Positions 1-62,530 of a stretch of DNA of 62,530 nt are shown in pieces. The notes beneath the pieces were generated by a model, which did no database searches, was not told where the DNA came from, and saw only the letters and a list, made by a program, of their open reading frames with translations. This stretch comes from Mycoplasmataceae bacterium. Its GTDB lineage: Bacteria > Bacillota_I > Bacilli_A > Mycoplasmatales > Mycoplasmoidaceae. The stretch covers positions 1 to 62,530 of the forward strand of contig JAISPD010000025.1 in the NCBI GenBank assembly GCA_031275175.1, written 5' to 3'. Positions within the stretch are counted from its first letter, which is position 1. Each line of letters opens with the position of its first letter. The position numbers and the translations under genes are program-made.

Positions 1-71
1 CTTGCTACTCCTCCAAGGATACATAATCCTGCGCCTATCATTAAACAATTTTTTAATTTTTTAATTTTCAT
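1..71 (-). CDS. N-terminus of a secreted or membrane protein (partial)
   Basis: Reading leftward from an ATG at 69-71, the protein starts MKIKKLKNCLMIGAGLCILG and continues to the window edge. This is a typical signal peptide or membrane anchor: four lysines followed by a hydrophobic stretch rich in Gly, Leu and Ile. A purine-rich site (GAGAAGA) lies just upstream of the ATG. The mature part is outside the window, so the product is unknown; a lipoprotein or surface protein is an inference. A (CT)12 tract lies about 110 bp upstream and could affect expression. Confidence 0.6.
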   Translation of the reverse strand, partial: MKIKKLKNCLMIGAGLCILGGVA

Positions 72-183
72 TTTCTTCTCGCTTTATTTTTTTGAAAAAC
101 TTCGTTGATAAAATAAAAACAAGCCGTTAACAACAGTGTTAATTGCTTGTTCTATGTAAGAAAAAATAAGATTACTTGATCGG

Positions 184-207
184 CTCTCTCTCTCTCTCTC
201 TCTCTCT
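184..207. repeat. (CT)12 dinucleotide tract
   Basis: Twelve perfect CT units ((AG)12 on the minus strand). The tract lies about 113-136 bp upstream of the minus-strand signal-peptide gene that starts at 71. Short tandem tracts of this kind change length by slipped-strand mispairing, and mycoplasmas use such tracts upstream of or within surface-protein genes for phase variation. That role here is inferred from position only. Confidence 0.9.
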
Positions 208-632
208 GAAGTTTTCCATGCAAAGATTATATAAAAATTAAAATTTATTTCACAAAAAAGTACTCGTGAAAATAAAACATTGATTAATTCCATGGTTTTG
301 CATTGCTTTTACATGCAACACAAAACCAAACATCTAACCAAAGGCATTACTTGACGGTTGGTCAATTGAATGATTTCATTCAATTGATACCTTCGGTGAA
401 TATAGCACTTCCTTGTCACATTGAACGGAAAAAAATACAAACCGTTGTTTCTTTCATACATTTGACTTAAAAATCAATATAAATTGCAAAAAAATGATGG
501 TTTTACTTAAAAAAATGAAAAATTTTGCCATTTTTTGAGACTATTATATATATAGATTATGTAGTATGTATACATATTAGTAGTATTGATATTCATAAGT
601 AATATTATTAAAACAAATGAACAAATTATCAG
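208..632. other. Intergenic stretch without a recognisable gene
   Basis: No open reading frame of this AT-rich stretch resembles a protein. It holds a perfect inverted repeat (362-387), listed separately, and runs of A and T. The 69-codon minus-strand frame at 84-293 exists only because the (CT)12 tract reads as alternating Arg and Glu, and is not accepted as a gene. Confidence 0.5.
362..387. repeat. Perfect 11-bp inverted repeat
   Basis: TCAATTGAATG (362-372) and its exact reverse complement (377-387) are separated by ATTT. No T-run follows, so a terminator is unlikely on either strand. It could be an operator for a homodimeric repressor or a cruciform. It lies between the minus-strand surface-protein gene and the tandem array at 633. 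Confidence 0.75.
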
Positions 633-873
633 CACAGCCGCGGAAGGCTTGAGAGCCGATGACTTACACAGCCGTAGAAGGCATCAGAGCCGATGGTTCA
701 CACAGCCGTCGAAGGCTCAAGAGCCGATGGTTCACACAGCCGAGGAAGGCATAAGAGTCGATGCTAACACAGCCGTTGAAGGCAGAAGAACCGATGGACT
801 AACACACAGCCGTAGAAGGCACGAGAGCCGATGGATTAACACAGCCGATGAAGGCTTGAGAGCCGATGGAAAC
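633..873. repeat. Imperfect 34-bp tandem repeat array, seven units
   Basis: Units begin at 633, 667, 701, 735, 768, 805 and 840 (lengths 34, 34, 34, 33, 37 and 35 bp, then a last unit). Each unit has CACAGCCG, two variable bases, GAAGGC, three variable bases, then AGAGCCGATG with small changes, and a 3-8 base tail. GCC/GGC/GCC blocks inside each unit can pair alternately as small hairpins. GC content is much higher than in the surrounding DNA. The unit length is not a multiple of three and varies, so the array is probably not coding, although a 116-codon frame (586-936) crosses it. Confidence 0.85.
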
Positions 874-991
874 ACTGAATTATTAATTGAATTGGCATAC
901 AATTACAGATACATTTCATTAATCTGTATTTTGTGAACTATTTTTATAATTAAGTAGTATAACCATATATGTTTTTCTAAAAAGGAAGATT

Positions 992-1402
992 ATGGCTAGA
1001 CAACAGTTTATAGATCAAATATATTATTTGACAAAAAAAGAATTTATCAATAAAGGTTTTACTTTCAACGATGTATGAAAAAAAATCGTTAAAGATGGTA
1101 AGTTATCAAAAGAAGAACAAAATCAAAATATTGGCATCGTATATACAGATTTATTACAAGATGCTCGATTTATTTATATGGGTAACAAAAAATGAATGTT
1201 ACGTGAATTTGCAACGCAAGAGGAAATTGATAAATTTCAAAATATGCTTTATGACTTCAATAACGATATTGCTGAAGAAAACGCAGCTATCAATAAAACT
1301 TCGGTAACTGAAGAACCAACAGAAATTGAGGAAGATGAAGAAATCGATATCAATATTAATCGTAATGTTGGTAAAACATATGATGAAAAGGAAGACGAAT
1401 AA
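992..1402 (+). CDS. rpoE: RNA polymerase delta subunit RpoE
   Basis: A 136-residue protein. The N-terminal ~80 residues form a HARE-HTH domain with the family pattern FTFNDVWKKI, followed by IGIVYTDLLQDARFIYMGNKKWMLREF, here split by TGA-encoded Trp codons. The C-terminal ~45 residues are strongly acidic (runs of Glu and Asp), as expected for delta, which displaces nucleic acid from RNA polymerase and speeds its recycling. AAAGGAAG precedes the ATG. A TATAAT at 945-950 is a possible -10 box, leaving a leader of about 35 bases. The stop codon overlaps the fba start (TAATG), so the two are translationally coupled; rpoE next to central metabolic genes is common in Firmicutes. Confidence 0.93.
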
Positions 1403-2283
1403 TGAGTAAAAGTCGATTAGTAAACATGGGTGACATGCTTAAAAAAGCACAACAAGGAAAATATGCTATTGCACACATCAACATTAACAATTTAGAATGA
1501 ATCAAAGGCGTGTTAATGGCTGTACAAGAAACTAACACTCCAGTTATATTAGGTGTATCTGAAGGTGCCGCTAAATATATGAATGGGTTTAAAAATGTAA
1601 CTGATATGGTAAACAACTCATTAGATTCTATGAATGTTGTACAACCAGTTGTTCTCCATTTAGACCACGGTTCTTTTGAAGGAGCTAAAGCAGCTCTAGC
1701 AGCAGGGTTTAGTTCAGTTATGTATGATGGTTCACATTTACCATTTGATGAAAACATAAAAGAAACCCAGATTATTATTGATTTAGCTAAACAACAGAAT
1801 GCCTCAGTTGAAGCAGAAGTAGGAACTATTGGTGGTGAGGAAGACGGTAAAAAATCAGGTGGTGAACTTGCTAATGTTGAAGAGTGTAGCAAGATTTCTC
1901 AACTATCAATTACCTGCTTGGCAGCAGGTATTGGTAACATTCACGGTATTTATCCAGCTGATTGAAAAGGTTTAAATTTTACAAGACTTAATGAAATTCA
2001 ACAGGCTACCAATAACATTCCGTTAGTATTACATGGCGGTACTGGTATCCCTGATGCGATGGTACAACAAGCAATTGCTCACGGTGTATGCAAAGTAAAC
2101 GTAAACACAGAGTGTCAACTTGCTTTTGCAGCAGCGATTCGTCAATATATTGAAGATAAAAAAGATTTGGATACTAAAGCGAAAGGCTTTGATCCACGTA
2201 AATTATTAAAACCAGGCATTGAAGCTATTAAAAATAAATGCATTGAAAAATTTAAAGTTTTCAGTTCCATTGGTAAAGCTTAA
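1402..2283 (+). CDS. fba: Class II fructose-bisphosphate aldolase
   Basis: A 293-residue cytosolic zinc aldolase that splits fructose 1,6-bisphosphate into dihydroxyacetone phosphate and glyceraldehyde 3-phosphate in glycolysis. It shows the class II signatures LHLDHG (zinc and catalytic region, about residues 83-88), GNIHGIYP, LHGGTGIP and VNVNTE near the phosphate-binding loop. Length is normal for the family (about 285-300). The ATG overlaps the rpoE stop (TAATG). Trp codons at 1498 and 1963 are TGA. A weak hairpin around 2292-2313 (AGGA/TCCT arms with T/A-rich loop) may end the transcript. Confidence 0.97.
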
Positions 2284-2335
2284 TCAATATCACAAGGAAT
2301 TTTTAAATAAAATCCTCTACTAAATTTAAGCAAAT

Positions 2336-2353
2336 TTTAAATCCAAGTGTAAC
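2336..2353 (+). repeat. Insertion-sequence-like inverted repeat, left copy
   Basis: TTTAAATCCAAGTGTAAC here resembles, in inverted form, 2947-2971 (GTGTTGCACTTGC followed by AATTGGAATTTA, with a 6-base insertion) and, in direct form, 55756-55773 (TTTAAATCCAAATGCAAC). The pair at 2336 and 2947 flanks a single small minus-strand gene; the third copy sits before a paralogue of that gene. This suggests ends of a mobile cassette, but the match is imperfect. Confidence 0.35.
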
Positions 2354-2432
2354 AAAAGAAAAATCATAGTGAATAATCTTATAAGAGCTTAACCCATGAT
2401 TTAATAATTACTTGTTTGTTTTGAATTGTGAG

Positions 2433-2747
2433 CTACTCAGTTTTTAAATTATTCAACTTAATAACCTTTTGCAGCAAGTTGCCTTGTTCATCTAAACGAG
2501 TATCTATTCCGTCTAAACGAGTGTTGATGGTTTGAATATCAGATCTTAATGGATTTAATGCTTCCTGAATGGCTCCGGCAAATCATACTGGAGGTTTAGA
2601 ATACTCACTTAAGTGATTGTTTGTATCTGGACCAGGACCAATTGGTTTTTTACGTTTCTTAGTTTTTGTTTTAACATCAACAAGAACATTATCACCAACT
2701 TTAATTGGATCGTGATCTGCTTTAAGAATCTTAGTTTCTTTTTTCAT
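2433..2747 (-). CDS. Small lysine-rich protein with C-terminal coiled-coil repeat
   Basis: A 104-residue protein I do not recognise. The N-terminal half is basic (KTKTKKRKK); the middle has PPVWFAGAIQEAL; the C-terminal third is a heptad-like repeat (NTRLDGIDTRLDEQGNLLQ) likely to be a coiled coil. A paralogue at 55922-56160 shares W-F-A-x-A-x-Q-E-A-L and the RLDGID repeats but is frameshifted. One Trp is encoded by TGA, which hides the frame under the standard code. A TATAAT (2754-2759, minus) ends six bases before the ATG, so the mRNA is probably leaderless. A possible 24-codon frame (2804-2878, minus) lies upstream. The gene sits between inverted repeats, suggesting a mobile or passenger gene. 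Confidence 0.75.
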
Positions 2748-3106
2748 ATGTACATTATATAGGTGTTTAGAACACTTGCATCCTTTCTCCGATTAAGAGT
2801 AGCTTATGATCAAATAAAGTCATCTCTTGCTAACACCATTTCATCGTGAGATATATGGTTATAATTTTTACTGTTCATAATTTTTGTTTTTTGTCAAACT
2901 TAATTATTTAATTATATTAGTAGGTTCTTATTGACATTTTTATTTAGTGTTGCACTTGCAATTGGAATTTAGGGTTAAAACAATTTAGTAAATGATCAAA
3001 CTACTCTTTGATCTTTTGCGATATAATAGAAATCAATTTTTAAGGTGTACCTTATCTTTGAGGCAACACCTTAAATTTGTTTAGTACATCAAACTTAAGG
3101 AAAATT
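2748..3106. other. Intergenic region upstream of nusA
   Basis: The stretch contains the minus-strand -10 box of the small coiled protein (2754-2759), the right inverted-repeat copy (2947-2971), a plus-strand TATAAT (3022-3027) likely used by the nusA operon, and a leader hairpin with 8-bp arms TAAGGTGT (3041-3048) and ACACCTTA (3066-3073). No further gene is recognised apart from the doubtful 24-codon frame. Confidence 0.5.
3022..3027 (+). promoter_or_regulatory. -10 box of the nusA-infB operon
   Basis: TATAAT stands about 80 bp before the nusA ATG. No good -35 is visible at the usual distance. The intervening leader can form an 8-bp stem (3041-3073), which may be a site of autoregulation as NusA controls its own operon in other bacteria; that last point is inference. 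Confidence 0.55.
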
Positions 3107-4537
3107 ATGAAAAAAAACATTGAAAAACAAATTGATTGAAATAAGCAGATTGTGGATACCATTAATGCAATTACACTAATTGCTGATGAGAACAACATCC
3201 CACGTGATACAGTAGTTGATGGATTGAAAGATGCCATCATTAAAGCTTACACAAAAGAATATCCAGAAACCGTATTAGAAGTAAACATTGATATTGATAA
3301 TAAACGCTTATCTGTTAATAAATTACTTAAAGTGGTTGAAGCAAATGATAACTTAGATGACTACGCTGAAATTAGTTTAGAGGATGCTCAAAAGAAAGAT
3401 TCTAATTTAAAATTAGGTGATTCTTATAAAGAACCGATATCTCTAAAAGAATTTTCTAAATTATCATTAGGTTTGTACCTATCACAAATGTTTAAGCATA
3501 ACATTTCTAGTCAATCAAATAAACAAGTTTATATGACTTGACAACCAAGAATCGGTGAAGTAATTTATGCCGAGGTGGAAAAAATTGATCACAAAAGTGG
3601 TATGGTGACTGTCAATTTAGAAACCACATTTGGTTTTTTAAGTCGCAAAGAAACGATTCCAGGCGAAGTGTTAGTTGCTGGACAAAAATATAATTTTTAC
3701 ATTAAAGATGTTAAAGAGCAAACTAAAGGATGACCAATTGTTTTATCTCGTGCTCATGTAGGATTAGTTAAATATTTATTAATGTTAAATATTCCAGAAA
3801 TTCAAGAAAAAATTATTGAAATTAAAGACATTGCTCGGGTAGCTGGTTTTAAAACTAAATTTTCAGTGTTTTCTCACCAAGCAAGTGTGGAAGCAGCAGG
3901 AACAGTTATTGGCCCACAAGGTTCAAGAATTAAAAATATCCAACAACAAATTAACAGTGAACATATCGAAGTAATTGAGTATGTCGATGATTTTAAAAAA
4001 TACATAGTTAATGTTTGTTCTCCAGCTGAAATAATTGGATTTGCTATTAAAGAACCAACTAAACCTGAAGAACGTCGACAAATCACATTAGTAGCACGTT
4101 CTGATAAATTAGCATTATTAATTGGTAAATTTGGTAATAACGTACGTTTGATCTCTGATATGTTAAAAGCTAATATTGAAATTAATACAGTTGAAGAAGC
4201 ACATGATGCAAATTTGCAGTATCAACGTGTGGAAGCTTTATCTCTACGTCAACAAACATTTGGTAAAACATATAAGAAATATCATGTCGGTCATGATCCA
4301 TTAAATCAATATAACCGTACTAGACCTAATGCTCATAAAACTACTACTGCTCCTACTAGTTCTAAAACACCGCAAGTGCGACAACAAGAATTCATTAAAA
4401 AACCTAAAGATTCTGTTTTACAAGACTTTAAAAATATTAATCGCGAAGATTTATTAAAAGAATTGATGGATGTTGATGCTTCTAAGAATATTAGTGATAA
4501 TATTGAAGATGACAGCAACGATGATTTTCAAGAGTAA
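3107..4537 (+). CDS. nusA: Transcription termination/antitermination factor NusA
   Basis: A 476-residue RNA polymerase-binding factor that controls pausing, termination and antitermination. In order: an N-terminal RNAP-binding domain (to about 135), an S1 RNA-binding domain beginning GEVIYAEVEKI (about 147-215), KH1 and KH2 (about 240-370, with VIGPQGSRIKNIQQQI and LIGKFGNNVRLISDML), then a variable Asn/Lys-rich acidic tail (about 380-476) typical of mycoplasmal NusA. TAAGGA precedes the ATG at 3107. It opens the conserved nusA-infB-rbfA-truB-ribF gene run. Confidence 0.96.
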
Positions 4538-4576
4538 ATTAAGTTTTACGCATCACATTGTATAAGGAGGCAAAAA

Positions 4577-6397
4577 GTGAAACCAAAAAAGAAGCAAGAT
4601 ACAAGACAAAATCTTGATCTTAAAACCCAATTCCAAAAAGTAGATACTGGCATTAAAAATGGTGTTTTCATTTTTAGTTCACCTCTGACTGTGGAGCAAT
4701 TTGCCAAAAACATCGGAAAAATTCCTAGTGAAATATTGAAATATTTTTTCTTAAAAGGTCGCATGCTCACACTTAACACTTTGTTGACTGAAGAACAAAT
4801 TGGTGAATTATGTCTTGAATATAATTACGATTTTGAAAAACGTATTGAAGTAGACGAAACCAATGTTTTAAGTAATATTAAAATTACTGACACAAAAGAA
4901 AATTTAAAACCTCGTCCACCTGTGGTTACCATTATGGGACATGTTGATCATGGTAAAACTACTTTATTAGATTACATTCGTAAAGCTCATGTAGCTCGTG
5001 GTGAGGCTGGTGGCATCACTCAACATATTGGTGCTTATCAAATTACTTATAAAAAAGATAAGATTACATTTATTGACACCCCAGGACATGCTGCATTTAC
5101 TGAAATGCGTGCCCGTGGTGCCGATATTACTGATATCGTCGTGATTGTTGTATCTGCTGATGATGGGGTTAAATTACAAACCATTGAAGCAATTGATCAT
5201 GCTAAAGCAGCTAAAGTCACCATCATTATCTTTATTAACAAGATGGATAAACCTAACGTTAATCCTGACAAGGTGATGACTAAATTAAGTGATTACAATC
5301 TTTTAGCTGAAGAATGAGGCGGTTCCACAATTACCATTAAAGGTTCAGCTTTAACTGGACAAAATGTTGATAAATTACTAGAAGCGATTTTAGCCGTTGC
5401 TGAAATTAATGAATATAAAGCTAATCCTAACCGTTTAGCTATGGGTGTAATCATTGAATCTAATGTTGATAAAGGTTTAGGGTCAGTTGCCACTATTTTA
5501 GTACAAAATGGAAGTCTAACTAAAGGTGATTTCATCATTGCGGGTAGTGCTTATGGCCGCATCAGAATGATGTTTGATGAAAATGGCAAAGAAGTTAATA
5601 TTGCATACCCATCGCAACCAGTAAAAATTACTGGTTTATCTGAAACACCAGCAGCTGGAGAACATTTCATTGTCAGCACAAATGAAAAAGATATTAAAGA
5701 AATTGCTGAGAAAATTCGCTTACATAAATTAATGCTCCATCATCAAGTAGAAAATGCTAATACCACAGAAAATACTGATGATATTAAAACATTAAACATT
5801 ATTTTAAAAACAGATGTACACGGTTCATTAGAGGCAATTAAAAATATACTGTCAAAAATTAATGTTGATGGAACAAAATTACAACTCATTCGCTCTACTG
5901 TTGGAGGTATTACCGAATCAGATATAACCCTAGCTAAAGCATCCAAAGCACTTGTTATTGGTTTTAATATCAAACCAACTCGTGCCATTAGAGCAATTGC
6001 TGAAAACCAACAAATTAAAATTTTATTTTATGATGTTATTTATAAGCTGAGTGAAGATGTACAAAATTTCTTGCTTGGTGAATTAAGTCCAATTTTTGAA
6101 GAAAAAGAAACCGGTGAAGCCATTATCCAACAATTATGAAAACATTCAGATATTGGAGTCATTGCTGGTTGTTTAGTTCAAAATGGTGAAATGAATCGAA
6201 ACGATAATGCCCGTGTATTACGAGATGGTACTGTAATTGTTAATACTAAAATCGCCTCCATGAAACATTTAAAAGAAGTTGTGAATAAAATTATTGCCGG
6301 TATGGAATGTGGTATTACATTAGAAAAGTATCATGACATTAAAGTTGGTGACGTCATCCAAACTTATCAAATCATTGCTAAGAAACGAGTAATTTAA
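4577..6397 (+). CDS. infB: Translation initiation factor IF-2
   Basis: A 606-residue GTPase that brings initiator tRNA to the small ribosomal subunit and promotes subunit joining. The G domain has GHVDHGKT (from residue 121), DTPGH (about 167) and NKMD (about 221), followed by domains II, III and IV; IV ends in [18 protein letters not shown]. The N-terminal extension is short (about 110 residues), as in other Mollicutes. The start is GTG at 4577, fixed by a perfect AAGGAGG at 4564-4570. It lies 39 bp after nusA and 2 bp before rbfA. Confidence 0.97.
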
Positions 6398-6399
6398 CC

Positions 6400-6735
6400 A
6401 TGCCTAGTTACAAACATGAACACATTGAATCAGAAATACTTAATGTTTTAAATCACACAATGAAACATGAAATTTATGATGAATCACTAAAGTGATGTTC
6501 TTTCACTTCAGTTAAATTAAATCCAGATTCTAGTTGAGCAACTGTTTATGTTGACACTTATGACCGTACTAAATTAGATCAAATAGTTAATAAATTAACG
6601 ATTGCTAAAGGGACCTTTCGTAATCAATTAGCCCAAAATTTAAATATCCGTAAGATACCAGATATTAAATTTGTTAGAGACCAAACGATTGATAATTCTT
6701 TGAAAATTGATGAAATATTAGATAAAATACATTAA
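6400..6735 (+). CDS. rbfA: Ribosome-binding factor A
   Basis: A 111-residue protein matching RbfA, a late 30S maturation factor needed for 16S rRNA 5'-end processing. It shows the expected order: an N-terminal helix (HEHIESEILNVLNHTM), strands with VKLNPDSSWATVYVD, and the C-terminal AKGTFRNQLAQNLNIRKIPDIKFVRDQ, close to the family pattern of G-x-(I/L)-R-x-x-(I/L)-x-x-x-L-x-(L/I)-(R/K)-x-x-P-x-(L/I)-x-F. Two Trp codons are TGA. It follows infB by 2 bp. Confidence 0.92.
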
Positions 6736-6742
6736 GTTAATT

Positions 6743-7528
6743 ATGAGCGATAAAGAAAAAGAATTAGATAAACAAGATAAACCAGCAGATACTGATATCA
6801 AGATTAAGTTTGAACCATCTGGAGAAAAAGTAGGTCCTTTTGTTGTTAAGAAAACACCTGAATCGATAAAAATTGAAAATGCTCAAACTCCTCCTGCAGA
6901 TTCATTAGACATCAATTCAAATCTTGGTTCTTTTGGTTCTAACGAAAATTTAACTAATGAACCAACCGATATTAAACCAGTTATTTCTACTGAAAAAATT
7001 TCAGCTTTAGAAAAAATTCAAGAAAAAAGTGATCAATTATCTAATACTGATACACATGCTAAAATTGATTTTCAAAAATTTGAACGTAAGAAAGATGTCA
7101 AAATTAAAAATGCTTTTTTATTAAAATTTGATAATTGGCTACGACAACCTAAGACATTATTAAGAATTTGGTTGATTGCCATAGCATCTATTGTTGTCAT
7201 ATGAGGTTGCCAAATAACTTATCTTGTTTTAATAACACACATTTTAGAACATGGTAGTGATTATCCACCAGATAGTTTATATCATTCTGTTGGTGTAGCA
7301 AGTAATATATTAAGTTACATTTCCGTAGGATTACCTGCCTTTCCATTTATTTTGTTGTTAACTACTTCAATTATTGGTATTAATGGTATGTTAAGCTCTA
7401 GAAATTTCCATTATTTTTTATGATTAATTCTAGCCATATCATTTGTTTGTTTTTTAGCTTCCACTATCTGTTCTAGTTACTTCTTAGATATGTGTTATTC
7501 ATTTAACACCATGCCTAAATCTTCTTAG
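6743..7528 (+). CDS. Membrane protein with long hydrophilic N-terminus, unknown function
   Basis: A 261-residue protein of no recognised family. Residues 1-130 are charged and low-complexity (Lys, Glu, Asp, Pro, Asn), with no signal peptide. The C-terminal half has three or four hydrophobic segments (around LLRIWLIAIASIVVIWG, NILSYISVGLPAFPFILL and FLWLILAISFVCFLA). It lies between rbfA (7 bp before) and truB, so it probably belongs to the translation-factor operon. The N-terminus is likely cytosolic. Confidence 0.75.
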
Positions 7529-7590
7529 TTATATTATTACCTTGACGGTAATGAATCTTTGCATTCTTTATTGGTGTATCACAGTTGTAT

Positions 7591-7596
7591 TAAAAT
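7591..7596 (+). promoter_or_regulatory. Possible -10 box next to truB
   Basis: TAAAAT ends 5 bp before the truB ATG, with TTGGTG at 7571-7576 as a weak -35 (14-bp spacer). No ribosome-binding site is seen before truB, so a leaderless transcript from this site is plausible. Confidence 0.35.
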
Positions 7597-7601
7597 TAAA
7601 T

Positions 7602-8252
7602 ATGCAAAATATTTACAATATTAACAAACCTAAAGGATGAACATCAAATGATGTTGTTCAGAAAATTAAGCATCATTTTCATTACAAAAAAGTTGGCCAT
7701 GCTGGTACATTAGATCCTAATGCGGTTGGTGTTTTAGTCATCGGTTTCAATGAAGGAACTAAACTATTGTCTAAATTACAAACTGATGACAAAGAATACA
7801 TTGCTGAAATTCAAATTGGGGTTGAAACCAACACCTATGATATTTGTGGTAAATGTATCGCTAGAAAACCTACAAGTAACATCACTCTCCATCAAATAAT
7901 CGAAGAACTAACTAAATTAAAACAAGGTGATTATTGGCAAGTCCCTCCAGTTTATTCAGCTAAACGTATTCAAGGAAAACAACTGTATAAATTGGCATAC
8001 TCTCAACAACAAATACCAGTTATAAAACCACAATTGGTTCGTCTTTTTGACTTTCAAATCATTGAATTTCTTGATGATATTTTACAGGTAAGATTACATG
8101 TTTCCAAAGGATTTTATATTAGATCATTAGCTCACGATTTAGGAGTGCAGCTTGATACAGGAGCTAACCTTGTTAATTTAAAAAGAACTCGTAGCGGTGA
8201 ATTTACCATTGAAAATAGTATTAGTTTAGAACAATTATTTTCCGATAATTAA
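7602..8252 (+). CDS. truB: tRNA pseudouridine-55 synthase
   Basis: A 216-residue enzyme that makes pseudouridine 55 in the T-loop of tRNAs. It starts with NINKPKGWTSNDVV, has the catalytic motif GHAGTLDPNAVGVL with Asp at residue 38, and the motifs PPVYSAKRIQGKQLYKLA and YIRSLAHDLG. It is shorter than E. coli TruB (about 314) because the C-terminal PUA domain is missing, as in several Firmicutes. Upstream is a TAAAAT-like -10 rather than a ribosome-binding site. It ends 5 bp before ribF. Confidence 0.95.
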
Positions 8253-8257
8253 CTACT

Positions 8258-9091
8258 ATGACAAAAATATTATTTTTTGATCAAGCTCATACTCTCAATA
8301 GTAAATCATCACCGTTAATCGTGGGTTTTTTTGATGGCTTACATAGGGGACATGCAATGTTATTTAAACGTGTTCATGAAAATAATTTCAATTTACTTAC
8401 TTTTATTAATGTTCCCCATAAATTGAATGATTTACTTTATTCAGACCAAGAGCGTTTAGCAGATTTACAAGAATTAAAACCACAAAACATTTTTTTATTA
8501 GACTTACAACAAAATAATATGCAATGTATGTCTTTCATATATAAATTATTAAAACAAATTAAACCATCTGAAATCATTGTCGGTAGCGATTTTAAATTTG
8601 GTAAACAACGCTTGGGAAACATTCAACAATTGAAAAAATATTTTAAAGTACGGGTGATCAAATTAAATTACAAATATAAGACTTCTCTTATAAAAAAAAT
8701 GATTATTGATGGAAACGTGCATCAAGCAAATAAATTGTTAATAAATCCTTATACCATTACAGGTGTTGTTGTTCACGGTAAAAAAATGGGACGTAAATTA
8801 AATTATCCTACTGCCAATGTTCATTTACCTAAACAAACAGTTGTTCCTAAAGTTGGATCATACGTAGGCTATACATATGTTGACCACATTCGTTATCCTT
8901 CAGCTATCTTTGTGAAAGATCATTTATTAGAAACACATATGTTTAATTTTAAAAAAAGTATTTATGGAAAAATCATTTCTATCGAATTACAAAAATTTCA
9001 TAAGCCATTTGAACAAAGTAAAAATTTTGCTGATCTTAAAACGATCATTGATCAAAAAGTAAAAACCATTAGAAAGTATTTTACTTCTTAA
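8258..9091 (+). CDS. ribF: Bifunctional riboflavin kinase / FAD synthetase
   Basis: A 277-residue enzyme that converts riboflavin to FMN and then FAD. The N-terminal adenylyltransferase domain has VGFFDGLHRGH (about residue 21) and the C-terminal kinase domain has GVVVHGKKMGRKLNYPTAN (about residue 170). Residues between the domains match RibF (LLINPYTITG). The length is slightly short for the family (about 300). It ends the nusA operon and overlaps the convergent HIT gene by 11 bp. Confidence 0.94.
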   Translation: MTKILFFDQAHTLNSKSSPLIVGFFDGLHRGHAMLFKRVHENNFNLLTFINVPHKLNDLLYSDQERLADLQELKPQNIFLLDLQQNNMQCMSFIYKLLKQIKPSEIIVGSDFKFGKQRLGNIQQLKKYFKVRVIKLNYKYKTSLIKKMIIDGNVHQANKLLINPYTITGVVVHGKKMGRKLNYPTANVHLPKQTVVPKVGSYVGYTYVDHIRYPSAIFVKDHLLETHMFNFKKSIYGKIISIELQKFHKPFEQSKNFADLKTIIDQKVKTIRKYFTS

Positions 9092-9491
9092 TGGTTTTTA
9101 ACTCTTCATAAATTTTGTTGATATCACCCAAATATTTATTACCAACTTTAATTTTGAATCCCTCTTCTTTGCCATATTTAGGAATGACATGCATGTGAAA
9201 ATGCATGACTACTTGTCCTGCAATATTACCCTCATTGGATAGGTAATTAATTCCTCAAGGTTTTAATGATGAATCTTGCATGTTTTGTGATATTTCTTTT
9301 ACTAGATCTAATACATCGTGAAGTGTCTCATTGTCGCATTGACTTAAATTTTTGTAATGTTTTTTGGAAATTACAATTGTATGCCCGTCACTGATTGGTT
9401 CAATGTCTAAAAAGGCAAGCGCTCCTTTATTTTCAGCAATAATTTTTGCTGGTATTTCTTTATTAACAATTTTACAAAAAATACATTCCAT
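9081..9491 (-). CDS. HIT family nucleotide hydrolase
   Basis: A 136-residue histidine-triad protein. It begins CIFCKIVNKEIPAKII, the family N-terminus, with a CxxC that may bind zinc, and carries the catalytic H-x-H-x-H motif HFHMHVIPKYG near residue 105. Members hydrolyse adenosine phosphoramidates, Ap4A or AMP-lysine; the natural substrate here is unknown. A TGA Trp codon lies at 9255. The 3' end overlaps ribF by 11 bp on the opposite strand. Confidence 0.93.
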
Positions 9492-9580
9492 AATTTTTCT
9501 ACACTTATTTTAATAATTGTACATGGAAAACTAATCATTTAAATCAAAAAGCAATTTCTAAACTTTTAAAATCTTTACGC

Positions 9581-9715
9581 TAATATATGTGTATCCACCA
9601 ATAGGTTGCAGACATATATAACTTGTGTAGATATGCGGTGATGTGAATCCGAGTCTGACAGAGTTAGGGACTATAAAGCTTGACTGAAAAAATACCAATG
9701 CTTTAAAACTGTTGA
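9581..9715 (+). other. Candidate structured RNA or extragenic element, unassigned
   Basis: A relatively GC-rich segment between the HIT gene and the YhhN-like gene. TAATAT (9581-9586) is a possible -10. The segment can form CATAT/ATATG, AGTC/GACT and AAAGC/GCTTT stems. It does not match any riboswitch, tRNA, SRP RNA, RNase P or tmRNA core that I can recall. The next gene has its own -10 box at 9727-9732, so this is not simply its leader. No good coding frame is seen on either strand. Confidence 0.25.
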
Positions 9716-9726
9716 TATTTTTCTTT

Positions 9727-9732
9727 TATAAT
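9727..9732 (+). promoter_or_regulatory. -10 box of the YhhN-like gene
   Basis: TATAAT ends 7 bp before the ATG at 9740. No Shine-Dalgarno sequence fits in the gap, so the message is probably leaderless. Confidence 0.6.
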
Positions 9733-9739
9733 CGCTTAT

Positions 9740-10483
9740 ATGAAAAAAACATTGATATCAAGGTTTGATTCCAAAATTTTTTCTATCTGTTATCTTTTGT
9801 ATTCGGTTATTGCTTGAACAGCTGTTTTAATAATCCAAATCCTTCATAAAACTAATTACGATAATCAAAATTTAACTAATGTAGTTCATGTTATAGTGCC
9901 TGTTTTTTGTGCCATATCTTTAATGTATTCTATACTAACCATACACATTAAAACTAATTGGTTAATTTCATTAGCTCTTCTGTTTTGTTTCATCGCTGAA
10001 TTATTGGGAGCATTGAGTATAAGTAATAATGTTGTTGTTTTTGTGGGTTGCCATGTCTGTTTAATTATTTATTTTTGTAAAGTCAAAAGTTTTTCCAAAG
10101 AAGATGTGGTTAAATTAATCCCCATTTTATGTCTTTACATTGCTTATGTTTTATTTTGCTTTTTATGATTAATACCACGTCAAAATAAAGTAGATTTCAT
10201 TTTTAAATTTGGTGTCCCAGCTTATGGGTTACTATTGTGTGCTATGCTATGAAGAGCTATTTGTACATATAAACAACCACAGTGACTACTTTATGGTGTA
10301 ACTGCTGTTTTATTTTTTCTGAGTGATTTAAATGTATTGGTAGAAGCTATTATTGGTTTTGGCAGAACTGACCCTTTAGGGTTATATTTGTTCACTTGAA
10401 TAACCTATCCTTTAACCATTACGCTAGTTAGTTTATTTAATCGTAATACCTTACATTTTGTTGATCTAAACCACGCAGTTTAA
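9740..10483 (+). CDS. YhhN-like (TMEM86) integral membrane protein
   Basis: A 247-residue protein with about eight hydrophobic segments and no soluble domain. Spacing of the segments and patterns such as FCFIAELLGALS, PAYGLLLCAMLWRA and LFFLSDLNVLVEA resemble the YhhN/TMEM86 family, whose animal members are lysoplasmalogenases that cleave the vinyl ether bond of lysoplasmalogens. The family call is moderate and the substrate in a mollicute is unknown. Four Trp codons are TGA. The start at 9740 is preceded by a -10 box with a 7-bp gap. A 17-bp-stem palindrome follows the stop codon. Confidence 0.55.
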
Positions 10484-10494
10484 ATTAAATATAT

Positions 10495-10532
10495 ATTTAT
10501 GGCTCTACTCCCTATGGAGTAGAGCCATAAAT
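10495..10532. repeat. Perfect 17-bp-stem palindrome
   Basis: The left arm 10495-10511 (ATTTATGGCTCTACTCC) is exactly complementary to 10516-10532, with a 4-base loop CTAT. It lies 11 bp after the YhhN-like stop codon. There is no T-run on either side, so it is not a textbook terminator. It also carries the end of a transposase-like frame on the minus strand, so it could be an insertion-sequence end or a transcription-blocking element that shields the mobile DNA. Confidence 0.85.
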
Positions 10533-10745
10533 CGGTATACAGGTAGGTTGTTCGCCTAATATTCGTTCTAATTTATTTTTCTCTCAATCTTGGAAGTGTC
10601 TATAATATTTTTTGCTCATTTTAAGTCCTTGAATTAGTGTTTCAAATCAATTCTAAGCTCTTAAATGGGCTTTTTATATCCAATCCATAGGGGTGGGAAC
10701 TTCGGGGTTTACTTGACCATTAAAAAGCCCATAACATTTGGTTGA
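10512..10745 (-). mobile_element. Remnant of an IS30-like transposase (5' part)
   Basis: A minus-strand frame from an ATG at 10617-10619 reads MSKKYYRHFQDWEKNKLE followed by RILGEQ, then stops inside the palindrome at 10512-10514. The pattern H-F-x-x-x-E-(R/K)-x-x-(L/I)-E resembles the helix-turn-helix start of IS30-family transposases. The DNA upstream (10620-10745, minus strand) contains a 15-bp segment, 10704-10718, identical to 55846-55860 in another mobile-looking region. Assignment is tentative: only about 25 residues are informative. Confidence 0.35.
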
Positions 10746-10773
10746 ACAATTTATTCTATACATAATGTATAAT
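10742..10773 (+). promoter_or_regulatory. Putative promoter of the rpmJ-rplQ cluster
   Basis: TTGAAC (10742-10747) and TATAAT (10768-10773) resemble -35 and -10 boxes but are separated by 20 bp, longer than ideal. The -10 alone is strong. Transcription from here would give a leader of about 75 bases before rpmJ, which has its own AAGGA site. Confidence 0.45.
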
Positions 10774-10854
10774 TAGTGTCCCAAACAATATGAACAAATT
10801 ATTTTTTATTAAAATGTTAACACAGAGTACGAAATAAAATATTACAAGGATATT

Positions 10855-10968
10855 ATGAAAGTTAGAGCATCAGTAAAACCAATTTGTAAAGATTGCAAGG
10901 TAATTAAACGACATGGTAGAGTAATGGTAATTTGTAAAAATCCCAAACACAAACAAAGACAAGGTTAA
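10855..10968 (+). CDS. rpmJ: 50S ribosomal protein L36
   Basis: A 37-residue protein starting [20 protein letters not shown] and ending NPKHKQRQG, a full-length match to L36. The zinc-binding C-C-C-H set (two Cys in CKDC, then CKNPKH) is intact. ACAAGGA precedes the ATG. It opens the rpmJ-rpsM-rpsK-rpoA-rplQ cluster in its usual bacterial order; infA, often next to it, is absent here. Confidence 0.97.
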
Positions 10969-10993
10969 TAGGATTCAAGGAGACAATTAATAT

Positions 10994-11371
10994 ATGGCAC
11001 GTTTGCTAGGAGTAGATATCCCCAATAACAAAAAAATTCCATTTGCATTAACTGCAATTTTTGGAATCGGTATTTCTACAGGACGTAAAATTACTAAAAA
11101 TGCTCAAGTTGATCCAGAAAAAAGAGTTAAAGATTTAACTGAACAAGAATTAGCAGCGATTCGTGAAGCAGCCATCAAATTAACAATTGAAGGTGATTTA
11201 AGACGTGATGTAGCAATGAATATCAAACGTTTAATTGAAATCGGTTGTTATCGCGGCATTAGACATCGTCGTGGATTACCAGTGCGAGGCCAAAGGACTA
11301 AATCAAATGCTCGCACAAGAAAAGGCCCTCGTAAAACTATTGCTAACAAGAAAGTGGAAACTAAAAACTAA
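10994..11371 (+). CDS. rpsM: 30S ribosomal protein S13
   Basis: A 125-residue protein of the head of the small subunit that contacts tRNAs and the L5 bridge. It starts [19 protein letters not shown], has the helix-two-turn-helix region with [12 protein letters not shown] and ends with [19 protein letters not shown] and a basic tail for rRNA and P-site tRNA contacts. Length is normal. AAGGAG lies before the ATG, 25 bp after rpmJ. Confidence 0.97.
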
Positions 11372-11382
11372 AAGGAAATAAC

Positions 11383-11805
11383 ATGGCAGAAACTAAAAAG
11401 CAAGAAAAAACAAGTGCAGCGGTTCCTAAAAAACCTAAATCCAAGAAAAAACGTAAACTAACTGACGTTCACGGTATTGCTCACATTCATGCAACCGTTA
11501 ACAACACAATTGTTACCATTACAGATTTAAAAGGAAATGTAATTGCTTGAAGTTCTTCTGGCACAATTGGTTACAAAGGCAGCAAAAAATCAACACCTTA
11601 TGCTGCTGGCTTAGCAGCAACTGCAGTTGCCAAAAATGCAATGGGATTAGGTTTAAAAAGCGTAATCGTTAATGTAAATGGTACAGGCCAAGGAAAAGAT
11701 ACTGCCATCCGTTCATTAGCTGTGGCTGGTTTACAAATTACCGAAATGAATGATGTCACCCCCATTCCTCATAATGGTTGCAGGCCACCAAAAAAACCGA
11801 GGTAA
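11383..11805 (+). CDS. rpsK: 30S ribosomal protein S11
   Basis: A 140-residue protein of the platform of the small subunit. A Lys-rich N-terminal tail (about 28 residues) precedes the conserved core [34 protein letters not shown] and the C-terminal signature [23 protein letters not shown] precedes the ATG. One Trp is encoded by TGA. The frame sits 11 bp after rpsM and 27 bp before rpoA. Confidence 0.97.
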
Positions 11806-11832
11806 AATTTACAGTTCATAAGGAGAATAATC

Positions 11833-12816
11833 ATGGAAAAATTTTTAAAATATACAATCAAACCAGAAATCGAGGCGAGCAATAGCCAACAAGCTAGATT
11901 CGTTATTGGTACACTCGAAAAAGGTTTTGGTGTTACATTAGGTAACGCTATTCGTCGTACAATGTTATCGAACATTCCTGGCGCTAGTATCTTTGCAATT
12001 AAAATTCCTGGAGTTAATCATGAATTCCAAGCAATTAATGGAATTAAAGAAGACGTTACTCAAATCGTACTTAACCTCAAAAATTTAATCATTACAATTG
12101 ATGAGAATGTTGTGAGTGATGATGAATTAGCAAGTACTAAAATTGAGCAATGACCTACTTTAAAAATTTCTAAAAAAGGTAGTTGTGAAATTTATGCTAG
12201 TGATATTGAAACACCTAGCGGTTTTAATATTCTTAACAAAGATTTATACATTGCTACTATAACTAACGCAACTACCAAATTAGAAGTGGAAATTTATGCA
12301 ATTCGTGGTCGTGGTTTCCGTACATTTGCACAAAATCGAGAAATGATTAATAGTTTAAACATTATCGCCACCGATTCTAACTTTAGTCCAATCGTACGTG
12401 TGGGTTATACAGTTGATGAACAAAAAGTTTCCAAAACTGTAACTGGTGATATTTTAACTTTAGAGGTAGCTACTAATGGAGCGATCTCTCCTCAAAATTC
12501 CGTCGCAATGGCTGCTAAAATTTTAAGCGAACATTTAAAACCATTAATTGATATTAATTCAGTAATTGAAACGATGCAAATTATTAAAGAACACGAAGAA
12601 GAAAAGAAGCAAGAAGGTTTATCTATCCCTATTGAAGAATTAACATTATCGGTACGTTCTTACAATTGTTTAAAACGCCGTGGTATTCAAACTATTAATG
12701 AATTAACGGCAATGACTAAAAATGAAGTTGAAAAAATTAAAAATCTTGGTAAAAAATCATTACGTGAGATTCAAAAACAATTAGTAGAATACGGATTAAC
12801 TTTCAAGGAGGAATAA
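11833..12816 (+). CDS. rpoA: RNA polymerase alpha subunit
   Basis: A 327-residue subunit that dimerises to nucleate RNA polymerase assembly. The N-terminal domain has GFGVTLGNAIRRTMLSNIPG and the dimer interface; the C-terminal domain (about residues 255-327, LSVRSYNCLKRRGIQTINEL through NLGKKSLREIQKQL) binds UP-element DNA and regulators. AAGGAG lies before the ATG. A TGA Trp codon lies at 12151. Confidence 0.97.
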
Positions 12817-12820
12817 ATCT

Positions 12821-13177
12821 GTGTCTTATGTAAATAAACCTGGAAAAACATCGTCATGACGCCAAATGGTGATTCGTCAACAAGTCAGTGATGTGATTGC
12901 CTACGGTAAGATTGAAACCACTTTCACTAAGGCTAAAGAAACCCAAAAACATGTTGATCGAATTATCACAATAGCTAAAAAGAATAATTTAGCTAGTAAG
13001 CGTCAAATTTTATCAATTGTTAAAAATACTAAAAAAATGACTCGCACAGATTTACTCAAAAAAGCGGAAGAAATTGCTAAAAAATATCAACAACGTAAAG
13101 GTGGCTACACTCGTGTATTACGTTTAGGTAAACGTCTTGGTGATCGTACCGAAACTGCTATTCTTGAATTAGTGTAA
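12821..13177 (+). CDS. rplQ: 50S ribosomal protein L17
   Basis: A 118-residue protein at the exit tunnel side of the large subunit. Recognised by RQMVIRQQVSDVIAYGKI and the arginine-rich GGYTRVLRLGKRLGD signature. The start is GTG at 12821, decided by AAGGAGG at 12805-12811; this site lies within the last codons of rpoA. It ends 5 bp before the convergent exonuclease gene. Confidence 0.95.
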
Positions 13178-13182
13178 TTGAA

Positions 13183-14076
13183 TTAAAAAATATTTCCTTG
13201 CTTACCAAATAAGTATTTGGTAAGCCCTGTAAAATGATAACGTTCAACTAATTCCTTAAATAATTTTTGATTGATGGGTTTTTTAATAAAATTTTCAGTT
13301 GAATAATTAGGTAAGATATTGGTTTCAATTATGGATAAACGTTTGCACATATTAGCAAGATCAACAGTTGCTTTAAATTTAGTTTGCTGAGCGATGGATA
13401 ATTGATCAATGGACTCATAAATCTTTTCAAGTGAACCAAATTTACTAATTAATTCAGATGCTGTTTTGGGCCCAATTCCTTTTACTCCCGCCAAATTATC
13501 ACTACTATCTCCAGAAATACCTTTAAAATCACATACTTGAGAAGGTTGTAAACCAAAAAAATGATCACTAAAATTGGCTAGTGTAACTTTAGTTATTTGA
13601 CTAATACCAGTTTTGAATAAATTAACATTAGTCCTTTCATTAACTAATTGTAATAAATCTTTATCAGAAGTAAAAATTTCCACATTCACTTGATTTTCAT
13701 TCATTAATTTTGCATAACTTCCAATGATGTCATCTGCTTCAATTTGAGGAATGGATAATGTTTTAACACCAATAATTTCCATAGCATCTTTAATTAATGC
13801 TAATTGTGAATATAAATCATCAGGCATAGGTTTACGACCTGCTTTATACTCTGTATAAATTTCATGTCTTAGCGTTTTCTTTTCATGGTCAAAAGCCATC
13901 AATGCATAATCGTAAGTATTTTCACTTAATAATTTTAAAACAATCAATAACACCAATTTCAAGGCATTCACTGGTTGCAAATTATGTTGTTTGTAATAGT
14001 TTAATTGATTATTAGTCGCATAAAATACCCGATAAATTAAGGAATTTCCGTCAATTACAATGGCTTGCTTACTCAT
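13183..14076 (-). CDS. 5'-3' exonuclease (PolA N-terminal type)
   Basis: A 297-residue flap exonuclease like the N-terminal domain of DNA polymerase I, here a free-standing enzyme as in other mollicutes. It removes RNA primers and flaps. Metal-binding residues are seen in VIDGNSLIYR and ALMAFDHEKKTLRHE, and in PQIEADDIIGSYA and FTSDKDLLQL; the helix-hairpin-helix reads GISGDSSDNLAGVKGIGPKT. The ATG at 14074-14076 lies inside the last codons of dnaE (8-bp overlap), so the two replication genes are coupled. Confidence 0.93.
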   Translation of the reverse strand: MSKQAIVIDGNSLIYRVFYATNNQLNYYKQHNLQPVNALKLVLLIVLKLLSENTYDYALMAFDHEKKTLRHEIYTEYKAGRKPMPDDLYSQLALIKDAMEIIGVKTLSIPQIEADDIIGSYAKLMNENQVNVEIFTSDKDLLQLVNERTNVNLFKTGISQITKVTLANFSDHFFGLQPSQVCDFKGISGDSSDNLAGVKGIGPKTASELISKFGSLEKIYESIDQLSIAQQTKFKATVDLANMCKRLSIIETNILPNYSTENFIKKPINQKLFKELVERYHFTGLTKYLFGKQGNIF

Positions 14077-16993
14077 ATTGATACTCTCTTCAAGCTAAAG
14101 CTTGATAACCGCGATCGGTAGTTCTGATTGTAACAATGTAATAATTACCGTTCTTTAAAATATGCTTTATTTTTTCATATACACTAGGAAAAATCGCAAT
14201 ATCAATAATTTTTGAATCATCTTCAATTTTAGCAAAAGCCATTACTTGACCAGTTTTAGTTTTAATTTCTCGATGGCCTACTAAATTCACTAAACAGTGA
14301 ATCGGTGCCATTGCATTTATTGCATTAAAAAGATCCACAATTTGAAAATTCCCGTGATATTTTTGTTTCACACTTATTAAGGGGTGTTCAACAAATGAAA
14401 CCCCTAATAGATTAAATTGCTCGATTTCTAATTGTTTTTTTATCTCAGCAGTTTCTTCTGCTGGTTGTAAAACAGGTTTAATAATAAATTCACCAATTGT
14501 CGTCATAGTGTTAATTTTTTGATAAATTTCTGGCAAGTTCACTAATAAAAAATGACGACTCTCTTTTTGTAATAATTCATTGAATGTGCCTGCTTTAATT
14601 AATGTTTCGATCGTTTTCATACCGACGCCCGCATTAGCAAGTTTAGCAATTGCTTGGATATAACTTTGGAATGTTTGCTTTGGAGTGCCATTACGTGCTT
14701 CTAAAATCTTAGAAATAGTTTCATTACCAATACCTTTAATAGAATTAAAACCAAAAACTATGGATTTGTTTTTAATATGAAAACTACATGAAGATTCATT
14801 AATTGATGGAGGAATAACATTAATTTTAAGATCGCGTGCGCTTTGAATATATAACGCTACTTTATCAGCACTATTTTCACTTGCGGATAATAACACTGTG
14901 AAATATTCTAGTGGATAATGTGTTTTTAGATATGCCATTCAATAACTAATATAAGAATAAGCTAATGAATGAGAATGATTAAAGCCATAGTTAGCAAACT
15001 CATAAATAAAATCAAAGATTTTATTTAATTCTGTCTCTGAATATTTATTTTTTTTACCACCATGAATAAATTGTTCTTTTAATTGTGAAAGTTTATCGGC
15101 ATTCTTTTTGGAAATGGCACGACGGAATAAATCTGCATCAGCCAAAGAAAATCCCGCAACGCGTTGCACGATTTCAATTACTTGTTCTTGATAGATAATG
15201 ATGTTATATGTTGATGAAAGAACTTCTTTAAAATCATCGTTTAAGTACTGAATGCTATTGGGGTTAGTTTTATTTTTTAAATATGTGGGTATATTTTTTT
15301 GTGGCCCAGGACGAAACAAAGCCGAAGTGATTGAAATATCTTCAATGCTCTTCGGTTTAATTTTCATGATTAAATTTTGCATACCTGGAGATTCCAACTG
15401 GAAAATACCAATAGTGTGCCCACTAGTTAATTCATTAAAAACGCGTGCATCGTTTAAATTAATTTGTGATAAATCAATATTCTTTGATTGTTGTTTTTTA
15501 ATTAATTTAATCGTTTCATTAATCGTCGTTAAATTAACTAAGCCCAGAATATCCATTTTAATCAAACCAATTGGTTCTAAGTACTCCATTGAAAATTGGG
15601 TGCAATTAATTCCATCGGTAGCACTTTGAACAGGAAGGATGTCATCTATTCTAGTATCAGTAATAACTACACCTGCAGCGTGTAAACCTATCTGTCTAGG
15701 AAAATTTAATATTTTTTTTGCTATATCAAATAGTGTTTCATATTTTGCAGCAAAGGATGCTAATTGTTTATTCTTATCAATTGCACCAACTAAATCTAAG
15801 TCGTACTGCATGCTAATTAATTTACTAATGTTATTAATAATGGGTAACTCAATTCCTAAAATCCGTCCCACATCTCTAACCGCCATTTTAGCTTTCATTC
15901 TTTGAAATGTAATGATGTGTGCTACATGTTGTGTGCCATAACGTTCAAATAAATATTCAATAATTTCATTACGTCGATTATCCATAAAATCTATATCAAT
16001 ATCAGGCATTGTCTGACGTGATGGATTAAGAAAACGTTCAAAAATTAAATCATGTTGGATGGGATCAATTTCAGTGATGCCTAAAACATATGCCACTAAT
16101 GATCCAGCCACACTCCCTCTTCCTGGGCCAACTAAGATACCATTACGTTTCGCAAAAGCTACATAATCTTGTACTACTAAGAAATAATCATTGAAATGCA
16201 TTTGATCAATAATTTGTAACTCTTTTTGCAAGCGCTCAATGTACTTACTAGGAGCTTTATTAGAATTTAATCTCTGTTTTAAACCATCACAACATTTAGT
16301 TTGTAATAATATCTTGCTTGATGTGCCTTTATCATATTTAACGAAATTAATTGATTTATTAAAAGTAATTTCTCACGTACATGAGTTAATTAAAGATTCG
16401 AGATTTTTTAAAGCAGTCGTACTAAATTTATGATGTGCTTGTTCAGTGGATAGCAAATAGTTTTCGTCATAATTTTGAACATTAGTAAAATCTGTCAGTT
16501 GTTGGTCATGGTTGATTGCTAATAACGCTTTAAGATACTTTAAATCGTCTTTATTCTCAAAAAAACACTCTTGGAGAGCAATTGGCATGGGGCCATCTGA
16601 AAATGCGCTGTAAACGTCTTTATGGTGTTTGAGCCATTTTACATTACTCGCATTATTAACAATTACATATGTGTGATTAATATAGTCATTAATATCAAAT
16701 GGAACACTCGTCATTATTTTAGAAGATAGTCTTACAAGATTATGATAACCTTCACTATTTTTAGCAATTAAGATTACCCGCTCATTTTGATATGTAATTT
16801 GTAATCCAATGATTGGCGTTAGTTCGTTGGCAATTGCCTTTTGATAAAATTCCATCGCCCCATACATCACATTAATATCAACTAATGCCACATATTTTTG
16901 TTGGTGTTGCTTTGCATATTTAATAATGTCATCGATAGACATCGATGACATTAATAAAGAATAATGCGAGTGTACAGCAAGATTAATGAACAT
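14069..16993 (-). CDS. dnaE: DNA polymerase III alpha subunit, DnaE type
   Basis: A 974-residue replicative polymerase, assembled from three frames joined by TGA Trp codons. Residues 1-270 form a PHP domain (LAVHSHYSLL, YVALVDINVMYG). The polymerase core has ILVGPGRGSVAGSLVAYVLG and the catalytic PDIDIDFMDNRR (around residue 330), QIGLHAAGVVI, and FNHSHSLAYSYI. The C-terminal ~250 residues hold the helix-hairpin-helix and OB fold (INCLVNLVGHREIKTKTGQ region). It is shorter than E. coli DnaE (1160). It lies 1 bp after a 78-residue unknown protein and overlaps the exonuclease gene by 8 bp. Confidence 0.94.
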
Positions 16994-16994
16994 G

Positions 16995-17231
16995 CTATTT
17001 CTTTTTTAATTCTTTAATGCGCTCTTTGATTTGATTAATTTTTTCGTGATCAGTTACTTCAAAACGTAACATGTATTCTAATTCATTAATACTTTTGTGC
17101 GCGATCTCACTTTTAAAATCTGCAGTCAAATTTATCTTAGTCGGATCAACACGTTTAGTTTTAGGTACATCTATGCGTTCAAATTTATCTGGATCAATTG
17201 CTGCAATTTTAATAGTTCTCGTTTTTGCCAT
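16995..17231 (-). CDS. Small hypothetical protein upstream of dnaE
   Basis: A 78-residue basic protein I do not recognise. It begins MAKTRTIKIAAIDPDKFERI, is hydrophilic, and its last third (INELEYMLRFEVTDHEKINQ) is predicted helical by eye, ending in Lys residues. It ends 1 bp before the dnaE ATG, so it is almost surely in the same operon and may serve replication or be a translational coupler. No membrane segment or signal peptide is present. Confidence 0.7.
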   Translation of the reverse strand: MAKTRTIKIAAIDPDKFERIDVPKTKRVDPTKINLTADFKSEIAHKSINELEYMLRFEVTDHEKINQIKERIKELKKK

Positions 17232-17287
17232 AGTATACCGCCTTATGTTTTATTATTTACTTAATATCGTTATTATATACGCAAAGA

Positions 17288-18262
17288 TTAATGTAATTGG
17301 TTGAGTACTTGTTTTAAATACATAATAATGTCATTGCGTATTTTTTTAGCTTGGGCCAGGTTCTTCAATGTAAATCCCGCCGCCAATCGATGGCCACCAC
17401 CATTATATTTCTCAGCAATTTGATTAATTGGTAAATTACGACTTCGCAGTGAACCACGTCATGCTTTAAGACTATCATCATAATAAATAGTCATTCAAAT
17501 CTCTAATCCCTTTATATTGTTTAGCACATGTACCATAGACATACGTAATTTAATATCGTACTTTTCAAATGAGTTTTTTGCGAGAATGGCATAAGCAAAT
17601 TTTAAATCCGTCATAAATTTAACTCGATTCATGACATAAGAATCAAATTTAGCCTCTTTCAATGATTTTAAATAAATAACATCATTGATTCTTTGACGAT
17701 CAAAATTAGTAACTAATAATTTTGATGCTAGTTGCAAGGTAGACGGACGCGTAGATAAATATAAAAAACGGTTGGTATCAGTAACGATCCCAGCATATAA
17801 GAAAGCTGCTGTGGAAGCTAAAAGATATTTTGGGTCTCAAAAATACAATAATTCACCAATCATTTCACAAGTCGCTGGATAGTTATCATCAATTCACTCA
17901 ATTTGAGCAATAGATTCTACTTGTGGGTGGTGGTCTATTCTGATTAATTCTTTACAATATTTGTAACGACCAGACCAAATCCGTTGTTCGTTAGCCACAT
18001 CTAAAATAATACCTAATGATTCTGTTAAAAAACTATTCGGTACATGTTGTTTATCAAATAAGAAAAAATATTTACCAAATGATTCGTCTAAGATGTCTAG
18101 CCCGATAATCATGACTTCTTTTTCAGGTGCAATGTCACGGATATAACGTTTTAACGCATAACAAGCTCCTAGAGCATCAAAGTCAGGAGCCTCATGAAAA
18201 AATAACGAAATTTTTTGATATTCATTAATCTTATTAATGATTACAGTTTTTAAAAAATCCAT
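17288..18262 (-). CDS. nrnA: DHH/DHHA1 phosphoesterase (NrnA-like)
   Basis: A 324-residue enzyme of the NrnA family, which degrades nanoRNA, pAp and, in some species, cyclic di-AMP. Metal ligands are seen in FHEAPDFDALGACYAL, LDVANEQR and IRIDHHPQ (the DHH motif, about residue 112); the C-terminal DHHA1 domain ends with GGGHRLAAGFTLK. The ATG at 18262 is preferred to an upstream TTG at 18268. Several Trp codons are TGA. It follows thiI by 14 bp. Confidence 0.9.
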
Positions 18263-18276
18263 AGACAAATTATATG

Positions 18277-19449
18277 CTACTCTACAATGATATGTTTTAG
18301 TAAAGTACTTTGCAAAAGTGTTTCCATTAACGTTAATTCTTCTTCCAATTTTTTTGCCTTATGAATTGTTGGTTTAGTAACTGGATTGGCTGGTACGAAT
18401 AAACTACACGCATCATCATATGGCAAAATAGAAATATCATATGTACCAATTTTTTGAGCCATCTCGATAATTTCACTTTTATCCATAGTTAATAATGGTC
18501 GTAAAACTAAAAAATCATCTGCAGCATCTTGAATTGTTTGCATACTTTGAATTGTTTGACTAGCAACTTGTCCTAGAGATTCGCCCGTAGCAATCGCTTG
18601 ATAATTATTGGCAATAGCTAAATGTTTGGCTATGCGAAAAAAATAACGGCGCATGATAGTAATTTGATAACTGTAGTCGCTAATATGGGCAATTTCATGC
18701 TGCAAACTAGTGAAATTTACAATGTAAAGTTTTGACTTATACAAGGTGTTGTTTAAAGTTACAATTTCTTTTAATTTACGTACCTTGTTTAGAGCTTTAT
18801 CATCAGTGTGCGGTGGCGAAATAAAGGTTAAAAAATCCACATTTAATCCTTTTTTAATTAAGAGATTGGCTGCAATAGGTGAATCGATTCCACCTGATAT
18901 CATTAAAAGTACTTTCCCATTAATACCTAATGGAAAACCCCCTGTACCTTTAATTTTTTCAAAATAAAAGAAAGCTGAATCTTTTTTGATTTCTACATAA
19001 ATTGGTAACTTTGGAGTATGAACGTCCACTTTTCAATTTTTAAATTTCTTTAGAATAAGTTCTCCCAGTTTACAAGACACTTCCATGGAATTCATGAAAT
19101 AAGATTTATCAGCCCTTTTTGTAATAACTTTAAATGTTGTTTTTTTCATTGCCATTTTTGTAAGAACTTCACTAATATTTTTGGCTAACATAGTAAATTT
19201 ATTAGAAGTTTCATATGCTGGAATAATCAGGTTAATGCCTGGTACACGTAATAGAAGTTTAATTATTTGTTGCTGATTAGTTTTGGTTTTAGGTTTAATA
19301 ATCAATGCATCAAATAATTTTTCTATATGAACATTAGTAAAAGTTTTTAACATTTTTTTGACATTATCAAATAAACAATTAATAAAATCTATTTTATTTT
19401 TACCTTTAAGAGTTAATTCACCATATTTAACATAAATAACAGATTTCAT
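18277..19449 (-). CDS. thiI: tRNA 4-thiouridine synthetase ThiI
   Basis: A 390-residue enzyme that adenylates and thiolates U8 of tRNA. The N-terminal ferredoxin-like and THUMP domains (KYGELTLKGKNKIDFINCL onward) precede the PP-loop ATPase with LLMISGGIDSPIAANLL (about residue 180). It lacks the C-terminal rhodanese domain, as in Bacillus, where a dedicated cysteine desulfurase supplies sulfur; SufS, encoded in this window, is a candidate donor by inference. The ATG overlaps the upstream YqaJ-like gene (TAATG). Confidence 0.94.
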
Positions 19450-20300
19450 TACGACTTAACACCTTCTAATTCTGTTTTCAATCACGCAGAATCTTCTTCA
19501 GTCATTTTGGGAGAAACACCTTGTTCAATATATTTATGATATCAGTCGATTGCATAATCTATGTATGGTTTCATTTGTGCAAGTTGTAATTCACATTTAG
19601 CTATGTATACATTTTGATCAGTTGCTTGAAAAGCTTCAGGTTGAACATAATCTTGTGGTTCTAAAAAAGCAATGCCAAACACAGCATGAGTAGCCTGTCT
19701 TAAATAGAGATATAAACCAATTTGTAAACAATATTCATTAGGGATAATTATTTGTTCATTTAAAAATCAAGTTTTTTTCTTGGCGTTCTTTTCTTTGATT
19801 ACTGGAGTGCCATCACTACTTTTTACCATTTTTAATTCATTACGTTCACGCTTGTAAAGCAGTGAATCAATCGAAGAAGTCTTGATTTCTAACATGGGCA
19901 TCCCGGTTGAATAATCTACTTGTTGATTTTGATTGAGTGGCTCACCATCGGGAATCCCACCAAAAATTGGATGACTACTAAAAACATCATAATTAACTGC
20001 TTTGGGATCATATACCCGAAACGGAATATTTAATTGTTGAGTTACATAATTTCGTACTTTTGGTTCAATTACATTGCCAGTTCGTGCCAGCGTTGGATCC
20101 ATAGTATCTTTATATAAATTCACCATAGACATTCACACTTTAAAAGGTGAATTGTATTTATTTAATCCAACGATGGCAGCAAATTTAGTGCCAGTAATTT
20201 TCTTAAAACGTTTGCGTTCCTTAAGCAAATAATCTTGATTTAAAATGACCTGATTATTCGCGATTTTAAATTGGTTAAGACTTTGAAAATTGATTGGCAT
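19449..20300 (-). CDS. YqaJ-like nuclease/recombinase family protein
   Basis: A 283-residue protein assembled across TGA Trp codons. RTGNVIEPKVRNYV, IFGGIPDGEPL and MLEIKTSS match the order of the lambda-exonuclease/YqaJ fold (GN..E, PDG, E-x-K), with catalytic Asp in PDG and Glu-x-Lys in LEIKT. The family includes phage recombination exonucleases, and related genes are found in many mycoplasma chromosomes. The start at 20300 (MPINFQSLNQFKIANNQV) is the only one that keeps the frame. It is translationally coupled to thiI by TAATG, so a role in nucleic-acid metabolism outside phage is possible. Confidence 0.65.
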
Positions 20301-20330
20301 TAGGCATGTATTATAAGAGTATTAATGTGT

Positions 20331-20336
20331 TAAAAT
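20331..20336 (+). promoter_or_regulatory. -10-like box, leaderless gene
   Basis: TAAAAT ends 6 bp before the ATG at 20343; no ribosome-binding site is present. Divergent from the YqaJ-like gene. Confidence 0.45.
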
Positions 20337-20342
20337 ACTCCT

Positions 20343-21236
20343 ATGCATACTACAGCAGTCATCATTATTGATGTCGTCACGATATTATCTGTATGTCTCA
20401 TAATCGGGATTGGACCCTATATTAAAAAAGTTACTAATAATTATTTTTTTTGATTGACATTATCTTTGTGTTTATTAATTTATTTATCAATTTTTCGGTT
20501 TTATGATGAATTTAGTGACTTTTGAAAACATGGCAATGATCATAGTGTTCGAACATCTCGTGGTTTATTATTGGACATTTGTCCTTTTTGCTCATTTTTA
20601 ATTTGTGCAGTATTAATTGCTGATCCTACTAGAAAATTAGCAAAAATTACTGCTCCCTTTGGTTTATTTGGCGGATTAATTACCATTCTGGGTGGCATCG
20701 GTGATGAAATGATAAATATTGGTGATTTACCAATGTGAAAATACATATTCATTGGTGATAGTGCAAACCCCATGTATTTTATGATGCACTATCTTAATGT
20801 CGTATTAAGTGTCTTAATACTAGTAAGTGTCCCAAAAATGCGTTTTGCAGATTGAATTTACTGTAATTTTTTCGCTGCAACATATTATGGGTATGTCGGT
20901 ATCTGTATGGTTAGTTTGAATGTAACTGATCATGTAAGTGGCTTAAATTTAAATGATTGAGATTTAGGTGGCGAATATAGTGGTGTTGCTGAAATATTCA
21001 AAGTAGGCCCAGCCGCCGCTGCTGCAATCGGTTTCTCTTTGTCTTATCTTTGTATTAGTGGCATTATTTGAGGACAAAGTTGTTTGCAAAAGTTTAAACG
21101 TTATCGTTGATATGACATGTGAAATAAAAAAACGTGATATTTTGGTTGATATTTATTAACACCAACAGAAATTAAAGAACCTAAAAGTTTGTTGTATCGT
21201 TTAAAAAAAATACTAATTCATGGATTTAGAAAATAA
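20343..21236 (+). CDS. Multi-spanning membrane protein, unknown function
   Basis: A 297-residue integral membrane protein with about seven hydrophobic segments, including VVTILSVCLIIGIGPYI, LLLDICPFCSFLICAVLIAD and FLGLFGGLITILGG-like stretches, and a basic Trp/Lys-rich C-terminus. Many Trp codons are TGA. It resembles conserved mycoplasmal membrane proteins annotated only by a domain of unknown function; I cannot name the family with certainty. It probably begins a plus-strand unit with the next unknown gene, coaD and coaX. Confidence 0.75.
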
Positions 21237-21251
21237 CGGATAATTAACAAC

Positions 21252-21683
21252 ATGTACAAATTTAAACAAGGGTATATCGCAAATAAACAATTGAAAAAAA
21301 TTGTCAGTATCCTTCAAGATGAAGTAGACATTAATTGGCACATAACAAAAATGGTGCTTGACCAAGATTTCTCTGAAACAGATTTTTGAACCAATCTTAA
21401 TTTAGCCTTGAAATGTGACTATTTTTTAATTGATACCAATAGTCGCAATACATTTGAATTAGGTGTAGTATGAACTATTAATTACTTACGCAAAATGTTA
21501 TTGCGTAGCGGACATAAAAATGCTGTTCAACAATTAGATAAATTTGGTATTGTTGATAAAGCTATTGTTAGTTTAGGTAATGATCATCCAAATAAAACAA
21601 TTGATATTTTAGTCAAAGATCAAGGCAAAAAATTTAAAAACTTATCAGCATTAGCAACCTATATCAAAAATAAGGAAAAATAA
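21252..21683 (+). CDS. Hypothetical 143-residue protein
   Basis: I do not recognise this protein. It is soluble and basic, with two TGA-encoded Trp residues. It starts MYKFKQGYIANKQLKKIVS and has a middle segment LRSGHKNAVQQLDKFGIVDK. It sits 15 bp after the membrane protein and 1 bp before coaD, so it is likely cotranscribed with them. The longest standard-code frame starts only at 21495, but upstream codons continue in frame once TGA is read as Trp. Confidence 0.7.
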
Positions 21684-21684
21684 T

Positions 21685-22140
21685 ATGTCTAAACTTCATA
21701 GAGCGGTTTTCCCTGGTTCTTTCAATCCATTGCATGATGGGCATCTCAATATTATTAAACGAGCAGCACATCTTTTTGAGTATTTGTATGTAGCAGTTTC
21801 AATTAACATTGATAAAAAAAATAAAGCTGATATCCGTGATCGTTTCCAAAAAGTTAAAAACATTATTGATAAAAAATTAAAACTAAAAAATGTTAAAGTT
21901 GTGTTAAATAATGGATTAACCATCAATTTACTTAAGAAATTCAAATGTCAATATATTGTCCGTTCTATTCGTGGTGTTCGTGACATTCAATATGAAATTA
22001 ATATGGCACAAAATAATCACTTATTAGCTAACAAAATTGAAACAATATTTTTTGTTTCTAGTAATAAGTTAAAAAAAGTATCTTCTTCTAATCTAAGAGA
22101 ATTAATCCGACAAAAACGATTAATTAAAAAGGGTTCTTAA
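21685..22140 (+). CDS. coaD: Phosphopantetheine adenylyltransferase
   Basis: A 151-residue enzyme that makes dephospho-CoA from 4'-phosphopantetheine and ATP. It has the T/H-x-G-H nucleotidyltransferase motif in VFPGSFNPLHDGHLNII, IVRSIRGVRDIQYEINMA, and the C-terminal ISSS-x-x-R-like FFVSSNKLKKVSSSNLRELI. It is followed at once by coaX, the first enzyme of the same pathway. Confidence 0.95.
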   Translation: MSKLHRAVFPGSFNPLHDGHLNIIKRAAHLFEYLYVAVSINIDKKNKADIRDRFQKVKNIIDKKLKLKNVKVVLNNGLTINLLKKFKCQYIVRSIRGVRDIQYEINMAQNNHLLANKIETIFFVSSNKLKKVSSSNLRELIRQKRLIKKGS

Positions 22141-22875
22141 ATGCTTAGGTTAATTATTGATGTTGGTAATACAAATATCAAATTCGGTTTTTTTGACAAA
22201 AAACTATTGTTTGTCAAAATTTTATCCACCAAAAAATATTCAAAACTAGCTTTAAAAAAAATGTTGACTTTGCATCATTTAGAAAAAATATACATTGGTT
22301 CTGTCGTTTCTCAAATTACTCGTACTATGGTTTCTGATTTACAAGCATTAACTAAAGTGCATGTACATTTAATCAAAGCAACAGATTTTATCAATGAATT
22401 TAATTTAACAAAATTTAATATTAATGAAATTGGCACAGATCTATTAAGCTTAGCTTTATGAGTAAAAAAAACTTATCAACAAGGAATTGCTATTAGTTTT
22501 GGGACTGCTTCTTTTGCAGTTGTAGTTAAAAAAAATCATTTTATTGGTGCAGCAATTGGTCCTTCTATAGAATTAGGTGCAAAACAATTAGTCATCACTA
22601 CTGCTTTGATTCAAAATAAACATTTCTCTAATGCTGCCTATCAACTTTCTTTTGGGCAAGATACCAAAACCTCATTATTATCTGGTTGTGGTCATATGGC
22701 TAAAGGTTTTGTCTTAAGCGTTATGGAATATGCTCAAAAATATTATGGTATTTTCAAAACCTTAGTTACTGGCGGTAATACCAACCAGTTACATTTTTTG
22801 GAAAAAATACATCATGCACAGGTTGTTGATCATGCCACATTATTAGGGTATTTTTATTTGTCGCAAATTATTTAA
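22141..22875 (+). CDS. coaX: Type III pantothenate kinase
   Basis: A 244-residue enzyme that phosphorylates pantothenate, the first step of coenzyme A synthesis. The ASKHA nucleotide-binding fold is shown by LIIDVGNTNIKFGFF (residues 4-18), GTDLLSLA, AISFGTASFAVVV and the C-terminal LVTGGNTNQLHFL. It is near the usual length (about 255). The ATG abuts the coaD stop. The 3' end overlaps the convergent HAD gene by 8 bp. Confidence 0.93.
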
Positions 22876-23746
22876 TCATGAATAATTCTTTCAAAATAAG
22901 TGCGACGCCATTATGGTTATTATCATTGTGTGTAATATTGCGAGCGACTGCTAATGCATGGTTCGATGAATTGCGCATTGCTCACGAATTGTCAGTTTTA
23001 TTTAACATTGCAATATCATTTTCCCCATCACCAAAAACATAAGTATCTGATCACAACACATCGTAATAACTTTGTGCAAACTTGAGTGCGTTTAGTTTGT
23101 TAGCAAAATTATGATTTAATTCAATAATTACTTGACCGTTATGTTCAAAACCACGATTATCAATAGATCAATGAGAAATTAATAAATTATTAGTTTGCGA
23201 CTTAATTAGATAATATATGTCTTGCACATTAATATGCGGTTTTAAAATTAAAATAATGGACAGAATATCTGATTTACGCTTTTTCTTGCTATGATGAATT
23301 AACATTCGTTCTTTAACGTTTTCCACCTTATCAAAATCTAAGTGGAATAATGTGGTTAAACGATCTTTTATTTTCTTCTCGGTCGGAATTTTGTTCACAA
23401 AAGTATTGTGTTTGGTTCTAATGACAAAGTAATCCACGCTATCTTGAAGTGGTTTTGATTCTCATAATTTAAAAAAAATATAATTATTTAAAGGGAAAAA
23501 AATATCATCAAAAAAGGGATCGGTTGGGTGATAAATGGCTGCTCCATTATTACAAATACAAATTGTATTTAAACCCAATTGTTTGTAATATGGTAAGGCA
23601 TCTTCTAATGAACGCCCTGTAACAAAACAAAAAAAGTGACCCTGTGCAATAAAAGCTTTAATGATACTTTCAGACTCAGTAGTTATTTGTTTATCACTAT
23701 TTAATAAAGTGCCATCCAAATCGGTAAAAACTATTTTACGATCCAT
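22868..23746 (-). CDS. Cof-type HAD phosphatase
   Basis: A 292-residue hydrolase of the HAD superfamily, Cof/YidA type. Motif I is FTDLDGTLLNSD (nucleophile Asp about residue 8); motif II lies in FCFVTGRS; motif IV reads VFGDGENDIAML (about residue 235). The Cof cap domain lies between. Substrates of this family are sugar phosphates and flavin or pyridoxal phosphates; the specific one is unknown. The ATG overlaps the stop of the 1309-residue lipoprotein gene (TAATG), so it is translated from the same message. Confidence 0.9.
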
Positions 23747-26700
23747 TAATTCTTACTTTTTCAATTTTGCACCCATTGTGAGCCTAATTGATCATTGAAA
23801 CGACGATCATAAACCGCTAATTTACCATCTTTTAAGACAGTCTTAATAACATCAGTAATAGTTGCAGTTTGATTAGAAGTCTCTAATGCAGCTTGAGCAA
23901 TTAAATATTTTACCATCTCAGAGCCTAAAATTTGATTTAAATGAGTGATTACATCATCGCCATTGACGTCATATCTATTAAGTTGCATCACACGAATACG
24001 TGCTCCAATTTTTGAACCGCTAGAATCAGGAATAACATAATCCTTACTTGTTGGATCACGTAATTCTAAAGTGTAATCAGTACTATTACTTTTGTTGTAA
24101 CCAATGAAACATTCATCAGGCAAAGTGCCTGAATCATTTACTGCATCCAATAAGTCTCTTACTTTATCGGCATTGTTCGTTTCTTGATCTATCTTGTTTT
24201 TAGTAATATCAAACAAACCAGTCTGTGCTTGAATAAAATCAACGTATTGATTTATCTTAGCTACTGTTGGTATTCTAAGATCTTTTTCAATTTGACTATG
24301 TAAATTTTCTCTTGAACCAAATTGATATAAAGAACCTGTGTGGTCAGCTTTAGAACTCAATGAAAATTTGTCAAACAAAGCAGCTTTAGCATCAGCCGAT
24401 ACTTGATCCATACTATTAGAATTTTTAGTTTGTAATCCTAAGAAACCCATAGCATTAAGATCTGGACTAGAAACTTGCGGCATTGGTGCAAATTGTCAAT
24501 ACTTGCTGAATGATGTATATGAACCAGGTACTTGTGCGTCTGTTAAATTAGTATTTTGATAAAGGTTATTAAACAATCCGTTGTAATCATTCTTCCAACC
24601 ATATATGTCACTAACAGAAGAAGTATTTGTATCAAAATCTTGGTTTAAAACTATATTATCTTTTGCAGCCCATACGATGTATGCTGTATTTTGAAAATCT
24701 GAATCAGAACCAATTTTTCCTTGAAGTCAACTAATGAATTTTGCATAATTATTGGCTGTTAAATATTTAATGGTAGCTAAATAGGTTTCTCAATCAATCG
24801 CTTTGTCAGTATAACCATTAGTTATTGTTTTATCATTGCATATTATTGGAGTTGAACCTAAATTACTATTCAAAGATAATTGTCATTGGTATGATAAATT
24901 ATCTTTGTAATCTTCGAAAGTAAGCGAATTGTTCCCCCCAGGTGTAGCATTAAAGTAAGAAGTAATCGGTGTATCAGATGAAATTAATTTACCTACAGTG
25001 TACATTGAAGTAATTGCAGCTTCATAATCCCCATATGAGTAGTTTCCAATATATTGTTTTAATGCTGCAGTTTTTACACTGTTAGTAAAAGAATTAGACC
25101 CCCCAAAGGCTCATAACAAAGCATTCACATAATCGTTATATGTTAAAATGTTTTCACTAAAGTTATATTCATAAGCTTTTTTATTGCCTTTGTTATCTTG
25201 GATTGCTTGTTCATTTTTAGAAAGTGAATTATTCCAATCTGTATAGTTATTAAGGATTTGGCCTATTAAAAGTGAGTAGGCCGCATCGTTATGTCAATGA
25301 TCTGTTAATGAATCCTCAATACCTGTTTGCTTTGCCATATTATCTGCTGAAGTTGTAACCACTGGATAGTGTATTTTTGCCAACGATCTATTTTCCGCAG
25401 TACTTACGTAATTATTTGCGTTAGTAATTATCAGCGGTAGACCGTTAGCTAATCCGTTTTTATAAATTTTCACTCCACCTTTATCGACACTAACCAAAGC
25501 ATTAGTACTATAAGTATTAGCAAAAGCAAAAAGCTTTTTATTATTAGCGTCTATATTTGTAGTAACTGTTGTGTATGCATTAAGTACTTGAAATGATTGA
25601 ATTAATTTATTTAAATTTTGGTTCCATACATCATTGCCTGTTGTACTACCAAGCGTACTTTTTAAACCTAAAAGATTGTCGTCAAAATAAGATGAAGAGC
25701 CACTATCGTTAGAATCAGGTTGCACATCAGTTGTGTTCATGACACGATCAACTGCATCTAAGACAATAACATCCAAATTCGTTTTTAAATAATCCACTAA
25801 TGGGCCACTTACACTACCACTATCTCCAGTAATTACATCAACACCTTTATATGGTCCTTTGGTAAAATTTTGATATACCGTTCTGAATTTTATAATTTGG
25901 TTTTCTCGTTCTTGAGAATATGGTACTCCTGGTCTCCATGTTAAATCTGGAGAAGCACTTGTTGGTTGATCAACTTCCTGTTGACTTAAATAATCCACAC
26001 CATCAATTCCTTCCAAAGTCACACCCTTGGTGGTTCTAATCATAATATACGGTAGAGGTTTTGTATTATCGGTAGCCAACCTCATCGCACTCACTATGTA
26101 TGATGCCCCATCATTGTATCAATGTTCATCATCTGTTTTAGGATCAAAAATTTCAATGTGATCTTGAGTACGGCCTACGGATTGCCCATTATAGATTTTG
26201 GATAGATCAAATATCGCTGGACTAGTAATATTATCAAAGACGTCTGCATTTAATTTGAAAACACTAGCTTGTCCGTCGGGAATGTCATTAGCTTCGTTAC
26301 GAAATAAAAAATTCTTCATTATGCTAGCATTGTCACCACCGTCAATAAAATAACTATCAGAAGTGTTTTTATAGTGAGTTGGCATTGCTAATTGGTTTGT
26401 TGATGAATTTTGATAATTGTAAAGTAGATTTAATAATGGAGCAACATAAGTTTCGTAGGGCGTCTCATCAGACCCCGTTCCATCAGATTGATTAATTAAC
26501 GCTAAAGTTTTTTGATCAGCAGCAGCAGTATATTTGGGGTTGGCATCAATGTCAATTAAACCTAACGCTCCCGCTCCATCGCTATCTGAACGATTATCTA
26601 AGAATTGATGTTTTTCAGTAGTATCAAATGCTTTAGTAAAAGAACGAAATAGTTCGAGTGAACCAAAAGTGGAAGACTCAGGATCAGCGCTTCCAAAATA

Positions 26701-27675
26701 TGGAAAAGCATAACTGGGAGTAGAAAGTGTTGCGGGATCATCGCTTACACCACTCGTGGTAGATGTACCACTAGCATTTACCTTATTTTTGTTGTAAATA
26801 TCAGTTAGATCTGTTTTACCAAGCGGTAATGAATAATTTCATAATACATACCCAGTAGAAAGAGGTGCAACATTCTTAGTGTATTCGTCAAATGCCATTT
26901 GTTGAATTAGAGCATATGACTTATCCTGGTCTGTGGTACCCGAAACATAATTTCCGTTAGCGGTGGCATAGAAATTAATCGTTGGCCATCAGTCTGGATT
27001 TAAAATGTCTTCTCCTCCTTTAGTAATTGTACTTCCTCCCAGCAAGGTAGGAATATCGGTGTTAGAAAGGCTTGTTAATGTGGGGTGATTAAAATCTACA
27101 AGATCTTTATAGTTGGCATTACTTTTATAAAAATCTTTATTCAATGAGTCACTTGTAGTAGGTATTGACAAATAATTATTTTTTACAATTTCGGTAGTGA
27201 AATAATCTCTAATTTTAGAGTATCATTGTTCTTGTTCCCACTTTGCTTTAGTGCCTCCCACAGGATTCAAAGTTTCGTTTTGAAAATAGTATTTCCAATC
27301 TGATAAATGAGAATTTTTGGCAGTTTGAATTTGGTTGTCCCACTCATCACTAATGTCATTTTTTCATTGTTTTTTGTCATTATCTACAATAGTATTGCCT
27401 TTAATACTATCAAATCATCCTTTTAAAATTTTATTAACAACCGTCTTTTTAAATGCATCTGTTGCACCTTTGTCTGTTAATGCTGTGTTAATTTCGCTCT
27501 GTAAATCAAAGCTAGAATCACCAACATTATCTGCCAATTTGCTATTGTCGCCAGTACTAACCATATTGTTAATAATATCTTGACTTACGCCACTACACGA
27601 AGTAATTAATGTTGTGGCTACAGTACCAATAGTTATTACTGTTAATAACGAAAAGAACGTTTTCTTTAATTTCAT
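23746..27675 (-). CDS. Large 1309-residue lipoprotein
   Basis: One uninterrupted frame of 1310 codons when TGA is Trp; I checked each gap between standard-code fragments and found no TAA or TAG. It starts MKLKKTFFSLLTVITIGTVA and has the lipobox LITSCSG with Cys at about residue 27, so it is anchored to the outer face of the membrane. The rest is hydrophilic, rich in Asn, Asp, Ser and Thr, with no clear domain that I recognise. Large surface lipoproteins are typical of mycoplasmas and often act in adhesion or antigenic variation, but no such role is shown here. It is coupled to the HAD phosphatase downstream. Confidence 0.88.
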
Positions 27676-27727
27676 AGTTTACCTACCTTGGGAAAGAAAT
27701 AAAAAGTTTTCATATTATAAGCAAATG

Positions 27728-27749
27728 TATAATAATTTGCATGTATTAT
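27728..27749 (+). promoter_or_regulatory. -10 candidates of the suf operon
   Basis: TATAAT (27728-27733) and TATTAT (27744-27749) lie 24 and 8 bp before the sufC ATG. The nearer would give a leaderless message; the farther a leader of about 17 bases without a clear ribosome-binding site. Confidence 0.4.
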
Positions 27750-27757
27750 TAATAATT

Positions 27758-28549
27758 ATGAACTATTTAAATATAAAAAATCTCACTACTACTTTTGATA
27801 AAAAGAATGCTCTTAACAATATTTCATTCCAAGCCAAAGAAGGAGACGTAATTGCCATTTTAGGCCCTAATGGTTCTGGAAAATCTACCTTACTAAAAGC
27901 TATCATGCATCATTTTAGTGTAAATATTAAAAACGGTAGCATAGAATTTAAAAATAAAAACATTACTAAGTGACCGACGAATAAAATTGCCAAATTGGGA
28001 ATTTTTTATTCGGCTCAAAATCCAATTGAATTGGAAGGCATTCAATTATTGGAATTTTTTAAAATTATCGCCAGTGAAAATACCTCTAAAAAAGCTGGGT
28101 TTTATCAACTTTACACTAAAATCAATCAGTTATTAAAGTCGCTGGATCTACCCAATGAATTGTTAACACGTAATGTAAATGTTGGTTTTTCTGGTGGACA
28201 GAAGAAAAAAAACGAGATATTACAAGCCCAACTGTTTCAACCTAGTATCATTTTATTAGATGAAATTGATTCTGGATTAGATTTTGACGCTATAAAAATT
28301 ATAGCAAATTTTATTAATAAAAACCGATCCAAAAGAATCACTATCATTGTTTCCCATCATTTAGAGTTTTTGCAAACCGTTAAACCAACTAAAGTAATTC
28401 TTTTAATTAATGGTCAAATTATCAAAACCGGTGCTATTTCATTAGCTAAAGAAATTGAAAAAAACGGTTTTAAAAAATATTTACCAACCAATAAAAAAGA
28501 AACCGATTTTGAAATCACTGACCCTTATTTGTCATGTCAACGCCAATAA
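27758..28549 (+). CDS. sufC: Fe-S cluster assembly ATPase SufC
   Basis: A 263-residue ABC-type ATPase that drives the SufBCD scaffold in iron-sulfur cluster assembly. Walker A is GPNGSGKST (about residue 36), the signature GFSGGQKKKNEI (about 143) and Walker B IILLDEIDSGLD, the latter two matching SufC more than transporters. The start at 27758 gives the canonical N-terminus MNYLNIKNLTTTFDKK. The 3' end overlaps sufD by 16 bp. Confidence 0.94.
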
Positions 28550-29151
28550 TCTTTTTAGTTGAAGCAAATTCAACCAAAACATACCATGTTAAAAAAAATG
28601 ATTCACTATCATTAATCGCTGTGGATTTAATTGACAAGTCTACAAACTCTCGTTTGTTAGTTAATTTAGAGGAATATGCTGAGTGTCAAATAGAAGTTTT
28701 TATTCTCAATAATGGTTATGCTAAAAATATTCAAATTGAAATAATCCATCATTCTTTTGTAAATTCCAACACTATTGTAAAAGCTCTGTCAGCACATCGA
28801 GGAGAAACTAAAATAAATCTTATTAATAAAACACCTCCTAATACTAAAAAAATTACCCAAAATCAAATCGTAGATGCAATTTTATTTGATCAAACTTCAA
28901 GAATTATTGTCACTCCATCCATGTTAATTGATACCAATATTATCAAGGCTTCCCACGCTGTAAATATTGGCAACATTAACCCTGAACAATTATTTTATTT
29001 AATGTCTCGCGGCGTTAGCAAATCTAAAGCAATCACTACGATTCTGCAAGGCATGTTCATCTCTTTAATGAAAAATAGTTCAACTAATGATTTGTATAAT
29101 AAAGCATTAACTGTTTTAAAACGAATGATTAAAGGAAATAATGGCAATTAA
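28534..29151 (+). CDS. sufD: Short SufB/SufD-family scaffold protein
   Basis: A 205-residue protein whose C-terminal part (KASHAVNIGNINPEQLFYLM then SRGVSKSKAI) matches the conserved end of SufB/SufD. The usual length is 400-470, so the N-terminal half of the beta-helix domain is lost or strongly reduced. No separate sufB gene is seen in this operon, so this one protein may be the only partner of SufC. The Cys found in SufB at the C-terminal core is replaced by Ser (ASH). It overlaps sufC by 16 bp and sufS by 11 bp. Confidence 0.8.
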   Translation: MSTPIIFLVEANSTKTYHVKKNDSLSLIAVDLIDKSTNSRLLVNLEEYAECQIEVFILNNGYAKNIQIEIIHHSFVNSNTIVKALSAHRGETKINLINKTPPNTKKITQNQIVDAILFDQTSRIIVTPSMLIDTNIIKASHAVNIGNINPEQLFYLMSRGVSKSKAITTILQGMFISLMKNSSTNDLYNKALTVLKRMIKGNNGN

Positions 29152-30364
29152 AACAAATAAAAATATCAAAAAAGATTTTCCGTGGTTTAAGAAAAATCCT
29201 GGATGAATTTATTTAGATAATGCAGCTACTTCTTTAAAACCAAAAACGATGATTGAAACAGTGGTGAACTTTTACGAGAAATGAACCGCTAATCCACATA
29301 ACACTGATTCTAACTTCACTTATCATATTTCAGAAATGATCCAAGATACTAGAAAAAAAATAGCAAAATTAATAAATGCCAATGTAACTGAAATTATTTT
29401 TACCAGTGGAGCAACCGAAAGCTTAAATGTTATTGCTAATGGCCTTAAACAATGGTTAAAAAAAGATGATGAAATCATTTTAACTAACGGAGAGCATACA
29501 AGTAATTTATTACCATGAATGCAATTAGCAAAAGAGAAGCAATGTAAATTAGTTTTTGCTGGGGAATTGAATCAAGTCCCAACTGAAAATGACATTATTC
29601 AAAAAGTTAATCAAAAAACCAGAGTAATTGTTTTTGCCAATATTTCTAACTTACTAGGTTATGAATTAGACGCGCAAAAAATTAGTCATCAAGCTAAGCA
29701 AAAAAACTCAAAGGTAATAATTGTTTGCGACGCTACTCAATTATTGCCTCATAAATTGATTGATGTTAAAACCACAAATATTGATTTCCTCGTAGCAAGT
29801 GCTCATAAAATGTGCGGCCCAACTGGTGTTGGTATGTTTTATATGAAGTCAATATATTTCAACAAATTGATACCATTACGTTTGGGTGGTGGCATGAATA
29901 ATGAAGTTAAACACAACCATTTTACGTATGCTAATGGATATGAAAAATTTGAGGGCGGTACACCACATACAGCCGGTATCATTGGCTGAGGAGCAGCTAT
30001 TGATTATTTAAATATGATTGGTTGGCAACACATACATCAACACGATATCATGCTCAAACAATATGTGAACAAACAATTCCAAACATTGCCTAATGTAAAA
30101 TTAGTTAATCCACATTCCATTTATCCTGTGGTCACTTTTACAGTTAACGGATTACATTCACAAGATGTTGCCAATTATTTAGGTCATCAAAAAATCATTG
30201 TCCGTAGCGGTTTGTCTTGTGCTAAATTAGCACATTATATAATAGATGAACCAGCTGTTGTGCGTGCTTCATTTTGAATCTATAACAAAAAACAAGATGT
30301 AGACAAACTAGTAGCAGCATTAAGAAAATTAAAAAAGCAGGATATTTTAAAATATGTCATCTAA
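29141..30364 (+). CDS. sufS: Cysteine desulfurase SufS
   Basis: A 407-residue PLP enzyme that removes sulfur from cysteine for Fe-S clusters and tRNA thiolation. The PLP lysine lies in VASAHKMCGPTGVG (about residue 222), the catalytic cysteine in VRSGLSCAKL (about residue 358), and ATTSLKPK and FTSGATESLNVIAN mark the N-terminal substrate pocket. Four Trp codons are TGA. It overlaps sufD and sufU by 11 bp each, showing tight coupling. Confidence 0.95.
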
Positions 30365-30794
30365 CCAATTAGATATTCGTCGTCAAATTATTTTGGATCA
30401 TTATGAAAATCCCATAGCTAAGATTGATAAACATACCAAAATCAATAAAACTTATCGTCAAGCACATCGTGATTCACCATCTTGCATTGATGATTTAACT
30501 GCATATGTTCTAGTTAATAATCATAAAATCAAAGATGTAAAATTTTCAGGAATCGCATGTGCGATTGCAACTTCATCTACTGATATAATGGCCAATTTAA
30601 TAAAACACAAAACTATCACCACAGCAAATCAGTTAATTGATAATTATTTAGCGATGATTGACGGAAAAAAATATAATCGAAAATTACTTGGAGAATTGTA
30701 CGTGTTTGAGAGTTTAAATAAACAACTAAACCGAATTAATTGTGGCAAAGTTGGTATTCAAGCCATCCAAACAGCACTTAACCAAAAATCATAA
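30354..30794 (+). CDS. sufU: Zinc-dependent sulfurtransferase SufU
   Basis: A 146-residue partner of SufS that accepts the persulfide sulfur. Zinc ligands are in SPSCIDDLTAYV (Cys and Asp), FSGIACAIATSSTDIM and RINCGKVGIQA, the three-cysteine plus aspartate pattern of SufU rather than that of IscU. RQIILDHYENP is the family N-terminus. The ATG lies in the end of sufS. The gene ends the operon, 4 bp before a convergent gene. Confidence 0.94.
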   Translation: MSSNQLDIRRQIILDHYENPIAKIDKHTKINKTYRQAHRDSPSCIDDLTAYVLVNNHKIKDVKFSGIACAIATSSTDIMANLIKHKTITTANQLIDNYLAMIDGKKYNRKLLGELYVFESLNKQLNRINCGKVGIQAIQTALNQKS

Positions 30795-30798
30795 AAAT

Positions 30799-32103
30799 TT
30801 ATATATTTTCAAAAGAACCATTAATGGCATTTTGATAAATATGTTTCACTTCTCGTCGTGAAAATTGCACGGGGTTAGATATGCCACAAAAATCTTTCAT
30901 AGCATGTAAAGACATTTTTCTAATTTGTTTTTTTGTGATTTGCAACTGCAATTCACTTAAAGTGTGAGGTATCCCCAAATTTTTTAGAAAATTTGCAATT
31001 TTCTGAATAGTTTCTTTAGCTTTATTAAATTCATCGTTAGCTAAAACATCAATTCCCATAAAATCTGCAATCTTTCCTAATTGATGTGCCACATTTTTAC
31101 GATTTATTTCATAATCTAAAACATAAGGCATGATTACAGCATTTGCTAAACCATGTGGCACATCAAACATTCCACTCAGAGCGTGTGATAATGAATGAAT
31201 AAAACCAAGAGAAGCACTATTAAATGCCATCCCCCCTAAAAACTCTGCATATGCCATTTTTTCTCGAGCTTGCTTATTTGATTGATCACAATAAACAGTT
31301 GGTAGATATTTATAAACTAAATGCATACATTGGCGTGCATAAATTTTAGATAATAAATTACTGTAGATAGATAACTCTGCTTCAATAGCATGTACTAGAG
31401 CATCAACACCTACTCATACAGAAGGTTTTTGTGGTAATTTCATCATCAAATCACTATCATCAACCAAAACATTTGGTTGAATGTTTTTATCTACTAAAGT
31501 CATTTTAAAATGTTTTTGTTGATCAGTGATGACCGCCACATTAGTCGCTCCGCTTCCAGTACCTGCTGTAGTATTGATAGCAATTATAGGCATCAGTGAC
31601 ACATTATGCGTTGTATTAATGCCTTGCATTTTTTTAATAGATTTTGTATTGGTTAAGGTTAAGCTTGCTGCTTTGGCGGCATCATGGGCACTGCCGCCAC
31701 CAATAGAAATTAATGCATCGCATCCTTGTTGATGATAAAGGTCAACAATATTATTTACCACTGCTGTAGTTGGATTTGCCTGGACGCCATCAAAAATAAT
31801 AGATTTAATTTTATGATGTTTCAATACATTGATAACCTCGACTACCACGCCTAATTTAATTAAAATTTGGTCAGTAATGATTAACGGCTTATTAAATTTT
31901 ACATAAGAAAGGATTTTCGATAAATCCATTAATGATTTTTGACCTAAAAAAGTTATTGAAGGAGATTGAAAAATAAAATCCTTATCGTATCATTCTTTTA
32001 ACATAGGCACAAGTGATTTAATGAGTTTACCTCGTTTCAAACGTTGCAAGAGCAGACGCATGGGTTTATATTTTAATAGTGTAGTAAATACTTGATAAAT
32101 CAT
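30799..32103 (-). CDS. Iron-containing alcohol dehydrogenase
   Basis: A 434-residue enzyme of the iron-dependent alcohol dehydrogenase family. It has a nucleotide-binding LISIGGGSAHDAAKAASL (about residue 135), NTTAGTGSGATNVAV, and the metal-binding histidines in FIHSLSHALSGMFDVPHGLANA (about residue 300; written here as two overlapping motifs, HSLSHALSG and DVPHGLANA). An unusual N-terminal extension of about 55 residues precedes the normal start (FIFQSPSITFLG). Likely reduces an aldehyde or ketone with NAD(P)H; the substrate is unknown. The ATG overlaps the upstream degenerate paralogue (TAATG). Confidence 0.9.
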
Positions 32104-33080
32104 TACATTAACTTCCTTGTCTCTTGATTCTTACCCATTATTTGAATCATCTTTTTGCCTAAAATGTCACCGCATGTTTCTCATCGTTTAGGATGATTAG
32201 TGAAATCTTTATACATTTGATTAAAAGATTTAATAAAAGAATTTAACTCTCAATTAAAATGTTGGAGAATATTTTCAATTTTAGTTCTATGTCGACGAAT
32301 AAGATTATTAACCATATCTAAAGATTCATAAGCTGTTACAACTTCAAATTGACGATAGTGTTCAACCGACTCAGCAACACGTTTAACTTCTAAACTTAAA
32401 TGTGTGTTGTTGTAGGCATTTTTACACAAAACATCAGCTTGAGCTAAAAGTTGATACATTTTTTTTAATTTACGTTTACTCTTTATATATAACATTTTTG
32501 CGTATAACTTGATAATCTGTAGGCTCCCACCAAAAGCACACGCGACAGCGAAATCATCTATTTCTTTGACATTAAATACAGCTTCCAATGCTAACGAAAT
32601 ATCATGTAAAAAATAAAGATAATCTTCTATATTTCAACAATGAACGTTTTGGCAGGAATTAAAAATTACTTGAGGAAAAATAGCTAATCATGCAGTTTGG
32701 TGTTCTTCTCACACTACTCCCGTGCCCAAAGATGACATATGCCCAGCAACAGTTTCAATGCAATAATTATGAGCCTTCATACGATTTGATTGCTTAGCGA
32801 CATCGTGCACAGAACGATTGCCATAACTAATAATTAATTCAGTATTCTTTGCAATTTCTACACTATCTGATCATACTTTTAGCGGATAAAGTGTGCACTC
32901 AACACCACGATGTGAAATTTTTTTTACAATCCGTCTTACTTGAATTGGTATGTGCCCAAGCGCATCATGATGAAAGATAACTGCAATTTTTTTAAAATGA
33001 TTTTCTTTTACCATCCTAAATAGTGGGTGGAGTGAATTTAAACCAATAATTAATTGTGGCGTAGTTTGAAATGTGAACAT
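32103..33080 (-). CDS. Degenerate alcohol-dehydrogenase-like protein
   Basis: A 325-residue protein whose order of motifs follows iron alcohol dehydrogenase but with key residues lost. PQLIIGLNSLHPL matches the family N-terminus, ELIISYGNRSVHDVAK replaces the G-G-G-S-x-x-D-x-A-K cofactor loop, and IETVAGHMSSLGTG replaces N-T-T-A-G-T-G-S. The metal-binding His cluster of the family is not recognisable. It is therefore probably not an oxidoreductase. Intact frame over 326 codons with TGA Trp codons argues that it is still maintained. It is coupled to the intact paralogue by TAATG, suggesting a regulatory or complex-forming subunit. Confidence 0.65.
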
Positions 33081-33086
33081 ATAACT

Positions 33087-33113
33087 TTGTAAAGATTACA
33101 TATTATATATAAT
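33087..33113 (+). promoter_or_regulatory. Promoter of purL
   Basis: TTGTAA (33087-33092) and TATAAT (33108-33113) are separated by 15 bp. The -10 ends 11 bp before the GTG start, so the transcript would begin almost at the start codon. No Shine-Dalgarno sequence is present. Confidence 0.5.
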
Positions 33114-33124
33114 GTGAAACACTT

Positions 33125-36100
33125 GTGAATAAATCCACGCGTTTAATTTATGTTGAAAAGCAAAAACCATTTAATGTTGCAGCACAAAATCTTTTACATG
33201 AATTACAAACTAATTTACATATCAAGGGTATAAAAAATATTCGCATACTTATTAAGTATGTAATTACTGGCATTGATGATCAAACGTTTGCAGCGTCATT
33301 ACAAACAATTTTTAGCGAACCCCCTGTAGATGCCATATTTTTGGAAAAATTTAATTTAGCACCCCATACAAATGCTTTTGCTGTTGCTTTTCTCCCTGAG
33401 CAGTTTGACCAAAGAGCTGATTCTGCCGAACAGTGTTTAAAACTTATTAATCCTAGTTCTCGTCCTCAAGTTAACACTGCTCATGTGTACATACTAGAAG
33501 GGAAACTATCTAATGAAGAAATTAATGAAGTTAAAAGATATTTAATCAATCCGGTTGATTCACATGAAGTCAGCGTATACGTAAAAAAAATAAAATCATC
33601 AAATATATTAAATGTTAGTTCTATCTCTACATTAAAACAGTTCAATGCTTATTCTATAGATGACTTAAAATACTTTCATCAACAGGAAAAATTAGCTATA
33701 TCATTGGAAGATTTAATTTTGATCCAAAAATTTTTCATCAAAGAGCAACGTGCACCTACCATTACAGAAATAAAAGTAATCGATACCTACTGATCTGATC
33801 ATTGTCGCCACACTACTTTTCAAACACAATTGGATGCCATCAAAATTGCAAAAGGACAATATACTGATCCGATTCGTTCAGCTTATCTCAAGTATCTTAA
33901 TTCACGCAAATACGTATATGGAAAATATACTAATTATAAGATTTCGCTTATGGATATAGCCACCATATATACAAAAGAATTATTAAAAAAGAAACAATTA
34001 AAAGATTTAGATATTTCTGAGGAAAATAATGCTTGTTCAATTAATGTTAATGTTCAAGGAAGTCAACATTCTGAGAAATATTTATTGATGTTCAAAAATG
34101 AAACACACAATCACCCAACCGAAATTGAACCATTTGGTGGAGCAGCCACTTGCTTAGGCGGAGCTATTCGTGACCCATTGTCTGGGCGTGCTTTTGTTTA
34201 TCAAGCGATGCGTGTGACGGGTAGTGATAACCCGACAAATAACGTTAAAAAAATACCTCATAAATTATCTCAGCAAACGATTGCTGTTGGTGCAGCTAAA
34301 GGTTATAGTTCATACGGTAATCAAATTGGATTAGCTACTGGACAAGTAGATGAAATTTATCATCCTGGATATATTGCTAAGCATATGGAGGTAGGTGCAG
34401 TGCTTGGAGCTGTAACTAAAAAAAATGTTTTGCGTCAATCTCCTAGCTTTGGAGATTTAATAATTTTATTAGGTGGGCGCACAGGGAAAGATGGTATTGG
34501 TGGAGCCACTGGTTCATCAAAAGCTCACACTATAGAATCTATGATGACATCTGGTGCTGAAGTGCAAAAAGGCAACCCAATTTGTGAACGGAAGATTCAA
34601 CGATTATTTCTTAACCCAAAAGTAACTAGGTTAATTAAAAAATGTAATGATTTTGGAGCGGGTGGTGTAAGTGTAGCAATTGGTGAGTTGTGCCCAGGCG
34701 TAGATATTAATTTAGATTCAGTACCCAAAAAATATTTAGGTTTAAATGGTACTGAAATCGCTCTTAGCGAATCGCAAGAACGTATGGCAGTTGTTATTGA
34801 TAAAAAAAACTTACATCTATTTATGCAATATGCTCAAAGTGAAAATTTAGAGGCTACGGTTGTAGGTAACGTTACTAACAGTAATCGATTACGCATGTAT
34901 TGACAAAAAAAGATAATCGTGGACCTAGATCGTGATTTTTTAAATACTAACGGTGCTACCCATCATGCCAACGTCATTGTGAATAATCCACCAAAGCCAA
35001 CGCAAATACTAATTAATAAAAATAATCTTAATAAACAATGGATACAAACTTTAAATGAATTAAATGCAAGTATCAAATTAGGATTAATTCAAATGTTTGA
35101 TTCAACCATTGGAGCTAATACTGTTTTATTGCCACTTGGTGGTAAAAATCAATTAACTCCTACTGAAGGCATGGCTGCTTTAATACCTACATTTGATAAA
35201 AGAAATATAAGTAAAACTATTTCCTTAATGTCATTTGGATTTAATCCATTGCTTGGAGAATGAAGTCCTTTCCATATGGGTTATTACAGCGTAATAGAGT
35301 CTGTAACAAAAATTGTGGCAATGGGTGGTGCATGACAAAAAATCTATTTTTCTTTTCAGGAATATTTTCAAAAATTGGGGAACGATCCTAAATTATGGGC
35401 TAAACCGTTTAGCGCATTACTAGGTGCATATGAAGCACTCACAAATTTTAAATTGTCAGCAATTGGTGGAAAAGATTCTATGTCCGGCACATATGAAGAC
35501 ATCTTTGTACCACCAACTTTAATTTCATTTGCTGTATCTACAACCACCAATGATGTTATTTCACCCGAATTTAAATTTAGTAATTCTACCATCGCTTTAG
35601 TGTTACCAAAAAAAATAAAAGATGGCACTATTGATATTAATGTTTTAAAGAAAAATTATGATGTGGTACACCAAGGAATTATTAAAAAACAAATTGTAAG
35701 TGCTTACTCTTTAAAACATTTTGGTATTGCTGAGGGTTTATCAAAAATGTCTATTGGTAATGATATCGGTGTTGATTTTTATAATCTTTCATCAAAAGAA
35801 TTATTTGCCATAAATTATGGAGCTTTGATTGTAGAAATTTTTCACAACTGTGATCCACTTAAAGTTCTAAAAAATTCTCATTTTAAAATTATTGGACATA
35901 CTACTAAAAATCCTACCATCATTAATCAAAGATTAAAAATTAATATTCCACTTAACCAAATTAAACACGCATTAGTTAATAAACTTGCAAATGTTTACAC
36001 AAACTCTACTAAGACAAATAATCAAAATGTGAAATTAAAACCATACCATCTCAATCAACGCAGATTTTCTAAAAAAATTATCAAAACACCTCTGGTAGTA

Positions 36101-36892
36101 ATTCCCGTTTTCCCTGGGACTAATTGTGAATATGATTCTCAACTAGCCTTTGAACGAGTTGGGGCTAAAGTTCAACAAGTATTAATTCGTAATTTAACAT
36201 CTAAAGATTTGTTAAATTCCATCAATAAATTAGCAAAGGTTATTGATCGAGCCAATATCGTGATGATTCCTGGTGGTTTTAGTGCTGCCGATGAACCCGA
36301 TGGTAGTGCTAAATTTATTGTAAATGTCTTCCGCCATAGCTCAATTAAAAAAGCTATCAATAAGTTATTAAATAAACGTGATGGGTTGATGATAGGCATT
36401 TGCAATGGATTCCAAGCTTTAATTAAATTAGGTTTATTGCCCAATGGAAAAATTCAAAAGATGACTAAATCTTCTCCAACCCTTACGTTTAATAAAATTT
36501 CTCACCATATGTCAACCATTGTAAGAACAAAGGTGGTGTCTAACATGTCGCCGTGGTTAGCTCAGCTTAAACCTGGTGATGTTCATTTAATCCCTATTAG
36601 TCATGGCGAAGGACAATTTGTTGCTAATATTCATCAAATTAGAGAAATGGAAAAAAATGGACAAATCACTACTCAATATGTAGATTTAAATCACGAGCCG
36701 ACAATGAATATGCCTTACAATCCTAACGGTTCAACTTTTGCCATTGAAGGAATTTCAAGTGCTGATGGACGCATTTTTGGAAAAATGGGTCATAGTGAAC
36801 GTATTGGTAAAAATTTATATCGCAATTTAATAGGTGAATACGATCAAAAAATATTTGCCAGTGGTGTAAACTATTTTACACACAAACATTAA
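33125..36892 (+). CDS. purL: Phosphoribosylformylglycinamidine synthase, large fused type
   Basis: A 1255-residue enzyme of de novo purine synthesis that turns FGAR, glutamine and ATP into FGAM. All three parts are present in one chain: an N-terminal PurS-like region, synthetase domains with WSDHCRHTTF (about 223), NETHNHPTEIEPFGGAATC and SQERMAVVI, and a C-terminal class I glutaminase with FPGTNCEYDSQLAF, MIPGGFSAADE, the Cys nucleophile in GICNGFQALI (about 1092) and His-Glu in SHGEGQF. Frames are joined at TGA Trp codons. The start is GTG 33125. No other purine-pathway gene is seen nearby, and most mollicutes lack this pathway, so the gene is unexpected. Confidence 0.93.
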
Positions 36893-36897
36893 TTTCA

Positions 36898-37458
36898 TTA
36901 TTTATGAAGAATTACTTTTGTAAATAAAACATAAGCGCTGCTTAATGATGATAAATAAACAAACTTATTAGTTGTTAAGATTTCTTTTAATTTTTTATGA
37001 CTCACCCATCGATTGCGTGATATGTTTTCAAAAATTGAGCCATCTCCTGTTTTTTTATAAACTTGTTTAGCGTTAGTAATATCCACAACAAAATTAAATA
37101 CAGATTCATTCATTTGTGTTGAAGCGACGCTAATGCTACTTGCTTTAATATTGTTTTTGGTAGTCACATAATTGGTTTCTTCCAAGATTTCTTTAATGGC
37201 GTTGTCCGTTGGGGTTTCATTTGCTTCAATCGAGCCAGTGACACAACACGGATACAACTTATTTCAGGTTAATTTATTTTTTTCTGTTATTTTCAGTTCT
37301 GGTAATGGTTGATACCTCAATAAAAATTTATAATCTTTACCATCTTGTTTAAACAATAAACAAGCTGTAGAATTAATGGTTCGCCGTTGTGCAAAAACAA
37401 ATCCACGTTTTGTTTCATAGAGATCAATTCATTTATTTTCAAATAATTTTTTGACCAT
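36898..37458 (-). CDS. Nudix hydrolase
   Basis: A 186-residue protein with a Nudix box of the form G-x5-E-x7-K-E-x-x-E-E (GSIEANETPTDNAIKEI then LEETNY), where Lys replaces the usual Arg. The first 85 residues (MVKKLFENKWIDLYETKRGF onward) form an N-terminal strand region as in ADP-ribose or isopentenyl-diphosphate type Nudix enzymes; the substrate cannot be told. It ends 5 bp from the convergent purL and starts 1 bp after the Abi-like gene, with which it may be cotranscribed. Confidence 0.8.
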
Positions 37459-37459
37459 T

Positions 37460-38383
37460 TTATTTTTGCCATTCATCAAATAAATCAATCTTACCCTTAA
37501 ATTTTTCTTGGATTTTTAATTTATTAAAATAATAATGTGTATTACTAACTAGAGTGGTAGAATGTGCAAAAAACTCAATTAATTTCATCATGTGGATGAG
37601 TTTAATAGATTGAACAGATTTTTTAAATACAAATTCATAAAGTAACACTAGCGACGAACATTGATAAGGAATATTAATATTATAAATTACATTATTATGA
37701 GAAATAACATTGCGTAAATGTAAAGTATTTTTTAAAAAAATAATGAACCCATCTAAATAATTAAATGGTAGTCCAAAAGTATTCATGATACGTTGCCTTA
37801 CAGTGTTAGGTAATGCAATAAAAAAAGAAAATGATGTCGCAAATGATCAAGTCAAGCACATGATGTCTAGCGGACAATTTCTTCAACGCATAAATTCGTC
37901 ATCATAAAATTTCTTATCCTCATAAATTTTGATTACTTGTGATGAAGATAAATATTTAATTAATTTCATTAAAAATTTAATAAATGAAATTTTAGGCTCA
38001 ACATCATGTAAATTAGGAAGAATTTCATTTTGCATAAATTTTCTGTCAATTTTCATCAAACATTTATCGCGAATATTAAAATGATTAATGACTTCATAAG
38101 CTACAGATGTATTGATAATTTTTTCAATCACTAAAATAAAACGAAGAATGTGATTGGCCATATCACGATCAAATTTATATAGGTTAATGATTTCGTCTGA
38201 GTTGGCTTCACGATCATACAAATATCTAGTTTTATCAAAATAAAAAGGATCACTATAACCATAAATGAAAGTATTGTAATTAAAATTCTTAATGTGATAG
38301 ATTAATAAATTTTTAGCCCCAATTTTCAAACCATTTTTAGAAAGTTGTTTGACAATGTCGCGCGGCTCAACAATATTTTGCAT
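37460..38383 (-). CDS. Abi-family (Abi_2/AbiF-like) HEPN protein
   Basis: A 307-residue protein matching the Abi_2 (AbiD/AbiF) pattern: an N-terminal KQLSKNGLKIGAKNLL and YLYDREANSDEIINLYKFDRD, a middle region around IIFLKNTLHLR, and a C-terminal R-x4-H motif, RNVISHNNVIYN, which is the HEPN ribonuclease signature. Such proteins give abortive infection against phages, and some act in toxin-antitoxin-like systems. The ATG at 38383 is chosen because it lies just after the TATAAT-type -10 (38396-38401, minus) and because upstream codons overlap the divergent hydrolase gene. No antitoxin gene is recognised. Confidence 0.75.
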
Positions 38384-38395
38384 ATTAGTAATACT

Positions 38396-38403
38396 ATTAT
38401 AAT
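38396..38403. promoter_or_regulatory. Palindromic bidirectional -10 box
   Basis: ATTATAAT is its own reverse complement, so it presents TATAAT on both strands: plus 38398-38403, 10 bp before the hydrolase ATG at 38414; minus 38396-38401, 12 bp before the Abi-like ATG at 38383. The two start codons are only 30 bp apart, so the genes compete for a single site and both transcripts would be nearly leaderless. Confidence 0.5.
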
Positions 38404-38413
38404 TAGCATTATC

Positions 38414-39169
38414 ATGAACGAAATTGAAAATCCCACCGTGAAAGACATTGTATTTATCCATGGCATTACTTCCTTTGGACGTAGTCACATTGAAATTAAG
38501 CAATATTTAAGCAAATTGGGTTATCGTTTTCATTATTTTGATTTACCGGGGCATGGACAAAAAAAATGGGAATGGAATAATCATAAATTTGTTTTTAATG
38601 ACATGTTAAATTTTGTTGACAATTACATTCAAATTCATTTAAAAGATAAACCTTTTATTATCATGGGGCATTCTATGGGTGGAGGAATTGTATTTGCTAC
38701 ATATCCCAAATACAGGCAACAAATTAAGGCAGTAATTTTAGAATGTCCGCTCACTCCAGCCATTTTTAATCGAAGTGAAGAAAATGGCAAATTTAAAATT
38801 GGAGATTTATTTAGAAACTTTCAAAAAACTAAATTAATTATTATGGATGGATGAATTAAATTTAGAATCGGGATTACCAAATGATTGGGGAAAGATCGTC
38901 GTTTTGCACCTTTATTGGGTAATATTATTCGTTCAGATGCGTTAGATCAAATAAAAGCAGGTATTAAAGAAGTAGATGCACCAACACTACTCATTGTTGG
39001 CCAAAAGGATAATGTTATTCCCCCAATTGCCACAACTAAATTTTTACAGAAATATATCACCAAAATTGAAGTCCAAGTTGCTATTAATGCTAGACATAAT
39101 CCATTCAAAGAAACACCCGAGCAATATAAAGAATTTATTATTAATTTTATAAATAAAATTAATAAGTAA
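38414..39169 (+). CDS. Alpha/beta hydrolase
   Basis: A 251-residue hydrolase, likely a lysophospholipase or esterase. The catalytic triad appears as Ser in GHSMGGG (about residue 85), Asp in GQKDNVIPP (about 197) and His in NARHNPF (about 227); the oxyanion region is IHGITSFGRSH. The ATG 38414 fits the -10 position and the N-terminus. TGA Trp codons are used. The end overlaps fmt by 11 bp. Confidence 0.88.
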
Positions 39170-40097
39170 AACTTTTACCAATTTTAAAACAGTGTCTTCC
39201 ATGAATTAGATCTTTTACATGTATTACTTTTTTGCCCGGAATTTGTAAGTAGATAACTTTTAATACTTTTTGATCTCCACAAACTACATAAAGTCCTTGA
39301 TCGTCAATTCTAATAATAGAACCTGGTGTTGATAAAGAACTTTCTGTAGTCGGCACGGCTTGATGAATTTTAATTCATAAATCATCATAGATTGTGTATG
39401 CAATAGGTTTGTCATATAAACCACGAATTTGTGCGTCTACTTGTTTAACAGTTTTATTCCAATTAATTTTTTCATCAGCCCGCGTGATATTTTGAGCAAT
39501 GGTTACTTTGTTGCTGTCTTGTGGGACACTTAAAACATTTTTACTAAATAATGAATTAATTTTATTGTGTAAGATTCCGTAAGCCAATTTAGCTAATTTA
39601 TCATGAAGCGTACGATATGTCTCTGTCGGTTGAATCTCCACCTGTTTTTGATAAATAATATTACCAGCATCAAGTTCTTTAATCATATACATTAAAGATA
39701 TACCAGTGTATTTATCACCATGCAAAACGGCATGATGAATTGGTGCTCCTCCTCGTCATCTCGGTAATAAAGATGTGTGAATATTTACACAACCAAATTT
39801 GGGAACTTTAAGTACTCTTTCACTTATTAATTGACCAAAGGCACAAACAATGAATAAATCTGGCGACATCTTTATAAGTACATCAACAATTTCATTTACT
39901 TTGTTTGGTTGTAAAACCAAAATCTTGTGTTGTTTGGCAAAAATTTTTACATCACTCTCAGTTATTTGTTTTTTTCTACCAATCGGTTTATCGGGCTTAG
40001 TAACAACCGCCACTACATCGATATTTGCATCAATGAGTGCTTGCAAGCAACTCACAGCAATTGCTGGTGTACCAAAAAAGATTACACGTTGTGACAT
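39159..40097 (-). CDS. fmt: Methionyl-tRNA formyltransferase
   Basis: A 312-residue enzyme that formylates initiator Met-tRNA with 10-formyltetrahydrofolate. It has FFGTPAIAVSCLQALID at the start, TKPDKPIGRKK, and the active-site SLLPRWRGGAPIHHAVLHG, followed by the C-terminal tRNA-binding OB domain (about residues 205-312). Three frames are joined at TGA Trp codons. The ATG overlaps the upstream gene stop (TAATG). Confidence 0.95.
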
Positions 40098-40783
40098 TAT
40101 GCCTTTTCGCCAGATTTTTGCTTTATTTTTTCTAATCTAGCTTTATTTTTCAATTTCTTTTTTTCAGCTTTCTTTTGTTTGCGAATTTCCACTTTTTGCT
40201 GATGCTTACTTGCTTTGGCATTTTTAATTGTCTCCGCGTGTTTAATTGGAGCAATCCATTCCATTTCTTTATCATAATTTAATAAACCATTAATAATAAT
40301 TTTACGGTCATAATCTTTTTTATTAATACGAGTATTAATTACTTCACATTCAATGGCTCGCGGTTTATCTAAAATACCTGTTTTTATCTGTCTAGTTGTA
40401 AAACATACTACATATAGTTCATGTTCTTTGGGCCTCACAAAAGTTTTTCCTGCTGCTTTGCTTATTTTTTTTCTTTCATTAAGTTGTCATTTACGAATTT
40501 TTATTTCTTGGCGTTTTTTACTTTTTAAATATGGAGATAAATTAGGATTAACAAAATCTATACTGTTGCGTTTAGCAACGTAACAATCCACAATTTCTTT
40601 ACCATAGTCGTTAGAATCTTTTAAATATTGTTTAACAGCCTTCCAAACTTCATCTTTATTTTTACGGGTACTCACCGATGCTGCCGTTGTACTGCCCTTA
40701 CGTTTTTTAAGCCAAATAGGAATCCCGATTACAGCAACTAGGACTAAAATAATGATTATTATGTAATTGCCACTATCGCCCAT
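40097..40783 (-). CDS. Single-span membrane protein, unknown function
   Basis: A 228-residue protein with one N-terminal hydrophobic helix (NYIIIIILVLVAVIGIPIWL) and a basic, Lys-rich remainder; the last ~60 residues are nearly all Lys, Glu, Ala and Gln. Similar short membrane proteins with basic tails occur next to fmt in other mycoplasmas, but I cannot name a family. It is coupled to fmt by TAATG, and its 3' neighbour on the 5' side overlaps it by 11 bp. Confidence 0.7.
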
Positions 40784-41060
40784 TCTTAGTTTCTCGTATT
40801 AAAGACAATAAAAAAACACCAGCACCTTCAGTTAACAAATCTAATAATTTCATTGTTTGCTTTCTTAATTTTACTTTCTTGGCCCATGTAGATGTCTCGT
40901 TAAGTGCTTTACGCAACGAACTAGCACGATATTCTAATTCTTGAAGAACATTGGTATGTTTACCTGTTTTTACAGCGTCCACATGAGCAAGAAGTTTAAC
41001 ATCATCCACTTTTTGTTGAATGCTTTTGGATTTATTAATATGATTTTTTTTTCTTGTCAT
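40773..41060 (-). CDS. Hypothetical small protein
   Basis: A 95-residue basic protein without a recognised domain, starting MTRKKNHINKSKSIQQKV. A weak hydrophobic segment (LLDLLTEGAGVFLLSLI) lies near the end. The ATG at 41060 is chosen over longer frames because upstream sequence reads into the divergent rpsT promoter. It overlaps the following membrane protein by 11 bp, so the two form one unit with fmt. Confidence 0.6.
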   Translation of the reverse strand: MTRKKNHINKSKSIQQKVDDVKLLAHVDAVKTGKHTNVLQELEYRASSLRKALNETSTWAKKVKLRKQTMKLLDLLTEGAGVFLLSLIRETKNGR

Positions 41061-41077
41061 AAAGTTGTCCCTAATTA

Positions 41078-41083
41078 TATAAT
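41078..41083 (+). promoter_or_regulatory. -10 box of rpsT
   Basis: TATAAT stands 23 bp before the rpsT ATG; the same sequence, in reverse, also supplies a -10 for the divergent small protein at 41060. The rpsT leader would be about 17 bases with an AAAG before the start. Confidence 0.5.
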
Positions 41084-41106
41084 ACATGTCGTTTAAATAA
41101 AGATAT

Positions 41107-41382
41107 ATGGCAAACATTAAAGCAAATATTAAAAATATTCGTAAAACTGCTAAACGACATGCACGCAACAAAAGTGCTTTGTCTGCAATGCGTTCGCAAA
41201 ACAAAGTTGTTCGTGAATCACAAACACCGGCAAGTCTATCAAATGCTTATAAAAAAATAGATTCATTTGCAGCCAAGGGAAGAATTCATAAAAATAAAGC
41301 TAATCGTATCAAATCTCGTTTGGCAAAAGCGGTTAATAATAAAAAACCTGTCCCAGAACCGAAAAATGAAACAACTAAATAA
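41107..41382 (+). CDS. rpsT: 30S ribosomal protein S20
   Basis: A 91-residue protein of the small-subunit body. It starts MANIKANIKNIRKTAKRHAR with the KS-rich helices and ends with the conserved KGRIHKNKANRIKSRLAKAV segment plus a Pro/Lys-rich tail. Normal length (about 85-90). The 3' end overlaps the ATG of a lipoprotein gene by 17 bp. Confidence 0.94.
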   Translation: MANIKANIKNIRKTAKRHARNKSALSAMRSQNKVVRESQTPASLSNAYKKIDSFAAKGRIHKNKANRIKSRLAKAVNNKKPVPEPKNETTK

Positions 41383-41983
41383 ATTTTTTGCTTGTTTTTT
41401 AGGATTAGCTACTTTAACCACCGGAATAGTTTTTAACATTACAGCTTGTGGTAATACTAATAAATATCAAAATAGTACAACGGGGGGGCTCATTCAAATT
41501 AAAAGTAAAAGTGATGCCAATGATTGTAAATCTGTAGCCATCAATTACATTAACACTCTTGCACCACAAGTAATCAACACTGATGACGCTACGTTATTCA
41601 AAATTTTAACCAATTCATGAAATAGTAACAGAGATCCAGATTATGCGTGAGCTTCCACACAAGTGTACTGGGAATTAGTTTATTACATGTGTAATACTTA
41701 TGCCAAAGGTACATCAAGTGTTGAAGTACAAAAAGCAGACACAACAACTGGAAGATGCATTTTTTTGCAAAAAAATGCAACCGTCGATATATTAGAAATT
41801 AAGAATCCCGCACAAATTATTTGCAAGGGTTTTTTGGATGCAACTTGGTCTGATACGTATTTTAGAGTTTTTTATAAATACAACACAGACACACGCCGTT
41901 TCGAATTACATTTTCAAGATAATAGCGATGTCTTTGCAATCAATTCTTATGGTCTAAAAAATTGTCAGGCTACTACCGACTAG
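41366..41983 (+). CDS. Lipoprotein
   Basis: A 205-residue predicted lipoprotein: signal sequence MKQLNKFFACFLGLATLTTG and lipobox NITACG, Cys about residue 29. The mature part has no recognised fold; it has several Cys residues and aromatic segments (VYWELVYYMC). It overlaps rpsT by 17 bp, suggesting cotranscription, and the convergent MFS gene by 11 bp. Confidence 0.8.
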
Positions 41984-43337
41984 TTCATCAAAGTTTTTGA
42001 TAGTTTCATTTTTCAATGAATCAACTATACATAAATATCAACCACGCTACAACAATAACAACAATAACTGCACAATTAATGATTTTAGCTGCATGAAAGT
42101 AATTTGTATAATCGTGTGCCCCCAAAGGTCCTTTTTTTAATCACGTTGTAAAGAATGATGATCCCGTTATACCAATAGATAAAACAGACTGATATACTCC
42201 TACGGGTGACAGTTTTTTACTGTTAAAAGTTTTTTGTAAAATAAATCCTAAAATTAAATTGTAAACGACACCATAACTAAATCCATTTAACACATGAATG
42301 GCCAAATATCCCAATGGATTAAGAATATAAATACCCATAATTTCATAAATAATCCAAACCGCACAACCAATAGTAAAAGAAAACATTTTTCCTATACGAT
42401 TAATTAATATTAAACCTGTAATTAACCCACCAAAAAGCTGCCCCAAACTAAATAGTAATGATAAATAACCTTCATAGCTACTTGCTAATTTGGTATCCCA
42501 TACATCAGGGTTTTTAGCATAACCCGCAAGAACTTCAATATTGAGTTGAGCAATCGCGCCCGAATTAGCTCATCTAATGAAAGCAATTAACGAACCCAAT
42601 AAGCAAATCCATAAAAAATAAAACCATTCATTGTTTGTTTTAATTTGTTTTTTATAAACATCATCTTGATAAATTAAATTTTTATTTTCTTTTATAAAGA
42701 AAACACATACAAAAGTGATAGCAACAATCACCAGACCAATGACTCATAAATATTTAAGTGTATCAACGCTATTTTTTACTTCGCTTCCCCCGATAGAAGA
42801 AAACGTAGATTGAATCGCGCTTGAAATAAAATCTGCTAATAGCGGCGGAATTGATAATAAGGAAACCGTCAAAAATTGTCTAGACTTACCATATTGTTCA
42901 TTAAACATTAATTGATATGTGCCGATTATGCTAGCACCAACCCCTACACCCAACGATTGAATTGTATTGGTAATCGTGCTGGGATAAATAATGATTGGTA
43001 AATATGTAATCGTGCCAATCATCAAAGCTAAATAAATCATGGATTTGCGACTATGTGTTTTAAAAGTCAATCAGTCAGCAAAAATTCTAGCGAAAATACC
43101 AATAAATCCGTATGCTGCCATAGGCAACCATAAAAAAACTAAATTTGCATCAATCGCCGTTTCCATGACACCGGTGTATTGTCTTAATAACATTAAGGGA
43201 ATTCAAAATAAGGTGTAGGTAATGAAAAGAAGTTTATAACCCCGCTGTTCTATCTTGATAAAACGAATTACTAAAATCGCAACCATAAGTGCTAAAAGAA
43301 TAACGGCGACATTAATATAAATTGGTAAATATTCCAT
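41973..43337 (-). CDS. Major facilitator superfamily transporter
   Basis: A 454-residue integral membrane protein with about twelve hydrophobic segments and a central hydrophilic loop (KTNNEWFYFLWI region), typical of MFS carriers. It has GQLFGGLITGLILINRIGKM and GSLIAFIRWANSGAIAQL-like amphipathic segments. The substrate is not visible. The frame runs from the ATG at 43337 through many TGA Trp codons to TAG at 41973-41975. Confidence 0.8.
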
Positions 43338-43400
43338 GAACAGTGAAAGTTTGTATGACTTTTCTTATGGATGTATTTTATATCAATAAATTAAGTTTGG

Positions 43401-44951
43401 TTAAAGTAATGGTTTATAAAGCGAAATAATAATTAATTTTAATCTCACCATAAATGTTAAAAATTCTTTGACTTGTTTTATTGTTATTAGCGAAGAGTTG
43501 CACAGTTCATCATTAAAATTCTGTATCATTTTTTGGCTGAATTCCTTGCCGTGAACTAAAATACCACTTTCAAAATTATTTCAAAAAGAACGATAGTCAA
43601 AATTAGCGGTAGTGATTAACACATATTCATCGTCTATAATTAAATATTTAGAATGAATGAAGCCGTTGTATTCATATATTTGACAATGTTCATTCATAAA
43701 TTTCAAGTATTGACTACGATTAACATCCAAAATATATTTTTTATTATCTGGTTTGCTTGAAGTAATAATTTGGATGTTAATACCGCTATTGGCGGCGATG
43801 TTTAAAGCTGAAGCACAAAGTTCAGACGGAATAAAATATGGGGTCACTAATTTAATGGTTTTTTTAGCACGAATAATCATACTAGCAATAACACTTTCTA
43901 TACCCTTTTCCAAATAATTAGGAGTGCTAGTACAAAATTGCATTTCGGTTTGCGTAGCGATTTTATGAATTTTTAAATATTTGTGTAAATCATTCATTAA
44001 TGCTTGTTTCTGATTTGGACTAGTTGTGTAATCAGTAAAATTAATTCAATAATCTATAAATGATATGTTGATACTATTAACAATTTCACCTTCAATGATG
44101 AAATTTCGATCACTTCAATAATGATTTTTAGGATCAATAGCTAAATATTCATCGCTAATATTACTACCACCATATATAGCATATTTATTATCCACAATGA
44201 GAGCCTTACTATGTAAACGATAATTAGTGGCACCTTTAAACACATTAAATCCTGGTGGATTAAAAGCCGCTACTTCTATTCCGTTACGTTTAAGTTCCAT
44301 GATTTGATTTTTTTTGGTACGACGAAATTCACCTAATCAATCATATAAAAAACGTACCTTAACACCCGATTTTGCCTTTTTGATTAATTCCGCCGTAAAA
44401 ATGCGAAAAAAAACGCTATCACGAATAATGTAAGTATTGCAATGAATAAATTCTTTAGCCACTCTAATTAAACGAATGGTTTCTGCTAACAACATCGTGT
44501 TGCTATCAATTAATTCAATTTTATTATTTTGATATATGGGTTTGTGCTCGTTGCGGTAGGTATAACTTAAAGTTTGAATTCTATTGGCTGATTTAGCAAA
44601 AAATATTTCGGAATATTCGTAATTTTCAAATTTATTAAATTGTGCTTGATTAGTTCTTCGCGTTTTTCAATCTTGACGATCCATGGGCATCGACCCAAAG
44701 ATAACAAAAAGTAGACAACCTGCTAGCAATAAAAATACAATGCTAAATAATCAGCATGCTTTAGTATATGCGTGCCGTTTAGAATTCATAATATAAATTG
44801 CAAACCCTGTATCTATTAATACGGTGGTAACTGCAACCGGAACAATAACTTCCAGTTTACGTTCATAATAAATTAGTAAGACAAATAAAGTAATTATGGA
44901 TGCAACAATCAAAGCCAGAATTGTAATTAATAAAATTTTAAATTTATTCAT
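43401..44951 (-). CDS. Cardiolipin synthase-like phospholipase D family protein
   Basis: A 516-residue membrane enzyme with two H-x-K-x4-D motifs, RLHSKALIVDNKYAIYGGSN (about residue 244) and FIHSKYLIIDDEYVLITTAN (about 430), characteristic of bacterial cardiolipin synthases that join two phosphatidylglycerols. Two N-terminal hydrophobic helices (ILLITILALIVASIITLFV and CWLFSIVFLLLAG) anchor it. Size and layout fit Cls. It has TGA Trp codons at several positions and no close neighbours in an operon. Confidence 0.88.
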
Positions 44952-45023
44952 GATTACATTATAAAAATCTGTAATAAGTTTGTCGTAACAAAAAAGAACA
45001 TATGAACATAATACAAAATGTTA

Positions 45024-45497
45024 CTAATTTATTCTTTGAATAAATTGATTAATCAAATTAACTACTTCATTTAAAATATCAATTTCTAATTTATGAAAAC
45101 GATTTCGTTTAGGACTATCAATATCTAGTACCCCAAACACACGCTTATTATGAAAAAGAGGCATCACAATTTCAGAATTGGAATGTGTATCACAAGCAAT
45201 ATGCCCAGGAAATTTATGAACATCGGGAACAACTAGTGTCTTCTTTATTTTCACAGCTGTGCCGCAAACTCCCTTACCAATATCAATTCTGTTACAAGCG
45301 GGCAAACCTTGAAACGGACCGAGAATTAACTTTTTGTTTTTAAGTAAATAAAAACCACATCAATTAATATGTGTTAAACACGCATTGATTACCGCCGCAA
45401 CATTAGCCAAACCAGAAATTAAATCTGTTTCATTTGCCAACAATGATTGCGCGTTGCTCAATAAATTGGTTAAATTAATTTTTTTAGAAACATTCAT
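45024..45497 (-). CDS. msrC: Free methionine-R-sulfoxide reductase (GAF domain)
   Basis: A 157-residue GAF-fold enzyme that reduces free methionine-R-sulfoxide. WCGFYLL, GPFQGLPACNRIDIGKGVCG and FPGHIACDTHSNSEIVMPL match the family, and all three redox cysteines (in PAC, GVCG and IACD) are retained. The ATG 45497 is preceded by AAAAGGG, a ribosome-binding site. It would repair oxidised methionine with electrons from a thioredoxin system, and trxB is nearby in the window. Confidence 0.92.
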
Positions 45498-45598
45498 CCC
45501 TTTTAATAATACTAAAATTACTATTAATTTATTTTATAGATATTAATTCTTAGGCTCACAATCGTTAGACTAACTTTTTATTTGTTGCCAAAACTACA

Positions 45599-45604
45599 TA
45601 TAAT
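45599..45604 (+). promoter_or_regulatory. -10 box of a small gene
   Basis: TATAAT ends 6 bp before the ATG at 45611, leaving no room for a ribosome-binding site; another likely leaderless unit. Confidence 0.5.
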
Positions 45605-45610
45605 TTTTCA

Positions 45611-45916
45611 ATGCGTTCACGAAAATTAGATAGTGCACTAAAAACAAGATTAGATATTCGTTTTTTATCGAAAAAGAAATTTAGCAAGGTTATTTACAAA
45701 GATAAATATCAAATCGTAGATATTCGTTGAAAACACCAATACAACAAAAATCATGTTTTGTTTGCAACCACTTTCACACCCACTAACTTTCAATATCAAT
45801 TTGCTCAAAAATTAAATAAACATAACAAGATAATTATTATGGGTGACTGGCACAGAATGGTTCGTTTTTATCGAATGTTAGATTTTGCTCAATACAAAGT
45901 TTACTTATTAAAATAA
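45611..45916 (+). CDS. Small hypothetical protein
   Basis: A 101-residue basic protein with no recognised family. It starts MRSRKLDSALKTRLDIRFLS and ends KIIIMGDWHRMVRFYRMLDF then AQYKVYLLK. One Trp is TGA. It is isolated on the plus strand between minus-strand genes, with its own -10 box; the 3' end is 6 bp from the convergent whiA. The strong promoter suggests a real gene. Confidence 0.55.
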
Positions 45917-45922
45917 TAGCTG

Positions 45923-46840
45923 TTATTGCATTAATGCATATAAAGTTTTAATTTTCATAACATAGTGATTAATCCCCGTTCTGGTGATTTTGATTTGATA
46001 TTTATTTTGAAAAATTCTCACCATTTCAGATAAAGATACTTCGGGGTTTTGTAATCTAATTGAACAATAAAACTTAAATTTATCAGATGATTGTTGGAAC
46101 AACTTAGTTGTTCTTATTTGTTTAATCATTTTCACTTGTTGGGCTCCCGCTGAAGAAGATTTGTGTAAATTAGCAATATCTAAATTACTTAGTCTTTGAA
46201 TGTTAGTATAGTAATCACGAGCTATTATTTTGTCTTCTAAAAGGTGCATACAATTATTAGCTCCGATTATTTTTAAAAAGTCTGACACATCGCTTGCCTT
46301 TTTAATATAAAGTACATAATGGTTTTTTCTTTTTAACAAAGTTACTGAAATATTGAATTGATCTAAAATTTTTTGTAACAATCTTAAATAATTAATTTTG
46401 TTCGAACGAATTTCTAAATGATAAATGCTTTTTTCAATTGAACTAATGCTGCCCGCACTTAAAAAAGCACCAATTAAATAAGCGCGTTGATGTAATGTTT
46501 TTTTTAAAATAGAATGAGGATAGGCTTCACCTAATTCTAAATTTTTGGAAATGATACTAAAATCACCCTCGATTGTTAATTTATAAGTTCGTTTTTTATT
46601 AAGTGGGTTAATTTGTGTATATGAAAACGTGAGTGTAATTGAATATAAACGTTTGAAAATAGTTGCAATAAATTTAACTATGGATTGAAATTGTGACCTA
46701 AATTCTCATCGTTCTATTCCTTTATTGAAGGAAATAATCATATTATTGGTAATAAATGATGACAAAATAGCTTTAATAGCAAAATCATCGTATTCAAAAT
46801 GAGTTAATTCTTCTTTGACTTTTTCACTAAATGTTTGCAT
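45923..46840 (-). CDS. whiA: WhiA-family DNA-binding protein
   Basis: A 305-residue protein of the WhiA family. The N-terminal LAGLIDADG-like domain contains QRAYLIGAFLSAGSISS (about residue 119), and the C-terminal helix-turn-helix region has LQNPEVSLSEMVRIFQNKYQ and RTGINHYVMKI. In Firmicutes it lies beside yvcK and affects cell division and fatty acid composition; in Mycoplasma gallisepticum it represses ribosomal protein genes. The start is at 46840. trxB precedes it by 16 bp in the same direction. Confidence 0.88.
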
Positions 46841-46856
46841 TAGTGTTTTTAGATGT

Positions 46857-47804
46857 TCATTCCTGTTTAATGTATTTAATGGCAGATATAGCTGCTAGCG
46901 CTCCATCTCCTACTGCTGTAGATATTTGATGATATTTACTTTTAATTAAATCACCTGCAGCAAAAATACCTTCAACTTTTGTTTGTCTGTTTTCATCAGT
47001 TATGACAATCCCATCTTTGTCCACAGCTTGGCTAACATGAGCTAGCAAACTGCTATCACTGTGTGAGCCCACCACAACAAAAACATAACTCACTGAAAGT
47101 GATTTAATTGCACCATTTAAATTAATATCTACACTAGTAACTTGTTGTTTGTCGCCTTTGATTTCTGAACATATCGCATCATTAATAATTTCTATATTTG
47201 GATATTTTTTTAACATTTGAACAGATATTTGGTCGGCATTAATTTTGGCTTCTTTAGTAACCAAATAAACTTTGCGAGAAATACCCGCTAAATAAATAGC
47301 ATCCAAAATAGCAATATCACTATTGCCAAAAATAACTGAATTTTTATTTTTAGTCAACATCCCATCGCACAAAACACAATATGACACACCTTTGTTCGTG
47401 TATTCACTCTCGCCAGGAACATTTAATTTAATTTCGGTCGTCCCAGTGGCTAAAATAATTGATTTAGCAAAATAATTCACGCCATTTTCTAAAAAAGCGA
47501 CATGATAATTTTGACGTTTTGTAATTCCCGTTACTTTGCCAAAAATATAAATGGCTCCAGATTCAGTTGCTTGGGTGTACATATTGAGAGCAAGGTCTGC
47601 TCCGTTCACTGCTTTATATCCTGGGTAATTAGTAATATTCGGTAAATTGACTATCTTCCCTCCGGGAACATCATATTCAATAAAACCTACCTTGAGATTG
47701 GCTTTGGCACCATAAATGGCTGCAGTCAAACCCGCCGGTCCCGCTCCTATTACAAGAATATCGAATGTGTTTGCATCACTTGCTGTTAATGTTTCTAAAC
47801 CCAT
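46857..47804 (-). CDS. trxB: Thioredoxin reductase
   Basis: A 315-residue FAD enzyme that reduces thioredoxin with NADPH. The FAD motif is VIGAGPAGLTAAIYGAKA, the redox CxxC reads YCVLCDGML (about residues 141-144; in most TrxB this is C-A-T/V-C), and the C-terminal FAD motif is GIFAAGDLIKSKYHQISTA. The NADPH-binding segment is IFGNSDIAILDAIYLAG. SD-like GGGAGA precedes the ATG. Translationally close to lgt (3 bp) and whiA. Confidence 0.9.
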   Translation of the reverse strand: MGLETLTASDANTFDILVIGAGPAGLTAAIYGAKANLKVGFIEYDVPGGKIVNLPNITNYPGYKAVNGADLALNMYTQATESGAIYIFGKVTGITKRQNYHVAFLENGVNYFAKSIILATGTTEIKLNVPGESEYTNKGVSYCVLCDGMLTKNKNSVIFGNSDIAILDAIYLAGISRKVYLVTKEAKINADQISVQMLKKYPNIEIINDAICSEIKGDKQQVTSVDINLNGAIKSLSVSYVFVVVGSHSDSSLLAHVSQAVDKDGIVITDENRQTKVEGIFAAGDLIKSKYHQISTAVGDGALAAISAIKYIKQE

Positions 47805-47807
47805 AAT

Positions 47808-48866
47808 TTATCTCCCTAAATAATACAACATTTCATCATCTGTTTTTTTTGTTAGTTTTTTATTTTTAATGGAATTGACAAAACTATAACTTCGCGCACG
47901 TTTAAATAGTGTGTGACTTAAAATCAATAAAACAATCCCAGCAAACACTCATAAACTAGACATCAAATAGGTAGGCCAAAAAGTAAAGGTGTGAATTCTG
48001 AGAGGTTCTAAACACAATCTAAGTACACCATATCATACAAAATAAATAAATCCCAAGTCCCCCACTTTTTTCTTAGGAATGTATTCACCCACAAAGAAAA
48101 TTAATACTAATCCAATTCAATTAAGAGAACTCTCATAAAGAAATAATGGTTGGGCTACGCCGGGTGAGGCTCCTGGTGGATTGTCCATTAAAGGAAACCA
48201 ATGTTGTATAAAAGTTGCAAATGCTTGATTCTTGATAGGATTCCCATATAACTCTTGGTTTTGATAGTTTCCGTATCGTCCAATAATTTGACCAATGAGT
48301 ATGGCTGGTACAATCGCATCAACATATGCTAAAAAAGTAACTTGTCTTACTTTATTGGGTTCAACGGAAAAATCACGCACTTGATATTTCGGATATTTAA
48401 GAATGAAGGGGAACCACCAACATGCTAATAATACAGTTAAAGCCACGCCCCCCTCTATAGCCAAACCTCCTGTTTTAAAATCTAAAAAATCTGCTCAATG
48501 TGCATCCCCTAATATACAAGATCACAAACGTGCGCCTAATATTGCTGTGGGAATCCCCATTAAACAAAATCAGTAGAAGGGATCGATGGACACTTTATAA
48601 AGTTGTCATAATTTAATACAAGAAATAAAAATGGCTCCCATAAAACCAATAAAAATAAAAATCCCATACCAAGCGACATCTATACTGCCAATAGAAAACG
48701 CAATTTTATCTGGCGTTCTTAACGCCAAAACATTTATTAAAAATATTAATAAAGGTAGCAAAATTACAGCCGCTCCAGAAACAATTAGTCATTTTCACAT
48801 CGCGTTGCGATCATTTAAAATATCAAAACGAGACGAAACAGCGCTATTTATTTCTTCATTATTCAT
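47808..48866 (-). CDS. lgt: Prolipoprotein diacylglyceryl transferase
   Basis: A 352-residue membrane enzyme that attaches diacylglycerol to the lipobox cysteine of prolipoproteins, as needed by the several lipoproteins in this window. It has the core GGLAIEGGVALTV and the Lgt signature GQIIGRYGNYQNQELYG, plus about seven hydrophobic helices. An N-terminal extension of about 40 residues with an extra helix is typical of mycoplasmas. TGA Trp codons are frequent. Overlaps hprK by 8 bp. Confidence 0.92.
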
Positions 48867-49791
48867 GTTGCTTATTTACCTTTTTATAATTGGTTATGTA
48901 ATCGTCGGCAGAGCTGTAACCATGTTGTTTTAATTTCAAATCAATCACTGCTGTTTCAATTAAATCTGACATTTTTCTACCTGGTGTAACTGGCAAGCGA
49001 TAGTATGGAATTTTCACTTTTTCTAATTCTTTAGTTTTTAAAGTGCTACCCACTCTTTCAAATTGTAAAATTTTTTTATCATCAACGATTAATTCTACAA
49101 TAACATCTATGTTGGAAAAATCTTGCGTTTTTTCAATGCCCAACATATGCGGAATATTCAAAATACCTAGTCCTCTAACCTCAATAAACTTATTTGCTAT
49201 TGCGTTAGGTTTACCTAATAATCGATCCGCTAAATTTACCACGTCTACTGCATCGTCTGCTATAAAAAGATGCCCCTTACGTACCAATTCTAATGCCACT
49301 TCTGATTTACCCACACCGGATTCACCTTGTAGTAATACCCCTACGCCATATACGCTTATAAGTGTGCCATGAACGGTTTTAAATACCGCCATTTGTTCAT
49401 TAATTCATGCCGCTACGGTTACATATAGTTGTGCGGATGGCATTGGTGAGAACAAAATAGTTGTCGTATATTTTTTAGCAATTTTTAATAATGATGTAGC
49501 ATGAGCGAAAGCCTTGGTTATTATAATAACCGGTGGTTTCAATCGTAAAACGTTTTGCATGGAATCTATTATTTTTTTTTTACTTAATTGAGATAAAAAT
49601 TTACTTTCGTTACCACTTCATAATACGGCAGAAATGATGTTATCAAACACTTTGTGTTTGGATGCTAATTCCACCCCCGTTCGATTTAAACTAGGAATTT
49701 TTATTTTATTCTGGGAGCTCCCTTTACATAACACATCAAAATTAAATTTTTCAATCAAAGATTTTACAGATACAAATTTTGCGGAACTCAT
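48859..49791 (-). CDS. hprK: HPr kinase/phosphorylase
   Basis: A 310-residue enzyme that phosphorylates Ser46 of HPr to control carbon metabolism. The P-loop is LLQGESGVGKSEVALEL (about residue 154), followed by FIADDAVDVV, EVRGLGILNIPHMLG (the HprK signature) and the regulatory C-terminus with PVTPGRKMSDLIETAV. The start is at 49791, with conserved N-terminal FVSVKSLIEKFNFDVL. The hprK-lgt-trxB-whiA order is conserved in Firmicutes and other mollicutes. Confidence 0.93.
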
Positions 49792-49873
49792 GATCACAAT
49801 TATAACATTAGTAATTAATTTAGGTAACCACTAAGGTGTTTATATGACGTTGTGTGATAAAAGAATTTGTGAA

Positions 49874-50131
49874 CTATTGTTTGGTTGTGATTTCCACTTT
49901 GATTTTGTTGTCACCAAAACGAAGATATTTAACAATCCCTTGCGCTCTAGCAAACAATGTATGGTCTTTGCCTTGTCCCACATTTTTCCCTGGATAAATT
50001 TTGTTACCTCGTTGACGATAAATAATCATGCCTGGTTTAGCAAACTGTCCATCAGCTAATTTTGCACCTAAATATTTGGGATTGGAATCTCGGCCGTTTT
50101 TGGTTGAACCAACACCTTTTTTGCTTGCCAT
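49874..50131 (-). CDS. rpmA: 50S ribosomal protein L27
   Basis: An 85-residue protein at the peptidyl-transferase centre. It starts directly [20 protein letters not shown], the mature form found in Proteobacteria. Many Firmicutes, including several mycoplasmas, encode an N-terminal extension cleaved by Prp; here an extension cannot exist because the rplU stop codon lies one base upstream of the ATG. No prp gene lies between rplU and rpmA. The site AAGAGG precedes the ATG. Confidence 0.95.
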
Positions 50132-50132
50132 A

Positions 50133-50432
50133 TTACCTCTTAATTTCCTTTACCAACAATTTAGTGTATGGTTGTCGGTGCCCTTGTTTTTTAGTATGAT
50201 GTTTTTGACTAATGTGCTTAATAATCAAAAGTTTTTCGCGTTTACCTTGTTTTTGAATTTCACAAATTACTTTAGTGTTAGCAAGAAAAGGAGTACCAAT
50301 GTCTGTATCAACCATGAGTACTTTATCAAACTCAACTTTGTCGTTGGATTTACCATCAATTTTTTCTACATAAATGACATCATTCACAGATACTTTGTAT
50401 TGTTTACTACCTGTTTCAAAAATTGCAAACAT
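50133..50432 (-). CDS. rplU: 50S ribosomal protein L21
   Basis: A 99-residue protein matching L21: starts [20 protein letters not shown] with the IFETGGKQY-like signature, and has [15 protein letters not shown] and [20 protein letters not shown] at the C-terminus. Length is normal (about 103). ACAAGGAG precedes the ATG. It is immediately upstream of rpmA. Confidence 0.96.
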
Positions 50433-50483
50433 ATCAATATTGTCTCCTTGTAGAATAATTTATAGGATTAATATATTAACACA

Positions 50484-51131
50484 TTATTTATCTTTTCAAT
50501 TAAAATAATGATCGTTTAAAGATGAACCTACACCACTTATCTCAGTTTTGTGAACGTCAGATTCTTCCCATCCTTTAGCATACCCACTTAAGCATGGAGT
50601 TGGATCACTTAATTCATGATTTCCCAAAATAAAACCCACACCGTTCTTACTAGGACAAAGATATTCTCTTTCTGTAATATGAAAATAAATGTCTTTGGTG
50701 TTCGCAAAATCTACAAAAATAAAATTTATGCTATTAGGGTCTGTGGTGTAATATGTGAACATACAGATGTATCTAAAGTGATGAATAACATCATTTTTGC
50801 CCATTGTAATTTCAACTCTCAATACATAATCTACACAATTGGCATTCCCACCAATACCTTGTTCTGGCGTCTTTGAGTAATCACTGTACAAAAAGCTTTC
50901 GCAAACATCTTTTAACGCAATGTATTTAAAAGGATTTGTTGTCGCATCATTTAAAAAATGTTTAGAATGCTTTGCATCATCATATGTATAGTGATAAAAA
51001 TTGGATGCACCTATTATTTCAAACGATTCTGTATTTTTTTTAGTGCACGATATAACTAAAAAAGTTGTGGGAACAATAAAAGGAACTGCTAAGCTGATAA
51101 AAATAAATAATGTACTTTTTGTTTTTCTCAT
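50484..51131 (-). CDS. Lipoprotein
   Basis: A 215-residue predicted lipoprotein with signal peptide MRKTKSTLFIFISLAVPFIV and lipobox LVISCTKK (Cys about residue 29). The mature portion has no recognised fold and contains many aromatic and Asp/Asn residues. A TGA Trp codon at 50496 extends the frame past the standard-code end to TAA 50484-50486. A TACAAT box close to the ATG may be its -10. Confidence 0.78.
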
Positions 51132-51252
51132 AAATTGTAACAGTATTTACAAGTATAAATATTTACTCTTCTAGTTAATACTTTCAAAAAATTTTTGTAC
51201 TTATTTAGAAAAAATGTAGTGCAAAAATATATGGATATTTATTACAAAGAGT

Positions 51253-52848
51253 TTATTGCTTTTCGTGATGAATAGCGGCCGCGATAAATCCTGCAAAAAC
51301 TGGGTCGGGTTTGCCAGGCCAAGAATTAAATTCTGGATGGAACTGTACGCCTATATAAAAAGGATGACTAGGAATTTCTGCTATTTCTACAGTTTTTTCT
51401 TTATCGGCAGAAAATGCTGAAAATTTATATCCCGCCTTTTCAAACATTGGCACAAAAGCATTATTAAATTCTCAACGATGACGATGTCGTTCATTGATGG
51501 AGTTGCTCTTATACAGTTTATAAGCGAGTGAATTGTGGTCAGTTATCTCACAAGCTTGTTCTCCCAATCGCATGCGTCCATCAATGTAATCAAATAATTT
51601 ATATGGTGGGTTGTGATCTATTTCTGTAGTGTTAGCATTTTTTAAACCCATAACATTACGTGCAAACTCTATTGTCGCAATTTGCATACCATAACATATA
51701 CCAAGATAAGGAATTAAATTTTCACGAGTATATTTAATAGCTTGTAACTTACCATCTATCCCGCGACTGCCAAATCCTCCCGGAACTAAAACACCATGAC
51801 AACCACGAAAAATTTTTTTCATGCTTACATTAGGTTCCTCTAGTTCTTTTGAATTAACCCAATGAATGTTCACATTACAGTTGTTCTCCCATGCCGCTAG
51901 TTTCAAAGATTCTACAAGTGAACAATAAGAGTCGTGCAAATCGTTATATTTACCAACTATCGCTATTTTGATCTTAGATTTGATGTTTTTGATTTTATTC
52001 ACATAACGATTTCATTTATTAATATTTTGTTTGGGAGAAATGGTAAGACCAAAATACTTATAAATTGCATTTTGAATCCCTTGTTTATATAGTTCTGTCG
52101 GCAAATAATATACAGATGGTAAATTTAATGATTTGAAAATATTTTCTGATGAAATGTGACATAACATCGCAATTTTTTCAGTGGTCCCTTTATCAATCGC
52201 CACATCACTACGCAAGACCAACATTGCCGGAATAACACCCATGTTACCTATGGTTTTAACTGCATGTTGGGTTGGTTTGGTTTTCAATTCTCCACTAGTT
52301 ATGACATTTATAAGTGGTGAACATAAAATAAATAACACATCGTCTCTACCATATTCACCACGGAATTGTCCTAAAGCTTCTACAAAGGGAATTGATTCAA
52401 TATCACCAACCGTCCCGCCAACTTCGATAATTAAAAAATCTGGCGTTTCTACTTTAATGATGTCAGTTATTTTGCTTTTTATTTGATCTGTAACATGAGG
52501 AATGGTTTGAACTGTCTTACCGTTGTAACCGCCAGCACGTTCCTTTCCAATCACCTCTTTATAAATACGACCGCTTGTAATTGTGGAAAGTTTAGTAATT
52601 TTACGACCTAAAAAACGTTCATAACTACCTAAATCTAAATCTGTTTCTCCACCATCTTGAGTCACAAATACTTCACCATGTTGTAAAGGACTAAGTGTTC
52701 CGGGGTCTACATTCAAATAAGGATCAAATTTCATTACAGAAACTTTGTTTCCCATTTCAGTTAAAATTCTCGCAATAGAGGAAGCAATAATACCCTTGCC
52801 CAAGGAACTATACACACCACCAAAAATAACCATTACTTTTGTTTTCAT
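51253..52848 (-). CDS. pyrG: CTP synthase
   Basis: A 531-residue enzyme that aminates UTP to CTP with glutamine. The synthetase domain has VMVIFGGVYSSLGKGI (where VVSGLGKG is usual), KFDPYLNVDPGTLSPLQHGE, and VEVGGTVGDIESIPF-like EVGGTVGDIESIPFVEA; the glutaminase domain has the Cys nucleophile in YLGICYGMQIATIEFA (about residue 385), and His-Glu in VQFHPEFNSWPGKPDP. Parts are joined at TGA Trp codons. Divergent from rpmB, sharing a short promoter region. Confidence 0.96.
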
Positions 52849-52889
52849 TTGTTTCTTTGAAAATCATTATAACTAAAAATAAAAATCCT

Positions 52890-52895
52890 TATAAT
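52890..52895 (+). promoter_or_regulatory. -10 box of rpmB
   Basis: TATAAT ends 9 bp before the ATG at 52905. A TSS about 7 bp downstream would leave a leader of two or three bases. A second TATAAT on the opposite strand serves the divergent pyrG. Confidence 0.6.
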
Positions 52896-52904
52896 TAGTG
52901 AATT

Positions 52905-53102
52905 ATGAGTCGTATTGATCAAATTAGTAATAAGGGTCCGTTGCGTGGTAACAAACGTAGCCATGCATTAAATCATTCTCGTAGAGTTTGAAATGTTAAC
53001 CTACAAACCGTTAATCTAAAGACTGGAAAAAATTCTTCAAAACGTGTAAAAATTTCCGCTCGCACTATCAAAACACTCAAAAAACAAAATAAATTAGCTT
53101 AG
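52905..53102 (+). CDS. rpmB: 50S ribosomal protein L28
   Basis: A 65-residue protein: the L28 pattern GKGPLxGNxxSHAxxxxxRxxxxN appears as NKGPLRGNKRSHALNHSRRV then WNVNLQ, and the C-terminal KRVKISARTIKTLKKQ is typical. One Trp is TGA, which hides the frame in standard translation. It lies immediately before dnaA. Confidence 0.93.
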
Positions 53103-53143
53103 ATTGTTTTAAAACATTTGTTTACATAAGTGATAATTTATTT

Positions 53144-53149
53144 TATTAT
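53144..53149 (+). promoter_or_regulatory. Possible -10 box of dnaA
   Basis: TATTAT ends 11 bp before the dnaA ATG at 53161; TTTACA at 53131-53136 is too close (7-bp spacer) to act as a -35. A run of seven C residues directly precedes the ATG, so there is no ribosome-binding site. Confidence 0.4.
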
Positions 53150-53160
53150 TAATCCCCCCC

Positions 53161-54504
53161 ATGACACAACATATTAATAATGAAACAATTCAGAAAGTTT
53201 TAGAACAAACAAAAATTGATATAAAAAGTTCTATTAGCAACGACACTTTTTGAAATGAATTTATTCAAACTTTACAAATTTCACATTTTGAAAATAATAA
53301 AATTTTTTTAAATGTTAAAAATATGTTTGCTAAACAAATATTAACTAATGATTTCAAGGCACTAATTGATAAAACGATTAGCAAACATTTAAATAGTAAT
53401 GTAGATGTGGTTTTTCAAATTATTAACGATCCCACATCTCCCACAACTCCTTTTGTTGTAAGTAATGTTAATAACTTAAACAAGAATTACACATTTGATA
53501 ATTTTGTCGTTACTGATTTTAATAAAACTGCTTATCATGCTGCACAATCTATTTTTAAACAAAATCACTGGAACCCCATTTTTATAAGTGGAGGAGTGGG
53601 ATTGGGTAAAACTCATTTGCTACACGCTATTGGGAATGAGTACTCCAAATTATACCCCGATAAAAAAGTTCGATATGTTATGATCGATGAATTTATTAGA
53701 GAAGTTTATAGCGCTCTAATTGGTGGTGGTCTTGTTGTAGAAAATATCAAATATAAATATCATCAGTTTGATTTATTGTTGATTGATGATATTCAATTTT
53801 TATCTAAAAAAGAAAAAATACAAGAGATTTTTTTTAACATTTTTAATTTTAACATCAATAACAATACTACCTTAGTAATGACTTCCGATAAAGCTCCTAA
53901 TCATTTAGAAAATTTTGAAAATCGTATGAAATCTAGGTTCTCATCAGGGTTAACTATTAAAATTGAAAAACCAGATTTAAATTCTATAACTAAAATTTTG
54001 GAAGAAAAAATAAAAGATATAGGAGATGGTTTTGTTCTTACCAAAGACGCTGTCGCCTACATTGTTCGTCGCAACATAAGAGATATTCGCCAACTAGAAG
54101 GATATCTGCATCTAATTTTGTTTTTCGCTGTTAATAATTTACCACCGCACGCTATTATTGGTGTAGACATTATTCAACAATGTGTTGAACAAGAAAACGA
54201 TGCATCGGCAAAAGAAATGGGGTATGATGTTGATCCTAATTTAGTTATCGAACAAATTAGCAAAGCATACAATGTTAAAAGTGATCTTGTGAAATCTAAA
54301 TTAAGAACTAAACAAATAACTTTGGTTAGGCATATTTGTATGCATGCTTTGCGTCACAAATTTAACATGCCATTTGAACAAATTGGTAGTTTCTTCCAAA
54401 GAGACCACACTACCGTCATTGAGGGTATTAATAAAATAGATAATATTTTAAAAAAGGATGATGGGTTAAAAGCTTTTATCTTCCAACTATACAAAAAAAT
54501 ATAA
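53161..54504 (+). CDS. dnaA: Chromosomal replication initiator DnaA
   Basis: A 447-residue AAA+ protein that opens the replication origin. Domain I (about 1-85) has FWNEFIQTLQI; domain III has Walker A ISGGVGLGKTHLLHAIGN (about residue 140) and Walker B LLIDDIQFLSKKEK (about 203); the C-terminal DNA-binding domain carries FFQRDHTTVIEGINKI, the DnaA signature that reads DnaA boxes. Upstream TGA Trp codons extend it from the standard-code start at 53323 to the ATG at 53161. Followed by dnaN, the classic order at oriC. Confidence 0.96.
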
Positions 54505-54614
54505 TGTGGGGAAAAATAGCTATGACAAACCTTTATCCTGATTGAGTTTTTAAAAATTTCCCACTTTCCAACAAAACAATATAATAATAAATAAATATAA
54601 ATATAAACTAAAAT
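54505..54614. other. dnaA-dnaN intergenic region, candidate origin
   Basis: A 110-bp AT-rich gap. It has a TGTGGGGAA segment just after dnaA (two changes from a DnaA-box complement TGTGGATAA), CTTTATCCTG, and an A/T-only stretch of about 40 bases just before dnaN, suitable as an unwinding element. Gene orientation flips around dnaA. No perfect TTATCCACA box is seen, so the exact origin cannot be fixed. Confidence 0.4.
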
Positions 54615-55730
54615 ATGAAATTTACAATTGAAAAAAATGAACTAATCAACCTCTTAAAAACACCGTGTGGAATTATTAACAATAACAATATAAACCACAT
54701 CTTAACTGGAATTTTAATTGAATGTAAAAATAACGAACTAATAGTCATTAGCTCTAATAATAATTTATCAATTAAATCCACAACTAAAAATCTCACAATC
54801 CACAAAGATGGTTATGTTTTAATTTACGGAAAACTTTTTTACAATATCATAACCAAACTTAAAGATGTACAAGTTAATTTTGAAGTTGTGGACAATTCGA
54901 TTGTAAGAATTTCAACTCCCACATTTTCTTCGGATTTAAATTTACTAGATAATGTAAACTATCCATTGATTAATTTTGATGTTCTTAATTACAATGAATG
55001 CGAAATACCCAATCCTCATCTACAAAAAGTCATTAATAAATTAATTAATACTACCAACCCATTATTTGATCGTGTCACACCACTTAACGGAATTTTATTT
55101 GATTCAACAAGATTAAATGATTTTTTAGAAAGTGTGGGAACGGATGGTCACCACCTTTCTTACATTAAAACACCATACACCGGAAATAAATTTAAAATTG
55201 TGATCGGTGTTGATATATTAAGAACGTTGCAAGAATTAATAACCAAAGACAACAAGATTGTTTTTTACACCAAAAACAATCATTTAATAATTAAATTAAA
55301 CAATTGCATACTTAATTGTCGTCTTCTAGAGGGTGATTATCCATCAGCAATTAAAGCAATTGAAACCACGCAAAAATTACATTTTTTAGTGAACAAGCAA
55401 GAAATTTCTGCAGCCATTGATCGTGGAGTGATATTGGCGAGCACCGACAAAAAACCTACAATAGTATTTAACATAAATACTGATTTATTAAAAATATCAT
55501 GCAAGAGTATTGAGTATGGTAGTTCTTATGAAGAAATTAAAATCAAACAATATAGTGGACTAACAAGCATAAACGTTTCTTTTAATATTAAATATTTATC
55601 TAATTTAATTAAAAATGTTGAAAATGACGAAATACTTTTTGAATTCACAGAAGCGAATAAACATTTTTTTGTTAAAGATTTAAAAGACCCCAATTATTTA
55701 TCTTTAATTTTGCCTATTAGATCAATATAA
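54615..55730 (+). CDS. dnaN: DNA polymerase III beta sliding clamp
   Basis: A 371-residue clamp loaded around DNA to make replication processive. Three successive clamp domains: start MKFTIEKNELINLLKTPCGI, middle with TDGHHLSYIKTPYT (about residue 175), and a C-terminus ending DPNYLSLILPIRSI with the conserved P-(I/M)-R. It is at the expected length. It follows dnaA by 110 bp. Confidence 0.95.
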   Translation: MKFTIEKNELINLLKTPCGIINNNNINHILTGILIECKNNELIVISSNNNLSIKSTTKNLTIHKDGYVLIYGKLFYNIITKLKDVQVNFEVVDNSIVRISTPTFSSDLNLLDNVNYPLINFDVLNYNECEIPNPHLQKVINKLINTTNPLFDRVTPLNGILFDSTRLNDFLESVGTDGHHLSYIKTPYTGNKFKIVIGVDILRTLQELITKDNKIVFYTKNNHLIIKLNNCILNCRLLEGDYPSAIKAIETTQKLHFLVNKQEISAAIDRGVILASTDKKPTIVFNINTDLLKISCKSIEYGSSYEEIKIKQYSGLTSINVSFNIKYLSNLIKNVENDEILFEFTEANKHFFVKDLKDPNYLSLILPIRSI

Positions 55731-55755
55731 ATTTCATATTTTTTATAACGCAAGT

Positions 55756-55773
55756 TTTAAATCCAAATGCAAC
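55756..55773 (+). repeat. Insertion-sequence-like repeat, third copy
   Basis: TTTAAATCCAAATGCAAC here matches 2336-2353 except at two positions. It precedes a frameshifted paralogue of the small coiled protein that lies between such repeats near 2433. A 15-bp stretch at 55846-55860 is also identical, in inverted orientation, to 10704-10718 within a transposase-like remnant. Confidence 0.35.
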
Positions 55774-55907
55774 ACTTTATGCTTGACTGCTGAATTATAG
55801 TTGATGTACTATAAGACATTTCACCATTTAATCTTTTCCTATGCGCGGTCAAGTAAACCCCTTTAGAATGTTAGCCGCTAATCACGATGATTCTTTTAAG
55901 TATGAAG

Positions 55908-55913
55908 TATAAT
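55908..55913 (+). promoter_or_regulatory. -10 box of the frameshifted coiled-protein gene
   Basis: TATAAT ends 8 bp before the ATG at 55922, with no ribosome-binding site. The same leaderless layout is seen at the paralogue near 2747 (6-bp gap). Confidence 0.45.
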
Positions 55914-55921
55914 GTATGAGT

Positions 55922-56160
55922 ATGAAGCAAGTAAAAATTACTAAATACGATAAAGACCCTAAACATGTCGGCGACGAGATCGTTGTTGAAATTCAGCCAA
56001 CAAGTGGACCTAAAGTCCCCGCTTGATTTGCTCGAGCAATGCAAGAGGCCTTATAAAGCCAATTGTCGCTCACTTGGATGGGATTGATACTCGTTTAGAT
56101 AAACTTGAAACTCGCTTGGATGGGATTGAAGACGTACTCAAACGTAACAACTTGAAATAA
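55922..56160 (+). pseudogene. Frameshifted copy of the small coiled-coil protein
   Basis: The first 44 codons read MKQVKITKYDKDPKHVGDEI and later VPAWFARAMQEAL, then a stop; in the shifted frame the sequence continues KPIVAHLDGIDTRLDKLETR and ends VLKRNNLK. Together these align with the intact 104-residue protein encoded at 2433-2747 (W-F-A-x-A-x-Q-E-A-L and RLDGID repeats). The break at about 56053 looks like two extra bases (TA). A possible 23-codon frame (55841-55912) precedes it, ending in -DDSFKYEV; a similar short frame precedes the paralogue. Confidence 0.6.
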
Positions 56161-56161
56161 C

Positions 56162-56407
56162 TCACTTTTTCATAAAGAACAACACTTAGCCTTTGTACAA
56201 TGCGATGTACCTTATACTAACAATATGATTGAACGAGATTTTAGACATGTTAAAACAAAAATGAAAGTATCGGGTTCCTTCAGAGATTGAAACCATGTAG
56301 TAGCATTTAGTCTAATCTATAGTTTTTTTAAAACTTGTAATAAGCGACAAATTAATTTATGAATAGCTATTAATCAAGTTTGATTGAATCAATTTAGTTT
56401 TCATTAA
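56162..56407 (+). mobile_element. Remnant of an IS66-type transposase (C-terminus)
   Basis: About 81 codons of one frame, HKEQHLAFVQCDVPYTNNMI then ERDFRHVKTKMKVSGSFRDW, match the C-terminal DDE region of IS66-family transposases (V-P-x-T-N-N-x-x-E-R-D-x-R-x-x-K, K-x-S-G). The part upstream is missing, so the element is dead. It lies directly after the frameshifted coiled-protein copy and 235 bp before cas9, marking this as a site of past insertions. Confidence 0.65.
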
Positions 56408-56642
56408 TCTGTTGTTATATTCAGAACTTAAAAATAGATTAATTTAATATTTTTCATAAAAAAATGAAAATATTTTTAAAAAAAATAAAAACTTTTTGCT
56501 AAATACATTTAATTGTATACACTATCTTTTCGCAGTTAAAAGATTGATTTATCAGCATTTGTGTGTGTGGACGCAAAACTTTCTCGGTGAATAGTTACAG
56601 AAAAACGGGTTTATAAAACTAAAATAGAGTTAAAATTAAGCC
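56408..56642. other. Intergenic region upstream of cas9
   Basis: A very AT-rich gap with no gene. A TAAAAT at 56631-56636 ends 6 bp before the cas9 ATG, and TTATAAAACTAAAAT-like sequence precedes it. A palindromic run at about 56455-56475 (TTTTTCAT then ATGAAAA-type arms) can form a hairpin. Confidence 0.4.
56631..56636 (+). promoter_or_regulatory. -10 box of cas9
   Basis: TAAAAT ends 6 bp before the ATG at 56643. No ribosome-binding site lies between, so cas9 mRNA may be leaderless. Confidence 0.4.
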
Positions 56643-59600
56643 ATGGCAAAAATTAACATAGGTATAGATCTTGGGCCAACCTCTAATGCGATAGCAATTC
56701 TTGATGAAAAAATGAAATTGAAGCGTCCAATCATTATTCATCGTTTTAAAGATGCGTGTGATGCCAAAAGCGGATTACCAATTAATAAGTCACGACGTGA
56801 ATATCGCCATACTAGAAGAAGAGTTCAAAGAAGGAATAACAGGAGGAGAGATTTTTTAGAATTATTAATTCGCGAAAAGTTGATATCTACCGATACTGAT
56901 TTTTATCAGATGATTAACGCCGTTAATGCTATTCCGTATCAATTAAAACTTAACGGTTGTTTAGCGAAACTTTCTATCGGTGAATTGATTTTTTGTTTAT
57001 TCCATTACTTGAAACACAGAGGATTAACTTTTCATAAAGATAGTACTGAAGTTGAAAATCTTGTTTTGAATACCAAAGTTGATAAATTGCCAAGCCAAAT
57101 ACAAAAAGATAGTTATGAAAAACAAGGTTTTATTAAAGGCTCTGTAATAAATAACGCTTTTTCTCGTGATCAATGGAAGAAGGAAATTTTACTATTTCTT
57201 TCTAAACAAAATTTGACAAGTGATTTTAAGAAGCAATATATGCAAATTTTTGAAAGAAATCGTTCCTATGCATATGGACCAGGAAATAAATTTACTCAGA
57301 CAAAATATGGTTTATGCTTTGAAAATATAAATCAGGGTAAAAACGAAACGCTCTGAGATAAAAATATTGGTCACTGCATCATTTATCCCGAAGAAAAGCG
57401 TTCTTTAGCAAAATCAGCTTCTGCTGAGATGTCTAACATATTAACTAATTTGAATAACCTAAGAATAGACGGGATTGAGGAGTGAAGAATTTCTCCAGAA
57501 GAAAAAGAAAATATTCTTAAAGAGGTTATTTTAGACAATAAAAAACCTTCGTTATCATTAATTAGTAAGTTAATTTGGAATTTAAATTCACAATTTTCAG
57601 ACTATTTTTCAAATAGTAAAGATCTTAAAAATGCCTTAAATTTAAGGCAAATAAATGAGGAGTGTAAAAACATTAGAACATATTATAAAATTTTTAATCC
57701 TTGTGAATTTTTTCCGTGAAAAAACGTAAAACAATTAAATGTTATTAATGATTTAATATTTAATTTATCTAAAATACCAAACAAAAGTGAAAAAGAAGAA
57801 TTTTTGCAAAAACAAGGACATACCAGTGATGTCATTAAACAGCTTTTAGATGAAAAAAATGGAATAAGTTGTCAAGCGAGAACTGCAAAACTATCAATTA
57901 AAGCATTAAATGAATTTATACCGTTATTATTTAAGTCTTCGTCAGGAGAAATTTTATCAAATTTTGTTTTGAATAGAAAAATTTTACAAAAAGAAGATTA
58001 CTCTAATATGTCATTCAAGCAAGCGTTTTTGAAAAATGTTGCGAATGAAATTCTTTCACCAAGCGTCAAACGAAGCTGTTGGGAATTCATAAAAATATTG
58101 TCAAAATTAAAACTTGATAAAAATGTAGATACAAATATAGTTATTGAATTACCAAGAGCAACAAATTCAAAGGAACAACGAAAATTGGAAAGTGAGTTAC
58201 AAAAAATCAATAAAGAACGAAAAGAGAAAATTGAAAAAAAGTATAAAAAATATGAAATTAAAAATCAAAATTTTGACGAAGCAACAATATATCGATTAGC
58301 TTTGTTTGATAGTCAAGATGGGAAAGATATATACACAGGTAAACCATTAAAAATACAGGATGTTATAAATAATGTTAATATGCATATTGATCATATTTTG
58401 GCAAAATCCATAACCTGTGATAATACTTCTCATAATAAAGTCCTTACTACTTTAGACAATAATAAAAATAAAGGTATCATGACACCATATGAATTTTTAG
58501 GCACTAAATTTGAAAAGATAAAAAAACAATATTGGGATAATTTACTTAAAAATCACATGATAAGCCAGCAAAAATATTCTAATTTATCAAGAGTTACACC
58601 ATTAAATAAAGACGCACTTGGCTTTGTTGCGAGAAATATTACAGACACTGGTTACATTTCGTGTCTGTTATCAGAATTTTTACAAAAATTTTATGAAAAC
58701 ACTTCAATTAAAATAATCATTTCAAATGGTAAATTTACAAACTTTATTCGTTCTAAAATATTAAAGGTTAACAAGGATCGCAAATTTTATTCACACCACG
58801 GCGTTGATGCGGTTTGTTGTTCGATAGTTGGTATGCTCCCAAAAACAACTATAGATAAAATGCGTTGATCTGTTCAACACCCTGGAGTAATAGAAGAAGA
58901 CGGCAGTTTAATTAACCATGGGACGGGTGAAATCATTTTTAATTATAATGATTTACGAAAAATTGTTGGTCAGGCACACATAAAAGAAACTTTGCATGAA
59001 AGTGATTCCTTTAGATATTCAACTCCTTTAATAAAGCACCCCACAAAAGCATTACATGCAGACACTTTATATTCAGGTAAAATAAATGAGAAAAATGGCA
59101 CTGTTGAAGTAATAAGTAAAATTCATATTTTTAAAGATTATGGTAAAGAACATAAAAAATTGTTCGATAAATGGTTTTTGAAAAAAGAATTTTCAGAACT
59201 TCGTATAGACAACAAAATAATGTTAAATATATTAATCAAAATTTATGAACAATATTCTAGCGAAAAACAAGGCAATGTGAATCCGTTTATCTCATATATG
59301 AGTGACATATACAAAATAAATAATCCGGACTATGTTTACATTCCGCTAAACAATGAAAAAGTTATTAGAATTAAATTTTTGCGCTATGTAGTAAATGGTA
59401 AAAAACTTCTTTGGAAAACTTTAAAAAACGAGAAACTTGCTCACTCAAGAAAAAACAGAATAGGAATGTTCGATAATTTGGAATGGACGCAGATGCGTGT
59501 GTACTCTTTGAATGGCAAATATTGGGTTTTTCCAATCAATGCTTTGGTAAATAAAATTGACCATGGAAAAATTACAGTTGACGAGAATAAAGTAGATTCG

Positions 59601-59855
59601 CTATTAAAAGAAATTACAAAGCAGGATTGCAAATTAAAATTAATAGATACATGATATAAAGGAGAAAAATTCATAGACAAAGATAAAGAAATTTATGAAC
59701 TATCATCTTATCATTTTAATTTTAAAAGTATACAATTAAAAAGTATTGTAAAAAAAGAAGATAAACCCCAACAATATTATTCTTTATCTAAGATCTTTAT
59801 TGAAAATAAATATAAAAAAGTTCATATTGACATTTTAGGAAATATATATGTATAA
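56643..59855 (+). CDS. cas9: Type II-A CRISPR-associated nuclease Cas9, compact
   Basis: A 1070-residue RNA-guided DNA nuclease. RuvC-I is NIGIDLGPTSNAIAI (Asp9); an arginine-rich bridge helix (RREYRHTRRRVQRRNNRRR) follows at about 50-70; a reduced recognition lobe spans about 75-490; RuvC-II is NIVIELPR (Glu502); the HNH domain has MHIDHILAKS (His584) and NKVLTTLDNNKNKG (Asn607); RuvC-III is SHHGVDAVCCSIV (His719, Asp722); the rest is the PAM-interacting region. All catalytic residues that I expect from SpCas9 (D10, E762, H840, N863, H983, D986) have counterparts. Length is near that of small Cas9s such as the Staphylococcus aureus enzyme (1053). Unusual: GPTSNAIAI in RuvC-I where GTNSVGWA is common. 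Many TGA Trp codons. Confidence 0.96.
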
Positions 59856-59860
59856 TAAAT

Positions 59861-59960
59861 TGTCTTGAATCTTTGAATTTAAGACAGTCTATACAAAGAT
59901 TATACTAATCCACAATTAGGCTTTATGCCTTAAGCATGTACCCATGAGGTACATTTTTAT
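59861..59960 (+). ncRNA. tracrRNA
   Basis: An anti-repeat at 59886-59911 is complementary to 26 bases of the CRISPR repeat with one G-U-type change, so it can pair with crRNA. Ahead of it TGTCTT (59861-59866) and AAGACA (59881-59886) can form a 6-bp 5' hairpin. After the anti-repeat come a nexus-like stem AGGC/GCCT (59918-59930) and a terminator hairpin (59936-59954). TATAAT at 59851-59856, overlapping the cas9 stop, is a likely -10. Placement between cas9 and cas1, on the same strand, is a known type II arrangement. The exact ends are inferred. Confidence 0.85.
59936..59960 (+). terminator. Rho-independent terminator of tracrRNA
   Basis: ATGTACC (59936-59942) and GGTACAT (59948-59954) form a perfect 7-bp stem around a 5-base loop, followed by TTTT, A, T. 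The cas1 -10 box lies 3 bp further on. Confidence 0.8.
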
Positions 59961-59962
59961 TT

Positions 59963-59968
59963 TATAAT
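59963..59968 (+). promoter_or_regulatory. -10 box of cas1-cas2-csn2
   Basis: TATAAT ends 6 bp before the cas1 GTG at 59975. Transcription would start at or next to the start codon, so cas1 is probably translated without a leader. Confidence 0.5.
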
Positions 59969-59974
59969 CTAAGA

Positions 59975-60856
59975 GTGGGTTGAAAAATTATTGAAATAGA
60001 AACAGCAGAGCGTTTGAAACTTTTTATAGGTAATTTACTGATTTTTAAAAATGACCAAAAATACACCATTCCTTTGAATGACATTGATGTTTTGCTATTA
60101 GATAATTTGTACGTTACATTATCACAACAATTAATAGCAGAATTATCACTCCGAAATATATTGGTAATATGTTGTGATAAGAAACACGTTCCGTGCGCAC
60201 TTATATTACCAATTTCTGGTAACTATAATTCTTTAAAAATTTTACAAAAGCAATTTAAATGAACAGAAGCACAAAAAGGCGAATATTGACAAAAAAATAT
60301 TAGCTTAAAAATATTTCAGCAAGCTACATTGCTAAAATATTTTCAATTTACGAATGAAAGTAAAATACTAATTAGTTATGCAAATGAAGTTCTATTTTAT
60401 GATAAATCAAACAGAGAAGGACACGCATCAAAATTATATTGATCTACATTATTTGGAAATAAATTTAGTAGAGATGATGAATTAAACCCTATAAATCATT
60501 TATTAAATTTTGGATATGCTATTTTGTTATCATATGTTGCTAAATCGTGTGTTAAATTTGGTTTAGACATGCGAGTTGCTGTTTTTCATAAATCGTTTTC
60601 TAATCATTTTGCATTAGCAACAGATTTGATGGAAATTTTTAGAACAATTGTTGACTGTTGCATTTATAAAATAATTAATAAAAGCAATATTAAAATGCTT
60701 TCGCCAGATATCAAACGCAATCTGATTGAATTATTTACAAAACAAGTTAATATTGATGCTCAAAAAGTTTATATTTCAAGAGCAATAGATCTTTATGTAA
60801 CAAATTTTCTTCTATTTAAAATTTTAATCATTCAATGTAATTATGATGAATACTAA
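59975..60856 (+). CDS. cas1: CRISPR integrase Cas1 (type II)
   Basis: A 293-residue integrase that inserts new spacers. The start GTG at 59975 restores the type II N-terminus M-G-W (VGWKIIEIETAERLK). Active-site residues match Streptococcus pyogenes Cas1 positions: Glu148 in NREGHASKLYW, His205 in VFHKSFSNHFALATDL, and Glu220 in ATDLMEIFR. Several TGA Trp codons. It follows the tracrRNA terminator and overlaps cas2 by 11 bp or more. Confidence 0.94.
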
Positions 60857-61169
60857 AATTATGAGAATGATATTATTTTTTGATTTGCCAGCTGAAACTG
60901 TTTCTGATAAAAAAGCATATGCTATTTTTCACAAAGAATTGATTAAACATGGATGAATAATGTTACAATTTTCTGTCTATTGTAAAATAATAAATTTTCA
61001 AACTAAGATGGTGAGTGAAATTCAAAAACTTCAAGGAGCAATACCGAAATATGGTAATATACGCATATTAAATGTTACCGAACATCAATATCAAAATATA
61101 AAAATAATTTTGGGAGAGAAATCTCTAAACGAAGATATTAATTCAGCAAAAAGGTATGTGATTATTTAA
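60846..61169 (+). CDS. cas2: CRISPR integration partner Cas2
   Basis: A 107-residue protein that bridges Cas1 dimers. It starts MNTKIMRMILFFDLPAETVS (type II-A Cas2 begins M-x-Y-R-Y-M-R-x-I-L-x-F-D-(M/L)-P) and contains HGWIMLQFSVYCKI, where many have S-E-G-F-x-M-x-Q-x-S-V-Y. ATG 60846 is preferred over ATG 60843 on this pattern. Overlaps cas1 by 11 bp, and csn2 begins 2 bp after its stop. Confidence 0.92.
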
Positions 61170-61171
61170 AT

Positions 61172-61867
61172 ATGGATATTCTTAATTTTCGCAACCAAAA
61201 ATTTCCGTTTAATTATGATGGTTTTAAAATAATTAAATGTAATGATATGTTTTCGTTTTATAAAATGCTATTAAATAACGAAATAAGCATCGTATTAAAC
61301 GGAATTAAAATTGAATTAAATAAAACTTTATTAATTAATCCAATTTCAAAAGTTTCAAATTATCTTTCTTTCAATTCTTCAAACATTTTATCTAGATGAA
61401 CTAATAAATTAATTGATGAAAATCAAGATATTATAGATACAGAAAAAATAACAAATTTTTTATCAAAAAATTTTGAATCAATTTTATCCGCAAAATTAGT
61501 AGATTTGGAATTTTTGATAAATAAAATAATTTTTTCTTCCATTTCTATAAATAAAGAAAAATTTATGACCAACAAGGATTTTAATTTTATTTTAGATGAA
61601 ACATTAAAACAGAACAAAGATTTGGTATTGATTATTTTTGATGATGACTGATTAGATTTTTCTATTGTTAAAAAACTTATTAATAAAGTGAAAACTTTCT
61701 TAATTATATCTGATATTAGTAAATGAAGTGAAATGTTTTCGAAGAAATACAATGAAGTATGACTTATTCAAAAAGAAAATGCTTTTCATGAAGTGGTTCA
61801 AAACGAAGACTATTTTGTTAAGAGAGATGAAACTGATCCACTAGAAAAGATAGTGCAAAAATTTTAG
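61172..61867 (+). CDS. csn2: Csn2 family protein (type II-A adaptation)
   Basis: A 231-residue protein, called Csn2 from its place after cas2, its length, and its start MDILNFRNQKFPFNYDGFKI, which resembles Csn2 of other type II-A loci. Csn2 forms tetrameric rings that bind DNA ends during spacer acquisition. The C-terminal part has LVLIIFDDDWLDFSIVKKL, matching the Walker-B-like region of Csn2. Trp codons are TGA. The stop codon at 61865-61867 lies 8 bp before the first CRISPR repeat, so the array leader must lie inside this gene. Confidence 0.82.
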
Positions 61868-61868
61868 C

Positions 61869-61875
61869 ATTTGAG
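61869..61875 (+). promoter_or_regulatory. Leader-anchoring sequence of the CRISPR array
   Basis: ATTTGAG directly precedes the first repeat. This heptamer is the known leader-anchoring sequence of type II-A arrays, where Cas1-Cas2 integrates new spacers. Its presence sets the direction of growth: new spacers enter between 61875 and 61876. Confidence 0.75.
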
Positions 61876-62307
61876 GTTTTGGACTAGTATAATCTTTGTA
61901 TAGACTAAAACAACTTCAATCACCAACACCACAAGAATTATGTTTTGGACTAGTATAATCTTTGTATAGACTAAAACACTTCTGCACCTTCATATAACTC
62001 AACTTCTGTTTTGGACTAGTATAATCTTTGTATAGACTAAAACGGATTTTTAATTCCGCTCTTTTTAAAATTTGTTTTGGACTAGTATAATCTTTGTATA
62101 GACTAAAACATTTGGACTTTCATTACGCCACTACTGTCAGTTTTGGACTAGTATAATCTTTGTATAGACTAAAACAACTGGTATAGATGTATCAATTACT
62201 GCCGAGTTTTGGACTAGTATAATCTTTGTATAGACTAAAACTAAATAAGATTCCTGGAGAGTTACCAATTGGTTTTGGACTAGTATAATCTTTGTATAGA
62301 CTAAAAC
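61876..62307 (+). CRISPR. CRISPR array, 7 repeats and 6 spacers
   Basis: Seven identical 36-bp repeats start at 61876, 61942, 62008, 62074, 62140, 62206 and 62272; each begins GTTTTGGACTAG and ends AGACTAAAAC. The six spacers are all 30 bp. The 5' half pairs with the tracrRNA anti-repeat at 59886-59911. All repeats are perfect, including the last, and no degenerate terminal repeat is seen, suggesting the distal end was cut off by the neighbouring insertion sequence. TATAAT lies at repeat positions 13-18, so each repeat may promote transcription of its own spacer. Confidence 0.98.
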
Positions 62308-62336
62308 ATAAAGAAAGCCCGAAGTTAACTCTAAAG

Positions 62337-62530
62337 TTAGCAATTAACTTGAACCCACTTATTATACACTTCGTTGGCCGATAAATAGTTTAATGAGCCA
62401 CGATAAATATTGTTAACTCAATCTACAGCCTCTTGAATTTCTCAATCATTAATTTCATCGAAGTTTGTTCCTTTTGGAAACTTTCGTCTAATTAAACTAT
62501 TAAAGTTTTCTACCCCACCTTTTTCTCACG
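62337..62530 (-). mobile_element. IS30-family transposase, C-terminus (partial)
   Basis: The minus-strand frame continues beyond the window. It ends REKGGVENFNSLIRRKFPKG, then TNFDEINDWEIQEAVDW, NNIYRGSLNYLSANEVYNKW and a stop at 62337-62339. G-(S/G)-V-E-N-x-N-x-L-I-R-R-x-F-P-K-G-T is the conserved C-terminal signature of IS30 transposases (with the catalytic Glu in the V-E-N segment), and the last part is the usual R-x-x-L-N-Y motif. The element abuts the CRISPR array, 29 bp after the last repeat. Confidence 0.85.

What the first reader, a model, noticed from the sequence alone, without database searches (positions are those of the whole stretch)
56643..62307. Complete compact type II-A CRISPR-Cas9 locus in a mollicute
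cas9 (1070 residues), tracrRNA, cas1, cas2, csn2 and a seven-repeat array lie in one block on the plus strand, all reading TGA as Trp. All RuvC and HNH catalytic residues are kept, and Cas1 active-site positions line up with SpCas1. The Cas9 is about 300 residues shorter than SpCas9 with most of the loss in the recognition lobe, and its RuvC-I reads GPTSNAIAI rather than the common GTNSVGWA. A small Cas9 of this kind could have an uncharacterised PAM.
Basis: partly seen in the sequence, partly recalled or inferred. Interest (0 to 1): 0.75.

Follow-up and report, generated by a model that had tools for sequence, protein, structure and literature searches.

The report
Mycoplasma-type II-A CRISPR-Cas9 locus
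This is an intact-looking set of genes for an ordinary kind of bacterial CRISPR-Cas9 immune system in an uncultured mycoplasma relative; only the Cas9 protein, from a divergent and untested branch, is at all unusual.

Summary
On the plus strand lie cas9 (56643-59855, 1070 aa, TGA=Trp), a tracrRNA (~59862-59959), cas1 (start GTG 59975), cas2, csn2, the canonical II-A leader end ATTTGAG, and seven identical 36-nt repeats with 30-nt spacers. All RuvC, HNH and Cas1 catalytic residues are kept. The AlphaFold model aligns end to end with SaCas9 and St1Cas9, and Csn2 is confirmed by profile and fold. It is a type II-A system of the mycoplasma branch. The 1070-aa size is normal for the SaCas9/St1Cas9 group: its REC lobe (about 373 aa) is no shorter than SaCas9's (352). 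Two things were missed. First, the array is not complete: the window contig ends in an insertion sequence 10 nt after repeat 7, and six more repeats with the same IS lie on another contig. Second, the GPTS RuvC-I motif marks a long-branched Cas9 clade (100/100 support) found so far only in this genus: five genomes, one a 62-aa remnant. Closest full-length relatives are 28-34% identical. No protospacer was found in the genome, 95 family genomes, phages, plasmids or IMG/VR, so the PAM is unknown. Verdict: a new member of a known kind.

The parts
56643..59855 (+). cas9, 1070 aa (table 4). D9, E502, H719, D722 = RuvC; D583, H584, N607 = HNH
59827..59856 (+). predicted tracrRNA promoter TTGACA-18-TATAAT, 12 of 12, inside the 3' end of cas9
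   Evidence: 0.01 expected by chance in the region
59862..59959 (+). predicted tracrRNA (~98 nt): 9-bp 5' hairpin, anti-repeat 59886-59915, nexus hairpin 59918-59930, terminator 59931-59959
59975..60856 (+). cas1, GTG start (293 aa); frame open from ATG 59936, but that start would lie in the tracrRNA terminator
60843..61169 (+). cas2, 108 aa, overlaps cas1 by 14 bp
61172..61867 (+). csn2, 231 aa (short form)
61869..61875 (+). ATTTGAG leader end next to repeat 1 (group 1 II-A leader-anchoring motif)
61876..62307 (+). CRISPR array, leader-proximal part: 7 identical 36-nt repeats, 6 spacers of 30 nt
62308..62317 (+). first 10 nt of spacer 7, cut off by the IS
62318..62530 (.). left end of a multicopy insertion sequence (CCCGAAGTTAACTC...) that breaks the array and the contig; transposase C-terminus on the minus strand (62337-62528)

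Best explanation
A type II-A CRISPR-Cas adaptive immune system of the mycoplasma branch. Inferred from homology: Cas1-Cas2, with Csn2 and Cas9, insert ~30-nt pieces of invading DNA next to the ATTTGAG leader. The array is transcribed and pairs with the tracrRNA, and the duplex is cut by a host RNase III. Cas9 (SaCas9/St1Cas9 architecture) then cuts matching DNA that carries a 3' PAM of unknown sequence. Shown here by computation: gene content, order and frames; catalytic residues; fold; repeat:anti-repeat pairing; tracrRNA promoter and terminator signals; leader motif; the phylogenetic position of Cas9 and Cas1. Not shown: expression, cleavage, PAM, acquisition. The array has been split by an insertion sequence, so the distal spacers may no longer be transcribed from the leader.
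For: Cas9 408 bits to TIGR01865. Catalytic residues invariant or nearly so across 48 homologues and aligned with SaCas9. AlphaFold model pLDDT 78 aligns 910-930 residues with SaCas9/St1Cas9, Z 24-26. Cas1 aligns with S. pyogenes Cas1 4zkj, E/H/E kept. Csn2 homologues in 7 of 7 loci match PADLOC Csn2, and the 14 best structure matches are all Csn2. Repeat:anti-repeat duplex, nexus and terminator. ATTTGAG leader end (PMC5382924). Repeat positions 12-18 read GTATAAT, one base from the GTACAAT conserved in mycoplasma repeats (PMC6882279). Trees place Cas9 and Cas1 in the mycoplasma branch with 100/100 support.
Against: No spacer matches any sequence searched, so immunity is not directly supported. 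The array is interrupted, and an IS-ridden draft genome (33 contigs, 86% complete) leaves its true state unknown. Seven perfectly identical repeats and intact frames argue against decay, but do not prove activity. One relative in the genus (G587) keeps only a 62-aa cas9 remnant, so loss does occur.
Confidence: 0.93

Rival explanations
1. A relic: the genes are intact by chance or recent loss of use, and the system no longer adapts or interferes, as suggested by the IS in the array.
For: IS end 10 nt after repeat 7 with no matching target duplication on C9; decayed cas9 in G587; no protospacers.
Against: All four frames open with catalytic residues kept; repeats 1-7 and 8-12 identical; leader, promoter and tracrRNA intact.
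Confidence: 0.12
2. A type II-C or otherwise new subtype in which the fourth gene is not Csn2.
For: Csn2 has no Pfam or NCBIfam match, and 1070 aa is also a common II-C Cas9 size.
Against: PADLOC Csn2 hits in all 7 homologues; the 14 best Foldseek hits are Csn2; II-A leader motif; Cas9 tree with SaCas9/St1Cas9 and away from the four rows used as outgroup.
Confidence: 0.02
3. The GPTS Cas9 clade is functionally distinct (altered RuvC-I handling, guide or PAM requirement) rather than merely fast-evolving.
For: Five genomes share GPTS; those with enough sequence also lack the usual G-x-R-L-F strand and read HHG[VI]DA instead of HHAxDA, and this Cas9 lacks the near-universal G16; long stem branch.
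Against: All catalytic residues kept and the fold unchanged; long branches fit relaxed or fast evolution equally well.
Confidence: 0.15

Closest known systems
Mycoplasma type II-A CRISPR-Cas9 systems (Ipoutcha et al. 2019, PMC6882279); functional example M. gallisepticum MgCas9 (PMC11893278)
   Same: Gene order cas9-tracrRNA-cas1-cas2-csn2-array, 36-nt repeat with GTA(C/T)AAT at positions 12-18, SaCas9-like domain plan, csn2 present, TGA=Trp
   Different: Cas9 only 28-34% identical to any full-length relative found; RuvC-I GPTS; at the bottom of the mollicute size range; PAM unknown; array broken by an IS
SaCas9 (Staphylococcus aureus) and St1Cas9 (S. thermophilus CRISPR1)
   Same: End-to-end fold, catalytic residues, Y789 equivalent (Y810), size class, ATTTGAG leader of CRISPR1
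   Different: About 25% identity; SaCas9 PAM-contacting residues N985, N986, R991 and R1015 not kept in the alignment; PI about 124 aa against 144 and 159
GPTS Cas9 of the same genus: G585 (L051), G614 (L057), G589 (L130, cut off by contig end), G587 (L138, remnant)
   Same: GPTS RuvC-I, lost G-x-R-L-F segment, HHG[VI]DA in RuvC-III where that part is present, 100/100 clade for the full-length ones
   Different: 27-28% identity to the full-length ones; in G585 cas9 is divergent from cas1-cas2-csn2 and in G614 convergent with it, whereas here all are co-directional

Membership tests
Type II-A CRISPR-Cas | Cas9 with RuvC and HNH nuclease residues | tested here: met
   D9, E502, H719, D722; D583, H584, N607
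Type II-A CRISPR-Cas | cas1 and cas2 of type II | tested here: met
   TIGR03639 298 bits; Cas2_II E 8e-38; Cas1 E/H/E aligned to 4zkj
Type II-A CRISPR-Cas | csn2 | tested here: met
   PADLOC Csn2 E 2e-6, all 7 homologues match, 14 best structural hits are Csn2 (model pLDDT 61)
Type II-A CRISPR-Cas | tracrRNA with anti-repeat and terminator | tested here: met
   (prediction, no RNA data)
Type II-A CRISPR-Cas | 36-nt repeat array next to a II-A leader end | tested here: met
   ATTTGAG/GTTT
Type II-A CRISPR-Cas | RNA-guided DNA interference and spacer acquisition | not testable with these tools
   needs expression; no protospacer found
Mycoplasma Cas9 branch | Phylogenetic position with other mycoplasma Cas9 | tested here: met
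   100/100, sister to the f2 group (Spiroplasma by inference); Cas1 likewise 100/100
Mycoplasma Cas9 branch | GTACAAT at repeat positions 12-18 (PMC6882279) | tested here: inconclusive
   GTATAAT here, six of seven bases, with AUUAUAC in the anti-repeat
Cas9 clade with known PAM | PAM-contacting residues shared with a characterised Cas9 (SaCas9) | tested here: not met
   SaCas9 N985, N986, R991, R1015 not kept; the alignment of this part is uncertain

The most novel reading that the evidence does not exclude
The GPTS clade is a so far unstudied Cas9 lineage of one uncultured mycoplasma genus, with a PAM and perhaps a guide-scaffold preference unlike any characterised Cas9, in a protein of only 1070 aa.
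Probability: 0.45. Interest if true: 0.45.

Novelty: new member of a known kind. Interest (0 to 1): 0.3.

Why it matters
It adds a divergent, compact Cas9 with a clearly readable guide scaffold to a size class useful for delivery in vectors, and extends II-A systems in an uncultured mycoplasma genus where cas9 varies strongly in sequence, orientation and intactness. The biology itself is well known.

Tried and rejected
PAM inference from protospacers: 11 complete spacers (S1-S6, S8-S12) against own genome and 95 family genomes, phages and plasmids; 21-24-nt parts of six of those spacers plus the C9 spacer next to the IS exactly against IMG/VR (45-48, 50-52). Nothing beyond chance. PAM inference from SaCas9 contacts failed: residues not kept, and the alignment is weak there. 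Simple single IS insertion joining C14 and C9 was rejected: three other IS copies show 15-17-bp target duplications, this pair shows none. Type II-C was rejected. The search for related loci with the Cas9 alone found no relative in genome contigs; the alignment of 17 gave no usable pattern there and found one distant viral contig. Rfam found nothing in the window, as expected for a diverged tracrRNA (4). Solved-structure sequence search with the Csn2 profile gave only chance hits.

Full report
WHAT WAS CHECKED. The window is a whole contig (C14, 62,530 bases) of an 833-kb, 33-contig, 86%-complete draft genome. In NCBI table 4 the finding's genes are all open on the plus strand: cas9 56643-59855 (1070 aa), cas1, cas2 60843-61169 and csn2 61172-61867. 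Seven identical 36-nt repeats lie at 61876-62307, spaced exactly 66 nt. The cas1 frame is open from ATG 59936, but homologues in the genus start MG[YF]KI, which fits GTG 59975. That start also leaves the tracrRNA terminator (59936-59954) outside cas1.

FAMILY IDENTITY. Cas9 scores 408 bits with TIGR01865, Cas1 298 bits with TIGR03639 (type II), Cas2 70 bits. Csn2 has no Pfam or NCBIfam match and only E 2e-6 in PADLOC. It was therefore tested further: all seven Csn2 homologues from related loci match PADLOC Csn2 models, best E 1.6e-30, and the 14 best structural matches of its (moderate, pLDDT 61) model are all Csn2. Cas1 aligns along its length with S. pyogenes Cas1 4zkj, with the E of NREGHA, the H of VFHKS and the E of DLME in register.

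CAS9. D9, E502, H719 and D722 (RuvC) and D583, H584 and N607 (HNH) fall on SaCas9 D10, E477, H701, D704, D556, H557 and N580. D9, E502, H584, N607, H719 and D722 are invariant in 48 homologues and D583 is nearly so. An AlphaFold2 model from those 48 sequences (mean pLDDT 78) matches SaCas9 and St1Cas9 from end to end: 910-930 residues, Z 24-26, 24-26% identity. Domain lengths by alignment are REC 373 (SaCas9 352, St1Cas9 386), WED 138 and PI 124 (SaCas9 144, St1Cas9 159). So the REC lobe is not unusually small; the comparison with SpCas9 misleads. Boundaries are approximate because identity is low, and the SaCas9 domain limits and the two reference sequences were written from memory (SaCas9 agrees with the PDB alignment where I compared them by eye).

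PHYLOGENY. With 59 Cas9 sequences the query falls in a mollicute group next to the SaCas9/St1Cas9 group and apart from the four rows used as outgroup. In a careful 27-row tree it forms a 100/100 clade with two proteins of the same genus, L051 (genome G585) and L057 (G614), inside the mycoplasma branch. All three share GPTS in RuvC-I, lack the usual G-x-R-L-F strand and read HHG[VI]DA in RuvC-III. Two more genomes of the genus have GPTS: G589 (L130, 884 aa, cut by the contig end) and G587 (L138, a 62-aa remnant ending in a stop). The branches are long (query 1.38), so long-branch attraction cannot be fully excluded; the shared motifs argue against it. Cas1 is in the same mycoplasma branch (100/100) but without a resolved sister. 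Full-length Cas9 relatives are at best 32-34% identical, whereas Cas1 reaches about 50%: Cas9 is the fast-evolving part.

GUIDE RNA AND LEADER. A perfect TTGACA-18-TATAAT lies at 59827-59856; 0.01 such matches are expected in this region by chance. Downstream follow a 9-bp hairpin, the anti-repeat, a GGCUUUAUGCC nexus and a terminator. Repeat plus tracrRNA folds 9-11 standard deviations better than shuffles, partly by construction since the anti-repeat complements the repeat. ATTTGAG sits directly before repeat 1 (chance at one given site about 2e-4); it is the group 1 II-A leader end (PMC5382924). Relatives read TTTGAC or TTGAC there. Repeat positions 12-18 read GTATAAT, one base from the GTACAAT reported for mycoplasma repeats (PMC6882279).

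THE ARRAY IS INTERRUPTED. The same repeat occurs five more times on contig C9, plus one terminal repeat with one changed base. Ten nt after repeat 7 the window enters an element whose left end recurs at the ends of contigs C1, C28 and C30. Its right end is on C9, 34 nt before repeat 8, these 34 nt being AAAC (the end of a repeat) plus one whole 30-nt spacer, and on six other contigs. Three copies can be paired by 15-17-bp target duplications; C14 and C9 share none. So the array holds at least 13 whole repeats and 12 whole spacers and has been broken by one IS with a later deletion, or by two IS copies. That both contigs belong to one array is itself inference, resting on the identical repeat, the leader on one and the altered terminal repeat on the other, and the IS ends. 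That the element is of the IS30 kind is inference from its ends, its long target duplications and its transposase fragments; no family model matched the fragment.

SPACERS AND PAM. No spacer has a match beyond chance in its own genome outside the arrays, in 95 genomes of the family, in phages or plasmids, or, for seven spacers, exactly in IMG/VR. There is thus no self-targeting seen and no PAM information. PAM-contact residues of SaCas9 are not kept. In M. gallisepticum the PAM differs even between strains 96% identical in Cas9 (PMC11893278), so it cannot be carried over from relatives.

HOST. A gut-symbiont host is likely but inferred. The locus lies about 1 kb downstream of dnaA-dnaN, hence probably near oriC; dnaA and dnaN were named from their sequences, not tested.

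VERDICT. A real type II-A system of a known kind, with a Cas9 from an unstudied genus-level clade. Function and PAM are untested.

Noticed in passing
L064:8254-8619 (contig C9, minus strand): The distal part of the same array, six repeats with a one-base-changed terminal repeat, next to the same IS. Followed by sequence, not closed.
   Followed up: partly
window 56105-56407 and 56583-56597: Weak transposase remnant (PF13610, E 4e-5, below cut-off) and a CTCGGTGAATAGTTA element end just upstream of cas9; the same end recurs in L064 and L073. The CRISPR locus is flanked by mobile elements on both sides.
   Followed up: partly
window 55916-56160; L064 about 7800-8110; L138:3549-4221; L140:3450-3871: A recurring small ORF family in this genus, with a start like KQVKITKYDKDPKHVG and an end in heptads like RLDKLETRLD, often near CRISPR or IS sequence. 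Function unknown.
   Followed up: no
L139:3-1748 and L141:6438-6936: The same genus also holds a longer-looking, differently built Cas9 (G594, cut off by contig end) and an array with a palindromic repeat GTTTGAGAGTGTCCTATTATAGCAACACTCTCAAAC (G599): apparently several different type II systems in one genus.
   Followed up: no
L127, L128, L129: In three genomes of the genus cas9 is on the opposite strand to cas1-cas2-csn2 (divergent in G585, convergent in G583 and G614), so the locus has been rearranged repeatedly.
   Followed up: partly
L138:4555-4743: cas9 of G587 reduced to a 62-aa N-terminal remnant, 49% identical to this Cas9 over residues 3-50: the system seems to have been lost there.
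   Followed up: yes
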